This document shows positions 1-64,000 of a stretch of DNA of 64,000 nt, piece after piece. The position numbers were made by a program, and so were the translations under genes. The notes below the pieces were generated by a model that ran no database searches, was not told where the DNA came from, and saw nothing but the letters and a program-made list of their open reading frames with translations. Source of the stretch: Polyangium spumosum (GTDB lineage Bacteria > Myxococcota_A > Polyangia > Polyangiales > Polyangiaceae); contig NZ_WJIE01000001.1 in NCBI RefSeq assembly GCF_009649845.1, positions 620,001 to 684,000 of the forward strand, read 5' to 3'. Within the stretch, counting starts at the first letter, position 1; every line of letters begins with the position of its first letter.

Positions 1-398
1 CGCTCGGCGACACGAAGACGCCGGCGCGGTTCGCGGTGCTGCGGATGGTGGTGAGCACGGCGCTCGCGCTCGTGCTCATGCGGCCGTTCGGCGTGCTCGG
101 CGTGGTGCTCGGCGCGGTGATCGCGGGCTGGGTGGAGACGTGCGTGATGGGGATGCGGCTCTCGCGGGCGCTCGGCGGGCTCGGGCTCGAGGCGGTGCGC
201 GCGGGGCGGATCGTGTTGCTCGGCGCGCTCTCCGTGGGCTCGGGCGTGGCCGTGCGCGCGCTGCTGCCCGCGTCGCTCGCGGGCACGGCGATCGGCGCGA
301 TGTTGACGCTCGGGACGTTCGGCGCGGCGTTCCTGGTGCTCTGCCCGGCGCTCGGGCTCTTCGACGTTCGCTCGTTGCTCCGGCGAGCTCGACGCTGA
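1..398 (+). CDS. murJ: Lipid II flippase MurJ (MviN family), C-terminal part
   Basis: The gene enters from the left edge; the frame is open from base 3 and stops at 396-398. The first visible residues read LGDTKTPARFAVLRM, which matches the conserved polar segment MurJ/MviN proteins carry before their late transmembrane helices. The remainder contains about four hydrophobic segments separated by short Arg-containing loops and ends in a basic tail (LLRRARR). MurJ flips the undecaprenyl-linked peptidoglycan precursor lipid II across the inner membrane. Only about the last 130 residues are present, so the N-terminal helices cannot be checked. The stop lies 6 bp before the following phosphatase gene, so the two may be co-transcribed. 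Confidence 0.8.
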   Translation, partial: LGDTKTPARFAVLRMVVSTALALVLMRPFGVLGVVLGAVIAGWVETCVMGMRLSRALGGLGLEAVRAGRIVLLGALSVGSGVAVRALLPASLAGTAIGAMLTLGTFGAAFLVLCPALGLFDVRSLLRRARR

Positions 399-404
399 AG
401 GGAC

Positions 405-1007
405 ATGGCGGAGCGGCGCGCGGCGCTGCAAGAACGAGGTGTGACGCCTCCAAAGACGCTGCACCCCGCGCTGCTGCACCCCTACCGCGCCGCGTTTTAC
501 GTCTTCCTCGCGGCGCGCCGGACGCTGGCGGAGCTCTCGCCGGATCGAGGCTGGCGGACCTGGATCACGCCGGAGATCCTGCTCGGCGGCTTCCTCTTGC
601 CGAGCGACGTCGCCGAGCTCGAGCGGCTGGGCGTGCGCGCGGTGGTGAACGCGACGACGGAGCTCGTGGAGCCGATCGGCACGTTACGCGCCGCGGGCAT
701 GGAGTACCTGCAGATCCCCTGCTGGGACATGAACGCCCCGTGCCCCGAGGACGCGGACCGAGCGGTCCGTTTCCTGGCCGAGCACGTCGCGAAGGGGCAG
801 CGGGTCTACGTGCATTGCGCGAGCGGCGTGGGCCGGAGCGTGGCGCTCGTCGTGTGTTACCTGGCCCTGCACAAGGGGATGAGCGTGGACGAGGCCATCG
901 CGTGGATCGGCGCGCGGCGGCGCGTTTCGTTGCGGGAGGCGCAGCGCCGGTTCGTCGACGCGTACGTGCGGGCGCGTGGAGGCCGGGGGAGCGCGGAGAA
1001 CAGGTAG
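405..1007 (+). CDS. Dual-specificity/tyrosine-type protein phosphatase
   Basis: A 200-residue cytoplasmic protein with the Cys-based phosphatase loop HCASGVGRS at residues 137-145: Cys138 would be the nucleophile and Arg144 the phosphate-binding residue. A conserved-looking WDMN segment near residues 107-110 offers Asp109 as a possible general acid. The layout, with a beta-alpha segment around 'AVVNATTE' followed by the P-loop, is that of small dual-specificity phosphatases that remove phosphate from Tyr or Ser/Thr. No signal peptide or membrane segment is visible. The ATG start lies 6 bp after murJ. The substrate is unknown; given the several Ser/Thr kinases in this window, a role in protein dephosphorylation is plausible but inferred. 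Confidence 0.85.
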   Translation: MAERRAALQERGVTPPKTLHPALLHPYRAAFYVFLAARRTLAELSPDRGWRTWITPEILLGGFLLPSDVAELERLGVRAVVNATTELVEPIGTLRAAGMEYLQIPCWDMNAPCPEDADRAVRFLAEHVAKGQRVYVHCASGVGRSVALVVCYLALHKGMSVDEAIAWIGARRRVSLREAQRRFVDAYVRARGGRGSAENR

Positions 1008-1131
1008 ACCGAGGAACGCGTAGACCAGGGAACACGGAGATCACGGGCGTAGCGATCGAAGCGCCGCCCTCTGGCACGACCCTTTCACTTCGAGTCTCCC
1101 GGAGGCGCGAGCGCCCCCGCCCGGAGACCCC

Positions 1132-1554
1132 ATGAGAACGATCGCGCAGGCTGGCCGCGGGGACGTGCACACGCTGCTCATCGTGCTCCCGCTCGTCTTC
1201 TTCGCGATCTCCCTCGCCTTCGACGTCGTCGCGATGCTCTCGGGCGCGCACGTCTGGGGCGTCGCGGCCGCCGTGAACCTCGCGGCGGGGCTCGTCTGCG
1301 GCGCGGCGTCGATGGTGCTCTTCGCCCGCCTGCACCTCGGCTACCGGCCCGGCTCGCGCGCGCGGGAGCTCGGCTTCCTGTTCCTCTGGCTCTCGGCCTG
1401 CGCGCTCCTGCCCTTCGCGGTGAGCCTCGTCCTGCGCGCCGCGCACCCCGGAGGGCCGACGCCGCCGGCGAGCATGGCGCTGTCGATCGTGGCGCTCGGC
1501 CTCGCCACGCTGGCAGGTTGGCTCGGCGACGAGGCCACCAGGGAGCAGGGCTGA
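1132..1554 (+). CDS. DUF2231-like small integral membrane protein
   Basis: A 140-residue protein with four predicted transmembrane segments (about residues 13-35, 41-62, 76-98 and 109-127). The N-terminal pattern 'HTLLIVLPLVFFAISLAFD' resembles the 'HP-x-hydrophobic-D' start of DUF2231 membrane proteins, in which a His is followed by a helix ending in Asp. Those proteins are usually described as predicted membrane proteins of unknown or possibly redox-related function. A GGAG motif lies about 8 bp before the ATG. It follows the phosphatase gene after a 124-bp gap and precedes a lipoprotein gene with its own likely promoter. The family assignment is moderate; the function is unknown. Confidence 0.7.
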   Translation: MRTIAQAGRGDVHTLLIVLPLVFFAISLAFDVVAMLSGAHVWGVAAAVNLAAGLVCGAASMVLFARLHLGYRPGSRARELGFLFLWLSACALLPFAVSLVLRAAHPGGPTPPASMALSIVALGLATLAGWLGDEATREQG

Positions 1555-1578
1555 CGAGAGAGGCGCCGGCCCGATACT
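1551..1578 (+). promoter_or_regulatory. Candidate sigma70-type promoter for the L,D-transpeptidase-like gene
   Basis: CTGACG (1551-1556; four of six match TTGACA) and GATACT (1573-1578; four of six match TATAAT) are separated by 16 bp. Initiation 7-8 bp after the -10 element would place the transcript start at about 1585, exactly at the base of the hairpin that runs into the start codon at 1616. The -35 element overlaps the stop of the preceding gene. Confidence 0.35.
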
Positions 1579-1585
1579 TGGCCCC

Positions 1586-1616
1586 TCGAAGCGACCTCTG
1601 GCAAGCGTCGCTTCGA
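1586..1616 (+). promoter_or_regulatory. Perfect 10-bp inverted repeat ending on the start codon
   Basis: Bases 1586-1595 (TCGAAGCGAC) are exactly complementary to 1607-1616, with an 11-nt loop (CTCTGGCAAGC). The last paired base is the A of the ATG at 1616. In RNA the stem would occupy the ribosome-binding region and the start codon; in DNA it could be an operator for a dimeric repressor. No good Shine-Dalgarno sequence is visible outside the structure. Confidence 0.6.
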
Positions 1617-3187
1617 TGCACATCCGGTCCCCGCGCCTCGGCCTCTCCCTCCTCGCCGCGCTCGCGCTCGCGCCCCTCGGCTGCAAGGGCGGCGCCCCCG
1701 CGCTCGCGAAGGGCGAGCCCACGGACGAGCCCCCGCCCGAGGTGCCGTCGCCGCCCGCGGATGGCCCGAAGCTCGTCGTCCTGCAGAGCGGCACCGTGGT
1801 GTACGACCGGCCCTCCACGAAGGGCAAGCCGCTGGGCGAGCTGCGCGCAGGGGCGCAGATCGCACGGTCCTCGGAGCCGTTCACGCGAAGGGAGTGCCCA
1901 GGCGGCTGGTACGTCGTCCGCCCCCGCGGCTTCGTCTGCGCGGGCGAGGCCGCGACGACGGATCCGTCACTCGCCGCCGCGCTGCCGCCCGGCCCGGATC
2001 TCTCGCGCCCCCTGCCCTATCGTTACGGCCGCGCGCGGACCGAAGGCGTGCCGCTCTACACGCGCCTGCCGATGCCCGCCGAGCAAGCCCACGCGGAGCC
2101 GGATCTGAAGCGTTACCTGTCGCGGCGCGGCGCGCTCGACGACGAGGTGCTCGGCGCGGCGGCGGACGACGTGCCGCTCGATCCACGCGGCGTGCCCACG
2201 GGGCCACCCGTGCTCATGCCCGGGGTCCTCGGCGCGAACGACGTGGGTCGGCGCACGGTGGGCTCGTTCTTCGCGTTCCCCTCGCCTGTCGTGCCGCCGC
2301 TCGCGCCGCTCGCGCCACGCGTGGCGGACCTCGAGGGCGGGGTGCTTCGCAAGAACAGCGGCGTGGCGCTGGCGGGGTCGTTCACGTCGTCGCTCGCGCC
2401 CGAGGCGAGCGAGGAGGGCCGCCGCTTCGGGGTGACGCCGTCGGGGCACGTGGTCGCGATCGACAGGCTGCGGCCAGCGCTGGGGACGACGTGGCACGGG
2501 CTCGACGTGGAGAAGGTGGGGCTGCCCGTGGCCTTCGTGCACAAGGCCGGCGTGACGGCGTGGAACCTCAAGAGGGGCGAGGCGGAGCCGCTCGAGGAGG
2601 AGGAGCTCGAGCGCCGCACGGCCGTGCCGCTGACGGGGAAGTTCCGGACGGTGAACGGCGTGCGCTTCGAGCAGTCGCGCGAGGGCTACTGGGTACGCGC
2701 GCAGGACCTCGTGGTGATCGTCCGCCGGACGAAGTTCCCGGATTTCGCCAAAGGCGACCAGAAGTGGATGGACGTGAGCCTGGCGAACCAGACGCTCACG
2801 GCCTACGAGGGGCAGAAGCCAGTCTACGTGACGTTGATCTCGTCGGGACGCGACGTGCTGAAGGACGCGGCGGAGAGCGCGTCGACGGCGCGCGGGACGT
2901 TCCGGGTTCGAAAGAAACTGGTAACTGCAGCGCTCGACAGCCGCGAGGTGCACGGCGACTTCGACGTCAACGATGCGCCGTGGGTGATGGAGTTCGAGCC
3001 GGGTTACGCGCTCACGGGCACGTACTGGGGCGACGGGCTGGGGGAGGCGCAGACTTTCCATGCTGTCGCGCTCTCGCCCGTCGACGCGCGCCGGCTCTTC
3101 CACTGGTCCGGGCCGGAGCTGCCAGAGGGTTGGCACGGCGTGACCGACGCGATGGGCGAAGGGACGACGGTCGTCGTTCGGCCGTGA
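1616..3187 (+). CDS. L,D-transpeptidase-like (YkuD-fold) lipoprotein lacking catalytic residues
   Basis: A 523-residue protein. The signal peptide ends in a lipobox (LAPLGC) with Cys23, followed by a Pro/Glu-rich linker and an SH3b-like domain at about residues 50-120. The C-terminal third has the YkuD layout seen in related myxobacterial enzymes: 'WMDVSLANQTLTAYEG' opens the domain, and 'ALTGTYWGDGLGEAQ' and 'LSPVDARRLFHW' close it. YkuD enzymes form 3-3 peptidoglycan cross-links using a Cys in an S-H-G-C motif. Here the aligned positions read T480-F481-H482-A483, so the Cys is Ala, and the upstream H-G-T reads T-G-T. The protein is therefore probably non-catalytic and may bind peptidoglycan or regulate a paralogue. 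The start is set by the lipobox distance. Confidence 0.8.
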   Translation: MHIRSPRLGLSLLAALALAPLGCKGGAPALAKGEPTDEPPPEVPSPPADGPKLVVLQSGTVVYDRPSTKGKPLGELRAGAQIARSSEPFTRRECPGGWYVVRPRGFVCAGEAATTDPSLAAALPPGPDLSRPLPYRYGRARTEGVPLYTRLPMPAEQAHAEPDLKRYLSRRGALDDEVLGAAADDVPLDPRGVPTGPPVLMPGVLGANDVGRRTVGSFFAFPSPVVPPLAPLAPRVADLEGGVLRKNSGVALAGSFTSSLAPEASEEGRRFGVTPSGHVVAIDRLRPALGTTWHGLDVEKVGLPVAFVHKAGVTAWNLKRGEAEPLEEEELERRTAVPLTGKFRTVNGVRFEQSREGYWVRAQDLVVIVRRTKFPDFAKGDQKWMDVSLANQTLTAYEGQKPVYVTLISSGRDVLKDAAESASTARGTFRVRKKLVTAALDSREVHGDFDVNDAPWVMEFEPGYALTGTYWGDGLGEAQTFHAVALSPVDARRLFHWSGPELPEGWHGVTDAMGEGTTVVVRP

Positions 3188-3632
3188 CCTCGGCGGCTCC
3201 GCGCGGACGAGCCGAGCCCGCGCTCACGTCGAGCAAGACTGTCCCACCCCGTGACAGGCCACCGAGCAGGCTGTGCGTTCCCTGCTCGCACGTGGATCGA
3301 TCGGATCGCGATTGCCCCCGGCCGTGACACCCGGGCTCGCGCGCCGCAGCGCGTCTCGCGGCGCCCGGCGCGGCAGCGCGACGCTCCCGACGAAGCTCCC
3401 CGCGTGGCTCGATTCTCCGGAACACGTCGCGACAAAGGCGCATTCCTCCGCGCGAAACACGCGCGTCACGGCCACGCCGGCGCGAGAACACGCGCGGTTC
3501 GCGGCGCTCGGCACGACCCTTGCCGACGAGCACGCACGTCACCGCGACCTTCGCGAGCAAAAGAGGGGCGGGGGAACGCGTGGTCCAACGATGGGATCGC
3601 GCCTCGAGACCGCGGTGGCAGAGGGACGAACC
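3188..3632. other. Intergenic region without a supported gene
   Basis: This is the only gap above 300 bp. A frame is open through most of it in register with the histone-like gene downstream, but its translation is an Arg/Ala/Thr-rich sequence with no domain character, so it is treated as non-coding. The only structure seen is a hairpin at 3263-3288 (8-bp stem CGAGCAGG/CCTGCTCG, 10-nt loop) about 75 bp after the preceding stop. It lacks a T-tract and is at best a weak transcription-end signal. No clear promoter was found for the downstream gene. Confidence 0.6.
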
Positions 3633-4052
3633 ATGGCTTCCAAGACGACGACCACGCGCGCGAAGAGCGCTGCCAAGCGCACAGCGACGACGACGCGTAA
3701 AGCTTCCGATACGGCGAAGGGCGCGGCGAAGCGGGCGAAGAGCGCGGGCAAGCGGGCCGCGGCGCCCAAGGCAGGAGCACGAACGGAAACGGCCACGCGC
3801 ACGACGACGCGCAAGGCCGCCGCCACGAAGCGCACGGCCGCGAAGAAGACGACGCGCCCCGCCGCCGGGAAGCGCACGACGGCGTCCAAGGCGGCCCCGG
3901 CGCGAGGCGCCCGGAAGAGCTCCACGACGGCGCGCAAGTCGGCTGCGGGGACCCGCACGACCACGACCCGCACCCGCGCATCGGGAGCTCGCTCGGGAGC
4001 GAGCCAAACGCGTCGCGGGAGCGCTGCGGCCCCCGCGACGTCGGGTGGTTGA
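3633..4052 (+). CDS. Histone H1-like basic, Lys/Arg/Ala/Thr-rich protein
   Basis: A 139-residue low-complexity protein built almost entirely of Lys, Arg, Ala, Thr and Ser in irregular repeats such as AKSAAKRTA, KRAKSAGKRA and TKRTAAKKT. This composition is typical of bacterial histone H1-like nucleoid proteins, which bind DNA through an unstructured cationic tail. The ATG at 3633 is preceded by GAGGGA about 6 bp upstream; an in-frame ATG at 3591 would add 14 residues. The C-terminus drifts to Ser/Gly/Ala. No globular domain is visible, so a nucleoid-compacting role is inferred from composition only. Convergent with the tRNA gene that follows immediately. Confidence 0.75.
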   Translation: MASKTTTTRAKSAAKRTATTTRKASDTAKGAAKRAKSAGKRAAAPKAGARTETATRTTTRKAAATKRTAAKKTTRPAAGKRTTASKAAPARGARKSSTTARKSAAGTRTTTTRTRASGARSGASQTRRGSAAAPATSGG

Positions 4053-4055
4053 AGC

Positions 4056-4132
4056 TGGTGCCGAAGGAGGGACTCGAACCCCCGACCCGGCGCGTATGAA
4101 ACGCCTGCTCTAGCCGGCTGAGCTACTTCGGC
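4056..4132 (-). tRNA. tRNA-Met (anticodon CAU)
   Basis: Read on the minus strand, 77 nt fold into a full cloverleaf: acceptor GCCGAAG/CTTCGGC, D-stem GCTC/GAGC, anticodon stem GGCGT/GCGCC with loop TTCATAC, five-base variable loop, T-stem GGGGG/CCCTC with loop TTCGAGT, discriminator A and an encoded CCA. The anticodon is CAU. The three consecutive G-C pairs of initiator tRNA are absent and position 1 is paired, so it is not the initiator. The acceptor stem lacks the C4-G69/C5-G68 pairs associated with tRNA-Ile2, which favours elongator Met. The second CAU tRNA at 11518-11591 is the better Ile2 candidate. Confidence 0.9.
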
Positions 4133-4211
4133 GGAAGCGGCGCGCACTATGTCGAGTGCAGACGGGCCTGTCAAGCAGGCAAACCGTCCCGGGGGTGCTT
4201 CCTCGTGATGA

Positions 4212-4270
4212 GCGTGGGCAAACCCACGCGGAGGCCGGTGCGGAAGAGGCCGAAGGTCAGCCCCTTCGGC
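4212..4270 (-). terminator. Two GC-rich hairpins downstream of the TonB-type gene
   Basis: Hairpin one pairs 4249-4256 (GCCGAAGG) with 4263-4270 (CCTTCGGC) across a 6-nt loop. Hairpin two pairs 4212-4218 (GCGTGGG) with 4223-4229 (CCCACGC) across CAAA. Both follow the stop at 4290 on the minus strand and precede the tRNA. Neither has a U-tract, so termination is only likely, not shown. Confidence 0.4.
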
Positions 4271-4289
4271 CCGCCGGTCCCACCACGCA

Positions 4290-5612
4290 TCACGGGCGCG
4301 CAGGGTCGGGAGGACGAACGGCAGGGTTCTTCGCGACGAACGGCATCGACCAGGCGAACGTGGGCCCGAGCTCGCGCGGGAGCGGCTCGAAGGGAGCGCC
4401 CCGCAGGACGGCCTGCCGGCAGTTCTCGTCGAACTCGGGGATGCCACTCGGCCGCGCCACGCGCGCGCTCGCGACGCTGCCATCGGCGCGGATCACGAAC
4501 GACACGACGACCGTACCGCCCCGCCCTTCCGCGATCGCCCAGCGCGGGAACGCGTCCTTCCAGAGCGGATGAATCCGCGCGAGCACGCGGCGCACGTAGT
4601 CCATGCGGCGCTTGTCGACCGCGCTCGTATCGAGGCCCGGTCCCTGCCCGGTCCCGAGCGGATCGGCGACGGAGCCTCGGCCCGCCGCGCCACCCGCGCC
4701 CGGCGCCGTGGGCCCCTTTTGCCCACCGACCCCCTCCCCCGGCGCGCCCCCGGCGGTGCTCGCGTGCACGATCGACTGGAGCGCGAGCGCGACCTCCTGC
4801 TCGCTGTCGACCGTGTCCCTGGGCTTGCCCTCGTGATCCGCGGGCACCGACGGCGTCCCCGCCGTCACCCACGGGCGCGCGAGAGGCACCTCGGCGCTCG
4901 CGCGCGCGTCCTTGCCCGCCGCAGCGTCCCGCGCCCCGAGCCCCTCGGAAGGCACGGCCACGCCCTGCGCTGCGCCGCCCACGGGCCGCGTTGCCTCGAG
5001 GCCCTCCAGCGGCAGCGCCGCGACCCCGAGCGCCCCACCTCGCCGCGTGGCGCGCCCGGCGCGGCGCCACCCCGAGGACGGATCGTGCACGGCGTACGTG
5101 CGTCGCTCGGGCCGGCTGCCGGAGCGACCACTCGCGAGGAAGGTGAGCTCCATCGGCTCACGGCTCGCGCGTCGATCCTCGCGAGAGGCGCGCTCTGCGC
5201 CCGCGTCGATGCGCGGGACCTGCGTGCGATCGATCCGCGAGGGCACGTCGGTGACGAGTGACCGATCGTCCTGTCGATCCGCGAGGTTCGTCGCGCGCGC
5301 AGGAGCGGTGTCCGACCCGCCGCGCCCGCGCGCGCCCGTGTCGGGCCGCGGCTCGGCCTCCCCTCCCCCGCGCGGGACGGCGACGGCCGGCAGCTCGACG
5401 AGCTCGCCGGCGACCGAGCCTTCGCTCAGCGTCGGCAGATCGATCTCCACGACCTCGTCGCGCAGCGGTACGGGCAAACCTCGAAGCGCGAGGCCTGGTT
5501 CGGCGCGCGAGCCGCGCGCGAGCAGCGCGCCTCCCGTCGCGAGCAGGGCGAGGTGCACAGCGAGCGAGAAGAAGCTCGCGGAGACGAGCCGGTGACTGCC
5601 TGCGCCCCGCAC
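4290..5612 (-). CDS. TonB-family energy transducer-like protein
   Basis: A 440-residue protein from a GTG start, with an N-terminal membrane anchor at about residues 10-34, a long Arg/Glu/Pro/Gly-rich periplasmic spacer without predicted fold, and a C-terminal TonB-like domain (about residues 355-430; 'GGTVVVSFVIRADGSVASA', then a 'SGIPEFDENCRQAV' segment). TonB proteins carry proton-motive energy from ExbB/ExbD to outer-membrane transporters; in myxobacteria many TonB-domain proteins have other envelope roles. No ExbB/D or receptor gene is nearby. It lies 19 bp after tatD on the same strand, probably as the last gene of a prkA-tatD-tonB transcription unit. The GGAGG lies only 1 bp before the GTG, so the start could be slightly off. 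Confidence 0.75.
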   Translation of the reverse strand: MRGAGSHRLVSASFFSLAVHLALLATGGALLARGSRAEPGLALRGLPVPLRDEVVEIDLPTLSEGSVAGELVELPAVAVPRGGGEAEPRPDTGARGRGGSDTAPARATNLADRQDDRSLVTDVPSRIDRTQVPRIDAGAERASREDRRASREPMELTFLASGRSGSRPERRTYAVHDPSSGWRRAGRATRRGGALGVAALPLEGLEATRPVGGAAQGVAVPSEGLGARDAAAGKDARASAEVPLARPWVTAGTPSVPADHEGKPRDTVDSEQEVALALQSIVHASTAGGAPGEGVGGQKGPTAPGAGGAAGRGSVADPLGTGQGPGLDTSAVDKRRMDYVRRVLARIHPLWKDAFPRWAIAEGRGGTVVVSFVIRADGSVASARVARPSGIPEFDENCRQAVLRGAPFEPLPRELGPTFAWSMPFVAKNPAVRPPDPARP

Positions 5613-5631
5613 GCCTCCAGTATGCCTCGTT

Positions 5632-6405
5632 TCAGGCGAGCCCGAACCGCCGCCGCGCGTTCTCCGTCGTCTGCGCCGCGAGGACGTCGAAGCTCACGCC
5701 CCGCAGCTCCGCGACGCGGCGCGCCGTGTGCACGACATACGCGGGCTCGCACCGCTTGCCTCGCATCGGGATGGGCGCGAGGTACGGGCTGTCCGTCTCG
5801 ACGAGGATCCGATCGGGCGGCGCCCACGCGGCGACGTCGTGGATCGCGCGCGCGTTCTTGAACGTCACGATCCCCGAGAAGGAGAGGTCGAAGCCGAGCG
5901 CGAGCGCCCGCTCGGCGAAGGCGCGATCCTCGGAGAAGCAGTGGATGATGCCGCCGACCTCACGCGCGCCTTCCTCTTCGAGCACCAAGAGCGTGTCCTC
6001 GGCGGCCTCGCGGGTGTGCACCACGATGGGCTTCCGGACGCGCCGCGCGAGCGCGATCATGCGCCGGAAGACCTCCTTTTGCGCCTCACGCGGCGAGTGC
6101 ATGTAGTGATAGTCGAGGCCGATCTCGCCGACGGCCTTGACGCGTGGCTCTCGGGCGAGGCGCTCGAGCTCGTCCTCCATCGCGCCGTCGAGGACACGCG
6201 CGTCGTGCGGGTGCAGGCCGACCGAGGCCCACACGTCGGGCCGCCTCGCGGCGAGGCCCGCGGCGAAGCGGGCGGGGCCGAGGTCCTCGCCGACCCCGAT
6301 CACGACGAAGGCCTCGACGCCGGCCCCACGCGCTCGCTCGAGGACGGCGTCTTCGCCTTCGGGGAAGTAGCTGGGGTCGAGGTGGCAGTGGGTGTCGATC
6401 AACAT
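5632..6405 (-). CDS. tatD: TatD-family metal-dependent DNase/hydrolase
   Basis: A 257-residue TIM-barrel amidohydrolase-type protein. The start MLIDTHCHLDPSYF carries the metal-binding H-x-H. 'AVGEIGLDYHY' provides the conserved Glu, 'KPIVVHTREAAEDTL' a His, 'GIIHCFSE' another His, and 'ILVETDSPYLAP' the Asp with the signature TDSPYLAP. Length and motif order fit TatD/YcfH-type metal-dependent 3'-5' exonucleases. The ATG at 6405 is chosen because the metal-binding motif begins two residues later; the upstream in-frame extension is low-complexity and overlaps the prkA end. It lies 25 bp downstream of prkA and 19 bp upstream of the TonB-type gene, so a shared transcript is likely. Confidence 0.92.
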   Translation of the reverse strand: MLIDTHCHLDPSYFPEGEDAVLERARGAGVEAFVVIGVGEDLGPARFAAGLAARRPDVWASVGLHPHDARVLDGAMEDELERLAREPRVKAVGEIGLDYHYMHSPREAQKEVFRRMIALARRVRKPIVVHTREAAEDTLLVLEEEGAREVGGIIHCFSEDRAFAERALALGFDLSFSGIVTFKNARAIHDVAAWAPPDRILVETDSPYLAPIPMRGKRCEPAYVVHTARRVAELRGVSFDVLAAQTTENARRRFGLA

Positions 6406-6430
6406 CGTTTGAAGACCAACGACGCGCTCG

Positions 6431-8782
6431 TCAGGTGACGAGCTCCGAGAACCGCGCGCGGAGGAGCGCGCTGCCCGCGTCGAGGGCGCAGCTCTCGCAA
6501 TACCCCATTGCGATGAGCCGATCGAGCGCGGCGAGCGCGTTCTTGCGTTGCTCGTCACGCAGGCTGCCGACGAGGGGCTCGTCGCGCAGGCCCTGGGCCT
6601 TGTGGTTCGCCCGATCCCGCAGGATGGCCACCAGATCGCGGCAGAGCAGCGCCACGGCCTTGCGACGCTCCGTGAACACGGCCTCGCGCAGCTTGCGGAT
6701 CTGCTGCGGGAAGACGACGGCGTTGACGACCTTCTCCCCGGGGTGATCGATCGCCCACGCCGCGATCATCGCGATGAGCCCGCGGCGATGATCGTCGTGC
6801 TTGCCGCGCACGCCGAGCAGGCCCTCGATCTCGCGCATCATGCGCTCGTCCGCGCCCTCGAAGTCGCCGGTGTGCGGGTTCCGGATCTTCTCGCCCTTCA
6901 CCCAGGCGCCGACGTGTTGCACGTACCTGTCGAAGAGCTCGCCGTAACGCGTCTCGTCGACGAGCCCGCTCGCCGAACGCATCTCCTCCTCGAGCGTGTC
7001 GTAGAGCCGCGCGCGCGCGACGTCGCGGAAGAGCTTGTGGTCGTGGTAGCCGCCCGCGAGCGGGCGCTCCTTGAGCCAGTCGTACTCCGAGGTCCGCTTG
7101 CAGAGCTCGTCGAGCTCCTGGAGGACGGCGAACGGCGAGAGGCAGCCGTGATCGCGGCTCTGCGCCGCGTCGAGCAGGAGCGAGCGGATCTCGCGCGGCG
7201 AGACCCCCGAGCGCCCCTCGAAGTCGACGGTGGCGTCCGTCTCCTGGTAGAGCGCGCGGATGTTCGCGCGCAGCATCTTCTGCGAGTCGCCGTCGAGCCG
7301 CTCCGGCGGCGTGCCCGTCGCGTACGCTTCCATCTTCTCCGCCGCCGTCAGCGACGAGACGATCGGCGCGAGCGCCTCGGGATAACGCTTCGCCTCCGGC
7401 TGCCGCATGCGCGTGAGCACGGCGAACTGCGCCGCGACACGCGTCGCGTGGGGCGCTACGTGCCGGGTGACGAACGGCGCGATCTGCGCGTCGTAGATGC
7501 GCTGCTCGTCGAGGTAGCTCCGGAGGTAAGGCGCGCGGAGCAGCTCGAAGCGACCGCGGAAGCTCGGGAACTCGGGGTGCTCGCGGAAGGCGTTCAGGTG
7601 GATGTCGTTCGCGCTGCCGATCATGACGACGTTCGTCTGGATCGTCTGCTGCGGCAGGCTCACCTCGCCCGTCTCGAGCGTGAGCTGCAGGTACCGGAAC
7701 GCGTCGAGTGGCCTCTTCAGGAGATCGCTGAACTCGAGCACGCCGCCCGAGGCCTCGACGAGATCGCCGTGCGCCTCGAACAGAGTCCGCGCCTGGAGCG
7801 CCGTGGGCAACGCGGCGAGCGAACGATCGGCCGTGATCTGCCGCTCGCCCGCGTCGACGCTGAGCTCGGGCCCGATGGTGACGGCGCCCGTGCGGTAGCG
7901 CCGCGAGATGAACCAGCGCTCGACCTGGACGTGCCGCAGCACGTCGGCGAGCGAGCCCTCGTACGAGACGAGCAGCGCCTCGACGATCTGCTGGTTCTTG
8001 TGCGAGAGTTTCCCGCTCATGAGCCAGTCGGGCGGCGCATCGGCGAGCCCGGCCTCGTCGTAGAGCTTCTTCAGGAGCTCGCGCCGCTCGGGCACGGGGA
8101 TCAAGAAGAGCGGATGATCCCGCAGCTCGCTCACGAGGCGCGCGTCGATCTGCGTGTCCTCGAGGTGCGCGAAGCTGCCGACGATCGGCGCCGCGGCCCC
8201 TTCGCCGCCGAAGCCGATCGCCCCGCGTGTCGTCTTGCGGCTCGGGAACACCCAGTGGAAGCGGTAGATCGCGCCCTCGTCGAGCGTCGAGTAATGCTCG
8301 AGCGCGCGCAGGACGCAGCCGGCGATCGTGCTCTTGGCCGATCCGTTCGGGCCGTGCATCAGGATGAGCCGATTCGCCCGCCCCTCCTGCACGAAGTTCG
8401 AAAGCGCCCGGTAGATCTCGCCCTGCAGCTCCTCGTGTCCGATCAGCGCCGCGTCGCGCCCGTGGTACGGGGCTCGCCGCTCGCCGCGTTCTGCGCGGGG
8501 CGGCTCGGGCTCCCAGGGCAGATCGAAGAGGCGGTAGCGCGTGCACTCGCCCCAGGGGCGCTTGACCGCGTACGTCCCGAAGTGGTCGAACATGTCGCGC
8601 ACGTAGCGGGCGGCATCACGCCCGTGGCGCGCGGGATCAGACGCGAAGAGCTCCAGGTACTCCTGGAAGGAGAGCAGGCGCCGCCCTTGCTGAAAGCGGC
8701 GCTGCATCGAGGTGACCAGGTTGGAGAGCTCGGCCAGCGCGAGCTCGGACCTTCGGCTTGCCCGGGCGTCGGACTCTTTCAC
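6431..8782 (-). CDS. prkA: PrkA-family AAA+ Ser protein kinase/protease-like protein
   Basis: A 783-residue protein of the PrkA family. N-terminal 'FQEYLELFASDPARHGRDAARYVRDMFDHFG' (about 39-69) is typical of the family. Walker A is GPNGSAKS at 144-151, and the AAA+ core extends to about residue 430 with 'NVVMIGSANDIHLNAF' as sensor region. The C-terminal PrkA domain includes 'DYDWLKERPL'-like and 'KVVNAVVFPQQIRKLREAVF' segments. PrkA proteins act in stress and sporulation control, described as a kinase in enterobacteria and as an ATP-dependent protease in Bacillus. This copy is longer than the roughly 640 residues usual for the family. In myxobacteria a link to development is plausible but inferred. 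Likely co-transcribed with the upstream DsbD-N-like lipoprotein (21-bp gap) and downstream tatD. Confidence 0.9.
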   Translation of the reverse strand: MKESDARASRRSELALAELSNLVTSMQRRFQQGRRLLSFQEYLELFASDPARHGRDAARYVRDMFDHFGTYAVKRPWGECTRYRLFDLPWEPEPPRAERGERRAPYHGRDAALIGHEELQGEIYRALSNFVQEGRANRLILMHGPNGSAKSTIAGCVLRALEHYSTLDEGAIYRFHWVFPSRKTTRGAIGFGGEGAAAPIVGSFAHLEDTQIDARLVSELRDHPLFLIPVPERRELLKKLYDEAGLADAPPDWLMSGKLSHKNQQIVEALLVSYEGSLADVLRHVQVERWFISRRYRTGAVTIGPELSVDAGERQITADRSLAALPTALQARTLFEAHGDLVEASGGVLEFSDLLKRPLDAFRYLQLTLETGEVSLPQQTIQTNVVMIGSANDIHLNAFREHPEFPSFRGRFELLRAPYLRSYLDEQRIYDAQIAPFVTRHVAPHATRVAAQFAVLTRMRQPEAKRYPEALAPIVSSLTAAEKMEAYATGTPPERLDGDSQKMLRANIRALYQETDATVDFEGRSGVSPREIRSLLLDAAQSRDHGCLSPFAVLQELDELCKRTSEYDWLKERPLAGGYHDHKLFRDVARARLYDTLEEEMRSASGLVDETRYGELFDRYVQHVGAWVKGEKIRNPHTGDFEGADERMMREIEGLLGVRGKHDDHRRGLIAMIAAWAIDHPGEKVVNAVVFPQQIRKLREAVFTERRKAVALLCRDLVAILRDRANHKAQGLRDEPLVGSLRDEQRKNALAALDRLIAMGYCESCALDAGSALLRARFSELVT

Positions 8783-8803
8783 CCCGGGAGTTTAGCCGCG
8801 AGC

Positions 8804-9316
8804 TCACTTCACGTCGACGTCGACCTCGAGCGGGAGCTTCTCCATCACGCAGTTCGCCTCGCTGCACACGCTCATCGAGAGCGTACCGGCGATCTTCGCT
8901 TTGCCCGCCCGGGACGCTACGAACGGCACCTTGAACGATCCCTTCTTCTCGTCGAACTTCCCGTCCTCGCGCTTGAGCACGGGCTTCGGATACGAGACGC
9001 CTTCGGGCGCGGGATCGGAGAGCTTGAACTTGTACGGGTACTGCTCGTTCATGTGATACGCGCCCTTCGGCACGATCGAGATCTCGAGCGTCCCTTCCTT
9101 GCCCGCCGCGTACGGGCCCGTCGCCTTCATCTCCACCGAGTACGTGTCGCTCTCGGCCTTGGGGCCCTTCGCGACGGCCGCGGCGTTCGTCTCTTCGCCA
9201 CGCTGCGTGGCGGCTTCGCTCCGACCACATCCGGAGGCCAGCACGAACGTGAGACCCGAGAGGGCCACGAGGCACGCGAGGGTGGAGGCGGGACGGCGCA
9301 TCGAAGGCTTGTTCAT
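8804..9316 (-). CDS. Lipoprotein with DsbD N-terminal-like domain
   Basis: A 170-residue protein. The signal peptide ends in a lipobox (LASGC, Cys30), which fixes the ATG at 9316. After a short Ala/Glu linker the domain reads as an immunoglobulin-like beta sandwich: 'LEISIVPKGAYHMNEQYPYK', 'FKVPFVASRAGKAKIAGTL', then 'SVCSEANCVMEKLPLEVDV'. The order 'proline-rich strand, Tyr-His, CxxxxC near the C-terminus' resembles the DsbD N-terminal (disulfide-relay acceptor) domain, whose two cysteines exchange thiols with partner proteins. No DsbD transmembrane or thioredoxin domains follow, so if redox-active it would be a stand-alone periplasmic domain. It sits 21 bp upstream of prkA on the same strand. 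Confidence 0.65.
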   Translation of the reverse strand: MNKPSMRRPASTLACLVALSGLTFVLASGCGRSEAATQRGEETNAAAVAKGPKAESDTYSVEMKATGPYAAGKEGTLEISIVPKGAYHMNEQYPYKFKLSDPAPEGVSYPKPVLKREDGKFDEKKGSFKVPFVASRAGKAKIAGTLSMSVCSEANCVMEKLPLEVDVDVK

Positions 9317-9432
9317 GAGGGCTCGGGATACCACGGCGGTTTGCTCCTGACCACGTGCGGAAGGTCGACTCGAACGTGCGTACGGCGCGGGTTCGACGAC
9401 GCCTCGGCCCAAGGCATGCTCGAGCTCGGTGT

Positions 9433-10683
9433 TCAGCGCGCCGCAAACGCCGCGACGGCCCCGAGCGCCACGACGAAGAACACGATGGCGGGAAAAAGCC
9501 AGCGTGGTCGTGTGGTCGAGGCCAGGGCAGCGTCGTCCTTCGGGAACACGCCTCCCGCGGAGGGTGCGGGCGCGGGCGCGCCGGCGAAGGCGGCGTCCAT
9601 CGCGCTCAGATCAGCGGCCGAGCCTTGCTCCTCTTCGAGCCGCGCGAGCACTCCCGGCAACCCCGCGCGGATCCGCTCGGCGAGCTCGGCTTGTGTCATC
9701 CGAGCCCACTGCGCGTGGCTGCCCTTGAGCCCGTACGCGTGGCCGAGCCGATCCGCGAGCGCGCCGACCGTGGGGATGCGTTTGTCCGGCTCCTTCTCGA
9801 ACGCCTCCTCCATCACCACGTCGAGCGTGCGCGGCACGCCGTGCGCGCGGCCCACTTCGCTCGGCGGCCGGTGCGGTCGCGTCATGATGCTGAGCAGGAT
9901 CTGCGGGCCGGACTTGCCCTCGTACGGGACCTTGCCCGTGAGGCACTCGTAGGTGATCGCCGCGAGCGACCAGACGTCGGCGCGATGATCGAGCGTGGCG
10001 AGCCCCTGCGCTTGCTCGGGCGACATGTAGAAGGGCGAGCCGATCGTCGTGCCGACCGCGGTGAGCTTCTTGGCGCCCACGGAGTTGTCGCGGACGCTGC
10101 CGAAGTCGAGCAGCTTCACCTCGTCGCCGCCGCAAAGGAAGATGTTGTCGGGCTTGAGATCGCGGTGGACGATCTTGCGCTCGTGCGCGCCTTCGAGGCC
10201 GAGCGCGACCTGCGCGACGAAGCGCACGACGCGCTCGGGCGGCAGCACGCCTTCGCGTCGCATGAGCACGCGGAGCTCCTCGCCTTCGAGGTACTCCATC
10301 ACGGTCACGTAGTTGCCCTCGGCGTCGTGCTCGAACGCGTGCACGCGCACGACGTGCTCGTGCGGCAGGACCGCGCTCACCTCGAACTCACGCTTGAAGC
10401 GCTCGATCGAGACCGGATCCTGCGCGACCTCCTCGTGCAGGATCTTCAGCGCGACCGAGCGCCTCTCCTCGCGATCGAGCGCCTGATACACGCGGCCCAT
10501 GCCGCCCTCGGCGATGACGCGGAAGATCTGGTAACGACCGCCGCACACCGCCCCGCCGACGCGCGGATCGCTGGGATCCGGCTCCGGCGAGGCCTCGTCG
10601 GTCCCCGCGAGCGTCTGCCCTTCGAGCGGACAGACGTCCGCGTCGTCTTCGTAGAGGCGATGGCAGGTCGGGCAGGCTTTCAC
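9433..10683 (-). CDS. Membrane-anchored Ser/Thr protein kinase with N-terminal Cys motif
   Basis: A 416-residue Hanks-type kinase. The first 20 residues contain CPTC (4-7) and a further Cys-Pro at 18-19, a truncated zinc-ribbon-like start. The kinase domain runs from about 51 to 310 with a Gly-rich loop (AEGGMGRVY), Lys80, HRDLKPDN (173-180) and DFG (193-195); 'GSPFYMSPEQAQG' is the activation/P+1 region. A short Ala/Pro-rich linker leads to one C-terminal transmembrane helix (about 395-413), so the kinase faces the cytoplasm with almost no extracellular part. No sensor domain is present. It follows the zinc-ribbon coiled-coil gene by 40 bp on the same strand. Confidence 0.93.
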   Translation of the reverse strand: MKACPTCHRLYEDDADVCPLEGQTLAGTDEASPEPDPSDPRVGGAVCGGRYQIFRVIAEGGMGRVYQALDREERRSVALKILHEEVAQDPVSIERFKREFEVSAVLPHEHVVRVHAFEHDAEGNYVTVMEYLEGEELRVLMRREGVLPPERVVRFVAQVALGLEGAHERKIVHRDLKPDNIFLCGGDEVKLLDFGSVRDNSVGAKKLTAVGTTIGSPFYMSPEQAQGLATLDHRADVWSLAAITYECLTGKVPYEGKSGPQILLSIMTRPHRPPSEVGRAHGVPRTLDVVMEEAFEKEPDKRIPTVGALADRLGHAYGLKGSHAQWARMTQAELAERIRAGLPGVLARLEEEQGSAADLSAMDAAFAGAPAPAPSAGGVFPKDDAALASTTRPRWLFPAIVFFVVALGAVAAFAAR

Positions 10684-10723
10684 GCGCCGCGCGGGGGATC
10701 GATCGTAGCGACGAGCCGGAGGA

Positions 10724-11488
10724 TCAGGCCCGTGACGACGTGGTGCCCTCGGCGGCGTCGCCCTCCGGGGACCTCACCGGCGCGGGCGTGTAGTAGAGGA
10801 TGCGCCTGCAGTGCGGGCACTGCTCGAACTCGGCCTGCCGCAGCATCTTCTGGAACATCATCGGCGGGATGGTCATGTGGCAGCCGAGGCAGGTGCCGTC
10901 GTGCGTGGCCGCGATCGGGTGCGGTCGACGCGTCCGCACCGACTCGTAACGCCGGTAGAGCGTGGTCGGGAGCTTCTTCACGGCGAGCTCGCGCTCCTTC
11001 ACCCGCACCGCGCGCTGGGCCTCGGCGTCCTCGAGCTGCCGCGTCGTGCCCTCCACCGTGCCCTCGATCTGCTGCACGATGTTGCGGTGCTTCGCGTCGG
11101 TCGCGTCGATCGACTTCTTCGCCGCTTCCGTCGCCGTGGAGAGGCGCTCGATCTCTTCCTCGCGGTCTCGGTGCAGCTTGCGCAGCTCCTCGATCTCGCG
11201 TTGCGCCGCGTTGCTCTCGCGTTCGTTCCTCGAGCGCTGGAGTTTCTCGCGCGAGCGCTCGATCTGCTGCGTCATCTGGCGCAGCTCGATCTGGAGCTCG
11301 CTCCGCGTCTTCTCCATCTGCGAGAGCATCTCTCGGTCCGCCCGGAGGCGTTCCTCGAGAACCTTCGCCTCCGCCCGCATCCCCTCCAAACTTCCCCGCT
11401 GCTTGCCGATCTGCTCCTCCAGCCTCCGCAAATCGTCGTCGATGGTCGCGAGCTCTTCGAGGGGTGCGATCTGGTCGCGGATACTCAC
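10724..11488 (-). CDS. Coiled-coil protein with C-terminal C4 zinc ribbon (CdsZ/zf-RING_7 type)
   Basis: A 254-residue protein. Residues 8 to about 175 are a heptad-rich coiled coil dense in Glu, Arg, Lys and Leu. The C-terminal domain carries CLGCHMTIPP and, about 20 residues later, CPHCRRILYY, a C4 zinc ribbon. This matches the widespread C4-type zinc-ribbon/DUF164 family, members of which bind nucleic acid or act in secretion or cell-division contexts. A short Pro/Ser/Ala tail follows. The ATG is at 11488, 29 bp from the tRNA-Ile2 gene, which is on the same strand and upstream. The precise function here is unknown. Confidence 0.85.
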   Translation of the reverse strand: MSIRDQIAPLEELATIDDDLRRLEEQIGKQRGSLEGMRAEAKVLEERLRADREMLSQMEKTRSELQIELRQMTQQIERSREKLQRSRNERESNAAQREIEELRKLHRDREEEIERLSTATEAAKKSIDATDAKHRNIVQQIEGTVEGTTRQLEDAEAQRAVRVKERELAVKKLPTTLYRRYESVRTRRPHPIAATHDGTCLGCHMTIPPMMFQKMLRQAEFEQCPHCRRILYYTPAPVRSPEGDAAEGTTSSRA

Positions 11489-11517
11489 GTGGATGCTCTG
11501 CTCCTTGCGAAAAGGGA

Positions 11518-11591
11518 TAGGCCCACCTGGACTCGAACCAGGAACAGCCCGGTTATGAGCCGGGGGCTCTGACCGATTGAGCTATGGGCCC
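11518..11591 (-). tRNA. tRNA with CAU anticodon, probably tRNA-Ile2 (lysidine-modified)
   Basis: On the minus strand 74 nt fold as a cloverleaf: acceptor GGGCCCA/TGGGCCT (closing G1-U72), D-stem GCTC/GAGC, anticodon stem CCCGG/CCGGG with loop CTCATAA, T-stem CCTGG/CCAGG with loop TTCGAGT, discriminator A. CCA is not encoded. The acceptor stem contains C4-G69 and C5-G68, pairs known as positive TilS determinants in E. coli tRNA-Ile2, and the anticodon stem lacks the GGG/CCC run of initiator tRNA. Ile2 identity is therefore favoured, with Met possible. Confidence 0.85.
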
Positions 11592-11758
11592 GTGTTCGCT
11601 GGGTCGCCCTTGGGCCACCCGGGGGGACAAGCTAGTCCAACATCGCCACCGTTGGAAGGGGAGCGCCGCGTCATCGTTCACTTTGCGCTTGCTCCCCGGG
11701 ATGAGCCGTGCGGGCCTCTCCCGCGCGCGGCGGCGCAAATCCACGAACCATCGAACAT

Positions 11759-12766
11759 TCAAGGACTTTCCGGCGCAGGTTTCGGGCGACCCGGGTTCCG
11801 CGGCGGGAGGAGCATCCGGCCGAGCCTCGGCCGCTTGCCCACGGGCGCCGGGCCCGCCCGCCCCCCGTCCTTCGGGTCGCTGCAGCAGCGGAAGCCGACC
11901 TGGTAGAAGCTGAACCACTCGTTGTGCGTCGAGGTGATCGGCCGGCACCGCCCGCGGATCGGCCCCCAGTAGCCGCCCTTCAAGCTCGAGCGGTACGGCG
12001 GTTCGACGCGCTTGCCCTGGGTGTTGTCGACCCACTCGTCGACGTTGCCCGTCATGTCGTGCACGCCGAAGGGGCTCACGCAGCGGTGCATCTCGCCCGA
12101 AGGCGCGCGTCGATCGAGCCGCGCGACCTCGTCCGAGACGCGGAGCGGATCCGAGAAGGCGTCGAAGTCCGGCGGCTCGACGGAGCGATCGATGTTGCAG
12201 GCCTCGGCGTCACGCTCGGCGCCGTACGGGTAGGGCCACATGCCCGGGCCTTCGCAGGCGAACTCCCACTCCTCGACCGTGCAGAGCCGCTTGCCCTCGA
12301 CCTCGCAGGCGCGCTTGGCCTCGTTCCAGTCGGCCATGACCGCGGGCTTGACGCCTTCCATGTTGGGGTACTCGTAGACGTCGATGCAGTAGCGCCGCCG
12401 CTCGAGCCTGCCCTCGCAGAGCACCTCGGGGCCGAAGCGCTCGCAGACGTCCTTCACGTCTTCGCGATACTTCAAGCAACGATGCCCGACGAACGGGCAG
12501 TAGACGCCGTCGACGAGGACCATGCCCGGTCCACACGCGACAGGGCTCTCGGGGCTGACCTGCACGTACGAAGGCGGCGGAGGTTTCTCCTTCGGCGCGG
12601 GCGCAGGCGGCAGGGGCGGTGGTGGCGGCGCTTCGATCGAGGCGGACGCGGACGCGGACGCAGGCGCCTCGCGACGCTCGGCCGCGCGTGGCGCGAGGAG
12701 GAGCGCCGCGAGCCCGAGCGACAGCGCGGCCACGACCGGAAACACGACGGCCTCGCGTGCCTTCAC
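11759..12766 (-). CDS. SUMF1-like (formylglycine-generating-enzyme fold) membrane-anchored protein, copy 2
   Basis: A 335-residue protein. An N-terminal anchor at about residues 6-27 (FPVVAALSLGLAALLLAP) is followed by an Ala/Ser/Pro linker and a SUMF1-type domain with 'GMVLVDGVYCPFVGHRC', 'RRRYCIDVYEYPN', 'GKRLCTVEEWEFACEG', 'DMTGNVDEWVDN', 'LKGGYWGPIRGRCRP' and 'YQVGFRCC'. In authentic FGE two Cys sit in the GGSxxC(x4)C motif; here the first aligned position is Pro (GGYWGP) and only the second Cys remains, so copper-dependent catalysis is unlikely. The GTG start overlaps the stop of the upstream paralogue (GTGA at 12766-12763), so translation is coupled. SUMF1-like proteins often sit beside Ser/Thr kinases in myxobacteria; the function is unknown. 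Confidence 0.8.
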   Translation of the reverse strand: MKAREAVVFPVVAALSLGLAALLLAPRAAERREAPASASASASIEAPPPPPLPPAPAPKEKPPPPSYVQVSPESPVACGPGMVLVDGVYCPFVGHRCLKYREDVKDVCERFGPEVLCEGRLERRRYCIDVYEYPNMEGVKPAVMADWNEAKRACEVEGKRLCTVEEWEFACEGPGMWPYPYGAERDAEACNIDRSVEPPDFDAFSDPLRVSDEVARLDRRAPSGEMHRCVSPFGVHDMTGNVDEWVDNTQGKRVEPPYRSSLKGGYWGPIRGRCRPITSTHNEWFSFYQVGFRCCSDPKDGGRAGPAPVGKRPRLGRMLLPPRNPGRPKPAPESP

Positions 12767-13716
12767 CCGTCCTCGTGCTTCACGCGATCGATCCAGGGCG
12801 ACGGCTTCGGGACCGGGACGCCGTCCACCGTGTCCGCGCAGCAACGAAAGCCGGCCTGGTAAAACGCGAACTTCGGCCCGTGGGTCTTCGTCGAGAGGCG
12901 ACAGGTGTTGCGCACCGGGCCCCAGTAGCCGCCGTTCAACGTCGAAGGCTGGTTCGTCTCGGGATCGTCGGCGAGGTTGTCGGTCCACTCGTCGACGTTG
13001 CCGGACATGTCGTACGCGCCGAACGCGCTGATGCACGCGGGGTGCGAGCCGATCGGATCGGCCTGCCAGAGCCGCGCGATCTCCGCCTCGCGCGTGCGCT
13101 CGTCGACGAGCGCGTTCGCGTCGGCGGGGATGCTGGCGCGATCGACGTTGCACGGGCTCGGCTGGCGCACGAAGCCCCACGGGTACGGCAGCCGCTTCGG
13201 CCCCTCGCAGGCGAGCGTCCACTCGGAGCGACGGCAGAGGCGCTTGCCGACCGACTGGCAAAGCTCTTTGGCCTCGAACCAGTTGACGTAGACGCGTGGC
13301 ATCTCGCCGACGCGGTTCGGCCACTCGTGGCGATCGATGCAGTACCGGCGTCGATCGAGCTCGCCCTGGCACGGCTCGCCGCGGACGTACGCGGCGCAGC
13401 CATGCCCGAGCTCGCTCGAACGGCGGCCGCAGCGGTAGGCGAGCTCGGGGCAGAACTCGCCGTCGACGAGCGTCATGTCGGGCGGACAAGCGGCGCGGGC
13501 CGCGGGGTCCTCGGAGAAACGATCGTCCAGCGAGGAGAGCGGCGACGTCGCTGGCTCCAGAGCTTCACGCGCGTCGGGCGCTCGCGAGCTCGGGGCTTCG
13601 GTGGCCTTCGGCGCGGGCGCGGATCCGGCGCGAGGCGCCGCACGGAAGGAGGCGGGCACGAGGCGCGCGAACAAAGCGAGCCCGCCGGCCAGGAGGCCAA
13701 CGCCCACCGAGATCAT
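12763..13716 (-). CDS. SUMF1-like (formylglycine-generating-enzyme fold) membrane-anchored protein, copy 1
   Basis: A 317-residue paralogue of the following gene, with the same order: membrane anchor at residues 3-22 (ISVGVGLLAGGLALFARLVP), Ala/Pro/Ser linker, then a SUMF1-like domain ('DMTLVDGEFCPELAYRC', 'RRRYCIDRHEWPN', 'GKRLCRRSEWTLACEG', 'DMSGNVDEWTDN', 'LNGGYWGPVRNTCR', 'YQAGFRCC'). As in its partner, only one of the two FGE active-site cysteines is conserved. Extra cysteine pairs suggest disulfides and a periplasmic location. The ATG at 13716 is preceded by GAGGAG about 4 bp upstream; the frame stays open further but enters the uvrA promoter region. The pair probably arose by tandem duplication and is expressed as a two-gene unit. 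Confidence 0.8.
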   Translation of the reverse strand: MISVGVGLLAGGLALFARLVPASFRAAPRAGSAPAPKATEAPSSRAPDAREALEPATSPLSSLDDRFSEDPAARAACPPDMTLVDGEFCPELAYRCGRRSSELGHGCAAYVRGEPCQGELDRRRYCIDRHEWPNRVGEMPRVYVNWFEAKELCQSVGKRLCRRSEWTLACEGPKRLPYPWGFVRQPSPCNVDRASIPADANALVDERTREAEIARLWQADPIGSHPACISAFGAYDMSGNVDEWTDNLADDPETNQPSTLNGGYWGPVRNTCRLSTKTHGPKFAFYQAGFRCCADTVDGVPVPKPSPWIDRVKHEDG

Positions 13717-13912
13717 CACGCTCCTCGTCGTCGTACCCACGAGCTCTGCAGGGCTTCTCGATCGTGGCCCGTCGTGCAAGTAGAACCGAGGAACCGCGAC
13801 GGGGAAAAATTTCGAGCGAGCAAGCGCGGGCGAGGCCAGCAAACGGAGAGCCGGGAGGGCGCGGACAACACGGGAGCCGCAGAACGGTGAGCGTGCTAGG
13901 TGTCGCGGCTCC

Positions 13913-16801
<2,889 letters not shown>

Positions 16802-16822
16802 AAGACAGCCGGGACGAACGGG

Positions 16823-16843
16823 GGGTTCGGCGGAACCGAACCC
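16823..16843. terminator. Hairpin between convergent uvrA and dksA
   Basis: Bases 16823-16830 (GGGTTCGG) pair perfectly with 16836-16843 (CCGAACCC) across the 5-nt loop CGGAA, 22 bp after the uvrA stop and 13 bp from the dksA stop. The 3' side on the plus strand is TCCTTGCCC, only weakly T-rich. It is probably a shared transcription-end signal. Confidence 0.5.
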
Positions 16844-16855
16844 TCCTTGCCCTGA

Positions 16856-17218
16856 TCAGCCGTAGTCCTTCTCGGCGCGCTCTTGATCCTCTTTGCAGCG
16901 GATGCAGAGGCTCGTCTCGGGGCGGGCTTCGAGGCGCTTCTGCGCGATCTCTTCCTCGCACTCCTCGCACTGACCGAACGTCCCGTCTTCGATCTTGATC
17001 AGCGCCTTCTCGATCTTGTCGAGGAACGACTTCTCCCGGCCGCGCAGGCGGAACGTGAAGGATTGCAGATACTCGCTCGAGGCGAGGTCCATCTCATCGG
17101 GGAGATCACTCGCGTCGAGGGCCATGTCCTCACTCAGCGTCTGCTTTGCTTTCTTGACGATCTCGTCCCGCTTCGCCTCGAGCAAAGCCTTGAACTTCTT
17201 GAGCTGGGCCTTGTTCAT
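16856..17218 (-). CDS. dksA: DksA/TraR-family RNA polymerase-binding regulator
   Basis: A 120-residue protein with two features of DksA: an N-terminal coiled-coil hairpin carrying the acidic tip (DEMDLASSE; Asp41 and Asp44 with following Ala46) and a C4 zinc finger (C84-x2-C87-x17-C105-x2-C108). DksA inserts its coiled-coil tip into the RNA polymerase secondary channel and acts with (p)ppGpp in the stringent response. In myxobacteria several paralogues exist, and some are needed for development. The ATG at 17218 has AGGGA 8 bp upstream. The gene has a 5' region with two small hairpins and a candidate promoter at 17349-17377. Confidence 0.92.
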   Translation of the reverse strand: MNKAQLKKFKALLEAKRDEIVKKAKQTLSEDMALDASDLPDEMDLASSEYLQSFTFRLRGREKSFLDKIEKALIKIEDGTFGQCEECEEEIAQKRLEARPETSLCIRCKEDQERAEKDYG

Positions 17219-17301
17219 TGTGCAATTCCCTCGACGTCCTGCCCTCTCGGTGCCCCCCGCCTCATGCAATCCGGGCACCTCGACGAAGTACGGCCTCAGA
17301 C

Positions 17302-17343
17302 GGACGGATGCCGTCCATTTCCGGCCCTCCTGTGAAGGAGGGC
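17302..17343 (-). promoter_or_regulatory. Two consecutive hairpins in the dksA leader
   Basis: Hairpin 17324-17343 pairs GCCCTCCT with AGGAGGGC across GTGA (8-bp stem); hairpin 17302-17316 pairs GGACGG with CCGTCC across ATG. Both lie between the candidate dksA promoter and its start codon, about 84 bp away. In the dksA transcript the first stem contains AGGAGGG, so it is self-sequestered. The role is unknown. Confidence 0.4.
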
Positions 17344-17348
17344 GCGGA

Positions 17349-17377
17349 AGGCTAGGCGACGGATTCCCTGACGTCAA
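17349..17377 (-). promoter_or_regulatory. Candidate dksA promoter
   Basis: On the minus strand TTGACG (17377-17372; five of six match TTGACA) and TAGCCT (17354-17349; three of six match TATAAT) are separated by exactly 17 bp, upstream of dksA. The weak -10 element fits a GC-rich genome. The predicted start near 17342 lies at the 5' edge of the first leader hairpin. Confidence 0.4.
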
Positions 17378-17406
17378 CCACGGTCGAGACCGGCCGAGAT
17401 GCGTGT

Positions 17407-18399
17407 TTGACGACCTCTTCGCGACGTGGGACAAAACCTTCCACCTTGCTGGAATTCGACATCAACCGAAAAACGAGCGAACCCCGTGACGCCGCCACCG
17501 TCGTCGTTGTCCGCGACGGAGCCCAGGGACTCGAGGTCTTCTGTGTGCGTCGCCACGCGAAGTCCGCGTTCATGGGCGGGGCGCTCGTCTTCCCCGGCGG
17601 AAAGGTCGATCCGTCTGATCTGGATCCCGCCTGGGAAACGTCGGCGACGCCGGCGGACGGGCGGGTCCTCGAAATGGCCAGCGAGCGGGCGAGCGCCCTC
17701 GGGCTCTGCGTGGCGGCCTGCCGGGAGACGCTCGAGGAGGGGCGGATCTTGCCGGTCCTGCCCGGGCTCGGCGGCGCGGAGCTCGACGTGATGGCGGCGG
17801 AGCTCGCCGCGGGGGCGCGGCTCTTCGACGCGCTCGTCCGGCGCGGACTGCGCCTCGCGCTCTCCAGCCTCGCCCCGTTCGCGCGGTGGGTCACGCCCGA
17901 GGCGGAGTCACGTCGGTTCGATGCGCGGTTCTTCTTGCTGCCTTTACCGGAGGGACAGGAGGGGCGGCACGACGATCACGAGACCACGATGAGCCTCTGG
18001 GCCCGCCCCGCGGATGTCCTCGACGCCGCGGCGGAAGGGCGTTTCTTTCTCGCGCCGCCCACGTCGCGCACCCTGGAGCTCCTCGCGGGCGAGCGAGACG
18101 TGCACGGTGCGATCACCCTCGCCAAACGCCAGACTCTCCAGCCTATCTGCCCCCAGTTCGTCCCGGGCGAGGGCGAGGTTCCCCCGTTCCTCGCTTTGCC
18201 CGGTGATCCTGCACACTCGGTGCGCGAGCGGCGGATCGACGGGCCCAGCCGGTACGTCCTGCGTGACGGGCGCTTTGCGTCCGAGGACGCGCCCGAGTTC
18301 GGCAAAGGATTCGCTTCTCCCGATGTGCCGGGGGTCGAAGCGAGCCTCGACGAGCGGGACGTTGCGACTTCGGTGGACGATGGGGGTTCGGGGACTTAG
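17407..18399 (+). CDS. NUDIX hydrolase (NUDT19-like, extended)
   Basis: A roughly 330-residue protein with an N-terminal NUDIX core: 'RDAATVVVVRDG' opens the domain, 'GGALVFPGGKVD' is the Gly-rich segment, and 'CVAACRETLEEGRIL' supplies the REUxEE part of the Nudix box, separated from the GG segment by an insertion of about 45 residues, as in NUDT19-type enzymes. A C-terminal extension of about 150 residues has no recognised domain and ends in low-complexity sequence. Such enzymes cleave nucleoside-diphosphate-linked substrates, often CoA derivatives; the substrate here is unknown. No ATG precedes the conserved region; TTG codons at 17407 or 17446 are the possible starts, so the N-terminus is uncertain. 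Divergent from dksA. Confidence 0.75.
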   Translation: MTTSSRRGTKPSTLLEFDINRKTSEPRDAATVVVVRDGAQGLEVFCVRRHAKSAFMGGALVFPGGKVDPSDLDPAWETSATPADGRVLEMASERASALGLCVAACRETLEEGRILPVLPGLGGAELDVMAAELAAGARLFDALVRRGLRLALSSLAPFARWVTPEAESRRFDARFFLLPLPEGQEGRHDDHETTMSLWARPADVLDAAAEGRFFLAPPTSRTLELLAGERDVHGAITLAKRQTLQPICPQFVPGEGEVPPFLALPGDPAHSVRERRIDGPSRYVLRDGRFASEDAPEFGKGFASPDVPGVEASLDERDVATSVDDGGSGT

Positions 18400-18459
18400 C
18401 TCCCTTTTTGTCGGAGTGAAGCCCCGCGAGAGAGGACTGGCCCGAGGAGGCCGGAAGTC

Positions 18460-19068
18460 ATGGAAGCCAAAGAAAATACGACGCCGACGCCGACCACGAC
18501 CACGACGAACCAGCCGGAGCTGTTCACCGCGAGCGACGTGGCGCGGTTTTGCCAGGTGGATCTGAAGACGATCCACAACTGGGCGGACAAGGGGGAAATC
18601 CGGCATTTCCGGACGCCGGGCAGGCACCTGCGCTTCCGGAGGCTCGACGTCCTCGATTTCCTGCGGAAGTACGGCTACCCGATCCCCGAGGTCCTGCGCC
18701 TCGGCAAACCCAAGGTCGTGGCCGTCGACGACGATCCGGTCGTGCTCGCCTCGCTGCGCAAGGCGCTGAGCAAGCGGTTCGAGCTGACCACGTTCCAGGA
18801 TCCCTTCGACGCGCTCGTGGCCGTCGGGAGCATCCAGCCGGACGCGATGATCTTCGACGTGCGCATGCCCGGCCTCGACGGCGTGAAGTGCCTCGAGCGG
18901 CTGCGCTCGATCGACACGACGAGCCACATCCGCTGCATCGTCTACTCGGACGCCGAGGAGATGAAGAAAAACGCGACGGAGGCCGGGGCCTACGACTTCA
19001 TCAAGAAGGGCGAGGCCGCGGAGCTGCGCGACTCGCTCGAGCGGCTCATGGGCCTCGAGCGGGAGTGA
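18460..19068 (+). CDS. MerR/excisionase-type HTH fused to a response-regulator receiver domain
   Basis: A 202-residue protein. A Thr/Pro-rich start is followed by a helix-turn-helix of the MerR/HTH_17 type at about 20-72 ('FTASDVARFCQVDLKTIHNWADKGEIRHF' with the winged 'TPGRHLRFRRLDVLDFL'). A receiver domain occupies about 85-195, with the acidic pair at 90-92, phosphoacceptor Asp133 in IFDVRMPG, and Lys in 'FIKKG'. The domain order is reversed compared with most response regulators (DNA-binding first). No histidine kinase gene lies adjacent, so it is an orphan. GGAGG lies about 8 bp before the ATG. Related HTH-receiver proteins are frequent in myxobacteria, but the target is unknown. Confidence 0.85.
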   Translation: MEAKENTTPTPTTTTTNQPELFTASDVARFCQVDLKTIHNWADKGEIRHFRTPGRHLRFRRLDVLDFLRKYGYPIPEVLRLGKPKVVAVDDDPVVLASLRKALSKRFELTTFQDPFDALVAVGSIQPDAMIFDVRMPGLDGVKCLERLRSIDTTSHIRCIVYSDAEEMKKNATEAGAYDFIKKGEAAELRDSLERLMGLERE

Positions 19069-19078
19069 TGCGGGCGCG

Positions 19079-20911
19079 TCACTTCCCTTCGCGGTAGGCG
19101 CGGATCGCGTTCGCCACGGCGTCGGCCAGCTTCTGCCGATAGTCGGCCGTGGCGAGACGCGCCTCGTCGTCCGGGTTCGAGATGAACGAGGTCTCGAACA
19201 GGACGGCGGGCATGTCCGCGCCGACGAGCACGAAGAACCCCGCGGTCTTCGTGCCTTGATCCTTCGTGTCGGGCCAGCGCACGCCGAGCGACGCGAGCGC
19301 GGCGCGCTGGACCAGATCGGCGACGTGGCGCGATCGCGCCATGAGATCCCCGACGTCGAGGTTCGACGCGATGAGGGCCATCTCCTCGTCGATGGAGCGC
19401 GCGTCGCCCGCTTCGCCGCTCTTGCGCGGGCGGGAGGCATTCTCCCGGGCGGCGACGCGCATGGCAAGGCCCTCGGGATCGCGCACGCGATCGAGCGAGA
19501 ACGTCATGGGTCCACGCGCCTGTCCGTTCTCGGACGCGTTGCAGTGGATCGAGACGAAGAGGTCCGCGTGGAACGCATTGGCGCGCGCGGTGCGGAGATC
19601 CAGGGGGACGAACGTGTCGTCGTCGCGCGTGAGCATCGTCTCGACGCCGAGCTCGCGCGAGACGATGGTCGCGGCGCGGTGCGCGATGTCGAGCGTGACG
19701 TCCTTCTCCTTGAGGCCCGTGGGCCCGACGGCGCCGGTGTCGTTGCCGCCGTGGCCGGGATCGAGGACGACGCGACGGACCTCGCGTTTGCCCGAGGCGT
19801 CCTGTTCGTCCTTCCGGACCGGCGGGCGCGTGCTCACGTCGACGACGATGCGGAAGGGGTCGGGTAGGTAAAAGACGCGGCGATAGAGGGAGGCGGCGAG
19901 GTCGAGGACGACGCGGGTGCCGCCGTTCTCCTGGGCGCCGAGGCGGACGCGGCGCACGACGCCGGAGACCTCGGTCTCGCGCGGGACGCCCTTGAAGCTC
20001 GCGCGGGCGACGTCGACGAAGACACGCGCGTCCTTGCCCGCGGCGGCGTCGGCGGCGAGGGTGCCGACCTGGAAGGTGGTCGGGCCGCTCAGGTGGATGA
20101 CCACGCGGCCCCCCTTCTCGGAGCCGAAGGGCTCGATCGCCGTGATCTTCACCGGCTCCTTGGCCGCGGTCGTGTCCTTCGGGGTCACGACGACCTGGCC
20201 CTCGGCCGCGGCGCTCCGGGCCGCGGGCGACGGAGGCGCGGATTCGGGCGAGACCTCACCCGAGGGCGGCGGGGAGGCCACGAAGGCCGAGGGGGCCGTC
20301 ACGCCACGCGAGGCGGCCTCGGAGGCGAGGTCGCCTTCGTGTTCGAGGGCGCGGAGCGCGTCGCCGCGGGGGCGGTAGGCGAACGCGACGGCGAGGGTGC
20401 GCTCGAGGGCCGCGTGGCAAGGCGTGCGCGGGGCGAGGACGGCCTGGCGGCGCGAGGCGAGGTAGGTCTCGCGGTAGGAGACGGCGGCGTCGCGGGCGAG
20501 CTCGCCGGCGAGCAGGGCGCGGCGGCGATCGGCCTCGCAACCCTGGAGGGTGCCGGCGGCGGCGCTCGCGGAGGCGGCGTAGAGCTCGAGGGCCTCGCGG
20601 GCGTCGGCCTCGGCCTGGTCGAGGCGATAGGCGCGGGCGCGGAGGTCGGCCGCGAGCCGGGCGAGGGCGGCGCCGCGTTCGTTGCGGCCCGCGCGGGAGG
20701 AGGCGATGGCGACGGCATCGGCGAGGGCGACGACCTCGGCCCGCGGGGGGAGCGGCGCGGCCGGATCGAGCAGGGCCTGGGCGCGTTGTTCGTCGCTCGG
20801 GGGCGGCGCGGGTGGGCTCGACGCACCCGAGCGACAGCCGAGGAGGAGCGACCCGAACGCAAAAAGGATCACCGCCGCGGGGAGGGCGGGGATACGATGG
20901 CGGCGCTGCAC
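19079..20911 (-). CDS. N-acetylmuramoyl-L-alanine amidase (AMIN + Amidase_3) lipoprotein
   Basis: About 610 residues. The hydrophobic start ends in a lipobox (SLLLGC). An Ala/Arg-rich helical region, possibly TPR-like (about 60-210), is followed by an AMIN domain ('VKITAIEPFGSEKGGRVVIHL' to 'DPFRIVVDVS') and a C-terminal zinc amidase_3 domain: 'VVLDPGHGGNDTGAVG' (first His), 'ADLFVSIHCNAS' (second His) and 'PAVLFETSFISNPDDE' with the catalytic Glu. Such enzymes cleave the amide between MurNAc and the stem peptide during cell separation, and AMIN targets them to the septum. The GTG at 20911 is chosen for the signal-peptide distance; an ATG at 20986 is an alternative and neither has a strong SD. 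It ends 10 bp from the convergent HTH-receiver gene. Confidence 0.85.
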   Translation of the reverse strand: MQRRHRIPALPAAVILFAFGSLLLGCRSGASSPPAPPPSDEQRAQALLDPAAPLPPRAEVVALADAVAIASSRAGRNERGAALARLAADLRARAYRLDQAEADAREALELYAASASAAAGTLQGCEADRRRALLAGELARDAAVSYRETYLASRRQAVLAPRTPCHAALERTLAVAFAYRPRGDALRALEHEGDLASEAASRGVTAPSAFVASPPPSGEVSPESAPPSPAARSAAAEGQVVVTPKDTTAAKEPVKITAIEPFGSEKGGRVVIHLSGPTTFQVGTLAADAAAGKDARVFVDVARASFKGVPRETEVSGVVRRVRLGAQENGGTRVVLDLAASLYRRVFYLPDPFRIVVDVSTRPPVRKDEQDASGKREVRRVVLDPGHGGNDTGAVGPTGLKEKDVTLDIAHRAATIVSRELGVETMLTRDDDTFVPLDLRTARANAFHADLFVSIHCNASENGQARGPMTFSLDRVRDPEGLAMRVAARENASRPRKSGEAGDARSIDEEMALIASNLDVGDLMARSRHVADLVQRAALASLGVRWPDTKDQGTKTAGFFVLVGADMPAVLFETSFISNPDDEARLATADYRQKLADAVANAIRAYREGK

Positions 20912-21002
20912 CGCGGTACGCCGGTGGACCGCGAACGACGGGGCAGCGCCCGCGGCGACCCCACGCGTCGCGGGGCCCGAGCACATCTTCCGGAGGATCC
21001 CC

Positions 21003-21518
21003 GTGTCCGACTCCACGCCCACCTCGATCCCGATCTACGCCGACCGGCTCTCGGGCCAGAACTTTGCCGACGCGACCACGATGGTCAACGCGTATCTCGG
21101 CCGCTACGTCGCGAAATACCTGCCGGCGAGCGACGCGGGTCACGAGGGGCACGTGCTCGACGACGGCGGATATGCCCACGTGCAACGCGGCGCGGTGACG
21201 ATCGGGATCAACGTGCTCGAGCGGCAGGGCGTGCTGATGATCTTCGCGCCGATCATGGCGGTGCCGGCGCGGGGGCGGGAGGGTTTTTACCGGAAGCTGC
21301 TCGAGCTCTCGTTCGTGCGGACGAGCGACGCGGCGTTCGCGATCGACGCGGCGCGCGACGACGTGGTCGTGCGGTGTTTGCGGCGCCTGTCCGCGCTCGA
21401 CTACGAGGAGTTCGAGGACATCGTGACGACCGTGGGGGACGTGGCGGACGAGTGGCAGAACAAACTCGTCGCCGAGTTCGGGTCGAACGAAAAAGCCGCC
21501 TCCGCGTTCGGCGACTGA
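21003..21518 (+). CDS. YbjN-like protein
   Basis: A 171-residue soluble protein with the alternating alpha/beta pattern of YbjN or type III-chaperone-like proteins: 'TIGINVLERQGVLMIFAPIMAVPA', 'FYRKLLELSFVRTSDAAFAIDAARDDVVVRCLRRLSALDYEEFEDIV'. YbjN proteins are described as stress or sensory-transduction related regulators without a known biochemical activity. The GTG at 21003 has a perfect GGAGG 6 bp upstream. It is divergent from the amidase, and the two starts are about 90 bp apart. Confidence 0.75.
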   Translation: MSDSTPTSIPIYADRLSGQNFADATTMVNAYLGRYVAKYLPASDAGHEGHVLDDGGYAHVQRGAVTIGINVLERQGVLMIFAPIMAVPARGREGFYRKLLELSFVRTSDAAFAIDAARDDVVVRCLRRLSALDYEEFEDIVTTVGDVADEWQNKLVAEFGSNEKAASAFGD

Positions 21519-21596
21519 CGCGGCGCGCCTCGTCTCCACGATCGACGTCGCTGCGTTGCCGCTCGCACCGGGCGGGTGATACGTTCTCGCCTGGTC

Positions 21597-22757
21597 ATGA
21601 CTGTCCAAGCCCCCCAAGCGAAGCTGCGGGTCCCCACGCCGGACGAGCTGGATCGGCTCGCCCTGCAGTACAAGCCGTCCTGGGAGCAGGACGATCCGCC
21701 CGTGGCCGTCGCGCCCGCGGCGCCCGTCGTCGCGGCCCCGAAGCGCACGCTCGTGGGCACACCGCCTCCGCCCGAGCTGACGCGCGCCCTCGAGAAGCCC
21801 ACGCCCCTGGTGGAGAACGGCGCGGCGAAGGCCGAAGAAGCGAAGGCCCCTGCGCTGAACGGTGCGGCGAAGCCCGCGGCCGAGGCGAGCGAGGCGAAGG
21901 CCGACGAACCGAAGGTTGTCGAAGCCAAGGCTGACGAAGCCAACGTCGAAGAACCGAAGGCCGATGAAGCCAAGGCCGATGAAGCCAAGGTCGACGAGGC
22001 CAAGGTCGACGAAGCCAAGGCCGATGAAGCCAAGGCCGACGAAGCCAAAGTCGACGAGGCGAAGGCCGAGGAGCCGAAGAGCGACGAAGCCAAGGCCGAC
22101 GAACCGAAGGCCGACGCAGCCAGCGCCCACGTCGCCGAGGCCGACGAAGCGCAGCCGGAGGAACCTGCGGGCGCGCGGGCCCCCGCCGCACCTCCCGTCG
22201 ACGATACGACGCTCGCGCGGATGGACGCCGCGATGGCCGACGAGCCGCCCGAGATCCCCGTCAGCGGACCTCCGAAGGGGATCTTCGTGAAGGTCGCAGT
22301 CGCGGTCGTCGCGATCGGCGCGATCGTGTTCGCCGCGAAGGGGATGCTCGGCGGCTCGGACAAACCCACGCCGTCGCCGGCCACGACCCAAGCAACCGAG
22401 GCGCCGAAGCCCACGGAGGCGCCTGCCGCGACGCCCACGCCGACGATGGAAGCGCGCCCGGTCGAGACCGCCGCGACACCTCCCGCGCCAGAGCCCCCTG
22501 CCCCGACGACGACCCCCACGGCGACGGCGACGACGGCCCCCACGACGGAGCCCGCAGCCGCCGCGACGACGAAGCCCGAGCCAGCGAAGGCCGAGCCGCC
22601 GAAGCCCGAGCCGCCGAAGCCCGTCGCGACGGCTACCGCCACCACGAAAAAACCCGCTGCGCCTGCACCAACGACCGCAAAAACTGCGGCGCCCAAGCCG
22701 ACGGCGACGACCCCCCCGAAGACGGGCGGCGGCATCATCCGCGAGACGCCGTTCTGA
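21597..22757 (+). CDS. Single-pass membrane protein with KADEA pentapeptide repeats
   Basis: A 386-residue protein of low complexity. After about 95 residues comes an acidic region made of imperfect KADEA/KVDEA/KAEEP repeats (15-nt units, about 21890-22130), then one transmembrane helix ('GIFVKVAVAVVAIGAIVFAAKGML', about residues 220-243) and a Pro/Ala/Thr/Lys-rich periplasmic tail ending in IIRETPF. No globular domain is visible. The plan (charged cytoplasmic arm, one helix, TonB-like Pro/Lys-rich tail) suggests a structural or spanning role in the envelope, but no partner is known. It precedes, by 95 bp, a TPR/PEGA-type protein on the same strand, a frequent pairing in this group by the author's impression, not verified. 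Confidence 0.75.
   Translation: MTVQAPQAKLRVPTPDELDRLALQYKPSWEQDDPPVAVAPAAPVVAAPKRTLVGTPPPPELTRALEKPTPLVENGAAKAEEAKAPALNGAAKPAAEASEAKADEPKVVEAKADEANVEEPKADEAKADEAKVDEAKVDEAKADEAKADEAKVDEAKAEEPKSDEAKADEPKADAASAHVAEADEAQPEEPAGARAPAAPPVDDTTLARMDAAMADEPPEIPVSGPPKGIFVKVAVAVVAIGAIVFAAKGMLGGSDKPTPSPATTQATEAPKPTEAPAATPTPTMEARPVETAATPPAPEPPAPTTTPTATATTAPTTEPAAAATTKPEPAKAEPPKPEPPKPVATATATTKKPAAPAPTTAKTAAPKPTATTPPKTGGGIIRETPF
21890..22130 (+). repeat. Degenerate 15-nt coding repeats (KADEA units)
   Basis: About fifteen imperfect copies of a 15-nt unit of the type GAAGCCAAGGCCGAC, translated as K-(A/V)-(D/E)-E-(A/P). Units differ at wobble positions and by GAC/GAT and GAA/GAG exchange. They form the acidic arm of the membrane protein at 21597-22757 and are prone to slippage-mediated length change. 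Confidence 0.8.
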
Positions 22758-22852
22758 GCCCTCGCTAATCGCTTGCCCGGGCCCTCGTCGAGGTGCGAAG
22801 AATGCCACCACGAAGACCGCATCGCGGCGCAACGCGATGCACCGAGGGTTCG

Positions 22853-24184
22853 ATGAAGACACGCGCCTGCGCCACCGCCTTGTTCCTCTCGCTCACGGTC
22901 CCCGCCCTCCTCGGCGAGGCGGGGATCGCTCCCGACCTCATGGAAGCACGCGCGTTCGCGCAGACGGACGCCGTGACCGAGGTCGCTCGACAACGCTACC
23001 TGGACGGCGTGAAGGCGTTCGACGCCGGTCGCTTCGAGGACGCTCGCTCCGCGTTCTTGCAAGCCTACGCGCTGAAGCGTCACCCCGCCGTGCTGCTCAA
23101 CCTCGGCCAGAGCGAGCTGCGCTCGAACCACCCCGAGGACGCAGGCATGCACCTGCAGCAGTTCCTCCGCGAGATGCCCTCGGCCTCGCCCGAGCAAAAG
23201 GCCACGGCCGAGAAGGGCATCGCCGATGCGAAGCGGAAGACGGGGCACATCGTGGTCATCGTCGACGCGAACGGCGCGGACATCGCGGTCGACGGCACGA
23301 GCTACGGCAAGTCGCCGCTGCTCAACGTGATCTTCGTGAAGCCGGGCGCGCACACCGTCACCGCGACGTACGGCGGCAAGACGGCCACCACGAAGGTCGA
23401 CGCGAAGCTCGGCTCGGCCAGCGCAGCGAACCTCGTGCTCGGCGTCGCGGGCGCAGCGACGCCGCCTCCTCCGCCGCCGCCCCCGCCGCCTCCTCCGCCG
23501 CCTCCGGCCGCGCCGCCGCCCACGCAAGCGACGCCGCCCGCGACCGGCCCGTCGACCCCGTACGGCGCGCAGCCGAGCACGGGGACGCCGCCCGAGGGCA
23601 CCACGACCGCGAGCGCGGGTTATCCGCCGGTCGATCCGGCCGGCACCACGCTGCCCCCGCCGGACACGGGCGCCGACACGACCACGAGCACGCGTGAGCC
23701 GTTCTTCCACTGGTACAAGCGCAAGCCCATCGCCTGGGTCGGCTCGGGCGTGACGGTGGTCGGCCTCGGCCTCGGCATCGGCTTCTCGATCGGCGCGAGC
23801 GTCGCGAGCAACAAGGCCGACCAGCACGCCGCCGAGATCCGCACGTTCGCCGCGACCGATCCGAGCACGAACTTCGGCGCGAACCCGCCCTGCGGATCGA
23901 CCGAGGCAGCCGGCAGCGACCTGCCGAACTACGAGCAGGCGTGCAGCGTGCTCCGCAAGGATCTCTCCGACTACGACACGAACATCGCCGTCGCCACGAC
24001 CGGCTGGGTGCTCTTTGGCGTCGGCGCGATCGGCACGGGCGTCTACGCGCTGCTCGACTGGTACCTGCCGAAGAAAAACACGAGCACGACCACGACCGGC
24101 GCGAGCGACGGGCCGCGTGTCCTCGCCGTCACGCCGAGCGTCTCGTCGACGTATCAAGGGCTCGGCGTCGTCGGCACGTTCTGA
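22853..24184 (+). CDS. TPR/PEGA-type exported protein with poly-Pro linker and membrane helices
   Basis: A 443-residue protein. The ATG at 22853 follows GAGGG. A signal peptide (about 1-35) is followed by a TPR-like stretch ('RYLDGVKAFDAGRFEDARSAFLQAYALKRHPAVLLNLGQSEL'), a PEGA-like beta domain (about 125-190; 'HIVVIVDANGADIAVDGTSYGKSPL' and 'VKPGAHTVTATY'), a run of about 15 prolines, a Thr/Pro/Gly linker and a C-terminal region with two hydrophobic helices ('VGSGVTVVGLGLGIGFSIGASVA' and 'TGWVLFGVGAIGTGVYALLDW'). PEGA domains are surface or periplasmic modules. The last 31 bp overlap the convergent FHA-sigma54 regulator gene. Confidence 0.8.
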   Translation: MKTRACATALFLSLTVPALLGEAGIAPDLMEARAFAQTDAVTEVARQRYLDGVKAFDAGRFEDARSAFLQAYALKRHPAVLLNLGQSELRSNHPEDAGMHLQQFLREMPSASPEQKATAEKGIADAKRKTGHIVVIVDANGADIAVDGTSYGKSPLLNVIFVKPGAHTVTATYGGKTATTKVDAKLGSASAANLVLGVAGAATPPPPPPPPPPPPPPPAAPPPTQATPPATGPSTPYGAQPSTGTPPEGTTTASAGYPPVDPAGTTLPPPDTGADTTTSTREPFFHWYKRKPIAWVGSGVTVVGLGLGIGFSIGASVASNKADQHAAEIRTFAATDPSTNFGANPPCGSTEAAGSDLPNYEQACSVLRKDLSDYDTNIAVATTGWVLFGVGAIGTGVYALLDWYLPKKNTSTTTTGASDGPRVLAVTPSVSSTYQGLGVVGTF

Positions 24185-25458
24185 CGAGCGCTCGCCCTCA
24201 CGCCCGCCGCGCGCAAGAGGTCCCGCATCGTCGATCGCGGGACCTCGGCCCGCCGCGCGGCTTCACTCGTGTTCCCTCCTGCCTCCTCGAAGATCTTGCG
24301 CGCGTCGTCCGGCCGCAGCCGCACGCGCCGCCCGCCGCGCTCCGCGAGCACGCTCGTCACGTGCTCGGCCTCGATCACGCCCGGCGCGCGTACGGCCGCC
24401 TGCACGATCACGTTCCGCAGCTCGCGCACGTTGCCAGGCCACTTCTCCCCGCGCAGCGCCGCGATCGCGCCGGGTGAGAGCGCGCGCGGGCCGAGCTCCG
24501 ACGTCACGAAGAGGTGCGCGCAGAGCGCCGCGATGTCCTCGGTGCGCTCGCGCAGCGGCGGCACACGCACGAAGCACACCGCGAGCCGCTCGTACAGGTC
24601 GGCACGAAAGCGCCGCGCCGCCACCATCTGCTCGAGCGGCTCGCACGTCGCCACCACGAGCCGCACGTCGACGGCCGTCGACGTCTCCGCGCCGAGCGGC
24701 CGCACGAGCCCCTCCTCGACCACGCGCAGGAGCTTCGCTTGCACGTCGAGCGGCAGCGCCGCGATCTCGTCGAGGAAAAGCGTGCCCGTGTGCGCCTCGC
24801 GGAACGCCCCGCGCCGATCCCGCAGCGCGCCCGTGAACGCGCCGCGCTGATGGCCGAAGAGCTCCGACTCGGCGAGCTCGCGCGAGATCGTCGCCGCGTT
24901 CAGCGCGACGAACGGCCTGCCCTTGCGCGGGCTCTCGTCGTGCAGCGCGCGCGCCACGAGGTCCTTGCCCGTGCCCGACTCGCCGCGGATCATCACGGGC
25001 AGCTTGAGCGGCGCGAGCCTGCGCACCGCGCCGCCGAGCCGACGCATCGGCGCGCTCCGCCCCACGAGGTGCGGCAGCGGCGCGTCGATCCGCGGCGCTG
25101 CCTCGATCGCCCTCCCCTCGACGCGCACCACGGCGCGGCCGAGCTCGAGCGTGCTGCCCGTCGACAAAAACGCGCGCGCGACCCGCGTGCCCGCGACTCG
25201 CATCCCGTTGCGTGATCCGAGATCACGCGCCTCGATCACGCTGCCTCGATGCACGAGCGCGGCGTGCTGCGCGCTCACCGTGCGATCGACGAGCCGCACG
25301 TGCGCGCCCTCCCCCGAGCCGAGGACGATCTCCTCGCCGGGCCCGAGCCGCGCCACGCGCTCGTCTCCGCCGTCGTCCACGCAGATCCACGCAGCGCCGA
25401 GCGCCGCGTCGCCTCCGCCGATCTCCACCGTCGCGTCTCGCGTGTGTTCGTTGCTCAC
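24154..25458 (-). CDS. Sigma54-dependent transcriptional activator with N-terminal FHA domain
   Basis: About 434 residues. The N-terminal FHA domain (about 35-110) contains 'VRLVDRTVSAQHAALVHRGSVIEARDLGSRNGM', including the Ser-x-x-His and S-R-N-G motifs that bind phosphothreonine. The AAA+ domain has Walker A GESGTGKD, the sigma54-contact loop GAFTGA and 'GTLFLDEIAALP'. The C-terminus ends in a Fis-type HTH ('GNTSEAARRAEVPRSTMRDLLRAAGV'). The plan predicts activation of RpoN promoters in response to Ser/Thr kinase signalling, as is known for FHA-containing enhancer-binding proteins in Myxococcus. GTG at 25458 has GGAG 7 bp upstream; GTG at 25464 is an alternative. The 3' end overlaps the convergent TPR/PEGA gene by 31 bp. 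Confidence 0.92.
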   Translation of the reverse strand: MSNEHTRDATVEIGGGDAALGAAWICVDDGGDERVARLGPGEEIVLGSGEGAHVRLVDRTVSAQHAALVHRGSVIEARDLGSRNGMRVAGTRVARAFLSTGSTLELGRAVVRVEGRAIEAAPRIDAPLPHLVGRSAPMRRLGGAVRRLAPLKLPVMIRGESGTGKDLVARALHDESPRKGRPFVALNAATISRELAESELFGHQRGAFTGALRDRRGAFREAHTGTLFLDEIAALPLDVQAKLLRVVEEGLVRPLGAETSTAVDVRLVVATCEPLEQMVAARRFRADLYERLAVCFVRVPPLRERTEDIAALCAHLFVTSELGPRALSPGAIAALRGEKWPGNVRELRNVIVQAAVRAPGVIEAEHVTSVLAERGGRRVRLRPDDARKIFEEAGGNTSEAARRAEVPRSTMRDLLRAAGVRASARQNVPTTPSP

Positions 25459-25501
25459 GAACACTCCATCGACGCGTCGCGCTCGCAGTTGCGAAAAAAG
25501 A

Positions 25502-26254
25502 TCAACGCGTCGAGGCGACCGTGGCCGACGCGCGCACCTTGGCGCCGCGCAGCGGATCGAGCGTCACGCGCAAGCCCACCTGGAAAAACCCGTAGATGTC
25601 GGGCGAAGTCGCCGGATCCGGGCGCAGCCGGTACGAGCCGATCGTGCCCTCCAAGAACGGCCCGAAGCCAAAGACCGGGTGCGGGTAAAACGTGCCGCCG
25701 AGCGAGAACCGCGCGAAGTCGATGCCCTGCGAGCGGCCCACGCCGAACTCCGGGGCGGCGCCGGTCTCGGGTGCTTCGATGAGCGATGTACGAAAGCCAA
25801 CACCAAAGCTCGCATGGGGGTCGAAGGCGATGCCCTGGGCGAGGTGGTAGACGAGGCGCATGCCGAGGCCGAGGGTGCTGCCCGAGCAGCCCGCGCAGGC
25901 CGCGCCGCCGCCGAACATGCCGTAACTGCCGTCGATCTCGAAGGAGACGTGCCGGGTCAAGCCGTAACCGAGCCCGAGCGAGACCCCAAGCCCCCCGGAG
26001 ACGAGGTCCCCCGCGGCGACGCCCGAAGCGACGGCGCCGAGGGGCACGACGTAGCTGCCCCCCACGGACAGGAGGAAGGCCCCTCTGCGCCAGTCGGGGG
26101 CGTACGGCTTCGGGATCCCTGCGCCGGGCTCGAGCGGGGCCTCGACCTCGTCGGCGTCTTCCGGGGCCGGCGCGGGCGTCTGCGCGAGGGCGGGCAAGGG
26201 GGCCACGACGAGGGCGGCGACGACGAACGCGCGGAGGCGGCAGGGGAGCGTCAC
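25502..26254 (-). CDS. Outer-membrane beta-barrel protein, exported
   Basis: A 250-residue protein with a cleavable signal peptide (LRAFVVAALVVAPLPALAQ) and an acidic Pro-rich start. The rest alternates short amphipathic strands with Gly/Phe/Tyr-rich turns ('LLSVGGSYVVPLG', 'GLGVSLGLGYGLTRHVSFEIDGSYGMFGG', 'FARFSLGGTFYPHPVFGFGPFLEGTIGSYRL', 'FQVGLRVTLDPLRG'), the pattern of an 8- to 10-stranded barrel of the OmpA/OmpW size class. One close cysteine pair (CAGC) is present. The start is GTG, with a weak SD. Divergent from the PP2C gene by 195 bp and 43 bp from the regulator gene downstream. The transport or structural role is unknown. Confidence 0.75.
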   Translation of the reverse strand: MTLPCRLRAFVVAALVVAPLPALAQTPAPAPEDADEVEAPLEPGAGIPKPYAPDWRRGAFLLSVGGSYVVPLGAVASGVAAGDLVSGGLGVSLGLGYGLTRHVSFEIDGSYGMFGGGAACAGCSGSTLGLGMRLVYHLAQGIAFDPHASFGVGFRTSLIEAPETGAAPEFGVGRSQGIDFARFSLGGTFYPHPVFGFGPFLEGTIGSYRLRPDPATSPDIYGFFQVGLRVTLDPLRGAKVRASATVASTR

Positions 26255-26433
26255 GGCAGGGCTCTAGAACGACCACGGCCCGCGCGCAAAGCGCAAAGCG
26301 CACGGCCCTCGGGAACCTTGTTCGACCGCCCCGTATGAGCGCGCCCACGACGGAGGGGGCCCGGGGGGGCGCGCGACGGGCGTCGTGTCGGGGACCAACA
26401 CGAGGAACTAGCGGAGCCCCAGGGAGCGACCGC

Positions 26434-26439
26434 TATAAT
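26434..26439 (+). promoter_or_regulatory. Perfect -10 box TATAAT placed for a nearly leaderless PP2C transcript
   Basis: TATAAT lies at 26434-26439, rare in this GC-rich sequence. The ATG of the phosphatase gene begins at 26450. Initiation 7 bp after the box would give a leader of about 4 nt, and no Shine-Dalgarno sequence lies in the 10 bp between box and start. No convincing -35 element is seen 16-18 bp upstream (region around 26411 reads GCGGAG). Confidence 0.5.
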
Positions 26440-26449
26440 CGCGTGTCGC

Positions 26450-27616
26450 ATGTCCAAGACCCAGCCGCGCCACGCCCTTCGCCTCGTGGCCGCGGGCATG
26501 ACCGACGTAGGCCGCCAGCGCAGGCACAACGAAGACAACGTGCTCGTGGCGCAGAGCCTCGACCTCTTCGTGGTGGCCGACGGAATGGGCGGACATTCCA
26601 CGGGACACGTCGCCAGCGCCCTCACGGCGACCTCGATGCAGAACTTCTTCGAGGCCACGGCGCAAGGCGATCTGCCCTTGCCCACGCCGAACGACGAGGT
26701 CGATCTGCCGCGCCCCGCCGAGCGCCTCGTGCAGGCCGTGCGCAAGGCGAACCGCGACGTCTACGAGATCTCGTCGACGCACAAAGAGCACCGCGGCATG
26801 GGCTCGACGATCGTCGCGATCCACTACGACGGCGATCAGAACCTGCACATCGCGCACGTCGGCGACAGCCGTTGCTATCGCATCCGCGACGGCGCCATCG
26901 AGCAGCTCACGCGTGATCACTCGCTCATCAACGACGCGCTCGCGCTCAAGCCCGATCTCACCGAGGACGAGCTCTCGCGCCTGCCGAAGAACGTGATCAC
27001 ACGCGCGCTCGGCATGAAGGACGCGGTGAAGGTCGACGTGCAGACCGTGCGGATCGAGCCGGGCGACATGTTCCTGCTCTGCTCCGATGGTCTGAGTGGT
27101 ATGATCTCCAACGATCAGATCCTCGAGGTCTTCGATCTGACGAGTGATCTGTCGGAGGCGTGCGAGCTGCTCATCGCGATGGCGAACGAGGCAGGCGGCG
27201 TCGACAACATCTCGGCGCTGCTCGTGCGCGCCGACGACACGCCGCCGCCCTCGGAGGCGCAGATCGATGCGGCGGAGGTCGACGCGCCGGAGCTCGCCGT
27301 GGAGGAGGTCGCCGCCTCGATCCCGTTCTCGCAGCGCTACCGCGACATCCAGGACGCGCCGAGCGTGCGCTCGTACCGCCCGCCGCCGCCCGAAGATCCC
27401 GTCGACGAGGTCGTCGTCGCCGCGGACCTCGACGCGCTGCGGGAGGTCATGAGCCCGGACGACCTCGCGATGCTCGCGGCGGGCGGCGACGTCGAGGTCG
27501 ATGGTCCTCGCTCGATCGACGAGATCCGCGTGGCGCGCTGCCGGCGCTGTGATCACGAGCTCTACGTCGGCAACACCTTCTGCACCGAGTGCGGTCTCAA
27601 GATCGAAAGCGACTGA
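26450..27616 (+). CDS. PP2C-type protein phosphatase with C-terminal zinc ribbon
   Basis: A 388-residue cytoplasmic protein. The PP2C core (about 12-262) shows the expected metal-binding motifs in order: RRHNEDN, VVADGMGGH, GMGSTIVAI, IAHVGDSRCYRI, LTRDHS and LLCSDGLSG. A linker rich in Asp, Glu, Ala and Pro leads to a C-terminal C4 ribbon (CRRCDHELYVGNTFCTECG, about 366-384). PP2C enzymes dephosphorylate Ser/Thr and counteract Hanks kinases; the fused zinc ribbon is unusual and could mediate docking or DNA/protein binding. The stop overlaps the start of the subtilase gene (TGATG), implying coupled translation. A TATAAT box 11 bp upstream suggests a nearly leaderless transcript. Confidence 0.92.
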   Translation: MSKTQPRHALRLVAAGMTDVGRQRRHNEDNVLVAQSLDLFVVADGMGGHSTGHVASALTATSMQNFFEATAQGDLPLPTPNDEVDLPRPAERLVQAVRKANRDVYEISSTHKEHRGMGSTIVAIHYDGDQNLHIAHVGDSRCYRIRDGAIEQLTRDHSLINDALALKPDLTEDELSRLPKNVITRALGMKDAVKVDVQTVRIEPGDMFLLCSDGLSGMISNDQILEVFDLTSDLSEACELLIAMANEAGGVDNISALLVRADDTPPPSEAQIDAAEVDAPELAVEEVAASIPFSQRYRDIQDAPSVRSYRPPPPEDPVDEVVVAADLDALREVMSPDDLAMLAAGGDVEVDGPRSIDEIRVARCRRCDHELYVGNTFCTECGLKIESD

Positions 27617-28758
27617 TGCCCGAGAGGGGCCCGTGGAGCGCACGCACGCGCGTGCTGCCGATCGCGGAGCGACTCGACGCGGACACGCGATACGCCGGGC
27701 GCGGCGTCACGATCGCGTTCCTCGACTCGGGGTTTTACGCCCACCCCGATCTTACGACGCCGTACAATCGCATCAGCGCCTACCACGACCTCTTCGCGCC
27801 GCGCGCGGGGCTCGAGGCGCTCGAGCGCTCGGACGCCTCGTCATGGCACGGCATGATGACGAGCGTCGTCGCGGCGGGCAACGGCGCGCTCTCCGCCGGG
27901 CAGTTCCGCGGCCTCGCCTGGGAAGCGAACGTCGTGCTCGTGAAGGTCGGCGGCGCGCACCGCATCGTGCACGACGACATCCGGCGCGGGCTCGAGTGGG
28001 TGATCACGAACCGCGAGAAGTACGGCATCCGCGTCCTCAACATCTCGTGCGGCGGCGACTACGAGGAGTCGTTCCTCACCGATCCCCTCTCGCGCGCGGC
28101 CGACGAGGCGTCGCGGCGAGGCATCGTCGTCGTCGCGGCCGCCGGCAACGCGGGGCACCTCGTGGATCATCAGGTCCTGCCGCCGGCGAGCGCGCCGAGC
28201 GTGATCGCGGTCGGCGGCCTCGACGACGGCGGTTCGGGCGAGCAATCGCTGCACTACCACTCGTCGTACGGGCTCACGCTCGACGGCCTGCAGAAGCCCG
28301 AGATCATCGCGCCGGCGATGTGGGTCGCGGCGCCGATCCTTCCCGGCACGCCCACGGCGGTCGAGGCGCGGCTGCTCGAGCGGCTCGACGACGCCGACGA
28401 CGACGAGCTCTTCGAGCTGCTCGCCGCGCACGCCGGTGAGGACGCCGAGCTCGACGCGATCGCGGGCCGCCACGAGCCGTACCTCGTGCGCCAGCTCGTC
28501 GCGGCGAAGCTGCACGATCGCAAGGTCCTCTCGGGCCACTACAAGCACGTCGACGGCACGAGCTTCGCGGCGCCGATCGTGTCGAGCGTCGTGGCGCAGA
28601 TGCTCGAGGCGAACCCCGCGCTGCGCCCGCACGAGTGCAGGCGTATCCTCATGACGACGGCGAGAGGCACGCCGGGGATCACGCTCGAGCGGCAGGGCTG
28701 GGGGGTGGTGCAGCCGCGCGCCGCGGTGGAGGCGGCGCGCGTGATGCGTCGTCGTTGA
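27616..28758 (+). CDS. Cytoplasmic subtilisin-like serine protease (S8 family)
   Basis: A 380-residue protein with no signal peptide or propeptide. The subtilase triad is complete: Asp37 in AFLDSGFYAHPDL, His78 in SSWHGMMTSVVAAG, oxyanion Asn178 in VVVAAAGNAG, and Ser316 in HVDGTSFAAP. A roughly 75-residue acidic helical insertion precedes the catalytic Ser region. Intracellular subtilases usually degrade or process cytoplasmic proteins and need control of activity. The ATG shares one base with the PP2C stop (TGATG), so the protease is made with the phosphatase and could be part of the same signalling pathway; this link is inferred. The gene abuts the convergent M48-type gene with zero bases between stop codons. 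Confidence 0.92.
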   Translation: MPERGPWSARTRVLPIAERLDADTRYAGRGVTIAFLDSGFYAHPDLTTPYNRISAYHDLFAPRAGLEALERSDASSWHGMMTSVVAAGNGALSAGQFRGLAWEANVVLVKVGGAHRIVHDDIRRGLEWVITNREKYGIRVLNISCGGDYEESFLTDPLSRAADEASRRGIVVVAAAGNAGHLVDHQVLPPASAPSVIAVGGLDDGGSGEQSLHYHSSYGLTLDGLQKPEIIAPAMWVAAPILPGTPTAVEARLLERLDDADDDELFELLAAHAGEDAELDAIAGRHEPYLVRQLVAAKLHDRKVLSGHYKHVDGTSFAAPIVSSVVAQMLEANPALRPHECRRILMTTARGTPGITLERQGWGVVQPRAAVEAARVMRRR

Positions 28759-29964
28759 TTACTGGCCGCCGAACAAGCCGCCGAACGGGTTCGGCTGGCC
28801 GCCGGTCATGCGCCACGAGGCGGCCGTCTGTTGCACGACCGGGATACGCACGAGCGGGTGCGGGTGCGTGCGTTCGAAGTTGAAGACGACCGTCGCGGGC
28901 GTGAGCTGATCGAGGTTCGAGAAGAACTGCAGCGTGAGCAGCGCGCCGCCCTCGGTGAGGCGGTAGCCGCTCTGGCGACGCGCGCCCGCGGAGAGCACGT
29001 TGTTCGTCCCGGCCATGTCGGCGGCGAGCTCGTTCGGCTGGTTGAACGCGGGCAGCGTTCGCGAGAGGATCCTGCCGAGATCGGCGGGGTTCACGCCGCG
29101 GCTGCCGCCCTGGTTCGCCGTGCAGCCGAGGTGGCCGAGGTGGTGGTGGCCGAGCTCGTGCCCGAGCACGAAGCCGACCTGCTCGTCGAAGAGCTGGTGC
29201 TGGCGCTGCACCTTGCGCATGTCGATCTGCTGGCCTGGATCGATGAAGCCCGCGGGCGGTCGCACCATCCCGCCTTGCTGCGCGAGCATGCGCAGGTACT
29301 CGTCGAGCTTGCGGGTGCCGAAGATCTCGTCGTTCGCCTTGTACTGCGCGATGTGCGCCTCGATCTCGAGCAGGCCGTCCGTGATGGCCATGAGCGGCAG
29401 GCCTTGATCGTCACACGCGGCGAACGCGTTCACCTCGCCGGGCGTGGGATCCGCGACGAACGGGATGTCGCGCACGATGGACTGCTTGTTCGCGGGGAGC
29501 GCGGCGATGAGCTCGCCCATCACCACGCCGGCCTGGCTGCGCAGCCAGTTGATGTCGACGAGGTTGATTGGATCGGTGAGCGGCGAGGTCGGCAGCCCTC
29601 CCGTCGTCGGCAGCCCGCCCGTCGGCGTGCCTCCCGCGGGCGCCGTGGGGAACGGCCACGGGATACCGGGGAAGGGGCTCGTGGGCTGGGTCGTGGGCTG
29701 GGGCGCGGGCTGCTGCGGGTTCGGCTGCGGCTGCTGCGGATACCCTTGCTGCGGGTAACCCTGCTGCGGGTAGCCCTGCTGCGGATACCCTTGCTGCGGC
29801 GGGTACTGCGTCGGCGGGGGCTGCGTCTGGGCGTAGGTCGGCTGCCGGGAGTCACGGCAGCCCATGACGAGCGCCGAGGACAAGGCGAGCGCCGAGGCGC
29901 AGAGCGTCAGGAACGGAAGGGGGCCGCGGGAGCGCGACGCGAACGAAGGCATACGCACGAGCAT
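28759..29964 (-). CDS. M48-type zinc metallopeptidase lipoprotein with GYPQQ repeats
   Basis: About 401 residues. The signal peptide ends in a lipobox (LVMGC). A Gln/Pro/Tyr-rich repeat region (GYPQQ units) and a Pro/Gly/Thr linker are followed by a zincin domain containing GHELGHHHLGH (HExxH) and a distal 'NELAADMAG' segment with the third-ligand Glu, the M48 layout. M48 peptidases in the envelope degrade misfolded proteins or act in outer-membrane quality control. 'ERTHPHPLVRIPVVQ' near the end also fits M48, where a HP motif follows the active site. ATGs at 29964 and 29952 and a GTG at 29958 are all possible starts. Its stop codon begins directly after that of the convergent subtilase gene. 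Confidence 0.85.
   Translation of the reverse strand: MLVRMPSFASRSRGPLPFLTLCASALALSSALVMGCRDSRQPTYAQTQPPPTQYPPQQGYPQQGYPQQGYPQQGYPQQPQPNPQQPAPQPTTQPTSPFPGIPWPFPTAPAGGTPTGGLPTTGGLPTSPLTDPINLVDINWLRSQAGVVMGELIAALPANKQSIVRDIPFVADPTPGEVNAFAACDDQGLPLMAITDGLLEIEAHIAQYKANDEIFGTRKLDEYLRMLAQQGGMVRPPAGFIDPGQQIDMRKVQRQHQLFDEQVGFVLGHELGHHHLGHLGCTANQGGSRGVNPADLGRILSRTLPAFNQPNELAADMAGTNNVLSAGARRQSGYRLTEGGALLTLQFFSNLDQLTPATVVFNFERTHPHPLVRIPVVQQTAASWRMTGGQPNPFGGLFGGQ
29730..29802 (-). repeat. 15-nt coding repeats (GYPQQ units)
   Basis: Four to five near-identical 15-nt units (plus-strand form CTGCTGCGGGTAACC and variants) encode consecutive GYPQQ pentapeptides just after the lipobox of the M48-type lipoprotein. 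They probably form a flexible spacer lifting the peptidase domain off the membrane. Confidence 0.8.
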
Positions 29965-30248
29965 ACCCTGATGGACGGTCGAGCGCCGTTCGTCGCGCAA
30001 CGGTCCGTTCGAGGAAATGATGCCTCCTGCGCCGCGCCTCTTTCCGCGCGCCCGGCCTCTCCCCGCCTTGCCCGTATCCCACCTCCAGCTACACTCGTCC
30101 CAAGAGTCCTCACCGAGGCGTCGCACAAAGGGCACGCACGGTCGGGGACGGAGCCGCGAGCGGCGGATGGTGCTGGTATCGAGGGGCGAGGTGTGCGCCC
30201 ACTCGAGCGGCGCCGTCCGCCGTGAGCAGGGTTGGGGGGAGGTCCATC

Positions 30249-30914
30249 ATGATGAAGCGATGGGGCGTCGTTGGGGTCATCTTCGGCAGCTTGGCGACCA
30301 TGGTGATCGGCTGCGTCGCAGACGATTCGACCGAGGGGCTTGTGCAGAGCAGCCAGGAAGCCGTGGGCGACGCCCGAGGGACGCCTTTTGGGGGCGACGC
30401 GTTGTTGCCCAGGGCGGGGTGTCGGGGGTTCCATTGCGAATCCGAGCTCCCGCCGGGGCGCTGCGCGTTCGCCAGGGATTGCGCGGGCTCGTGCGTGTTC
30501 CCCGCGGGCGCGTGTGTCCCGGGGGCCGACGAGCTGTGCATGGGGTATTGCCTCGAGAACGACCAATGTATTCCCGATCCGACCTGCGGGGGCGGGCAGC
30601 GCTGTCTCGAATGTGGGGGCTCGACGTACGGCGGCGGTTGTATCGAAATCTGCGCGCCGCTCCCGCCTCCGCCGGCCCCGCCGCCGGCCCCGCCGCCGCC
30701 GCCGCCGCCGGGGCCTCCGCAGCAGGGGCCCGTGCAGGGACCTCCGCAGCAGGGGCCCGTGCAGCAGGCGCCTCTGCCGCCGCCGCCGCCGCCGAAGGAC
30801 GATTGCCCGCTCGACGTGCCGCCGGCGCAATTGCCCCCGGTCCAGTCGCCGCCGGTCCAGTCGCCGCCGGTCCAGACGCCGCCGGGCGAGGATCCGCTCG
30901 ATCTGCCGTACTGA
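30249..30914 (+). CDS. Cys-rich lipoprotein with Pro/Gln repeat tail
   Basis: A 221-residue protein. ATG at 30249 follows GGAGG by 6-7 bp. The signal peptide ends in a lipobox (MVIGC). A compact domain with about 13 cysteines (about 55-145) suggests several disulfides. The C-terminal third is Pro/Gln-rich with direct repeats (GPPQQGPVQ twice; QSPPV/QTPP units three to four times). No known domain was recognised. It is probably a surface-exposed structural lipoprotein. It is followed by a strong hairpin at 30927-30964. Confidence 0.7.
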   Translation: MMKRWGVVGVIFGSLATMVIGCVADDSTEGLVQSSQEAVGDARGTPFGGDALLPRAGCRGFHCESELPPGRCAFARDCAGSCVFPAGACVPGADELCMGYCLENDQCIPDPTCGGGQRCLECGGSTYGGGCIEICAPLPPPPAPPPAPPPPPPPGPPQQGPVQGPPQQGPVQQAPLPPPPPPKDDCPLDVPPAQLPPVQSPPVQSPPVQTPPGEDPLDLPY

Positions 30915-30926
30915 GCGATTGAGATG

Positions 30927-30964
30927 AAAAAAGGGCGCGGGGATCGGATCCCGCGCCCTTTTTT
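30927..30964. terminator. Bidirectional intrinsic terminator
   Basis: A perfect 9-bp GC stem (30933-30941 GGGCGCGGG with 30950-30958 CCCGCGCCC) is flanked by AAAAAA on the left and TTTTTT on the right. It lies 12 bp after the Cys-rich lipoprotein stop and 20 bp from the end of the convergent M15 peptidase gene, so it can serve both strands. Confidence 0.9.
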
Positions 30965-30983
30965 CATTCGCGACCCACGAACC

Positions 30984-31931
30984 TCAGTGCGCGTGCTCCG
31001 AGCAGGACTCGTGCTCGAGCTCCGGCTGCGCCTCGGCGGCGTCGATCGGCAGCGGCACGAAGAACTCCGCGTCGTTCGGATCACGATCGAATGCCTCGTC
31101 CACGCCGTCGATGTGGCCTTCCGGCCCGTCGTACACGATCGCCGTCCCGCACGTCGCGCCCTTCGCGAAGCCGCCCGCGGGCGACTTCTTCATGCGCGCC
31201 TCCGTCTGCGGACCCCACACGCCGTCGACCGAGATCGTGTCGCCCGGGTTGTTGCGGTTCCACAGCCGCTGGAATGCCTTCACGTCGAGGCCCTTGTAGT
31301 TCACCGCGCCCGAGCCCGCGTAATCGAAATGCACCGGGTCGTTCGACCCGAGCCACTTGAAGCCCTTGTTCTGCAGAATGGTCTTCCACGAGCTGTACTG
31401 GCTCACGTCGAGGGCGAGGCCCGTCTGGTGATTGCTGTTGCCCGGCTTGGCGGCGAGGCTGATGCCGCAGCGGCCATTCTGGTACCAGTTGTACAGCATG
31501 TATTGCTGCGCGACCGTCCGGAGCGCCGAGTTGAGCGTCAGCGACTTGCTCGGGTTCGCCTTGAGCGCCGAGACGAGCCGATCACGCGCGGGCTTCTGGA
31601 TGTACGCGAACGTCGCGCTGCCGAACGTCACGTTCGACGTCTTCGTGATGGGCACGTACGCGTCCGGATTGAGGCACCGCGCCTCCGCGATGATCTGGAG
31701 CGAGAGCTTCTTGACGCTCGTCGTCGAGCAGCTCGACGCCGCGGCTTGCGCGACGGTGCTGCCGGCCACGGCTTCGTCCACCGTATCGGTGGGCTCGGGG
31801 GATTCCACGGCCTCGGCCTCACCGGCGAGCTCCTCGGGAGGCGCTTCGGCAATACAGCCCGCGAACATGGGCGTGGCGGCGAGGGCAGCGGCGAGAGCGA
31901 GAACACGGAATTGGGTCGGGCGAGCGTCCAT
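30984..31931 (-). CDS. M15 D,D-carboxypeptidase-like lipoprotein with peptidoglycan-binding region
   Basis: A 315-residue protein. The signal peptide ends in a lipobox (MFAGC, Cys26), followed by an acidic linker. The M15-type domain (about 75-215) has 'LTLNSALRTVAQQYMLYNWYQNGRCG', the zinc-binding 'SNHQTGLALDVSQY' (SxHxxGxAxD) and the distal 'DPVHFDY' His. A putative peptidoglycan-binding motif follows ('VKAFQRLWNRNNPGDTISVDGVWGPQTE'). Members of this family hydrolyse D-Ala-D-Ala or related peptide bonds in peptidoglycan. The extreme C-terminus is acidic and His/Cys-containing (HESCSEHAH), unlike the usual family end. It shares the terminator at 30927-30964. Confidence 0.88.
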   Translation of the reverse strand: MDARPTQFRVLALAAALAATPMFAGCIAEAPPEELAGEAEAVESPEPTDTVDEAVAGSTVAQAAASSCSTTSVKKLSLQIIAEARCLNPDAYVPITKTSNVTFGSATFAYIQKPARDRLVSALKANPSKSLTLNSALRTVAQQYMLYNWYQNGRCGISLAAKPGNSNHQTGLALDVSQYSSWKTILQNKGFKWLGSNDPVHFDYAGSGAVNYKGLDVKAFQRLWNRNNPGDTISVDGVWGPQTEARMKKSPAGGFAKGATCGTAIVYDGPEGHIDGVDEAFDRDPNDAEFFVPLPIDAAEAQPELEHESCSEHAH

Positions 31932-32186
31932 GCCAGCCTCTCCAGCACGCGGCGTGCCGAGCCCTTTCGCGGGTCTCTGGTCGGTAAACCATCCGGAATG
32001 CTCTCGAAATGCGGTGGATCATCGGCGCACCAGGTGGAAAAACGATCCACGCGCGGGGCCGCGGGCCCCTCGTCTCCGCGGCGACGCAATCGCGGGGGCG
32101 TGAGCGCCGAGCGGAAAAAAACTTCACATCGGCAAAGCTTCCGCGTAGAGGTGAGCCGGCGGGCAAGGAAGGCCCGCAATGTCGCG

Positions 32187-32858
32187 ATGCGCCCCCTGCC
32201 CTTACCATTCCCGCGCGTAAAGATTTGCTGCATCGCCTCCGAGGAAGAGGCGTGGATGGCCATTCGCGCGGGCGCCTCCGCCCTCGGCCTCGTGGGCCCG
32301 GTCCCGAGCGGGCCGGGCGCGATCGACGAGGCGCAGATCGCGGCCATCGCGGCGAAGGTCCCGCCCGGCGTCGCCACCTTCCTCCTCACGAGCCACCAGG
32401 ACGCGGGCGCCATCATCGAGCAGCAGCGGCGCGTACGCACGAGCGTGGTGCAGATCCTCGATCGGCTCGAGTCCGGCACGTACGAAGAGCTCCGCGCGGC
32501 GATGCCCGGCATCGGGATCGTGCAGGCCGTACACGTGATGGGCGAGGAGGCGATCGACGAGGCGATCGGGCTCGAAGGCAAGGTCGACGCGGTCCTGCTC
32601 GACTCGGGCAACCCGAACCTGCCGGTGAAGGAGCTCGGCGGGACGGGCCGCACGCACGATTGGCAGATCAGCGCGCGCCTCTGCGAGCGCGTGCGCCTGC
32701 CGGTCTACCTCGCCGGCGGGCTCAAGCCGGAGAACCTCGCCGCCGCGATCCGCACCGTGCGCCCCTTCGGCGTGGACCTCTGCAACGGCGTTCGCACGGG
32801 CGGCGACCTCGACGCGAACAAACTCGACGCCTTCTTCGCCGCATTGAACACGCGCTGA
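32187..32858 (+). CDS. TrpF-like (phosphoribosylanthranilate isomerase family) protein
   Basis: A 223-residue TIM-barrel protein. The start 'RVKICCIASEEEAWMAIRAGASALGLV' resembles the K-I-C-G start of TrpF, with the catalytic Cys in strand 1 retained (Cys14 or Cys15). 'VDAVLLDSGNP' provides the catalytic Asp, and 'LPVYLAGGLKPENLAAAI' and 'FGVDLCNGVRTGGDLDANKL' form the phosphate-binding end. TrpF converts N-(5'-phosphoribosyl)anthranilate in tryptophan biosynthesis. Several canonical positions differ (ICC-IAS instead of ICG-LT) and no other trp gene is nearby, so it may be a paralogue with another substrate. The ATG at 32187 lacks a strong SD. Convergent with the CorA-like gene (6-bp gap). 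Confidence 0.75.
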   Translation: MRPLPLPFPRVKICCIASEEEAWMAIRAGASALGLVGPVPSGPGAIDEAQIAAIAAKVPPGVATFLLTSHQDAGAIIEQQRRVRTSVVQILDRLESGTYEELRAAMPGIGIVQAVHVMGEEAIDEAIGLEGKVDAVLLDSGNPNLPVKELGGTGRTHDWQISARLCERVRLPVYLAGGLKPENLAAAIRTVRPFGVDLCNGVRTGGDLDANKLDAFFAALNTR

Positions 32859-32864
32859 AGCGCC

Positions 32865-34334
32865 CTACGCGTCCTCGTCGTCCGGGTTCTTGATCCGCCG
32901 GACCAGGCCACGCACCGTGTTCATGCCGAGCAGGCGCGTGAACAGGACGAAGCCGACGACGGCCGAGAGCGCGGTCAGCCACAAGGGGACGTGCAAGACG
33001 AGCTTGCTCCACGTCGCCCACGCCGTCTCGGCGGAGACGAGGTCTTTCAGGGCGAAATCGAAGGCGGGCAGCGTCTCGCGCTCGAAGATGCCGATCACGA
33101 GGCCGACCGGCGTGAGCACGAGGGTCAAGAAGGCGAGGACCTGGTTCAGGAGATCGGCGCGTTTGTCCGAGAGGTACTCGTCGATCTCGGTGATCTCGCC
33201 CTTCACCTCCTCGAAGAGCCCGGTGATGTCGAGCGCGCCGCGCAGGCCGCAGTAGAAGCGGTCGTGGCGCTCCTCCGAGCTGATGTGGCCGAAGCTGAAC
33301 TTCGCCGTGTACTGGAGCAACGCGAGGCGCAGGCGCCCGAAGATGCGGCCGTCGGGGCGGTTCGACATGCTCGCGCACGCCGAGGAGAGCTCGAGCAAGA
33401 AGAGGCGCTCGTGCTCGACCATGATCCACTTGTAGAGGTACCGCTCGAGCATCATCGAGTCGAACTGCGAGAGCAGGCCCCTCGCTTCGATCGGCCAGAT
33501 CATCCAGGTCACGCCGACCGGCGAGAACACGCAGAGCTCGCGCGCCGACGGCTCCCACATCGCGGGGTGGTTCTCGATCCGGCAGTCGGCCGCCGAGGGA
33601 TCGATCGGCTGATCGCTGCCGTGCGCGAGCCGGAGCCGATGCCGCGCCCCCGCGTCGGGCAAGCCCTCCGTGAAGAGCACGTTCACGCTCATCGGGTTCG
33701 GCCAGCTCCCGATCGGCGCGTCGAGCATCACCTCCGGGATGAAGAGCTTGAGCCAGTGCCGGATCGTCGTGTCCTCGATCCCGCCCTCCTCGCCCATCAC
33801 GACGAGCGGGTGCGGCTTCATCTCGCCGTCCTTGCCCGCCTTCTTGCGAGGCATGTTCTCCGGCAGGAGGTGCGTCATGCCGCGGCGCACGACGGCCGCG
33901 TAGAGGTCCTGGAACGCCGTCATCGTGGGCGTCGTCGGCTTGATGCCGAGCACCACGAACACGTACCCCGTCTCGATCACGAAGAGCCGCGGCGGCGTGG
34001 TGATCTTGCAGGGCATCCCGCCGGTCTTCTCCTTGCGGGGCTCCTTGTCGCCTCTGTCCGCGTCGCTCTTGCCCGGCTCGGCCTCGGCCTTCGCCCTCTT
34101 CGGCGCGCGCTCGAAGAGCCACGTCGCGCGGGGATCGAAGAGGTTCGCGAGCTTGCCCGTGGGCTCGTAGGCGCGCAGGAGGCGCCCGTCGCGCACGTGG
34201 ATGTTGAGGTGCGGCAGGAGCGCCGGATCGTCGATCTTCTTCGGCTTGAAGTCGCCGCGCGCGAGCAGCTTCTTCTCGTAGCCCTCGAGGTCGAACGTCC
34301 CCACGAGCCCGTCCGGGTGGCGGAACGAGACCAC
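32865..34334 (-). CDS. CorA-like membrane protein lacking the GMN motif
   Basis: About 489 residues. A large soluble N-terminal part (about 1-400) has no recognised domain and contains a Lys/Glu/Arg-rich insertion near 75-105. The C-terminus has a long charged helix ('EEVKGEITEIDEYLSDKRADLLNQVL') followed by two transmembrane helices, the arrangement of CorA-type Mg channels. The loop after helix one, which should read GMN, is IFERE. It is therefore a divergent relative or convergent fold rather than a proven transporter. The only standard start is the GTG at 34334, but the preceding codons (TLYL) would extend a likely beta strand, so the true start may lie upstream. It follows the tandem GST-N gene by 61 bp. 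Confidence 0.55.
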   Translation of the reverse strand: MVSFRHPDGLVGTFDLEGYEKKLLARGDFKPKKIDDPALLPHLNIHVRDGRLLRAYEPTGKLANLFDPRATWLFERAPKRAKAEAEPGKSDADRGDKEPRKEKTGGMPCKITTPPRLFVIETGYVFVVLGIKPTTPTMTAFQDLYAAVVRRGMTHLLPENMPRKKAGKDGEMKPHPLVVMGEEGGIEDTTIRHWLKLFIPEVMLDAPIGSWPNPMSVNVLFTEGLPDAGARHRLRLAHGSDQPIDPSAADCRIENHPAMWEPSARELCVFSPVGVTWMIWPIEARGLLSQFDSMMLERYLYKWIMVEHERLFLLELSSACASMSNRPDGRIFGRLRLALLQYTAKFSFGHISSEERHDRFYCGLRGALDITGLFEEVKGEITEIDEYLSDKRADLLNQVLAFLTLVLTPVGLVIGIFERETLPAFDFALKDLVSAETAWATWSKLVLHVPLWLTALSAVVGFVLFTRLLGMNTVRGLVRRIKNPDDEDA

Positions 34335-34395
34335 CAGGTAAAGCGTCGATTTCGGCCCGATCGCAGGGCCGAGCGGCGGCGGTTTGTCCGTGTCG

Positions 34396-35094
34396 TCAGC
34401 GGATTTCGTACGTCCTCCGCAGGTAGTCCGCGATGTCCGCCGACTCGAACATGTCCGCGCCCGTGTTCGGGTCGTGGAGGAAGGGCACCTGCATCTTGCC
34501 CGAGCGCGCGAGGAACGCCTGACGGCTCGGGCTGCCCTTCGCCACGTTGTGCAGCCGGTACGGGATCTCCAGGCTGGAGAGGACCTCCCGCACGATGCGG
34601 CAGAACGGCGAGGCCTCGAAGCTCCAGAGCTCGAGCGGCTGCTCGGGCGCGCGCGACGGCCGCGCGAACGCGCCGAACCCCGGGCGCAGCGCCGACGCCA
34701 TCATCGCCGTCGCGTTCGTGAGCGGCCCGAGACGCAGGTGCAGCGGCACCTCGCCGTCGCCGTAGACGCGGAAGAGGTACGCGACGATGTCGTTCGACTC
34801 GTACATCGCGACGTCGGTGTTCGGATCGACGAGGTAGGGGAACAGGAGCTTTCCGCCGCGCGCCTCGACGACCTTGCGAAAGCGGCTCCCGCCGCGCGGG
34901 CACGGGTAGATGATCGCCTCGAGGTCGAGGATGCTGAGGGCCTCGCGGACCTTGCGGCAATACGGGCAGGCCTCGAATTCGTAGAGCTCGAGCAACTTGT
35001 CCGGACGCTCGCCGCGGTGCCCGGAACGTAAACCTCCGCCGAGGCGCGCCACGGAGGCGGCGAGCGAGGTCACGACGTCGAGGGTGCGATGCAT
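34396..35094 (-). CDS. Tandem glutaredoxin/GST N-terminal domain protein
   Basis: A 232-residue protein consisting of two consecutive thioredoxin-fold GST_N/glutaredoxin-like modules. The first has 'LYEFEACPYCRKVREALSILDL' with CPYC; the second has 'LWSFEASPFCRIVREVLSSLEI' with SPFC, so the N-terminal Cys of the pair is lost there. Each module ends in the glutathione-binding pattern (VDPNTDVAMYESNDI and HDPNTGADMFESADI). No C-terminal helical GST domain is present. Such tandem proteins occur in plants and some bacteria and are thought to bind glutathione or another thiol. The ATG at 35094 has AGGAG 4 bp upstream. Divergent from the prolyl oligopeptidase gene. Confidence 0.88.
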   Translation of the reverse strand: MHRTLDVVTSLAASVARLGGGLRSGHRGERPDKLLELYEFEACPYCRKVREALSILDLEAIIYPCPRGGSRFRKVVEARGGKLLFPYLVDPNTDVAMYESNDIVAYLFRVYGDGEVPLHLRLGPLTNATAMMASALRPGFGAFARPSRAPEQPLELWSFEASPFCRIVREVLSSLEIPYRLHNVAKGSPSRQAFLARSGKMQVPFLHDPNTGADMFESADIADYLRRTYEIR

Positions 35095-35157
35095 GGTCTC
35101 CTGGTTACGTGATCCGGCGGCGGAATTGAAGTGCTGACGGCGCGCGAGCGGTCCAAG

Positions 35158-37401
35158 ATGCGCGCTGCCGTGCGCCCCCTCGAACGTCCCGCGAGCCGCT
35201 GGCTCCTGCCCCTCTTGCTCGTCGCCATGGCCTGCTCTGGAACCAACCCTCCCCCTCCCCTTTCTCCGCCCGCCGATCCCCATCCGAGCGAGGCCTCCTC
35301 CGCGCCCGCGTCCGCGCCCGCTCGCCGCGAGCCGCCCGTGCCCACGCGGCGCGAGGATGTCGTCGAGACGCTGCACGGCGAGGAGATCCACGACCCGTAT
35401 CGCTGGCTCGAGGACGGCGAGAGCGCCGAGGTGAAGGCCTGGCAAGCCGCGCAGAACGAGCGCACGGGGAAGGCCCTCTCCGCGCTGCCCGGTCGCGCCG
35501 CGCTCACGCGCCGCATCGAGTCGCTCCTGCGGATCGGCCATGTCGGCAGCCCTGCGGTCTACGGCGCGAAGAAGGGCAAAGGCCGCTACTTCTCCACGCG
35601 CCAGGCGCCCTCCGAGGATCAGCCCGTGCTCTACGTGCGCGACGGCGTCACCGGCGCGGATCACAAGCTCGTCGACCCGAACACGCTCGGCAAAGACGGG
35701 CTCGTCTCGCTCGATTTCTGGGCGCCGTCGTGGGACGGCAAGAAGCTCGCGTACGGGATCTCCTCGGGCGGCGACGAGCAGAGCACGTTGCACGTGATGG
35801 ACGTCGAGACCGGCAAAGACCTGCCCGAGACCGAGGTGATCCCGCGCGCGCGTTACGCCTCCGTCGCCTGGCTGCCGGACGGGAAATCATTTTATTACAC
35901 GCGATTCCCGCAGAAGGGCGACGTGCCCGACGGGGAAGAGCACTACCACCGCAAGGTCTACCTGCATCGGATCGGAGAGCCCTGGGCGAAGGACGCGCTC
36001 GTCTTCGGCGAGGGCCGCGCGATGACGGACTCGCCGAGCGTGAGCATCTCCCCGAACGGCCGCTGGCTCGTGGCCAGCGTGCACATGGGCTGGAGCCGGG
36101 TCGAGGCGTACCTCCTCGATCACAAGGCCGGGCCGAAGGCGAAGTTCGTCCCGCTCGTGGTGCCGAAGGAGAACGCGATCTACGACGTCGACGTGTACGA
36201 CGATTTCCTCCTCGTCCGTACGAACGACGGCGCGCCGACGTACGAGCTCTACCGCGTCGATCCGCAGAAGCCCGCGCGCGAGCACTGGAAGAAGATCCTG
36301 CCGGCGACGAGCGACGTCTTGCAGACGGCGACCTCGATCGGCGGGCAGATCTTCGCGACGTACATCGTCGACGCGCGCTCGGTGGTGCGGCGGTTCTCGG
36401 CGACGGGTGAGCCGAAGGGCGAGATCCCGCTGCCGACGATGGGCACGACGGGCGGGGTGAGCGGCGCGTGGGACGGTCACGAGGCGTTTGTCGGTTTCAC
36501 CTCGTTCGCCGTGCCGGGCACGATCTTGCGATTTGATCTCGCGACCGAGAAGGTGAACACCTGGGCCGAGATCCAGCCGCCCGTGGACGCGTCCGAGTTC
36601 GTGGTGACGCAGGAGAAGGCGCGTTCGAAGGACGGGACGATGGTGCCGTACTTCCTGGTGCACAAAAAGGGCGTGGCGCGGGACGGCAAGGCGCCGGCGG
36701 TGCTGACGGGGTATGGCGGCTTCAACATCGCGCAGATGCCGGCGTTCGCGGGCTCGCGGTACGTGATGCTGGAGCAGGGCGGCGTGCTGGCGGTGGCGAA
36801 CCTGCGCGGCGGCGGCGAATACGGCGAGGCGTGGCACCGCGCGGGGATGCTGGGCGCGAAGCAAAACGTGTTCGACGATCTGTATGCGGTCGCGGAGAAG
36901 CTCGTGGCGGACGGGGTGACGTCGTCCGAGCGAATGGCGGTGATGGGCGGCTCGAACGGGGGTTTGCTCGTGGGCGCGGCGATCACGCAGCGGCCGGAGC
37001 TGTTCCGGGCGGCGGTGTGCGCGGTGCCGCTGCTCGACATGCTGCGCTACCACAAGTTCTTGATCGCGAAGCTCTGGATCCCGGAGTACGGCTCGTCGGA
37101 GGATCCTGCGCAATTCGAGTGGCTGCGCGCATATTCGCCGTACCACAACGTGAAGCCGGGGGCGGCCTACCCCGCGGTGCTCTTCGCGACGGCGGAGGGC
37201 GACAGCCGGGTGGATCCGCTACACGCGCGAAAGATGGCGGCGCTGCTGCAGGCGGAGGCGGGCGGGGACAAGCCGATCCTGCTGCGGGTCGAGGGCAAGG
37301 CCGGGCACGGGGCGGGGAAGCCGATCTCGAAGAAGATCGAGGAGGCGACGGACGTGTATTCGTTCCTGTTCTGGCAGCTCGGGATGAGGCCGCCGGGGTG
37401 A
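35158..37401 (+). CDS. Prolyl oligopeptidase-family lipoprotein (S9A)
   Basis: About 747 residues. The signal peptide (RWLLPLLLVAMAC) ends in a lipobox Cys, placing the enzyme in the periplasm or outer membrane. The N-terminal part ('DPYRWLEDGESAEVKAWQAAQNERT') and seven-bladed propeller are typical of S9A. The hydrolase domain has 'VLTGYGGFNIAQMP', nucleophile Ser in MGGSNGGLLVGAA, Asp in 'EGDSRVDPLHARKM' and His in KAGHGAGK. S9A enzymes cleave short peptides after proline. Related prolyl peptidases in myxobacteria have been linked to nutrient acquisition and development. The ATG at 35158 is chosen for the signal length; a GTG at 35131 is an alternative. Confidence 0.93.
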   Translation: MRAAVRPLERPASRWLLPLLLVAMACSGTNPPPPLSPPADPHPSEASSAPASAPARREPPVPTRREDVVETLHGEEIHDPYRWLEDGESAEVKAWQAAQNERTGKALSALPGRAALTRRIESLLRIGHVGSPAVYGAKKGKGRYFSTRQAPSEDQPVLYVRDGVTGADHKLVDPNTLGKDGLVSLDFWAPSWDGKKLAYGISSGGDEQSTLHVMDVETGKDLPETEVIPRARYASVAWLPDGKSFYYTRFPQKGDVPDGEEHYHRKVYLHRIGEPWAKDALVFGEGRAMTDSPSVSISPNGRWLVASVHMGWSRVEAYLLDHKAGPKAKFVPLVVPKENAIYDVDVYDDFLLVRTNDGAPTYELYRVDPQKPAREHWKKILPATSDVLQTATSIGGQIFATYIVDARSVVRRFSATGEPKGEIPLPTMGTTGGVSGAWDGHEAFVGFTSFAVPGTILRFDLATEKVNTWAEIQPPVDASEFVVTQEKARSKDGTMVPYFLVHKKGVARDGKAPAVLTGYGGFNIAQMPAFAGSRYVMLEQGGVLAVANLRGGGEYGEAWHRAGMLGAKQNVFDDLYAVAEKLVADGVTSSERMAVMGGSNGGLLVGAAITQRPELFRAAVCAVPLLDMLRYHKFLIAKLWIPEYGSSEDPAQFEWLRAYSPYHNVKPGAAYPAVLFATAEGDSRVDPLHARKMAALLQAEAGGDKPILLRVEGKAGHGAGKPISKKIEEATDVYSFLFWQLGMRPPG

Positions 37402-37458
37402 CGAACCCCATCGCAGCACGAGGTAAAGTCGCGTGGGGGCCTGGTCGACGAGGCCCCC

Positions 37459-37700
37459 GACGGAGTCGGACCTGCCCGGGTGCGTGATCCACCACGCACT
37501 CGACGGAGTCCGAGCGGCTCAAGTGCGTCATCGACTTCGCACCTGAGGGAGTCCGAGCAGCTCGAGTGCATCATCGACTTCGCACCTGAGGGAGTCCGAG
37601 TGGCTCGGGTGCGCGGTCGACCGCACGGCCGACGGAGTCCGAGTGGCTCGGGTGTGCCGTCGACCGCGCGACCGACGGAGTCCGAGCAGCTCAATGCGGC
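37459..37700. repeat. 43-bp tandem repeat array
   Basis: Five full and one partial copy of a 43-bp unit, starting at 37459, 37502, 37545, 37588, 37631 and 37674 (truncated). Each begins with GA(C/G)GGAGTC and contains GAGxxGCTC followed by a GTGC element. Units 2 and 3 are nearly identical, as are units 4 and 5; units 4 and 5 also carry the 12-bp palindrome GCGGTCGACCGC or a variant. Unit length is not a multiple of three. The last copy includes the stop codon of the catalase-like gene (37691-37693). The array occupies the gap between two convergent genes. Confidence 0.9.
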
Positions 37701-38581
37701 GTCGCCGCCTTCGGCCCGACGTCATGCGCAAAAAACAGCCGCTCGTCCCCATACCGCGACGCCACGAACCCGCTCTCCAGCCAGACCTCTCCCATCGGCT
37801 CGGCCTTCGTGTCGATCTTCGCCGCGCCGCGCACGTCGAAGAGCTTGATCCCGCTCGGGACCCGGCCCAGCGAGACCCGAAAATCCCTGGCGTCCGGGCA
37901 AGCGCGCTTCACCTCTTCCGTCGGGTGGAACTCGACACGATCGGGCACGACCGCGCTCTCCACGGCCGCGCCGTCCGCGCTCATGCCCGCCAGGTGGTGC
38001 AGCGGCAGGTACACCGCGTGGAGACGTGTCCCGCCGAGCGCCTTCGCGGCCTTCTCGAACGCGCCCTGCACGAGCTTCGAATCGAGCTCCTTCGCCGGCA
38101 CCGTCGCGTTGCAATAGACGCTCGAGAAGCATCGCAGGTCGCCCTTCTCGCGATAGTCGTTCGGCAGCGCCAGCAAGTTCTGCGAGGGCTTGCCGCTCAC
38201 CATGAACTTCAGCGCGATCGAGGGCATAAACGCCCCTCCCCCCTTCGCGTCCGAGAATCGAAGGAGCGCGGCGCCGCCCTTCGCGAAGATGCCCGTGTAC
38301 GGGTGCGGAGCCGTGATCTTCAACGTCACGCGCGCGCACGCGCCGTACGTGTGGACGAGCTTCGGTCGATCCGCGGGCAGCTCGTCGCCCGAGAGCTCGA
38401 ACGAGCCGCGGTTCCATTCCGTGCTGAAGAGCTTGCGCCGACCCCACGGGCCCGGCACACGCGTCGGGAGCGCGCCCTCCGCGTACGGGTCTTCCGAGAC
38501 GCGCGCCCAGAGCGCTTCGAGCTTCTCTTCAGCGCCGAGCAGCGCGTACCCATCGGGCAAGGACATCACCAGCGAGGACAT
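37691..38581 (-). CDS. Catalase-superfamily-like protein
   Basis: A 296-residue soluble protein. Residues 74-140 resemble the catalase core: 'KLVHTYGACARVTLKI' (His77 at the position of the distal His), 'FAKGGAALLRFSDAKGG' with the Arg-Phe-Ser motif, and 'PSIALKFMVSGKPSQNLLALP' matching the 'RGFAVKFY...' strand. The proximal Arg-x-x-x-Tyr haem motif expected near the C-terminus was not found, and the chain is shorter than monofunctional catalases. It could be a haem protein with another activity or a non-haem relative. No signal peptide. Its last codons lie inside the 43-bp repeat array. Confidence 0.5.
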   Translation of the reverse strand: MSSLVMSLPDGYALLGAEEKLEALWARVSEDPYAEGALPTRVPGPWGRRKLFSTEWNRGSFELSGDELPADRPKLVHTYGACARVTLKITAPHPYTGIFAKGGAALLRFSDAKGGGAFMPSIALKFMVSGKPSQNLLALPNDYREKGDLRCFSSVYCNATVPAKELDSKLVQGAFEKAAKALGGTRLHAVYLPLHHLAGMSADGAAVESAVVPDRVEFHPTEEVKRACPDARDFRVSLGRVPSGIKLFDVRGAAKIDTKAEPMGEVWLESGFVASRYGDERLFFAHDVGPKAATPH

Positions 38582-38649
38582 GGCGGGCGAGCGTATCGAG
38601 GCCCGTCTCGCTTGCCAATTCCTTCGGCGTCGTGCTTCCTTTCGTCCCG

Positions 38650-39387
38650 ATGACGCGGATCCCGAAACGCCTCGGCTCGCTCCTCTTCGCGCTCGTCGCC
38701 CTCGGCTGTCAGGGCAAAGCAGAGCCCCAGGCCCAGGATCCGGCCCCGCAGGCGACGGCCCCCGAGGCGACGCCCAGGCCGAAGAAGCCCACGCGGCCGG
38801 TGAAAGAGTACCCCGCGCCCGAGAGCTTCACGCTCGCGCCGCCCGCCGTGGGGCAGTGGATCCGCCTGTCCGTCGAGCCCAAAGGCGAGCCGCCTTCGCA
38901 GATGATCGTGCGTATCGTCGGCAAGGAAGACACGGCGTTCTGGTACGAAATCGAGTCGAACACGCCGAGCGGCACGAAGGTCGTCCAGCTCCTCCTGGAA
39001 GAGGGCGCGCGGAAGAAGCTCGACAAGAGCGCCGTGCGCAAGCTGCGCGTGAAGGCCGGCGACGCGCCCGCGCAGGAGTACGCAGGGCCGACGATCAACA
39101 CGGCCGGCGACGTGATCGAGGAGTACGTCGGCGTCCTCGAGCTGCCGGAGCTCGACAAGGCCGAACGCGCGGACGTGAAGGTCCACGGCGGCTCGTTCAA
39201 GGGCTGCTTCGTGCAGGACGTGGAGCGCGCCGCGCTCGGCGTCACCACGAAGGCCAGGACGTTCCGCCATCCAGCCGTGCCGATCACGGGGTTCGTGAAG
39301 TCCGAGGGGACGGTCGCCGGCAAGCCCGTCCTGAAGGAGCTGCTCGAGCTACACGAGACCGGCGCGAAGAGCGCGATGGGTCTGTAA
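38650..39387 (+). CDS. Hypothetical lipoprotein
   Basis: A 245-residue protein. The signal peptide ends in the lipobox LVALGC (Cys20), followed by a Pro/Ala/Gln linker to about residue 55 and a predicted beta-rich domain ('WIRLSVEPKGEPPSQMIVRIVGKEDTAFWYEIES', then 'VLELPELDKAERADVKVHGG'). One Cys (GGSFKGCFVQD) lies in the domain. No known family was recognised; the strand pattern resembles LolA/LolB-type or other lipid-binding periplasmic folds only superficially. The ATG at 38650 gives a normal signal peptide; a GTG at 38632 is possible. It is followed by another lipoprotein gene on the same strand. Confidence 0.75.
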   Translation: MTRIPKRLGSLLFALVALGCQGKAEPQAQDPAPQATAPEATPRPKKPTRPVKEYPAPESFTLAPPAVGQWIRLSVEPKGEPPSQMIVRIVGKEDTAFWYEIESNTPSGTKVVQLLLEEGARKKLDKSAVRKLRVKAGDAPAQEYAGPTINTAGDVIEEYVGVLELPELDKAERADVKVHGGSFKGCFVQDVERAALGVTTKARTFRHPAVPITGFVKSEGTVAGKPVLKELLELHETGAKSAMGL

Positions 39388-39477
39388 GGCGCGGGCGAGA
39401 CGCGCGTTCACCCGCGAGAGGCCGCAAGAGCCCTGAGCCGAATCCAGCGCGCCGAACGTCCCAACGTGGAGCCTCCC

Positions 39478-40050
39478 ATGAAACGCAAGCCCTGCCGCGC
39501 CACGCGGATCGTCGCTCTCGCCCTGGCCTCGTTCGCCGCCGCCATGCTCGCGTTTGGCTGCGGAGGCAGCATGCCCCCGGCCGAAGACAGCGGAACGCAG
39601 GCCCCGGGAGACGACCCCTGGGCCGCGCTGGATCAAGCCGAACAGGAGGTGCACCTCGCGCTCGGCGTGGCCCCGACGCGGATGACGGCAGGTCCGATCG
39701 ACGAAGCACAAGGCGGCGCCGTCGCGCAACAAGCAGTCGAGGAGCCGACCTACGCAACGCCGCCGACCGCGCCCACGGCGTACGCGCCTCCGCCGGGCGA
39801 GGCCGTGGGAAAAACGGAGGCCGAAGCCAAACGCGCCGAGGGGCCCGCGCGCCCGGCAGACGCCGCGCCCAAGCCCGTCTCGGCCGACCCGTGTTCGACG
39901 GCGTGCCGCGCCCTCGACTCGATGGAGCGCGCCGCCACGCACCTCTGTGACCTCGCGGGCGCGGAGGCCGCCCGCTGCGCGAGCGCGAAGGATCGGCTGC
40001 GCAAGGCCGAGGAGCTCGTGCGCCAGAGGTGCCCCGGCTGCGCGGGCTGA
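39478..40050 (+). CDS. Hypothetical lipoprotein with C-terminal Cys-rich helical segment
   Basis: A 190-residue protein. ATG at 39478 follows GGAG by 6 bp. The lipobox LAFGC gives Cys24. A long low-complexity Ala/Pro/Glu/Thr linker is followed by a short helical module with four spaced cysteines plus a terminal CPGC ('ADPCSTACRALDSMERAATHLCDLAG', 'RCASAKDRLRKAEELVRQRC'). This pattern recurs in small myxobacterial lipoproteins, probably a disulfide-stabilised helical hairpin. The function is unknown. It is convergent with the kinase gene (6-bp gap). Confidence 0.75.
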   Translation: MKRKPCRATRIVALALASFAAAMLAFGCGGSMPPAEDSGTQAPGDDPWAALDQAEQEVHLALGVAPTRMTAGPIDEAQGGAVAQQAVEEPTYATPPTAPTAYAPPPGEAVGKTEAEAKRAEGPARPADAAPKPVSADPCSTACRALDSMERAATHLCDLAGAEAARCASAKDRLRKAEELVRQRCPGCAG

Positions 40051-40056
40051 TCACGC

Positions 40057-41460
40057 CTACCGCACCAGCATGACCGTCGCGAAGGCCACGAGCGCCACGA
40101 CGACGAACCCCAGCGCGGCGTAGACGGCCCGCCGATCCCTGGAAGCCGCCTCGATCGACGCGGCGGCGTCACGCTCGGACGACTCGGTGGCGAGCGACGC
40201 GTCGGGGCTCTCGGCCTTCTTGCGCAGGTAGTCGTCCCAGAGCACGACCTGCGAGGCGACCGAGGACGGCGGCGGCGACGCCTCGTCGGCGGCCGCGGCG
40301 AGCCCGGCCGGCAGCGGATCGGCGCGTGTCAGGTCCGCGTCGTCCGGCGGGGCCGAGTCACGCCCGAGCACCGGGAGGCCATGCGCGCCCGACGGCGGCA
40401 TGCTGAGCGGCGCAGGGCGCACGGTGTCGCGCATGTCGAGCGGCACCGCGTACGCCGAGCTGTCGTCGATCATGGGCGGCGGCGCGAAGTCCGTCGGCGT
40501 CGCTTCGTCGAGATCGGCGCCGCCGTCCGTCGAGGTGATCACCGGCAAGGGCGGAGGCGCCGGCGCGATGGACGCGGGTTTTGCCTTGATCGCGGCCGCG
40601 GGCGGCAGGCCCGGCCGGTCGTCGCCGAGCAGCGGCGTGAGGGCCTCGAGCAGCGCGTCGGCGGTGGCGAACCGCTTGTCCACGTCGCGCTGCAAGCACC
40701 TGTCGACGACGGCGGCGATCTTCGGATCCGCGTCGGGCATGAGGTCCGCGAGGCCGCGGATCCGGCCGGAGAGGACCTCGGCGGCGGCGCCGTACGGGGT
40801 GAGGCCCTGGAAGACGCGGCGGCCGCTCAGCATCTCGGCGAGGACCACGCCGACGGACCAGAGGTCGGTGCGGTGATCGACGGTCTTGAGCCCGCGGACC
40901 TGCTCGGGGCTCATGTACGCGGGCGAGCCCATGGTCTTGCCGGTGGCCGTGAAGTCCGAGCCTTGCTGGAGGGTCTTGCTGACGCCGAAGTCGAGGATCT
41001 TGAGCACGGGGGCCTCGGCGCCGGGCTCCTCGTGCAGGAAGAGGTTCGAGGGCTTGAGGTCGCGGTGCATGACACGCGCCGCGTGCGCCGCCTTGAGGCC
41101 ACGCGCCGTCTCGGCGGCGATCCGCAGCGCGACCGCGGGGGCGATCTTGCGCTCACGCGTGAGCTTCTCGGCCACGGTCTCGCCGCTCAGCATCTCCATC
41201 ACGAGGAACGGATCACCCGCGTCGGTCTGTCCGACGTCGTAGATCTCGACCACGTTCCTGTGGACGATGCGGCCGCAGGCGCGTGCTTCGCGGAGGAGCC
41301 TGAGGCGCGCGTCCTCGGAGGTGTCGGCCCCGCGGATGAGCTTCAGCGCGACCTCGCGCTCCGTGAGCTCGTTTTGCGCAGCCCATACGACGCCCATCCC
41401 GCCCTCCCCGAGGGGGCGCACGAGGCGGTACTTTCCACCGATCCTGGTGCCGGCTTTCAT
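40057..41460 (-). CDS. Membrane-anchored Ser/Thr protein kinase
   Basis: A 467-residue Hanks-type kinase: Gly-rich loop GEGGMGVVW (18-26), Lys40, HRDLKPSN (132-139), DFG (157-159) and 'GSPAYMSPEQVRG'. After the kinase core (about 11-270) comes an Ala/Pro/Asp-rich linker of about 150 residues and one C-terminal transmembrane helix ('AVYAALGFVVVALVAFATVMLV') at the very end, leaving almost no extracellular domain. The ATG at 41460 starts nine residues before the kinase domain; no clear SD is seen. Convergent with a lipoprotein gene and divergent from a small ORF. No cognate phosphatase is adjacent. Confidence 0.93.
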   Translation of the reverse strand: MKAGTRIGGKYRLVRPLGEGGMGVVWAAQNELTEREVALKLIRGADTSEDARLRLLREARACGRIVHRNVVEIYDVGQTDAGDPFLVMEMLSGETVAEKLTRERKIAPAVALRIAAETARGLKAAHAARVMHRDLKPSNLFLHEEPGAEAPVLKILDFGVSKTLQQGSDFTATGKTMGSPAYMSPEQVRGLKTVDHRTDLWSVGVVLAEMLSGRRVFQGLTPYGAAAEVLSGRIRGLADLMPDADPKIAAVVDRCLQRDVDKRFATADALLEALTPLLGDDRPGLPPAAAIKAKPASIAPAPPPLPVITSTDGGADLDEATPTDFAPPPMIDDSSAYAVPLDMRDTVRPAPLSMPPSGAHGLPVLGRDSAPPDDADLTRADPLPAGLAAAADEASPPPSSVASQVVLWDDYLRKKAESPDASLATESSERDAAASIEAASRDRRAVYAALGFVVVALVAFATVMLVR

Positions 41461-41643
41461 GGTCGGGGTTGGCTCGCGGCCAAAGGTTACGCTCCCCGTG
41501 CGCGCCAGCCTAGAACAACCAGCCCGGAGCACCGGTTCGTCGGTGGAGGACTCCATGAGTCGGCAGAAATCATCTATAAGCGGAGGGGGTGCAGCCTGGG
41601 CCCGCGCACCCGCGCTTCCTTTGGCCCGTGGAAAGGTTCCTCG

Positions 41644-41844
41644 ATGAAGGCCTCTCTCCTGCGAATGGCGTCGCGCTTGAGTTTCTTCGCAGTCATCGGC
41701 GTCGGGTTCGGCGCGCGTGACATGTGCCTCGGCAACGACGGCCCGCCGCCTCCCCCGCCGCCGGCGCCCGCCGACGCGGGCGAAGACGGCGCCATGAGCG
41801 AGCGGCCCGCGCTCCCCGCCGACCACGACGTCCACGCCACCTGA
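41644..41844 (+). CDS. Small secreted or membrane-anchored hypothetical protein
   Basis: A 66-residue protein. ATG at 41644 is preceded by GGAAAGG 7 bp upstream. A hydrophobic segment (about 10-25) could be a signal peptide; a Pro run (seven residues) and an acidic Ala/Asp-rich tail follow. A single Cys (DMCLGN) lies after the hydrophobic part but does not form a standard lipobox. TATAAG at 41574-41579 could be a -10 element. No similarity was recognised. It lies 14 bp before the multi-pass membrane protein gene. Confidence 0.5.
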   Translation: MKASLLRMASRLSFFAVIGVGFGARDMCLGNDGPPPPPPPAPADAGEDGAMSERPALPADHDVHAT

Positions 41845-41858
41845 AGACACACCCGGCG

Positions 41859-42938
41859 ATGCAAGGGCAAGGGCGGCTTCACAGGCTGGTCGGCTCGGTC
41901 GGCGCGATCCCGGCGCCGCCGCTCGACGCCCCGCTCGCGGGCCTCGACCACCTGCGCCGCCTCGGCCTGCGCCTGCTCGGCCCGTTCCTCTCGCGCTCGT
42001 TGCTCGTCGATCGCGAGCGCCGCGTCGCCGTCCTCGGCTCGGTCCTCATCGTCTGCGCGTTTTTCCTGGCCTCGACGCTGCCCGTGGTGATGCTCGTGCT
42101 CGGGCCGCTCGTCTGGGGCATCCCGCACGTGCTCGCCGACGTGCGTTACCTCGTGGCGCGGCCGGGCTTGCATCGAAGGCCACTCGTGCTCGCGGCGATC
42201 GGCGCGGGCATCCTCGCCGCGGGCCTCGGCTACGGCGTGCGCGGCGGCCTCGTCGGCGCGGCCCTCGCGCTCTGCGTGGCGCGTACGTCGTGGCCGCGGC
42301 GGCTCGTCGGTCTCGGCGTCGTGGGCGCGCTCTTCGTGATGGCGCAACACGCGGGCTGGCTCGCCGACCTCGCCTTCGCGCACCTGCACAACCTCGTCGC
42401 GGTCGTGATCTGGTGGGCGTGGCGGCCCCGGCAGTCGCGGCAACACGTCGCGCCGATCGTGCTGTTCGCGGCGGGGACGGCGGCGATGTTGCTCGGCGCC
42501 GCAGGGCCGCTGCTCGCGTGGAGCGGGGGCGCGGAGGCGGCGTGGACGGGGCTCGGGATGCGTTACCTCGCGTGGAGCTTGAGCCCCGATCCGACGAGCC
42601 CGCTCGCCACGCGGCTCGTGCTGCTCTACGCCTTCGCGCAGGCGACGCACTACATCGTGTGGTTGCGGCTCATGCCCGAGGACGATCGTCCGAGCAAGAC
42701 GCCGCGCTCGTACCGGCAGAGCTTCCGTGCGCTCGCGGGGGACCTCGGCGGGCTCGTCCTGTGGCTCTCGGTGATCGGCGCGATCGGGCTCATCGGCTGG
42801 GCGTTCTTCGGCCCCGGCGCGGCGCGTGACGGCTACCTGCGCCTGGCCTTCTTCCACGGCCACCTCGAGCTCGCCGCGGGCGCGCTTCTCTGGGCCGAAG
42901 GCTTCCGCCCGGCGTCCGCGGCCCAGGCCTCGACCTGA
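41859..42938 (+). CDS. Multi-pass membrane protein with His-containing helices, unknown family
   Basis: A 359-residue protein with about nine predicted transmembrane helices. Histidines sit next to or inside helices in several motifs: 'WGIPHVLADVRYLV', 'AHLHNLVAVVIWW', 'FAQATHYIVWLRLMPEDD' and 'AFFHGHLELAAGAL'. Such spaced intramembrane His residues are typical of metal- or haem-binding membrane enzymes. No named family could be assigned. The gene overlaps nothing and lies 5 bp upstream of a second membrane protein gene, so the two are probably expressed and may act together. Confidence 0.75.
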   Translation: MQGQGRLHRLVGSVGAIPAPPLDAPLAGLDHLRRLGLRLLGPFLSRSLLVDRERRVAVLGSVLIVCAFFLASTLPVVMLVLGPLVWGIPHVLADVRYLVARPGLHRRPLVLAAIGAGILAAGLGYGVRGGLVGAALALCVARTSWPRRLVGLGVVGALFVMAQHAGWLADLAFAHLHNLVAVVIWWAWRPRQSRQHVAPIVLFAAGTAAMLLGAAGPLLAWSGGAEAAWTGLGMRYLAWSLSPDPTSPLATRLVLLYAFAQATHYIVWLRLMPEDDRPSKTPRSYRQSFRALAGDLGGLVLWLSVIGAIGLIGWAFFGPGAARDGYLRLAFFHGHLELAAGALLWAEGFRPASAAQAST

Positions 42939-42943
42939 CGACG

Positions 42944-43339
42944 ATGTCGACCGGGGAGGCGCTCGCCCGGTACGGCGTCGCGTTCGTCCTGACGCAGGTG
43001 ATCGAGGTGCCGATCTACCAACGCGCCCTCGGCGTGCGACCACGCGTGGCGTTCGGCGCAAGCGCGATCACGCACCCGATCGTGTGGTTCGTCCTGCCCG
43101 CCGTGTGGCGGTGGATGTACGTGGCGGCGATCCAGATGGATCGGCGTTTCGTGCTGGGCGAGCTCGGGTACTACCTCGGCTACGGGGTGCTCGCGGAGGG
43201 GTTCGCCGTCGCCGTGGAGGCGGCGTACTTCTGGAGAGCGGGCATCACGGCGAAGAGGGCGTTCGGCTGGGCGCTCGTGGCGAACGCGGTGAGCTCGCTC
43301 CTGGGGCAAGCGTTGCGGGCGGGGACGGGGTGGCCTTGA
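42944..43339 (+). CDS. Small polytopic membrane protein
   Basis: A 131-residue protein with three to four hydrophobic segments (about 7-24, 35-58, 68-90 and 100-120). Features include 'TQVIEVPIYQRAL' with an intramembrane Glu, and 'SAITHPIVWFVLP' with a His-Pro in the second helix. No known domain was recognised. Its start lies 5 bp after the previous membrane protein gene; the closeness and shared intramembrane His suggest a two-subunit unit, which is inferred. Confidence 0.75.
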   Translation: MSTGEALARYGVAFVLTQVIEVPIYQRALGVRPRVAFGASAITHPIVWFVLPAVWRWMYVAAIQMDRRFVLGELGYYLGYGVLAEGFAVAVEAAYFWRAGITAKRAFGWALVANAVSSLLGQALRAGTGWP

Positions 43340-43364
43340 GGGTGCTCGCCCGGGCGAAGATGGG

Positions 43365-43370
43365 TTGACA
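43365..43370 (+). promoter_or_regulatory. Consensus -35 box upstream of the AAA/HNH cassette
   Basis: A perfect TTGACA lies 66 bp before the ATPase ATG at 43436. No good -10 hexamer is found at 16-18 bp; TGCTAG at 43391-43396 would need a 20-bp spacer. The cassette may therefore have its own promoter, but the element is incomplete. Confidence 0.3.
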
Positions 43371-43435
43371 CCTGCCCGGGGGCGCGATGTTGCTAGCGAA
43401 CGAGCCTGGCTGAGCCCATGAAGTGACGGAAGCAG

Positions 43436-44854
43436 ATGTACATCCGCAAGATCCTCATCGAGAACATCCGCTGCTTCGACCGGGTCGAGCTCGACCTGAC
43501 GCGGCCGGATGGGTCGCTGGCCGGCTGGACGGTGCTCGCCGGGCGGAATGGGACGGGAAAGTCGACGCTGCTGAAGGCGATCGCGCTGGCCGTGGCGGGG
43601 CCGGACGTCGCGAGGAGCTTGCAGAAGAGCTTTGTCGATTGGGTCCGGACCAGCCAACGCAAGGCGCAGATCACGACGGAGCTGGAGTGCAGCGTTGGCG
43701 ATTGGATCGGTGACGACGAGGCCTACCGCGACGAACGCACGCATTTCTGGACCGGGCTCTCGTGGGAGATGTCTTCAGGAGACGGCGAGCCTTTCCTCTG
43801 GACGCCACAAGACGTCGTCCTCCTCGTCCCATCCCTGTCCGAGTACCCACCCGAGCCACATCGATACCGCGGTCCCTGGGACAATAATCCCTCTGGATGG
43901 TTCATTGCGGCATACGGCCCCCTCCGCCGACTTGGTTTTCGCGACGACTACAAGCAGCCAGGGCCCCAGATGCAGGCAGGGCTTGCGAGTCTCTTCGACG
44001 AGGACGTCACGCTGGCAGAGTCGATCCACTGGCTGAAGGACATCCACGCGATCCGGCTCGATCTGCAAGATCGCGCAAGCAGGACGAGCGAAGCAGAGGC
44101 CAAAACGTTGCTCGATGACGCGCGCAAGCATGCTTTGGTTTACGAGAACGTCCTTTCGCTGCTCGATGACGGTCTTCTCCCTCCTGGCTCCTCCGTGATC
44201 TCCCTCGACATGCAGCGCGGGCTGCTGGTGAAACGAGACGGCGTCACCCTCACGCTCCGCAGCCTCAGCGATGGTTACCGAGCGGCGATCGCCCTTGTCT
44301 TCGACATCGTCCGGCAGATGTATCGTCGCTTCGGCGAAAGGCTCGACATCTCGCGCCGCGAGGTCGACGGCAAACACGTGGTTCAGGTCGCCCACCAAGG
44401 AATCGTCCTCATCGACGAGGTCGACGCTCACCTCCACGTCTCCTGGCAACAGCGGATCGGGTTCTGGCTCAAGGAGCACTTCCCGAACGTTCAGTTCATC
44501 GTCACGACGCACAGCCCCTTCGTCTGCCAGGCGGCCGATCCGAAGGGCCTCATCCGCTTGCCCGTGCCCGGCTCGGGAGAGCGCGTCGAGCACGTCTCCG
44601 AAGACCTGTACAACACGGTTGTCTACGGCGATGTCGACGACGCCGTCATGACGGCGTTGTTCGGGCTCGAGCGTGCCCACTCGGATGAGGCCGAGGCGCT
44701 ACGCAGCCGCGTGGCGAAGCTCCAGGCGAAAATGATGCGTGGTCACGCAACTCCCGACGAGAAGGAGGAGATGTACCGCTTGTCGGCGCTGCTGCCGAAG
44801 ACGGGGAGCTTCCTCGTCCAGCAGACGCTGCGCAAGCTGGGAGAGTCGGGGTGA
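43436..44854 (+). CDS. ptuA: AAA ATPase of a Septu-like defence system (PtuA-like)
   Basis: A 472-residue SMC/OLD-type ABC ATPase. It begins 'MYIRKILIENIRCFDRVELDL', with Walker A GRNGTGKST at 36-44, an insertion of about 230 residues with helical character, signature SLSDGYRAA (276-284), Walker B 'IVLIDEVDAHLH' with catalytic Glu328, and the H-switch TTHSP (His359). No TOPRIM nuclease domain is present. The gene is followed with a 4-nt GTGA overlap by an HNH nuclease gene. An ATPase of this class paired with a C-x2-C HNH protein is the definition of Septu type I (PtuA-PtuB), a system shown to protect against phage. Other two-gene AAA/HNH systems exist, so the name is by similarity of plan. 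Base composition is visibly less GC-rich than its neighbours. Confidence 0.8.
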   Translation: MYIRKILIENIRCFDRVELDLTRPDGSLAGWTVLAGRNGTGKSTLLKAIALAVAGPDVARSLQKSFVDWVRTSQRKAQITTELECSVGDWIGDDEAYRDERTHFWTGLSWEMSSGDGEPFLWTPQDVVLLVPSLSEYPPEPHRYRGPWDNNPSGWFIAAYGPLRRLGFRDDYKQPGPQMQAGLASLFDEDVTLAESIHWLKDIHAIRLDLQDRASRTSEAEAKTLLDDARKHALVYENVLSLLDDGLLPPGSSVISLDMQRGLLVKRDGVTLTLRSLSDGYRAAIALVFDIVRQMYRRFGERLDISRREVDGKHVVQVAHQGIVLIDEVDAHLHVSWQQRIGFWLKEHFPNVQFIVTTHSPFVCQAADPKGLIRLPVPGSGERVEHVSEDLYNTVVYGDVDDAVMTALFGLERAHSDEAEALRSRVAKLQAKMMRGHATPDEKEEMYRLSALLPKTGSFLVQQTLRKLGESG

Positions 44855-45621
44855 GAAAGTTGCGAAGGGAGCCGCTGAGCGAACACGCGACGCGGATCCT
44901 GTGGAAACAAACCGTCAAGATCGTGGAGGCAGGTCGCTCGGCGCCCTCGCGCAGCAAGCTCGCGAAGGCTCGAAAGGACGAGGCCAGGCGGCTCTGGAGA
45001 CAGAAGGCCGGAGCGACGTTCAACGAAATCCGAGCGGCGCTGAAGGAGATGGCGCCCGGCGTCGAGCGCTGCATGTACTGCGAGAGCAACGAGGGCACGG
45101 ACATCGAGCACTTCTGGCCGCAGAAGCAGGCTCCCTGCCGCGCCTTCGACTGGAGCAACCTCCTGCTCGCGTGCAGCGCCTGCAACAGCAACCACAAGCG
45201 AGATCGTTTTCCGCGCAAGCACGGACAGCCGCTCCTGATCAACCCGACGGAGGACGATCCGCTGGACCACCTCGTCCTGACGCCGATCGGCAAGTTCGTT
45301 CCCCTCACGGACAAAGGAGAGAACAGCATCCCCGTGTTCGGGCTCGACCGCGGCCCTCTGGAACGAAGCCGCGTCATCGCCTGGGCCGCTGTCGATGGCT
45401 TGATCGTGCGCTACGCGAACGCTTGCAAGAGAGGCGATTTTGCGTCGGCGCTGGAGACGCAACGAGCGCTGTGCGAGTACCCCCAGGTGAGCGTCTTCGC
45501 TGCGATCCTCCGCGTCGCGGAGAGCAGGGTCGCGGAGGATTTCCTCTCCATCTACCTCTCCCCCGAGTGCCGCGCAGCCCTCGTCGCGTACCCAGAAATC
45601 AAGAGCTGGCTCGACGGGTGA
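44851..45621 (+). CDS. ptuB: HNH endonuclease of a Septu-like defence system (PtuB-like)
   Basis: A 256-residue protein. A basic N-terminal helical region (1-65) precedes an HNH domain with zinc-binding pairs C74-x2-C77 and C108-x2-C111. The nuclease residues are in 'GTDIEHFWPQKQ' (Glu86, His87), 'WSNLLLACSACN' (Asn103) and 'NSNHKRDRFP' (His115). This is the pattern of PtuB and retron-associated (TIGR02646-type) HNH proteins. A C-terminal region of about 110 residues is unassigned. The GTG start overlaps the ATPase stop by 4 nt, indicating coupled translation and a fixed stoichiometry. The stop overlaps the convergent Lgt-like gene by 23 bp. No retron reverse transcriptase or msr/msd region is present, so this is a retron-free Septu-type pair. 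Confidence 0.8.
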   Translation: MRKLRREPLSEHATRILWKQTVKIVEAGRSAPSRSKLAKARKDEARRLWRQKAGATFNEIRAALKEMAPGVERCMYCESNEGTDIEHFWPQKQAPCRAFDWSNLLLACSACNSNHKRDRFPRKHGQPLLINPTEDDPLDHLVLTPIGKFVPLTDKGENSIPVFGLDRGPLERSRVIAWAAVDGLIVRYANACKRGDFASALETQRALCEYPQVSVFAAILRVAESRVAEDFLSIYLSPECRAALVAYPEIKSWLDG

Positions 45622-46336
45622 CCGGCTCCCTCCGCGCACTCTCCGACACGAGCAAGACAAGCCCCGCCGGGATCAACACCCCGAGGCAAACCCCCTGCGC
45701 CGCCGTGAGCCCGAGCCACCTCGGATCCGGCCCGCGGCCGAAGTCCTCGGCGCGCAGGAAATCCAGCCCGAAACGGAGCGCTCCGTACGCCAGCGCGAGC
45801 ACACCCGTCACCACGCCCGGCCTCGCCGCGCGGCGCGACACGACGACCACGAGCCCGACGAGCAGCGGCGTCGCCATCCACTCGAGCAAGCCGAGATCGA
45901 AGCGCGCGCCGCCCGGGTATCGCACGGCGAAAAAGGACGTGGAGAGCCGGCCGGGATGATCGTGCGCGAACGCGCAGGCCGCGCGGGCGAAGAACCACCC
46001 AAACGGAAAGGCGAACGCGATCGCGTCGGACGCGCCGAGCACGGGCATGCGGAGCGCCCGCGCGAGCAGCACGAGGCCCACGAGCCCGCCGAGGCAACCA
46101 CCCGCCGACGAGAGCGTCCCGCCCCCACCCACGAGCCGACCCACGCCGTACGCGCCGACGATCGCAGCGATCACCGTGCCGATCGCCAGCGCCTCGATCG
46201 CCCCCTTCGAGCCGAGCCCGAGCAGGCGGGCGCGACGCACCATCACGAGGTGGTTCACGATCACCGAGAGCGTGAGCAGGAGACCAAATGCTTGGAGCCC
46301 AAACGGAAGTGTCGGAAACGTGAACCAAGGAATCAC
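45599..46336 (-). CDS. Lgt-like (prolipoprotein diacylglyceryl transferase family) membrane protein, degenerate
   Basis: A 245-residue protein with about seven transmembrane segments and the overall Lgt layout ('FPTLPFGLQAFGLLLTLSVIVNHLVMVRRA', 'AYGALRFGLDFLRAEDFG', 'LTAAQGVCLGVL'). Lgt transfers diacylglycerol from phosphatidylglycerol to the lipobox Cys. Two catalytic regions differ: the H-G-G-L motif reads AGGCLGG, and the signature G-R-x-G-N-x-x-N-G-E reads 'ARAACAFAHDHPG'. The HDHPG form suggests a distinct subfamily with other chemistry. A canonical Lgt must exist elsewhere, given the many lipoproteins. The 3' end overlaps the HNH gene by 23 bp in convergent orientation. Confidence 0.75.
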   Translation of the reverse strand: MIPWFTFPTLPFGLQAFGLLLTLSVIVNHLVMVRRARLLGLGSKGAIEALAIGTVIAAIVGAYGVGRLVGGGGTLSSAGGCLGGLVGLVLLARALRMPVLGASDAIAFAFPFGWFFARAACAFAHDHPGRLSTSFFAVRYPGGARFDLGLLEWMATPLLVGLVVVVSRRAARPGVVTGVLALAYGALRFGLDFLRAEDFGRGPDPRWLGLTAAQGVCLGVLIPAGLVLLVSESARREPVTRRASS

Positions 46337-46360
46337 GAGGACCTGCTACGATGCCACGGG

Positions 46361-47095
46361 ATGCAGGGCGCCGGCACGACCTCGCGACCGTCGTCGCTCT
46401 CGCGCGGGGTGCTCGCCTTCGCCGTCGCGTGCGCGCTGCTCGCCCTCCTGCGCTTCGAAGGTTCGGCCCTCGGCGGCGCGCTCGTCCGACCGCTCGGGAC
46501 GCTCCTCGACCCGCGGATCCAGCGGCAAGCCGGCTGGGTCCTGGCCCACGTGATCCTCCTGCTCGTCTTCCCCCTCGTCCTCGCCCGGCTCGGGCTCGGG
46601 CAGCGGCCCGCGGACCTCGGGCTCGGGATCGGCGAGCTGCGGCGCTGGGCGGCGCCCACGCTCGCGCTCTTGCCCCTCGTGGTGATCGGCGCCGCCGTCC
46701 TCTCCCGCGCGCCCGGGGTCGCCGCGCACTACAGGACCCACACCGCGGGGATCTCCGGGGTCTTCGGGTGGATCGGGTGGATCGGCATGTGGGGCGCCGC
46801 GTTTTTCGCCTGGGAGTTCTTCTTTCGGGGCCTGCTCGTCGTGGGCCTCGCGCGGGATCTCGGAGGTCCGGCCGCTGTGGTGCTGCACCTCGTACCCTTC
46901 ACCCTCGTGCACGTCGGCAAGCCCGCCCTGGAGGTCCTCCTGACCCTCCCGGGTGGCCTGCTCTTCGGCGCCCTCGCCCTCCGAAGTCGCTCGATGCTCG
47001 GGCCCTTCCTGCTTCACTGGACGCTCGGCGCGAGCCTCGATCTGTTCGTCGCTCGAAGCGTATCCGCCCTTCCCTCACCCCCGCATGGCAGCTAA
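46361..47095 (+). CDS. CPBP-family intramembrane glutamic protease, possible myxosortase
   Basis: A 244-residue protein with about seven transmembrane helices. CPBP motifs are present: motif 1 'AWEFFFRGLL' (Glu152, Arg156; the first Glu of the usual EExxxR is Trp), motif 2 'FTLVHVGKP' (His184) and motif 3 'LLHW' (His219). CPBP/ABI proteins are Rce1-like membrane proteases. Known myxosortases, which remove MYXO-CTERM tails, belong to this family, and the gene two downstream encodes a MYXO-CTERM protein, so a sorting role is plausible but inferred. The stop overlaps the start of the kinase gene by 11 nt. ATG at 46361; divergent from the Lgt-like gene, 24 bp apart. Confidence 0.8.
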   Translation: MQGAGTTSRPSSLSRGVLAFAVACALLALLRFEGSALGGALVRPLGTLLDPRIQRQAGWVLAHVILLLVFPLVLARLGLGQRPADLGLGIGELRRWAAPTLALLPLVVIGAAVLSRAPGVAAHYRTHTAGISGVFGWIGWIGMWGAAFFAWEFFFRGLLVVGLARDLGGPAAVVLHLVPFTLVHVGKPALEVLLTLPGGLLFGALALRSRSMLGPFLLHWTLGASLDLFVARSVSALPSPPHGS

Positions 47096-48494
47096 AACCG
47101 ACGAACGCGTGCCCGAGCCCCATCCCTCCCAGCCCGATCTCGAGCTGCCCAGGATCATCGGGCGCTACGAGGTCTTGCGCCTCGTCGGTGAAGGTGCCAT
47201 GGGGCGCGTGCTCTGCGCCCACGATCCCGTGCTCGGCCGCGACGTGGCCGTGAAGCTCCTGCGCGACGATCTCCTGATCCCGCGCGACGTGCGCGAGGGG
47301 CTGCTCGCCCGCATGCGCCACGAGGCCCGCGCCGCGGCGCGCGTGGCCCACCCGAACCTCGTCACGCTGCACGACATGGGCGAGGACCCGCGGCTCGGGC
47401 TCTACCTCGTGTTCGAGTACGTCGAAGGCCCGACGCTCAAGCAACGCCTCAAGGCCGGCCCGATGTCCGCCGGCGAGGCCGCGCGGCTCGCGCGCGAGCT
47501 CGGGAGCGCGCTCACGTTCGCCCACGGCGAGAGCATCCTCCACCGCGACATCAAGCCCGAGAACATCATCCTCTCGCGCACCGGCGGAAAGATCGCCGAC
47601 TTCGGCATCGCCCGCATCCCCGACTCGACGCTCACGCACGCAGGCGGCCTCATGGGCACCCCCGCCTACAGCGCGCCCGAGACGTTCGGCGGGAAGAACT
47701 TCTCGTCCGCGAGTGATCAGTTCTCCCTCGCGGCGTCGCTCTACGAGGGCCTCTGCGGCGAGCGCGCCTTCCCCGGTGACGACGCCGTCGAGGTCGCCGC
47801 GCGGATCGCCCGGGATCCGCCGAACCGGATCGCCGCGCGCCGCGGCCTGCCCGCCGCCGTGGACGACGTCTTCGCCATGGCGATGGCCAAGGCGCCGCGT
47901 GATCGCTTCGAGAGCTGCGCGGCGTTCGGCGAGGCCCTCGCCGAGGCGCTCGCGCCCGCGATCGAGCCACCTCGCGCCACCGCGCCGAGCGCGCCGGGCC
48001 GCGCCTCGGCTTCGTCGATCCACCACGAGACGCCGCCCGCCCAGGAGTCGTTGCCGGCCGAACGCAAGCGCGGGCAAGTGATCCTCGGCATGGCCGTCGT
48101 CGCGGTGACGGTCGCGCTGCTCGTGCGCCTCGCGCTTTACGACGGCGGCGACCCGCGCGCCCCGAGCGCGCTCCCTTCGGCGAGCGCGTCGGCCGACGCG
48201 TCTTCGTTGCCGTCCGCCGACAAACCTCGCGTCACCGTGTCCGCGCCGCCGCGCACCTCGCGCCCGCGTATCGAGCCTGCGTCGACGGCGAACGAGGAGC
48301 CTCCCGTGACCGACGCGGGGCTCGAGGAGCCCGACGCGGACGCGGCTCCTGCTGGCTCTTCTGCGCCCGACGCGTCGCCTTCGGCCCTCCCGTCGGCGAG
48401 CGCCACGAGCGCGCCCTCCGCCCTCCCCTCTTCCCCGGCGCCGGCCGTCTCTTCCGCCGCGCCGGCCAAAAAACCGCCGAGGCCTTCTCCATGA
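47085..48494 (+). CDS. Membrane-anchored Ser/Thr protein kinase in CPBP/MYXO-CTERM operon
   Basis: A 469-residue Hanks-type kinase with Gly-rich loop GEGAMGRVL (35-43), Lys57, HRDIKPEN (153-160), DFG (172-174) and 'GTPAYSAPETFGG' (the usual S-P-E/A-P-E variant). One transmembrane helix ('VILGMAVVAVTVALLVRLAL', about 327-346) separates the cytosolic kinase from an extracytoplasmic tail of about 120 residues rich in Ala, Ser and Pro with no fold. The ATG at 47085 overlaps the CPBP gene by 11 nt, and the stop shares ATGA with the following MopE-motif gene. The operon order suggests the kinase controls or senses the export module. Confidence 0.92.
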   Translation: MAAKTDERVPEPHPSQPDLELPRIIGRYEVLRLVGEGAMGRVLCAHDPVLGRDVAVKLLRDDLLIPRDVREGLLARMRHEARAAARVAHPNLVTLHDMGEDPRLGLYLVFEYVEGPTLKQRLKAGPMSAGEAARLARELGSALTFAHGESILHRDIKPENIILSRTGGKIADFGIARIPDSTLTHAGGLMGTPAYSAPETFGGKNFSSASDQFSLAASLYEGLCGERAFPGDDAVEVAARIARDPPNRIAARRGLPAAVDDVFAMAMAKAPRDRFESCAAFGEALAEALAPAIEPPRATAPSAPGRASASSIHHETPPAQESLPAERKRGQVILGMAVVAVTVALLVRLALYDGGDPRAPSALPSASASADASSLPSADKPRVTVSAPPRTSRPRIEPASTANEEPPVTDAGLEEPDADAAPAGSSAPDASPSALPSASATSAPSALPSSPAPAVSSAAPAKKPPRPSP

Positions 48495-49777
48495 ACATGC
48501 GCCCAAGCCGCACTCTTGCTTCGTTCGCCCCTGCCCTCGTCCCCGCCGCGCTCATCCTGCTCACCACGAGCGCCTCCGAGGCCGAGACGTCGCCGTCGCT
48601 CACCGTGGAGCCCGGCGCGACCGCGACGCTGCCCGGCGACAAGGTGAACAACTTGAACATCCTGACCATCAAGAGCGGCGGCGTGCTTCGCGTGCTCTCC
48701 CCGAACGCGCCCACGGGGACGGGGATGCTCCACATCCGCGCCAACCGCATCATCGTCGAGTCGGACGGGATGATCGACGGCACGGGCTCGGGTCACCCCG
48801 GCAAGATGGGCATGCCCGGCGAAGGCATGGGCGGCGGTCAGGTGAACGGCACGAGCCCGGGCGGCGGCGGCGCGTACTTCGGTGGCGGCGGTGATGGCAC
48901 GACCCAGGCGCCCGACTGCGGCGGCCCCTTCGGCCTCGGCGGCGCGCCCTACGGCACGCCCACGATCCTCGGCATCGGCAGCGCGGGCGGCTCGAGCAGC
49001 TCGACGCCCAACTCGGGCGCGGTCGGCGGCAACGGCGGCGGCGGGATCTGGCTCGAGGCCGCGCGCATCGCGCTCAACGGCCATATCGTAGCGAACGGCG
49101 CGAACGGCAACGTGCTCAGCGGCATCGGCGCGGGCGGCGGCGCGGGCGGCCACGTGATCCTCGACGCCTTCGTCATCGAATGGCTGCCGAAGGCGAAGAT
49201 CACGGCGAACGGCGGCGCCGGCGGGATCGGCACGATGGGCGTCGGCGGCTCGGGCGGCGGCGGCATCGTGCGGATCCACGCGAGCACCGTCTCGGCGCCG
49301 CCGGTGGGCGTCATCGAGGTGAACGGCGGTCCGTCGCCGATGGGCTGCTCGACAGGTAGCGGCGATCAGGGGACGAACGAGTTCGACGATCAGAACGTCG
49401 TGTGCCCCGACTTCGACAATGACGGCCATCCGTCGATCCTCTGCAACGGGACCGACTGCGACGACACGAACGCGGAGGCCGCGCCGGGCCAGCCCGAGCT
49501 GTGCAACGACGCCGACGACAACTGCGACGGCCAGATCAACGAGGGCCCGACGGACTGCGCCGAGGGCCTCATTTGCCAGGCGGGCGACTGCGTCTCGACG
49601 TCGGACCCGGACGCGGGCACGACCGACGGCGGCGTCGCCCCTGCGGCGCCCGAGACGGTCGAGTACCGCGGCGGCTGCTCGCTCGCGCCTGCGGAGCAGC
49701 GCGGCTTGTCGCTCGTGGGCCTCGGGCTCTTCGCCGCGCTCGCGGCTCGGCTCGCTCGAAGGGCGAAGACGTCGTGA
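48491..49777 (+). CDS. Surface protein with MopE-type metal-binding motif and MYXO-CTERM tail
   Basis: A 428-residue exported protein. Signal peptide at 1-31. A Gly/Ser-rich beta-helix-like region (about 50-300; recurring 'VVANGAN', 'GGIWLEAARIAL' and 'GGAGGIG' units) is followed by a MopE-type motif ('DFDNDGHPSILCNGTDCDDTNAEAAPGQPELCNDADDNCDGQINEGP' region, a Ca/Cu-binding pattern known from Methylococcus MopE and many myxobacterial surface proteins). The C-terminal tail carries Gly-Cys396, a hydrophobic helix and a final Arg/Lys cluster, the MYXO-CTERM signature. Established work indicates this tail is cut at the Cys and the protein is anchored to the cell surface. Start and stop overlap both neighbouring genes (ATGA and TGATG). 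Confidence 0.88.
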   Translation: MNMRPSRTLASFAPALVPAALILLTTSASEAETSPSLTVEPGATATLPGDKVNNLNILTIKSGGVLRVLSPNAPTGTGMLHIRANRIIVESDGMIDGTGSGHPGKMGMPGEGMGGGQVNGTSPGGGGAYFGGGGDGTTQAPDCGGPFGLGGAPYGTPTILGIGSAGGSSSSTPNSGAVGGNGGGGIWLEAARIALNGHIVANGANGNVLSGIGAGGGAGGHVILDAFVIEWLPKAKITANGGAGGIGTMGVGGSGGGGIVRIHASTVSAPPVGVIEVNGGPSPMGCSTGSGDQGTNEFDDQNVVCPDFDNDGHPSILCNGTDCDDTNAEAAPGQPELCNDADDNCDGQINEGPTDCAEGLICQAGDCVSTSDPDAGTTDGGVAPAAPETVEYRGGCSLAPAEQRGLSLVGLGLFAALAARLARRAKTS

Positions 49778-50283
49778 TGAGGCCCCAGACGATCGCCCGC
49801 GGGCGCGGCGCGGCAGCGTGGCGCTTCGTCGGTATTGCCCTCCTGATCGCCCTTCCCTACGGATGCGGCTCCGAGGAGGAAGGCCCGCTGTTCCCCGGCG
49901 CGAGCGGCGCCGGGGGTGAAGGCGGCAGCGGGGGCAACGGCGGAGCGGGCGGTGATGGCGGCGAGGGCGGCGAAGGTGGTCAGGGCGGAGCGGGCGGCCA
50001 GGGTGGTGGCGCGACGACGTGCGCGCCGAACATGGGCACGACCGCGTGTGACGCCTGCGTGTACGACCAGTGTTGCGCCGCTGCGCTCGCGTGCGAGGAA
50101 GGGACGCCCTGTGATGCGCTGTGGGGCTGCGCGCGCGACGCGGGTTGTCTCTCGCCTTCGCAGAGCGACTTCGATGGCTGCGCCGTCATGGCTTGCCCGA
50201 TGGAGGCGACGACCGACGCGGTCGCCGCGCTCGAATCCCTGGCAGGCTGCATCCGCACGAGCTGCGGGAAAGACTGCAATTGA
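49777..50283 (+). CDS. Gly-rich, Cys-rich lipoprotein in CPBP/MYXO-CTERM operon
   Basis: A 168-residue protein. Signal peptide with lipobox LPYGC, then a Gly/Glu/Asp-rich flexible stretch (GGEGGSGGNGGAGGDGG-type) and a C-terminal domain with about eleven cysteines ('TTACDACVYDQCCAAALACEEG' to 'IRTSCGKDC'). The pattern of closely spaced cysteines resembles small disulfide-rich myxobacterial surface modules. The ATG shares a base with the preceding stop (TGATG), so it is translated with the MYXO-CTERM protein. The function is unknown; it may be a cargo or partner at the surface. Confidence 0.8.
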   Translation: MRPQTIARGRGAAAWRFVGIALLIALPYGCGSEEEGPLFPGASGAGGEGGSGGNGGAGGDGGEGGEGGQGGAGGQGGGATTCAPNMGTTACDACVYDQCCAAALACEEGTPCDALWGCARDAGCLSPSQSDFDGCAVMACPMEATTDAVAALESLAGCIRTSCGKDCN

Positions 50284-50365
50284 CGCACTACGGCGAAAAG
50301 CCGGGACTTGACAGAAGCACGCCCGCGGAGGACACGCACACGGGCCGGGAGGCCGCGGTACCCTC

Positions 50366-51346
50366 ATGACCACGACGCGCCAACATTCCGACGAGCTACA
50401 TCTCGCGCTGTATCGAAAGATGTTCCAGATCCGCCGCTTCGAAGAGGAGGCGGCGCGCGCCTATGCGCAGGGCAAGATCGGTGGCTTCCTCCACCTCTAC
50501 ATCGGCCAGGAGGCGGTCGCGGTCGGCGCGGTCGCGGCCCTCGAGCCGACGGACTACGCGATCACCACGTACCGTGATCACGGCCTCGCCCTCGCGCGCG
50601 GGATGACCTCGCGCGCGGCGATGTCGGAGCTCTTCGGCAAGGTGACGGGGTGTTCGAAGGGCCTCGGCGGGTCGATGCATTTCTTCGACGCCGAGCACAA
50701 CATGCTCGGCGGTTACGGCATCGTCGGCGGCCACGTCCCGCTCGCGGTCGGCACGGCGTTCGCCTCGAAGTACCGCGAAGACGGCCGCGTGGCGATCGTC
50801 TTCCTCGGCGAGGGCGCGGTGAGCATCGGCGACTTCCACGAGGGCATGTCGCTCGCGGCGCTCTGGAAGTTGCCGATCGTCATCGTGGTGGAGAACAACG
50901 AGTACGCGATGGGCACCTCGCTCTCGCGCACGCTCTCGGTCGAGGACGTCTCGCTCAAGGCCGTGGGTTACGGCATGGCGCGGGATCGGTTCTTCGCGAA
51001 CCACGTGCTCGAGGTCCACGACCGCATCGGCGAGGCGATCGAGCGCGCGCGCAAGACGAGCGAGCCCACGCTGATCGAGGTGCGCACCTACCGCTTCCGC
51101 GGCCACTCGATGAGTGATCCCGGCAAGTACCGCACGCCTGCCGAGCTCGAGGAGCGCAAGCAGAAAGATCCGCTGATGGTCTCGCGCGCGGAGCTCGAGG
51201 GCAAAGGGCACAAGGAAGCGCTGGAGAAGATCGAGGCCGAGATCGAGGTCGAGATCGAGGACTGCGTGCGTTTCGCCGACGAGAGCCCCGAGCCGGGGCC
51301 CGAGCTGCTCGAGGCGACCACCTACAAGGGAGCATTCGCGCGATGA
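50366..51346 (+). CDS. pdhA: Pyruvate dehydrogenase E1 component, alpha subunit
   Basis: A 326-residue protein of the ThDP-dependent E1alpha family. It carries 'LYRKMFQIRRFEEEAARAYAQGKIGGFLHLYIGQEAVAVG', 'TTYRDHGLALARG', 'GGSMHFFD', the ThDP/Mg-binding 'GEGAVSIGDFHEG...' to 'VVENNEYAMGT', and the phosphorylation-loop equivalent 'YRFRGHSMSDPGKYR'. The complex converts pyruvate to acetyl-CoA; the E1alpha/E1beta split and the GGSMHFF motif favour pyruvate over branched-chain substrates. The stop overlaps the start of pdhB by 4 nt (ATGA). It is the first gene of a three-gene operon; no E3 gene is present in the window. Confidence 0.95.
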   Translation: MTTTRQHSDELHLALYRKMFQIRRFEEEAARAYAQGKIGGFLHLYIGQEAVAVGAVAALEPTDYAITTYRDHGLALARGMTSRAAMSELFGKVTGCSKGLGGSMHFFDAEHNMLGGYGIVGGHVPLAVGTAFASKYREDGRVAIVFLGEGAVSIGDFHEGMSLAALWKLPIVIVVENNEYAMGTSLSRTLSVEDVSLKAVGYGMARDRFFANHVLEVHDRIGEAIERARKTSEPTLIEVRTYRFRGHSMSDPGKYRTPAELEERKQKDPLMVSRAELEGKGHKEALEKIEAEIEVEIEDCVRFADESPEPGPELLEATTYKGAFAR

Positions 51347-52329
51347 GCGTCATGCGCTACAGAGAGGCCGTTCGCGCCGCCATGATCGAGGAAATGGAGC
51401 GCGACGAGCGCGTCTACCTCATCGGCGAGGAGGTCGGCGCGTACCAGGGTGCGTACAAGGTGAGCGAGGGCATGCTCGAGCGCTTCGGGCCGAAGCGCGT
51501 GATCGACGCTCCGATCACGGAGAGCGGCTTCACGGGCATCTCGATCGGCGCGGCGATGGTCGGCCTCCGGCCGATCGTCGAGTACATGACTTGGAACTTC
51601 TCGGCCGTCGCGTTTGATCAGATCCTGAACAACGCGGCGAAGATCCGGCAGATGTCGGGCGGCCAGCTCCACGTGCCGATCGTGCTGCGCGCGCCGAACG
51701 GATCGGCGCGTCAGGTGGGCTCGCAGCACTCGCACGCGATGGAGCATTTTTATGCACACGTGCCCGGGCTCAAGGTGCTCGCGCCCGCGACACCTGCGGA
51801 CGCAAAGGGCCTGCTCAAGGCGGCGATCCGCGACGACGATCCGGTGCTCTTCATGGAGAGCGAGACGCTCTACAACATGAAGGGCGAGGTCCCGGACGAT
51901 CCGGACTTCGTCGTGCCGATGGGCCAGGCGCGTGTCGCGCGTGAGGGCAAGGACGTCTCGATCATCGCCTACGGGCGCCCGGTGCACGTGGCGCTCGAGG
52001 CGGCGGCGCAGCTCGAGAAAGAGGGCATCGACGCGGAGGTCGTGGACCTGCGCTCGCTCCGCCCGCTCGACGAGCAAGCGCTCGTGCGGACCGTGCAGAA
52101 GACCCACCGCGCGGTGCTCACGTACGAGGGCTGGCCGTACGGCGGCGTGGGCGGCGAGATCGTGGATCGTATCCAGCGGCTCGCCTTCGACGAGCTCGAC
52201 GCGCCGATCCTGCGCGTCACGTTCCGCGACGTACCCATGCCGTACAACGCGAAGCTCGAGCAGTACGTCCTGCCGCAACCCGATCGGATCGCCGACGCGG
52301 TCCGCGAGGTGCTCTACCGAAAGGGCTGA
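51343..52329 (+). CDS. pdhB: Pyruvate dehydrogenase E1 component, beta subunit
   Basis: A 328-residue E1beta protein with typical segments: 'YREAVRAAMIEEMERDERVYLIGEEVGAYQGAYKVSEGM', 'GISIGAAMVGLRPIVEYM', 'GSARQVGSQHSHAMEHFYAHVPGLKV' and 'EVVDLRSLRPLDEQAL'. It forms the alpha2beta2 E1 with PdhA. The ATG overlaps the pdhA stop. A 14-bp gap separates it from the E2 gene, with GAGGGGAG in that gap as ribosome-binding site. Confidence 0.95.
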   Translation: MSVMRYREAVRAAMIEEMERDERVYLIGEEVGAYQGAYKVSEGMLERFGPKRVIDAPITESGFTGISIGAAMVGLRPIVEYMTWNFSAVAFDQILNNAAKIRQMSGGQLHVPIVLRAPNGSARQVGSQHSHAMEHFYAHVPGLKVLAPATPADAKGLLKAAIRDDDPVLFMESETLYNMKGEVPDDPDFVVPMGQARVAREGKDVSIIAYGRPVHVALEAAAQLEKEGIDAEVVDLRSLRPLDEQALVRTVQKTHRAVLTYEGWPYGGVGGEIVDRIQRLAFDELDAPILRVTFRDVPMPYNAKLEQYVLPQPDRIADAVREVLYRKG

Positions 52330-52343
52330 GGGGAGCCGATTCC

Positions 52344-53672
52344 ATGGCCAAGGTTCTCGATATGCCGAAGCTGTCCCCCACGATGGAGGAGGGACAGATC
52401 AGCGTCTGGCACAAGAAGGAAGGGGACACGATCGGCGTCGACGATCTGCTCGCCGAGGTCGAGACCGACAAGGCGACGATGGAGTATCGGTCCTTCGACA
52501 AGGGCACGATCCTCAAGATCCTCACGCCCGCAGGCAGCATGGTGCGCCTCGGACAACCGGTGGCGATCATCGGCGCGCCCGGCGAGGACGTCTCCGCGCT
52601 CCTGGCGAAGGTGGGCGGTGGTGGTGGTGCTCCGGCTCCCGCGCCCGCTCCAAAGGCCGAGGCCGCGCCCGCGCCCAAAGCCGAGCCGGCACCCAAAGCC
52701 GAGCCCGCTCCGGCGCCTGCGGCCGCTCCCGCGCCTGCTCCCGCGCCTGCTCCCGCTCCCGCGGGCGAACCCGGGCGCGTCAAAGCGTCTCCGTACGTCC
52801 GGAAGCTCGCTCGCGAGCGGGACCTGAGCCTCGCCGGGGTCACGGGGTCGGGGCCCGGCGGTCGTATCGTCGCGCGGGACCTCGACGGCCTCACGGCCGC
52901 GCCTGCCCAGCCCGCGGCCACGCAGGCCCCGGCCGCCCCTGCGCCTGCCCCGGGCGAGCTCGCCGCGCCCGAGGTGCGTCCGCTCAGCATGATGCGCAAG
53001 GCCATCGCGCGCAGGCTCGTCGAGTCGAAGCAGACCGTCCCGCATTTTTATCTGACGATCGACGTCGACGCGGATCCGCTCAATGCCCTGCGCGAGCAGA
53101 TCAACGCGGAGCTCGCCGCCGCCGCGGAGCCCGGCAAGGACGCGACCAAGATCTCGATCAACGATCTGCTGGTCAAGGCCTGCGCCATTGCATTGCGCCG
53201 CGTCCCCGAGTGCAACGCGCAATATTCGCCCGACGCGATCCTCGTGCACCGCCGCGTCGACATCTCGGTCGCCGTCGCGGTCCCCGAGGGCCTCGTCACG
53301 CCCGTCGTGCGCGACGCCGACAGGAAGAGCATCACCACGATCGCCGCGGAGATCCGCGAGCTGGCGGGCCGCGCCAAGGCGAAGAAGCTCAAGCCCGAGG
53401 AGATGGCGAACGGCACGTTCTCCATCTCGAACCTCGGCATGTACGGGATCGACGAGTTCTCCGCGGTCATCAACCCGCCCGAGGGCGCGATCCTCGCCGT
53501 CGGTCAGGTCCGGCGCGAGCCCGTCGTGAAGGGCGACGCCGTGGTCCCCGGCCGCCGCCTCGCGATGACGCTCTCCTGCGATCACCGCGTCATCGACGGC
53601 GCCGTCGGCGCGACCTTCCTGAAGGCGCTGCGGGCGCTGATCGAGCGCCCGATGCAGATCCTCGTCTCCTGA
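52344..53672 (+). CDS. pdhC: Dihydrolipoamide acetyltransferase (E2 of pyruvate dehydrogenase)
   Basis: A 442-residue E2. One lipoyl domain (1-80) carries the lipoylated Lys43 in 'ETDKATMEY'. A long Ala/Pro/Lys-rich hinge follows, then a peripheral subunit-binding domain (about 145-182; 'VKASPYVRKLARERDLSLAGVTGSGPGGRI') and the catalytic acyltransferase core (about 215-442) with the active-site SCDHRVIDG. The core transfers the acetyl group to CoA and builds the complex scaffold. A single lipoyl domain is typical outside enterobacteria. The gene ends 7 bp before a strong bidirectional hairpin. Confidence 0.95.
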   Translation: MAKVLDMPKLSPTMEEGQISVWHKKEGDTIGVDDLLAEVETDKATMEYRSFDKGTILKILTPAGSMVRLGQPVAIIGAPGEDVSALLAKVGGGGGAPAPAPAPKAEAAPAPKAEPAPKAEPAPAPAAAPAPAPAPAPAPAGEPGRVKASPYVRKLARERDLSLAGVTGSGPGGRIVARDLDGLTAAPAQPAATQAPAAPAPAPGELAAPEVRPLSMMRKAIARRLVESKQTVPHFYLTIDVDADPLNALREQINAELAAAAEPGKDATKISINDLLVKACAIALRRVPECNAQYSPDAILVHRRVDISVAVAVPEGLVTPVVRDADRKSITTIAAEIRELAGRAKAKKLKPEEMANGTFSISNLGMYGIDEFSAVINPPEGAILAVGQVRREPVVKGDAVVPGRRLAMTLSCDHRVIDGAVGATFLKALRALIERPMQILVS

Positions 53673-53679
53673 CGAGAAA

Positions 53680-53709
53680 GGGAGCGCCCCCGACGCGCGG
53701 GGCGCTCCC
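53680..53709. terminator. Strong 11-bp hairpin between the PDH operon and the VWA lipoprotein gene
   Basis: Bases 53680-53690 (GGGAGCGCCCC) pair perfectly with 53699-53709 across an 8-nt loop. It sits 7 bp after the pdhC stop and 12 bp from the stop of the convergent VWA gene. Flanks are moderately T-rich on each strand (TCCCTTCATCC and CTTTCTCGTC). Confidence 0.8.
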
Positions 53710-53721
53710 TCCCTTCATCCA

Positions 53722-55656
53722 TCACGGTTTTTCGTTCTGGCAGCTCCGCCGCGTGAGCCATTCGAGCACGGACCGCACCATCGGCCGGTAGCCGTAGGCC
53801 GGCGACGTGGTGTCGTCGAGGTTCGCCGGACAAACCGAGCCGACGACCGCCTGATCGCCGAGCGACTGGAGCAGCGCCAGGGGCCGGAGGCCCGGGTACG
53901 CCTTCGCCCGGACCTGCAGCGTGTGTTGCCCGCCGTTCGCGGGATCGGGCGCGCAGAGCGGGTTGTCGTTGTCGCTCTCGCGGCAATCGCAGACCGTGAG
54001 GTCCGGGATCGAGCAATCACGCTGCTCGCCCGGCAAGAGCGGCAGGATACACGCGTACTGGAGGTCGTCGTTGGAGATGGTCCTCTCGTGCCCGTTGATC
54101 GGGTTCGCGTGCGGCGTCGTCGCGTCGACGAGGACGTCGCCGGTGATCGGGTTCGTGCCGACGCGCTTCTGGACCGACTCGATCATGAGCGGATCGAGCG
54201 GCTTGAACTTGTGGTTCGTCAGGTTGCTGCCGATGATGACGTCCCAGGTCGAGAAGCCGGTCTCATCTATCGGCGCCGTGAGCTCGGCCGCGGACTTGAA
54301 GCCTTTTGACGCGTCGGTCGTGTCTCGCGCCACGTCCTGCCAGGGCACGCCGACGAGGCCGGTGACGAGGACCTTCGCGGGCCCGCGGACGTCCGTGAGG
54401 TCGTCGGTCGGGTCGAGGTCGGAGAAGAGCGGGTTCGGGACGAGATCGCCGGCGCGATTCGGGATCAGGTGCTCGGTGAAGGCCTGCGTGTACCGGTCGA
54501 TCGGATAGAGGAAATCGATGCCGAAGCGGCGCTTTTGATCCCAGCAGCGCAGGTTGACGCCGTCCTCCTCGGCGTCGTAGAGCGAAAGCTCGCCGTCCGG
54601 GGTCTGGCACGACGGATCGGGCGCGCACTCCCCCGGATCTTGTGCACATGATTTGCAGCACGGATCGTCCGGGTGGAGCACGCATTCCTTCCGCGCGCGT
54701 GGCATACGCACGTTCGTCGCCCCGATGCGGAGCTGGTTCACGTAATAGAACTGCCCGTACTCCTTCGTCGAGCAATCGTTCTCGTCGGTCAACATGAGCA
54801 CGGTGACGAGCGAGTCTGGCCGCAAGAACTCCGCGCGTTGCTGGAGCAACACCGTGTCGATGCCCTCCGGCATCGCCCTGTTGTTGACGACCGAGATGGT
54901 CTCGTAGGGCTCTGGATCCACGAGGAATCGGTAGATGCTCTCGAGCTGCGACTCGTAGCCGCAGCCGATCTGCCCGACGCCGAGGACCATGTCGCGCAGC
55001 GTGGGCACGAGGCCGCCGCCCATACCGTCGTCGATCTGGTCCTCGCCCGGCGGATCGAGCTTCTGCTCGGGATCCCAGGCGAGGAAGCCCTTGTTCGTGT
55101 ACGTCGGCGCCTGCGCGCCGCCACATGCATTCGTACGCGCGAGCAGGTGACCACGGTCGTTGTTCGTCGTGTTCGGGTTCGGCGCGCACTCCTTGCTGTT
55201 CGGATCCACGTTCGGGCACGAATCCGAGCCGTGTCCGCCGATGCTCGAGCTGATGACGCCGATGTGGATGTCCGAGATCGGCTCGAAGGCGCGGGAGGAC
55301 CCCGTGGGGCAGGCCTCGTCGGGCCCGCTCGGCTGCGTCGCCGAGGGCGCGCCCGACGGGCCGATGCAGGGCGGGTTCACGACCCCCTGCACGATGTCCG
55401 GGATCGCCAGGGCGAGGATGTTCTGCTTGTCGGCCATGCTGCGCGAATTGTCGATCGCGAGCAGCAGGTCGAGCTTCGTCGCCGCGACGCACGCCGCGGG
55501 CCCGCCTCCGCCTTGCGCGCCGCTGCCACCCGCGCCGCTGCCGCCGCTGTTTCCGCTGCCGCCCGTGCCGCCGCCGGCCACCTGATCGGGGCACCCCGCG
55601 AGCGCGAAGAGCGCCGAGAGGCCCAATCCGAGAATCGTCCCACGCCGACCGATCAT
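53722..55656 (-). CDS. VWA-domain-containing surface lipoprotein
   Basis: A 644-residue protein. The ATG at 55656 is preceded by GGAGG 8 bp upstream. Lipobox LAGC near residue 22, then a Gly/Ser-rich linker and a von Willebrand factor A-like domain opening with 'KLDLLLAIDNSRSMADKQ' (the DxSxS metal-binding MIDAS motif). Later segments contain 'TVLMLTDENDCST' and several cysteine-rich acidic loops, including 'DPCCKSCAQDPGECAPDPSC'. VWA domains bind ligands through a divalent cation. In myxobacteria such lipoproteins are common and unassigned. Probably periplasmic or surface-exposed. MarC follows upstream, 56 bp from the start codon, on the same strand. Confidence 0.8.
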   Translation of the reverse strand: MIGRRGTILGLGLSALFALAGCPDQVAGGGTGGSGNSGGSGAGGSGAQGGGGPAACVAATKLDLLLAIDNSRSMADKQNILALAIPDIVQGVVNPPCIGPSGAPSATQPSGPDEACPTGSSRAFEPISDIHIGVISSSIGGHGSDSCPNVDPNSKECAPNPNTTNNDRGHLLARTNACGGAQAPTYTNKGFLAWDPEQKLDPPGEDQIDDGMGGGLVPTLRDMVLGVGQIGCGYESQLESIYRFLVDPEPYETISVVNNRAMPEGIDTVLLQQRAEFLRPDSLVTVLMLTDENDCSTKEYGQFYYVNQLRIGATNVRMPRARKECVLHPDDPCCKSCAQDPGECAPDPSCQTPDGELSLYDAEEDGVNLRCWDQKRRFGIDFLYPIDRYTQAFTEHLIPNRAGDLVPNPLFSDLDPTDDLTDVRGPAKVLVTGLVGVPWQDVARDTTDASKGFKSAAELTAPIDETGFSTWDVIIGSNLTNHKFKPLDPLMIESVQKRVGTNPITGDVLVDATTPHANPINGHERTISNDDLQYACILPLLPGEQRDCSIPDLTVCDCRESDNDNPLCAPDPANGGQHTLQVRAKAYPGLRPLALLQSLGDQAVVGSVCPANLDDTTSPAYGYRPMVRSVLEWLTRRSCQNEKP

Positions 55657-55712
55657 GTCATGCCTCCTCCCAAGAAAGGATCCATCGAGGAGACATGGAG
55701 GCGAGGCGAGCG

Positions 55713-56348
55713 TCAAGGGCGCAGCAGATCACGCGCGCCGTCGGCGACGAATTGCACGGCGATGGCGGCCAGGATGAGGCCCATCACGCGCTCGAGGATC
55801 GCCACGCCGCTCTTGCCGAGCGCGCGTTGCACGAGCGGGGCCGCGCGCAGGATGAAATAAGCCGCGACAAACGTGATCGTGATGGCGAGGAGGACGGGGA
55901 GCGCGTAGACGAGGCTCCTCGTGTTGCCCTGGGACATGAGGACCATGGCGCTGGCGATCGCGCCTGGCCCGGCGAGCAGGGGCATGGCGAGGGGCACGAG
56001 CGCGACGTCCTCCTTGCGCGCGCTCTCCTCGGTCTCCTCGGGCGAGGTGCGGGTCCCTGGACGCTTGGCGCGGAGCATGTCGAGCGCGGTGAGCATGAGC
56101 AGGAGCCCGCCCGCCACGCGGAAGGCGCCCAGGCTGATGCCGAAGATCTTGAAAATGACGCCGCCGAAGATCGCGAACGTCGTGAGGATCAGGAAGCCCG
56201 TGAGGCAGGCGCGGCGCGCCATCTGGCGCGTCTTTTCGGGCGGATCGTTGGCGGTGATGGCGAGGAAAATCGGCACGACGCCGATCGGGTCGACCACGAA
56301 GAAGACCGCCGAAAGGGCGACGAAGAAAAACGTCACGAGATCGGTCAA
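55713..56348 (-). CDS. MarC/UPF0056 family inner-membrane protein
   Basis: A 211-residue protein with six predicted transmembrane helices. Family features include 'FFVVDPIGVVPIFLAITAND' near the N-terminus, 'FGISLGAFRVAGGLLLMLTALDML', 'PLAMPLLAGPGAIASAMVL' and 'LERVMGLILAAIAVQFVADGARD'. MarC was once linked to multidrug resistance, but that role was not confirmed; a transport function is assumed. Divergent from the pterin cassette. The gene is upstream of the VWA lipoprotein and may share its transcript. Confidence 0.9.
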   Translation of the reverse strand: MTDLVTFFFVALSAVFFVVDPIGVVPIFLAITANDPPEKTRQMARRACLTGFLILTTFAIFGGVIFKIFGISLGAFRVAGGLLLMLTALDMLRAKRPGTRTSPEETEESARKEDVALVPLAMPLLAGPGAIASAMVLMSQGNTRSLVYALPVLLAITITFVAAYFILRAAPLVQRALGKSGVAILERVMGLILAAIAVQFVADGARDLLRP

Positions 56349-56440
56349 GGGCGCATCCCGGGAGCGCTATAGATCCGGGACGAGCGGAACGCCAGGCTCA
56401 TGTTGTCCCGCGGAGCGCGCGAGATCGCGCAGCGAGATCG

Positions 56441-56576
56441 CCTCTAGGGGGTGAATCGGCCGGGCTCCGCCTGGCCGAGAGGGGTTCGGGGCGAAGCATG
56501 GCTTGTCCATGCGAAGCCCCGAGCGGAAACCACGGACGCGAGGCGTCCCCCTCGGGACCCGAGGTTGACGGGGGAC
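56441..56576 (+). promoter_or_regulatory. Multi-hairpin structured leader upstream of the pterin cassette (riboswitch candidate)
   Basis: Three consecutive stems precede the PTPS gene. A: 56457-56464 with 56470-56477 (8 bp, one G-U), enclosed by CCTCT (56441-56445) and AGAGG (56478-56482). B: 56487-56492 with 56516-56521 and 56496-56501 with 56507-56512, separated by a symmetric GAA/GAA internal loop, 5-nt apical loop CTTGT. C: 56545-56551 with 56570-56576 (7 bp) containing an inner CCTCGG/CCGAGG stem. The ATG at 56603 has no clear SD of its own. The density of perfect stems is unusual and suggests a structured RNA leader; no known riboswitch consensus could be confirmed by eye. Confidence 0.5.
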
Positions 56577-56602
56577 GGTGGGCGCGGTATCTCGCCCTTC
56601 TC

Positions 56603-57007
56603 ATGTTCCGCGTGACCGAAGTAGTGCGGTTTTGTTATGGCCACCGCCTGCTGGACTACGAGGGCCCGTGCGCTCGCATCCACGGCCACAACGCCCGCGT
56701 CGAGATCGAGATCTCCGCGCCCGCGCTCGACCGCAAAGGGTTCGTCGTGGACTTCTTCGACATCGAGAAGGCCGGCAAGGACTGGATCCTCTCGCAGTTC
56801 GACCACCACCTCATCCTGCGGGAGGACGACCCCGTCATTCCCTTCCTGAAGGAGGCGGGCGAGACCTTCGTGGCGCTCTCCGTCAATCCGAGCGCCGAGA
56901 ATTTCGCCAAGCTCATTTTTGATCATCTGCGCGCCCAGGGCGTGCCCGTCACGGCGGTGCGTTTTTACGAGACGGAGACGGCCGTCGCGACCTACGACGA
57001 GCGCTGA
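56603..57007 (+). CDS. 6-pyruvoyl-tetrahydropterin synthase/QueD family protein
   Basis: A 134-residue protein with the family's zinc site and catalytic residues: His14 in 'CYGHRLLDYEG', His27 and His29 in 'CARIHGHN', catalytic Cys23 four residues before His27, and Asp67-His68 in 'QFDHHLIL', plus a C-terminal Glu ('ETETAVATY'). The family either makes 6-pyruvoyl-tetrahydropterin from dihydroneopterin triphosphate or, as QueD, 6-carboxy-tetrahydropterin for queuosine. The PTR1-like reductase 9 bp downstream favours a reduced-pterin pathway over queuosine. The start is set by the conserved N-terminal strand. Confidence 0.9.
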   Translation: MFRVTEVVRFCYGHRLLDYEGPCARIHGHNARVEIEISAPALDRKGFVVDFFDIEKAGKDWILSQFDHHLILREDDPVIPFLKEAGETFVALSVNPSAENFAKLIFDHLRAQGVPVTAVRFYETETAVATYDER

Positions 57008-57016
57008 GGTGGTCCA

Positions 57017-57775
57017 ATGAGCAAGGCGGCCCTCGTCACCGGCGCAGGAAAACGTATCGGTCGCGCGATTGCGATGTCCCTCGCGCGGGACGGTTTCTCC
57101 GTCGCGGTTCACTACCACCGCTCGCGTGAAGAGGCGGAGGCCCTGGTCTCGGCCATCGAATCGGCCGGCGGGCGCGCGGCGGCGGTCCGAGCGGACCTCG
57201 CGGACGAGGCGGAGACGAGCTCGCTCGTGGAGCGCGCGGCGCGCCTCGTGGGGCCGATCGTCGCGCTGGTGAACAACGCCTCGACGTTCGAGTACGACAC
57301 GCCGGAGACGGCCACGCGCGCGAGCTGGGATCTGCACATGGAGGCGAACCTGCGGGCGCCGTTCGTGCTCACGCAGCAATTCGCGCGGGGCCTGCCCGAG
57401 GGGGACGAGGGCGCGGTGGTGAACGTGCTCGATCAACGCGTCTGGAACCTGAGCCCCCATTACACGACGTATACCGTGAGCAAGGCCGGGCTCTGGGCGC
57501 TCACGCAGTCGCTCGCGCTCGCGCTCGCTCCGCGCATCCGCGTGAACGCCGTCGGCCCCGGGCCGACCTTGCCGAGCACGCGGCAGACCCCGGAGCAGTT
57601 CGCCGCGCAATGCGCGAGGATGCCGCTCGGCCGCGGCGCCACGCCCGAGGACGTCTGTGACGCCGTGCGATTTTTGCTCTCGGCGCGCGCCGTGACGGGG
57701 CAGATGATCGCGGTCGACGGGGGGCAACACCTCGGATGGGCCACGCCGCGGCCGGAAGAATCGATGCCCGATTGA
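57017..57775 (+). CDS. PTR1/FolM-like pteridine reductase (SDR family)
   Basis: A 252-residue short-chain dehydrogenase. The cofactor motif is TGAGKRIG (8-15), the TGxxxRxG form that distinguishes pteridine reductases from common SDRs. 'ALVNNASTFEYDTP' is the NNA motif. The active site reads Asp139, Tyr152 and Lys156; the Asp lies 13 residues before the Tyr in place of the usual Ser, as in Leishmania PTR1 (Asp181-Tyr194-Lys198). This predicts NADPH-dependent reduction of a dihydro- or biopterin-type substrate. It follows the PTPS gene by 9 bp, supporting a joint pterin pathway. Confidence 0.88.
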   Translation: MSKAALVTGAGKRIGRAIAMSLARDGFSVAVHYHRSREEAEALVSAIESAGGRAAAVRADLADEAETSSLVERAARLVGPIVALVNNASTFEYDTPETATRASWDLHMEANLRAPFVLTQQFARGLPEGDEGAVVNVLDQRVWNLSPHYTTYTVSKAGLWALTQSLALALAPRIRVNAVGPGPTLPSTRQTPEQFAAQCARMPLGRGATPEDVCDAVRFLLSARAVTGQMIAVDGGQHLGWATPRPEESMPD

Positions 57776-57824
57776 CCTGTATCCGCAGGATCCCCCTCAC
57801 GGGGGCGGGAGGCGAGAGGTTTTC

Positions 57825-59264
57825 ATGAGCGCGACGGTGATCCCCACGGCCCCCGGCGAGAACTTCCTCGGCCACGGCCACCAGCTCCAGTACGATCGAT
57901 TGCCCTTTTTTCGGCGCGTCGCCGAGCTCGGCGACGTCGTCGCGACCCGGATGCTCCACCGGCCCATTTATTTCGTGAACGCGCCCGCGGCCGCGCACGA
58001 GATGCTGGTGGAGAAGGCGCGGAGCTTCGAGAAGTCGCCGGGGATCCGGATCCTGCTCCACGATCTCGCGGGCCAGGGCCTCTTCACGAGCGAGGGGGAT
58101 CTCTGGAAGCGCCAGCGCCGCTTGCTCTCGCCGCTTTTTCACCCGACGCAGCTCCAGACCTACGTGAGCGCCATGAACGGCGAGGCCTTGCGCGCCCGCG
58201 AGCGGCTCCGGGACGGCGATCGGGTCGACCTCGCGGCCGAGACGACGCGGATCGCGATGAGCGTCGTCGGCCGCGCCCTCTTCGACGCGCGCACCTTCGA
58301 CGAGGCCGACGAGCTCGGCGAGGCGCTCACGATCGCGCTCGGCTGGGTCAACGATCGCCTGGCGACGCCGTTCATGGCCATCCAGCTCGCGGCGCTGGAG
58401 ATGACCGAATCCCTCGACGGCAAGCTCCCCCCTTTCCTCGACGACGTCCGCGCCCGCGTCCGCGCCGCGCTCGACGGGCCGGTCTTGATACCCGGCCGGC
58501 ACGATCCCACCGTCCGGCGCGCGCTCGAGGTCCTGGACGGACGTATTCATGCCATGATCGACGAGCGCCGCGCGCATCCGGCCGATCGAAAGGATCTGCT
58601 CACGCGGCTGCTCCAGGCGCGCGACGCCGATCTCGGCGGCGAGGGCATGAGCGACAAGCAGGTCCGCGACGAGGCCAATACGCTCTTCATCGCGGGGCAC
58701 GAGACCACGGCGACGGCGCTCGCCTGGTCGTTTTATTTGCTCGCGCGGGATCCTGCGGCGCGCGCGAAGGTGCAGGCCGAGGCCGACGCCTTCGGCCCCG
58801 ACGGCCCCACGTCCTACGACCCGGAAAAACTCGCCTACACGACGCGGGTCTTCAAGGAGGCGCTGCGCCTCTATCCGCCCGTCATCGTGCTCCCGCGGCG
58901 CGCGCTCGAGCCCGTGCAGATCGGCGGCCATGCCTTCCCGGATCGCACCATCTTTTTCGTCAACGTCTATGGCATGCACCTGCGCCGCGATTGCCATCCC
59001 GAGCCGGATCGGTTCGATCCGGCTCGCTTCACCCCGGAGAACGAGGCGAGGCGCCCGAAGTCGGCGTGGATCCCCTTCGGCGTGGGGCCTCGCGTGTGTA
59101 TCGGCAACCATTTCGCGTTGATGGAGGGGCCCGTCGTGCTCGCCACGTTGATGCGTGGTTTGTCGTTCGAGGTCGAGCCCCGGGACGTCGAGCCCGAGAC
59201 CTTCGCCACGCTCCGGCCCAAAGGCGGCGTCTGGGCGCGCGTCCGCCGCCTCGATTCGCGCTGA
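57825..59264 (+). CDS. Cytochrome P450
   Basis: A 479-residue P450. It has the I-helix 'LFIAGHETTATALAWSFYLLARDP' with the acid-alcohol-type pair, the E-x-x-R in 'FKEALRLYPP', the PxRx region 'PDRFDPARFTPEN' and the haem-binding loop 'IPFGVGPRVCIGNHFALME' with Cys425. No membrane anchor or signal peptide is visible, so it is a soluble bacterial class needing separate redox partners, which are not encoded nearby. Sequence features (GPRVCIGNHFALMEG) resemble fatty-acid or terpenoid hydroxylating CYPs. It lies 49 bp after the pterin reductase gene with a GGGAGG-type ribosome site; co-transcription is plausible. Confidence 0.93.
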   Translation: MSATVIPTAPGENFLGHGHQLQYDRLPFFRRVAELGDVVATRMLHRPIYFVNAPAAAHEMLVEKARSFEKSPGIRILLHDLAGQGLFTSEGDLWKRQRRLLSPLFHPTQLQTYVSAMNGEALRARERLRDGDRVDLAAETTRIAMSVVGRALFDARTFDEADELGEALTIALGWVNDRLATPFMAIQLAALEMTESLDGKLPPFLDDVRARVRAALDGPVLIPGRHDPTVRRALEVLDGRIHAMIDERRAHPADRKDLLTRLLQARDADLGGEGMSDKQVRDEANTLFIAGHETTATALAWSFYLLARDPAARAKVQAEADAFGPDGPTSYDPEKLAYTTRVFKEALRLYPPVIVLPRRALEPVQIGGHAFPDRTIFFVNVYGMHLRRDCHPEPDRFDPARFTPENEARRPKSAWIPFGVGPRVCIGNHFALMEGPVVLATLMRGLSFEVEPRDVEPETFATLRPKGGVWARVRRLDSR

Positions 59265-59436
59265 CCACACCCCCCGCCCCGCTCCCGCTCCCCTCACATC
59301 TCCCCGCCTAGCTCCCGTCGCCGCTCGACGCGCGGTGCGCGTGTTGGATCACATTTGCTCCAGCCCTCACGCGTGTGCCGAACCTGGACAACACGTACGT
59401 TGTGCCACATGTTCTACACAAAAGATTGGACGAAGC

Positions 59437-59465
59437 TTGCACAATACATGAACAAACGATATTAC
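59437..59465 (+). promoter_or_regulatory. Sigma70-like promoter in an AT-rich island
   Basis: TTGCAC (59437-59442) and TATTAC (59460-59465) are separated by exactly 17 bp, within a 283-bp intergenic gap that is clearly AT-richer than its surroundings (59340-59545). The predicted start at about 59472 coincides with the 8-bp palindrome GAACGTTC (59469-59476), a possible operator. The next start codon is the GTG at 59548. Confidence 0.5.
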
Positions 59466-59547
59466 CTAGAACGTTCGCCGGACAAAACGGTGAGCGAACA
59501 AACTTTCAACAACAACCCTTCGAACACCACGTTCAGGAGTATCGACC

Positions 59548-60972
59548 GTGAAGCAAGAGCTCCTCCGTTCACCTCACGTGATGCTGGGCGCTGCGCTCCT
59601 CGTTTCGTCCCTCGGGGGGCTCGCCGCCTGTGAGAAGGCCGAGGAGAAGGCCCCCGAGGCGCCGCCGCCGGCCTTCGTGCAGCCCGGTCGTTGCGTGTAC
59701 ACGAGCCCCTTCACCCAGGCCGAGGAGTGCCGCGATTACACCGGCGAGGGCTGGTCCGCGGAGGCCGCGGAGGCCGATTGCAAGGCCCTGCAGGCGTCCA
59801 CCTTCACGAACGACGAGCGCTGCACGTACGAGACGACGCTCGGCCGATGCGTGCTCGAGGGCGGGACCGAGGACGAATACGCCATCGTCATGCCCGGCGA
59901 CGACACGAGCCAGTGCGCCTCGACGAAACGCGGCTGCGAGCTCTTCGGCGGCGGCACGTTCGAGCCCGACGCCTGCGAGGGCGTGACCGACGAGACGGGC
60001 GGCGGCATTGGCACGGAGGGCAGCGTCTTTCAGTGGCCCACCCTGGCGTGTGTCGACCCGAAGGCCGGCGAGCCGGCTGGACAGAGCGGCGGCAAGGTCT
60101 GCACGTTTGGCTCGATCGCAGGCTGCACCGAGCCCGGGCGCAAGTTCACCGATTACGCGTCGTGCGAGCCTGTCCTCACGCAGCGCCCGTACTGGTCCGC
60201 GCCGCCCTCCGATTTCAAGACCCCCGAGGGCGACCCGCGCCTGTCCGACCCGCAATGGCTGGACGAGCTCGCCTGGGTCACGAAAGAGGTCGAGGCGTGC
60301 GGCTGCGTGTGCTGTCACTCGGAGAAGGCCGCGCCCGCCGAGGGTCCGTCGAACTGGTACATCGAGGCCGGGCCCATCTGGACCGACAGCTTTTATCCGA
60401 CGGGCCTCGCCCTCGCCGCCGGCTGGGTCCCCTCGGACGCGCTCGGCGCTTACCCGGCGGAAGAGAACAATGGTTTTTCGCGCGACGTCGCCGGCCTGCC
60501 CACCACCGATCCCGCGCGTATGGTCGCCTTCTTCGAGGGAGAGCTCCTGCGCCGCGGCTTCAAGAAGGAAGATTTCGCGAACGAGACCCCGTTCGGCGGC
60601 CCGCTCTACGAGCAGAGCCTTTACGTGCCGAGCGATTGCACGGGCGGGGAGGGCGTGGACGCCGCAGGCAAAATCACGTGGAGCGGCGGCGAAGCCCGTT
60701 ACGTTTACGTCTTATCGGCGGACGCCAAGAACCCCGGCGCGCCGCCCAACCTTGACCTGCCCCAGGGGACGATCTGGCGCCTCGACGTCGCCGCGAGCGC
60801 GGCGCCTGTGAAAAGTGGTATCACTTACGGAGAGATTTTGCCGGATGCGAAACAAGGGTATCCGGCGAGCGGAGCCCCGGCGAACCTCGTCCCGGGCACG
60901 AAGTATTACCTCTACGTCTGGGCAGACGTGGGCGTCCCGATCACGCGGTGCCTGTTCGACTACGCTCTCTGA
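59548..60972 (+). CDS. Cys-rich lipoprotein with a CxxCH motif
   Basis: A 474-residue protein. GTG at 59548 is preceded by AGGAG 8 bp upstream. Signal peptide with lipobox GLAAC. The body contains about 17 cysteines and no recognised domain; 'ACGCVCCHSEKA' contains CVCCH, which fits the c-type haem attachment motif CxxCH. The remainder has acidic loops and beta-rich stretches ('TWSGGEARYVYVLSADAKNPG' and 'YYLYVWADVGVPITRC'). Whether haem is attached cannot be told from sequence. A dedicated AT-rich promoter suggests regulated, possibly strong expression. Convergent with the next gene. Confidence 0.75.
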   Translation: MKQELLRSPHVMLGAALLVSSLGGLAACEKAEEKAPEAPPPAFVQPGRCVYTSPFTQAEECRDYTGEGWSAEAAEADCKALQASTFTNDERCTYETTLGRCVLEGGTEDEYAIVMPGDDTSQCASTKRGCELFGGGTFEPDACEGVTDETGGGIGTEGSVFQWPTLACVDPKAGEPAGQSGGKVCTFGSIAGCTEPGRKFTDYASCEPVLTQRPYWSAPPSDFKTPEGDPRLSDPQWLDELAWVTKEVEACGCVCCHSEKAAPAEGPSNWYIEAGPIWTDSFYPTGLALAAGWVPSDALGAYPAEENNGFSRDVAGLPTTDPARMVAFFEGELLRRGFKKEDFANETPFGGPLYEQSLYVPSDCTGGEGVDAAGKITWSGGEARYVYVLSADAKNPGAPPNLDLPQGTIWRLDVAASAAPVKSGITYGEILPDAKQGYPASGAPANLVPGTKYYLYVWADVGVPITRCLFDYAL

Positions 60973-60996
60973 GAGGGAGAGGTTCGTCCCGGATTG

Positions 60997-61536
60997 TCAG
61001 GCTCGGACAACCTCGATGACGAAGGGCGGCCGCGCGCGCGGCGCCGTGCGTTGACCCGTCTTCGCCTCGGTCCAGGCCTGGAGCGCGAGCAGCGCGTTTT
61101 TCGGCCCGACCGAATCCACGAATGCGCGCGCCGCGCCGAACGCCGACCAATCGCGCTCCCGATGCGTCACGGCGTACGGGCCCCTCTCGTCGAGCCCGCC
61201 CTCGTCGAACGCCTGGAACACCTCGATCATCCGCCCGTCACGGACGCTCTTGCATCCGAACTTCGCAGGATCCTCGCCTGTCGGCAGAGGCCCCACGAGG
61301 TAGGTCTCCGTGACGAGGTTCGCGCCACAGAGGATCGCCCCCGCCACCCTGGAGATGGCGTCGAGCCACGCCGCCGAAGCGGCCACCGTCTCTTCGACTT
61401 CGTCGCCGCCTTCGAGCTCTGCCACGAGTGCCTCGAGATCGTCCCGCTCGATCCGGCCCCACCGCCGTACCCACTTCTCACGACCACGGCGGGGCCTGCG
61501 TTGCGCATCGGTCGGATCGGCTGTTTTGGATCGCAT
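60997..61536 (-). CDS. Hypothetical protein
   Basis: About 179 residues. A basic low-complexity N-terminus (Arg/Lys/Pro-rich) leads to a region with mixed alpha/beta character ('ALVAELEGGDEVEETVAASAAWLDAISRVAGAILCGANLVTETYLVGPLPTG', 'RDGRMIEVFQAFDEGG'). No signal peptide, membrane helix or known motif. The ATG at 61536 is chosen because upstream residues are low-complexity; a GTG at 61599 would add 21 residues. Function unknown. It is divergent from the alpha/beta hydrolase gene, 214 bp apart. Confidence 0.55.
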   Translation of the reverse strand: MRSKTADPTDAQRRPRRGREKWVRRWGRIERDDLEALVAELEGGDEVEETVAASAAWLDAISRVAGAILCGANLVTETYLVGPLPTGEDPAKFGCKSVRDGRMIEVFQAFDEGGLDERGPYAVTHRERDWSAFGAARAFVDSVGPKNALLALQAWTEAKTGQRTAPRARPPFVIEVVRA

Positions 61537-61750
61537 CGCGGGGTCTACCTGCTCCTCTGCACGATCCGAGCCCCCCGGGGAACGGGGCGAGAGCGCCACA
61601 CGGGGGCGAGCTCGGAAGATCGGGCGGGCGTGCCTCTACCGGGAAATCCGGTGCACCGCAAGTGTTCTTTCACGGACGCACGCATCTCGCCCCGGACACA
61701 CTCGGCCTTCCCATCCGCCCGGGACCATGTGTAGAACGGCCGCCGCCCGC

Positions 61751-62692
61751 ATGCGTACCTCCTCGTTCGAATGGATCGCCGACGACGGCAAGCCGATCTT
61801 CGTGCACGCCTTCTCCCCCGACGAAGCCACGAAGCCCGTGGGGCTCGTCCACATCTCGCACGGCATGAGCGAGCACGGCGGCCGCTACACGCGCCTCGCC
61901 GAGGTGCTCACGGCGCGCGGCTTCCTCGTCGAGGCCCACGACCACCGCGGCCACGGGCGCACCGCGCAGCGCGACGACGAGCTCGGCTACTTCGGGCCCG
62001 GCGACGGCTTCGGCCGCGTCAAGGCCGATCTCCGCGGCCTGCTCGCCCGCGCCCGCGCCGCGCACCCGGGCCTGCCGCAGGCCCTCGTCGCCCATTCGAT
62101 GGGGTCGCTCATCGCGCAGGCCGTCCTGCCCGAGGAGGGCACGAAGCTCGCCGCCGTCCTCCTCTCGGGGACGAACGGCCCGCCCAGCTTGATGGCGCGC
62201 GCGGGCGTGCTCGTGGCGAAGGCCGAACGCGCGCGGCTCGGCGAGCACGGCAAGAGCCAGGTGCTGCAGGGGATGTCGTTCGACGCGTGGAACCGCTCCT
62301 TCGGCCCGAACCGCACGTCCTACGACTGGCTCACGCGCGACGCGGCCGAGGTCGACAAGTACGTGAACGACCCCCGCTGCGGCTTCTCCGTCACGACCGC
62401 GTTATGGGTGCAGCTCCTCTCCGCGATGCCCACGCTCGCGGGGCCGGACGCCCTCGCCCGCATCCCGAAGGACCTGCCGTTTTACGTGCTCGCCGGCGCC
62501 GAGGACCCGGTCCACGAGCGGACGAAGAACCTGCGCGGCCTGCTCGACGTGTACGCGAAGGCGGGCCTGCGCGACGTGACCTACCGCGTCTACCCGGGCG
62601 CGCGTCACGAGCTGTTCAACGAGACGAACCGGGACGAGGTGATGCGCGAGGTGGCGGACTGGCTCGTCCGCAAGCTCGCTCCGCCTCGATGA
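61751..62692 (+). CDS. Alpha/beta-hydrolase, lysophospholipase/monoacylglycerol-lipase type
   Basis: About 313 residues, no signal peptide. The fold markers are 'VGLVHISHGMSEHGGRY' (oxyanion region HGxxEH), 'AHDHRGHGRTA', the nucleophile elbow 'LVAHSMGSLIAQ' (GxSxG variant with Ala-His-Ser-Met-Gly), Asp in 'VLAGAEDPVHE' and His in 'YPGARHELFNE'. This is the pattern of YtpA/monoacylglycerol-lipase family enzymes that hydrolyse lysophospholipids or monoglycerides. Starts at 61727 or 61751 are both possible; neither has a good SD. Convergent with the porin gene (12-bp gap). Confidence 0.9.
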   Translation: MRTSSFEWIADDGKPIFVHAFSPDEATKPVGLVHISHGMSEHGGRYTRLAEVLTARGFLVEAHDHRGHGRTAQRDDELGYFGPGDGFGRVKADLRGLLARARAAHPGLPQALVAHSMGSLIAQAVLPEEGTKLAAVLLSGTNGPPSLMARAGVLVAKAERARLGEHGKSQVLQGMSFDAWNRSFGPNRTSYDWLTRDAAEVDKYVNDPRCGFSVTTALWVQLLSAMPTLAGPDALARIPKDLPFYVLAGAEDPVHERTKNLRGLLDVYAKAGLRDVTYRVYPGARHELFNETNRDEVMREVADWLVRKLAPPR

Positions 62693-62704
62693 CGGGGCCG
62701 TCGC

Positions 62705-64000
62705 TCAATAATTGAACTGGGCCTGCAGGCGGACGAGGCGCCCGCTCTCCTGCGGGTAGGGCGCCTCGGGGTGCGTGCGCTCGGCGAACACGTAGGCCGC
62801 GACGAGCTCGAGGGCCGAGATGGGCTGCCACTCGAGGCCCATCTCGAGCTCGCGGACGCTGTACCGCGGCGCGTTCGTCTCGAACTTGCGCCCGCCCTCG
62901 TAGAGCACGCCGCGCACGTAGGGCAGGAAGTCTCCGAGCTTGACCATGGCCATGGCGTAGCCGCCGTGGAGCGGCCGCTCGACGACGCGGCCGTCCACGA
63001 GCTCGGGCCCGCGGCCGATGTTGTACTCGGCCTGCAGGCCGATCGGCTGCGGATACAGGATGAACGAGGCGTGCGCGCGGACGTCGCGCATCTCGCCGGG
63101 CGCCTCCACGTCGCCCGCGGTCTTCACGACGAACTTGCCCGCATACCCGCCGGCGCCGAGCTCCACGATCTGGCGGCCGATCTGGAAGGGCCAGGTGACG
63201 CGCCCGACGACGTGGGGCGTCGAGTTGCGCTCCTTCTGGTTCGCCGTCTGGCCATTGTACGCGCCGAGCGCGACGACGCCGTAATCCCCCGAGCCCTTGA
63301 GCCCCTGGTCGACGAGCGACTTGAATCGCTTGCGGATACGATCCGGCGCCCAGTAAAAGAAGACGCCGAGATCCCGCTCGTCCTTGACGGCGCTGTTCAA
63401 TGCGTCCGAGCGATCGAGCGGCGCGCGGTTCGAGCTCGATTGCATGTTCTCGAACCCGTACGGGACCTTCGACTGACCGACGCGGAAACGAAACTCCTTT
63501 TTCTTGTCGAGGAAGATGTCCGCATACCAGTCCCGGAGCACGAGGGAGTGATACTGGTCGGAGACGACACTCGCGAAATCGGGCTGCAGGTAGACGGAGA
63601 CGCGCTCGTGCACGTCGCCGTACAGGATGACGCGGGCGCGGCGGATGAGGAAGCCGCCGTCCTTGCCGATCGAACGATCGCCCTGGAGGTTGACGAGCCG
63701 CTCGTTCGTCGCGCCGAGCTGGTTGTAGCGGACCTGCGTGTAGCCGCGGATCTTGATCCTGTCGTACCAGTTCTTCGTGGCCTGGCCGGCCGCCTCGCCG
63801 GGCTTCGGCGCCGCGGGTATGGCCGCGGGGACCGTCACCTGGGGGGCGATCACGTCCGGCGGCGGCGACTTTGCCTTCGCGGGCTTCTCGGGCAGCGTCG
63901 CCATCGCGACGTCGGATCGGGGCGCCGCGGGGACGTCCGCCAGCGCAGGACGCGCGGCGAAGAGCGTGAGGCAAGAGGCCGCGGCGAGGGCCGCGCGCGC
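62705..64000 (-). CDS. Phosphate-selective-porin (OprO/OprP)-like outer-membrane porin, 5' truncated by window edge
   Basis: The frame is open from the right edge to the stop at 62705 (432 codons). The first visible residues form a signal peptide (ALAAASCLTLFAARPALA), so only a few codons are missing. After a Pro/Lys/Ala linker the barrel begins 'IKIRGYTQVRYNQLGA'. 'LIRRARVILYGDVHERVSVYLQPDFAS' and 'FRVGQSKVPYGFENMQSSSNRAPLDR' are typical of the OprO/P family. It ends 'LVRLQAQFNY', with the terminal Tyr after an aromatic-ended strand, as expected for BAM recognition. The substrate is not certain; the family includes phosphate and polyphosphate porins. Confidence 0.88.
   Translation of the reverse strand, partial: ARAALAAASCLTLFAARPALADVPAAPRSDVAMATLPEKPAKAKSPPPDVIAPQVTVPAAIPAAPKPGEAAGQATKNWYDRIKIRGYTQVRYNQLGATNERLVNLQGDRSIGKDGGFLIRRARVILYGDVHERVSVYLQPDFASVVSDQYHSLVLRDWYADIFLDKKKEFRFRVGQSKVPYGFENMQSSSNRAPLDRSDALNSAVKDERDLGVFFYWAPDRIRKRFKSLVDQGLKGSGDYGVVALGAYNGQTANQKERNSTPHVVGRVTWPFQIGRQIVELGAGGYAGKFVVKTAGDVEAPGEMRDVRAHASFILYPQPIGLQAEYNIGRGPELVDGRVVERPLHGGYAMAMVKLGDFLPYVRGVLYEGGRKFETNAPRYSVRELEMGLEWQPISALELVAAYVFAERTHPEAPYPQESGRLVRLQAQFNY

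What the first reader, a model, noticed from the sequence alone, without database searches (positions are those of the whole stretch)
43436..45621. Septu-like anti-phage cassette (PtuA-type ATPase plus PtuB-type HNH nuclease)
An SMC/OLD-like ATPase with full Walker A (36-44), signature (276-284), Walker B with Glu328 and H-switch overlaps by GTGA with an HNH protein having two zinc Cys pairs and Glu86-His87/Asn103/His115. This is the Septu architecture, without any retron RT. The cassette is visibly less GC-rich than flanking genes, consistent with transfer. No other defence gene flanks it, so it may be a lone island between a membrane-protein pair and an Lgt-like gene.
Basis: partly seen in the sequence, partly recalled or inferred. 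Interest (0 to 1): 0.8.

Follow-up and report, generated by a model that had tools for sequence, protein, structure and literature searches.

The report
Septu phage-defence gene pair in Polyangium
This is an ordinary two-gene Septu anti-phage system that comes and goes at one exact spot in Polyangium genomes, and the middle of its ATPase gene looks like a swappable cassette, which could help show what Septu senses.

Summary
Window 43436-44854 is a full-length PtuA (PADLOC, 457 bits) and 44851-45621 a nearly full-length match to PtuB (226 bits), overlapping by GTGA; the next-best system, mREase_IV, scores about half. Predicted folds match solved E. coli Septu PtuA (Z 28.9) and PtuB (Z 16.8). 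The genome's two reverse transcriptases lie on other contigs, so this is Septu type I. The pair is a ~2.3-kb cassette between a small membrane-protein gene and an Lgt-like gene. The site is filled in 2 of 5 congeners (Polyangium) and empty in 3 of 5; a filled and an empty genome are sisters. New here: ptuA behind Walker A (residues ~70-155, in one allele to ~320) looks like a recombining cassette. At two separate Septu loci in the genus it is replaced while the rest of ptuA, ptuB and the flanks stay alike; synonymous change is near saturation inside and low outside. That it recognises the phage trigger is inference. What PtuB cuts here is open.

The parts
43341..45646 (+). Inserted cassette as defined by the empty site: window 43340 and 45647 abut exactly in G004 and G005, and within about ten bases in G003 in the blastn pieces (no target-site duplication seen by eye)
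   Evidence: blastn pieces and junctions in L038, L039, L040 against the window
43365..43397 (+). Conserved leader TTGACA-N18-GTTGCTAGC upstream of ptuA, a candidate promoter carried by the cassette
   Evidence: Same motif in the three occupied alleles, not at the C13 paralogue; the only exact match in the window and genome, but the pattern was taken from this very sequence; the sigma-70 scan did not list it. Weak evidence
43436..44854 (+). ptuA: SMC/ABC-type ATPase of Septu
   Evidence: PDLC00269 E 1.7e-137, residues 1-466 on model positions 1-442 of 446; model pLDDT 84.7; 8eea_D Z 28.9, rmsd 4.4, 399 aligned
43646..43900 (+). Variable module of PtuA, residues 71-155; between this allele and that of G001 the exchanged stretch runs to about residue 320 (window ~43628-44401)
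   Evidence: pS 0.78 inside against 0.31 outside, 0 of 200 shuffles; blastn gap 43646-43894 against L037; much the same stretch is the gap at a second Septu locus
44851..45621 (+). ptuB: HNH nuclease of Septu, GTG start, 4-nt overlap with ptuA
   Evidence: PDLC00317 E 1.1e-67, residues 1-231 on model positions 1-221 of 244; model pLDDT 93.1; 8eea_G Z 16.8, rmsd 2.8, 201 aligned
45070..45195 (+). HNH/zinc core of PtuB: C74, C77, E86-H87, N103, C108, C111, H115
   Evidence: Sequence; PF01844 above its cut-off, 23.3 against 21.4 bits; C74, C77, H87, N103, C108 and C111 invariant in 41 aligned PtuB that I chose, H115 not
42944..43339 (+). Left neighbour, small membrane-protein gene; the insert begins right behind its stop codon
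   Evidence: Present in all five congeners
45599..46336 (-). Right neighbour, Lgt-like gene; its last codons and stop lie antisense to the end of ptuB
   Evidence: PF01790; 241-245 aa in the three occupied genomes, 260 aa in the three empty ones

Best explanation
It is a stand-alone (type I) Septu defence system. Shown here: a complete PtuA-PtuB operon under purifying selection, on a cassette present in some strains and absent in others at one exact site. From work on other Septu and retron I-A systems: PtuA forms an ATPase oligomer that holds PtuB; on infection PtuB's HNH centre cuts a nucleic acid, growth is impaired and few phages are produced. Inferred: PtuA's variable module just behind Walker A (residues ~70-155) is the surface that meets the phage trigger. 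Strains replace it by recombination while keeping the ATP-binding ends, the C-terminal part and PtuB. The target here may be tRNA-Tyr, as in Septu EcB88 and retron-Eco7, or DNA, as reported for Septu of E. coli ATCC 25922.
For: Profiles and folds. Linkage: 78 of 80 related ptuA loci have a PtuB-like ORF (phmmer E <= 1e-3) on the same strand at or just behind the end of ptuA; in L085 and L106 it is in two pieces. Type I: no RT nearby. Presence/absence at one site. Selection: dN/dS 0.12 and 0.28 between G000 and G002. Module swap. Mechanism in relatives: Septu EcB88 cleaves the tRNA-Tyr variable loop after infection, and changing PtuA K43 or D316 or PtuB H75 or N91 abolishes immunity (PMC13096335, passages). 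The counterparts by motif here, not by alignment to EcB88, are K42, D327, H87 and N103; H and N are 16 apart in both. Retron-Eco7 PtuAB depletes tRNA-Tyr (PMC11555353, passages). A PtuA hexamer with two PtuB is cited in PMC12198126 (passages).
Against: No phage test of this system was found, and it is only about 20% identical to the solved systems, so target and trigger cannot be read off. NCBIfam's PtuA and PtuB cut-offs are not reached (120.7 of 500 and 48.0 of 150 bits), nor is TIGR02646 (40.9 of 52.15); the first two are models of the retron Ec78 effectors. The module was less conserved than PtuB in only 39 of 55 pairs, and 13 of 19 close pairs show no synonymous jump in it. In E. coli the close alleles of one Septu type showed no swap.
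Confidence: 0.93

Rival explanations
1. It belongs to PADLOC's mREase_IV pair (type IV, methyl-directed restriction) and not to Septu.
For: mREase_IV models are second for both proteins, 228.1 and 122.6 bits.
Against: Septu models score 457.4 and 226.5 bits, over the full length of PtuA.
Confidence: 0.04
2. It is the effector pair of a retron (type I-A retron, 'Septu type II') whose RT sits elsewhere.
For: PtuA/PtuB are also retron effectors. The genome has two RVT_1 genes.
Against: The RTs are on contigs C6 and C12, not beside the pair. The insert has about 95 bases before ptuA and 25 behind ptuB, so no room for an RT. No Rfam family reached its gathering score in 30000-60000, though Rfam need not cover an unknown msr-msd.
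Confidence: 0.02
3. A housekeeping ATPase/nuclease pair of the genus.
For: Same locus in three of six genomes; purifying selection.
Against: Absent at the site in 3 of 5 congeners, one of them sister to an occupied genome; G003 has no PtuA match at E 1e-30 and no PtuB match at E 1e-5.
Confidence: 0.01
4. For the module alone: residues 70-155 diverge fast because they are loosely constrained or under diversifying selection, with no exchange of DNA.
For: 62 of 63 close pairs are less alike in 71-155 than in 321-472, many without a jump in synonymous change. Indels in the alignment and low model confidence at 124-144.
Against: Between G000 and G001 synonymous change is high across the better-aligned codons 161-320 as well, and low on both sides. 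At the second locus one ~209-bp gap interrupts ~11.9 kb of 93-94% identity.
Confidence: 0.2

Closest known systems
Septu type I of E. coli (PtuAB complex, PDB 8eea/8ee4/8sux)
   Same: ATPase plus HNH nuclease, same folds over nearly the full length (PtuA Z 28.9, PtuB Z 16.8)
   Different: 21-22% identical. PtuA here has a loop at residues 121-140 that only about a third of its own relatives share (occupancy 0.35); not compared with E. coli residue by residue
Septu EcB88 (PMC13096335)
   Same: Two-gene stand-alone Septu; Walker and HNH residues shown essential there have counterparts by motif here
   Different: tRNA-Tyr cleavage shown there, untested here
Retron-Eco7/Ec78 effectors PtuA/PtuB (PDB 9kjx, 9nnb, 9vh1)
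   Same: Same effector pair by fold (PtuA Z 29.1 for 9nnb_D; PtuB Z 16.2 for 9vh1_F)
   Different: There neutralised by RT and msDNA (PMC11555353, passages); no RT lies near here
PADLOC mREase_IV pair
   Same: Related ATPase plus HNH pair
   Different: Scores about half of the Septu models

Membership tests
Septu type I | PtuA-type ATPase with Walker A, signature, Walker B and H-switch | tested here: met
   PDLC00269 E 1.7e-137, full length; motifs in sequence
Septu type I | PtuB-type HNH nuclease directly behind ptuA | tested here: met
   PDLC00317 E 1.1e-67; 4-nt overlap
Septu type I | No reverse transcriptase in the operon (RT present makes it Septu type II / retron I-A; PMC8565338 passages) | tested here: met
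   The insert has room for the two genes only; own-genome RTs are on other contigs
Septu type I | Fold of solved PtuA and PtuB | tested here: met
   8eea_D Z 28.9, rmsd 4.4, 399 aligned; 8eea_G Z 16.8, rmsd 2.8, 201 aligned
Septu type I | Patchy presence in close relatives, as expected for defence genes | tested here: met
   Site occupied in 2 of 5 congeners, empty in 3 of 5
Septu type I | Protection against phage | not testable with these tools
   No experiment possible
Retron type I-A (Septu type II) | RT gene next to ptuA | tested here: not met
   The genome's two RVT_1 matches are on C6 and C12, none on the window's contig
Retron type I-A (Septu type II) | msr-msd RNA next to ptuA | tested here: inconclusive
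   No Rfam gathering match in 30000-60000; Rfam may not hold such a family
NCBIfam PtuA/PtuB (retron Ec78 effectors) | Curated score cut-offs 500 and 150 bits | tested here: not met
   120.7 and 48.0 bits
PADLOC mREase_IV | Best match to mREase_IV models | tested here: not met
   Second best for both proteins

The most novel reading that the evidence does not exclude
PtuA carries a specificity cassette: the stretch behind Walker A (residues ~70-155) is a hypervariable, recombining module that sets which phage signal Septu answers to, swapped between strains much as HsdS recognition domains are (comparison from recall), while the ATP-binding ends, C-terminal part and PtuB nuclease stay fixed.
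Probability: 0.4. Interest if true: 0.68.

Novelty: new member of a known kind. Interest (0 to 1): 0.42.

Why it matters
As a Septu system it is one more member of a common family, here in Polyangium with a clean filled/empty site. What could matter is the module: the passages I read do not say what stand-alone Septu senses, and a review table gives 'Unclear' for PtuAB in what I take to be the activation column (PMC12198126, passages). A natural pair of alleles at one locus that differ mainly in ~70 to ~250 residues of PtuA makes the sensor question testable by chimeras.

Tried and rejected
E. coli check of the module: an RT-free E. coli pair (L129) has 13 matching records in E. coli genomes. 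Five are close: four match over the whole pair (95.7-100%) and one (ZYB62) over 78%, its ptuA starting behind an IS66 element. None shows a module swap. The other 8 are 60-80% identical; 7 of the 8 are unmatched over the first 331 bases or more, which may be divergence. This neither supports nor refutes generality. A second E. coli type (L130) was listed but its alleles were not compared.

Other dead ends. The sigma-70 scan gave no promoter in the leader. The leader motif occurs once in the genome, so it is not shown to be a general promoter. Plasmid records hold no near-identical copy of the cassette; the best protein match on a plasmid is 41%. Phage records hold only partial matches (8 records, none over 80% of the query). 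My first HNH pattern found 13 of 78 PtuB, mostly because it demanded E-H where many have D-H; the wider one found 72 of 78. An RT profile made from the two own RTs found none in the ORFs of the 80 loci, but had no independent positive control. The donor of the G001 module was not found: the best of 49 other sequences is 39% identical there. In one search the rows for the upstream kinase against G001 and G003 came out misaligned (12% and 18% identity) and I dropped them. G000-G002 shows a short patch of high synonymous change at residues 381-400 (0 of 200 shuffles) that I cannot explain; a control pair, G004-G005 of the third locus, shows no clear interval (154 of 200 shuffles reach its score). 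ptuA and ptuB are more alike in DNA between G000 and G002 (93% and 90%) than the flanks (86%), but synonymous change (0.21, 0.18 against 0.21-0.32 in seven neighbours) gives no strong case for a recent transfer.

Full report
What is there. Two ORFs on the + strand, 43436-44854 (472 aa, ATG) and 44851-45621 (256 aa, GTG), overlap by GTGA. GC is 0.635 and 0.646 against 0.702-0.749 for seven neighbouring genes.

What it is. In PADLOC the first protein matches a PtuA model over its full length (457 bits, E 1.7e-137) and the second a PtuB model over residues 1-231 of 256 (226 bits, E 1.1e-67); mREase_IV models come next with 228 and 123 bits. NCBIfam's PtuA and PtuB, models of the retron Ec78 effectors, and TIGR02646 are matched below their cut-offs (121 of 500, 48 of 150, 41 of 52 bits). 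Predicted structures (pLDDT 84.7 and 93.1) match solved PtuA and PtuB chains: PtuA to 9nnb_D (Z 29.1) and E. coli Septu 8eea_D (Z 28.9, rmsd 4.4, 399 aligned; tied), PtuB to 8eea_G (Z 16.8, rmsd 2.8, 201 aligned). SMC and Rad50 heads follow for PtuA at Z about 19-21.

No retron. No Rfam family reached its gathering score in 30000-60000. The genome has two RVT_1 genes, on contigs C6 and C12. PADLOC calls RT-bearing clusters Septu type II (PMC8565338, passages), so this is type I.

Linkage elsewhere. A scan of the genome-contig collection gave 421 relatives of PtuA, of which the best 80 were kept; by their titles most are Actinomycetota, with myxobacterial, other proteobacterial and a few further loci. 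In 78 of 80 a PtuB-like ORF follows on the same strand (in L085 and L106 in two pieces); 72 of 78 carry the zinc/HNH pattern. Where a start could be placed, 44 of 74 pairs overlap by 4 nt (I took the start nearest the stop, which favours overlaps).

Host and site. Two named records match the unnamed congeners in contig length and PtuA identity: Polyangium fumosum DSM 14668 (L047, 95%; taken to be G002) and Polyangium sp. 6x1 (L048, 69% in the best segment; taken to be G001). So the genus is Polyangium; the species of the window is not known. Five other genomes of the genus were held (G001-G005). The Lgt-like gene is found in all six. ptuAB sits at the same place in G001 and G002. In G004 and G005 window positions 43340 and 45647 abut exactly in the blastn pieces; in G003 the pieces end at 43339 and 45650 with four bases between them. 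In the empty genomes the Lgt-like gene is 260 aa and overlaps the tail of the left gene by 95 bases; in the occupied ones it is 241-245 aa and ends antisense to the end of ptuB. So the cassette lies in the seam between two converging genes, leaving the left gene whole and only changing the tail of the right one. I saw no target duplication and no mobile gene in it. Unrooted flank trees group G002 with G004 and G003 with G005 (support 100 on both flanks), with G000 on the longest branch. As G002 is filled and G004 empty, presence changed at least twice on this tree.

Further loci. G000 has another ptuAB pair on C13 (PtuA 55%, PtuB 47%). G002, G004 and G005 share a third, more distant pair (PtuA 36-37%) at one syntenic place.

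The variable module. Between G000 and G001, PtuA is 93% identical in residues 1-70 plus 321-472 and 52% between them. Synonymous change (pS) is 0.08-0.45 in 40-codon windows of the ends, 0.31 in ptuB and 0.21-0.31 in six neighbouring genes (a seventh was dropped as misaligned), but 0.65-0.81 in codons 81-320. A scan puts the edges at residues 73 and 316 for G000-G001 and 65 and 322 for G002-G001 (0 of 200 shuffles each). Fast protein change alone does not saturate synonymous sites, so I read this as DNA exchanged with a divergent allele; in the poorly aligned part (81-155) misalignment adds to pS, but codons 161-320 align better. At the third pair's locus, G002 and G004 are 93-94% identical over about 11.9 kb with one gap, L042 8540-8748, which is residues ~70-139 of that PtuA; G005 shows the same gap against G002, and G004-G005 none there. 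Scan edges for G002-G004 are 70 and 270, 0 of 200 shuffles. The left edge, just behind the Walker A helices (42-54, 56-62), is nearly the same in both events.

How general. Among 85 PtuA sequences (80 loci, the window, C13 and three of the third pair), 63 pairs are at least 80% identical in residues 321-472; in 62 of 63 residues 71-155 are less alike. These pairs are not independent. Against PtuB the module is less alike in 39 of 55 pairs. Of 19 pairs with pS below 0.40 in the C part, 6 pairs from four lineages have 0.65 or more in the module and 13 do not. In two of these lineages (L074-L089, L073-L081) ptuB is raised too (0.57, 0.55), so only the two Polyangium events are clean. In E. coli I saw none.

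How it likely works. Published: Septu EcB88 needs PtuA Walker residues K43/D316 and PtuB H75/N91 and cleaves the tRNA-Tyr variable loop on infection (PMC13096335, passages). Retron-Eco7 PtuAB depletes tRNA-Tyr, while Septu of E. [quoted passage not shown] A PtuA hexamer with two PtuB is cited in PMC12198126 (passages). By motif, K42, D327, H87 and N103 are the counterparts here (H and N are 16 apart in both). I infer the same scheme: the ATPase oligomer holds the nuclease, infection sets it off, growth is impaired. I further infer that the module senses the trigger, since it is the part exchanged while ATP-binding ends, C-terminal part and nuclease are kept. This last step is untested.

Literature on the module. 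A search for 'PtuA' with 'hypervariable' found 0 papers; 'Septu' with 'recombination', 'anti-phage' and 'allelic' found 6, of which I saw only the listing and abstract starts. The PtuAB structure paper (NSMB 2024) is not held, so I cannot say that it does not mention the variability.

Verdict. The pair is an ordinary Septu system, well placed and likely functional. The swapped module is the one point worth following.

Noticed in passing
L041 (G000:C13:120000-139000), ptuA 8699-10054 (-): Second Septu pair in the same genome with its own HNH partner, between a ParA/HTH-like gene and a DUF1015-like gene (names by eye).
   Followed up: partly
L042, L043, L044 (G002, G004, G005): Third Septu pair at a syntenic locus in three Polyangium genomes, with a ~209-bp exchanged stretch in ptuA of G002.
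   Followed up: yes
L127 (G000:C6) and L128 (G000:C12): Two reverse transcriptases with YADD motifs and long N-terminal parts in the open frame, perhaps myxobacterial retron RTs (guess by eye).
   Followed up: no
L046 5553-9122: In a same-family genome (G023) a PtuA-like ATPase lies in one 1189-codon open frame behind a long N-terminal part that looks by eye like a nucleoside-phosphorylase-type and TPR-like sensor, followed by an HNH-like ORF: a possible Septu fusion, or two genes in one open frame.
   Followed up: no
window 44576-44635 (ptuA codons 381-400): Short patch of high synonymous change between G000 and G002 (pS 0.85 inside, 0.18 outside).
   Followed up: no
L131 (E. coli ZYB62 plasmid): An E. 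coli Septu ptuA lacks its 5' part next to an IS66-like element.
   Followed up: no
G004:C1:7052292-7052639: A further PtuB-like HNH ORF (33%); (E 1e-30) reported no PtuA match near it.
   Followed up: no
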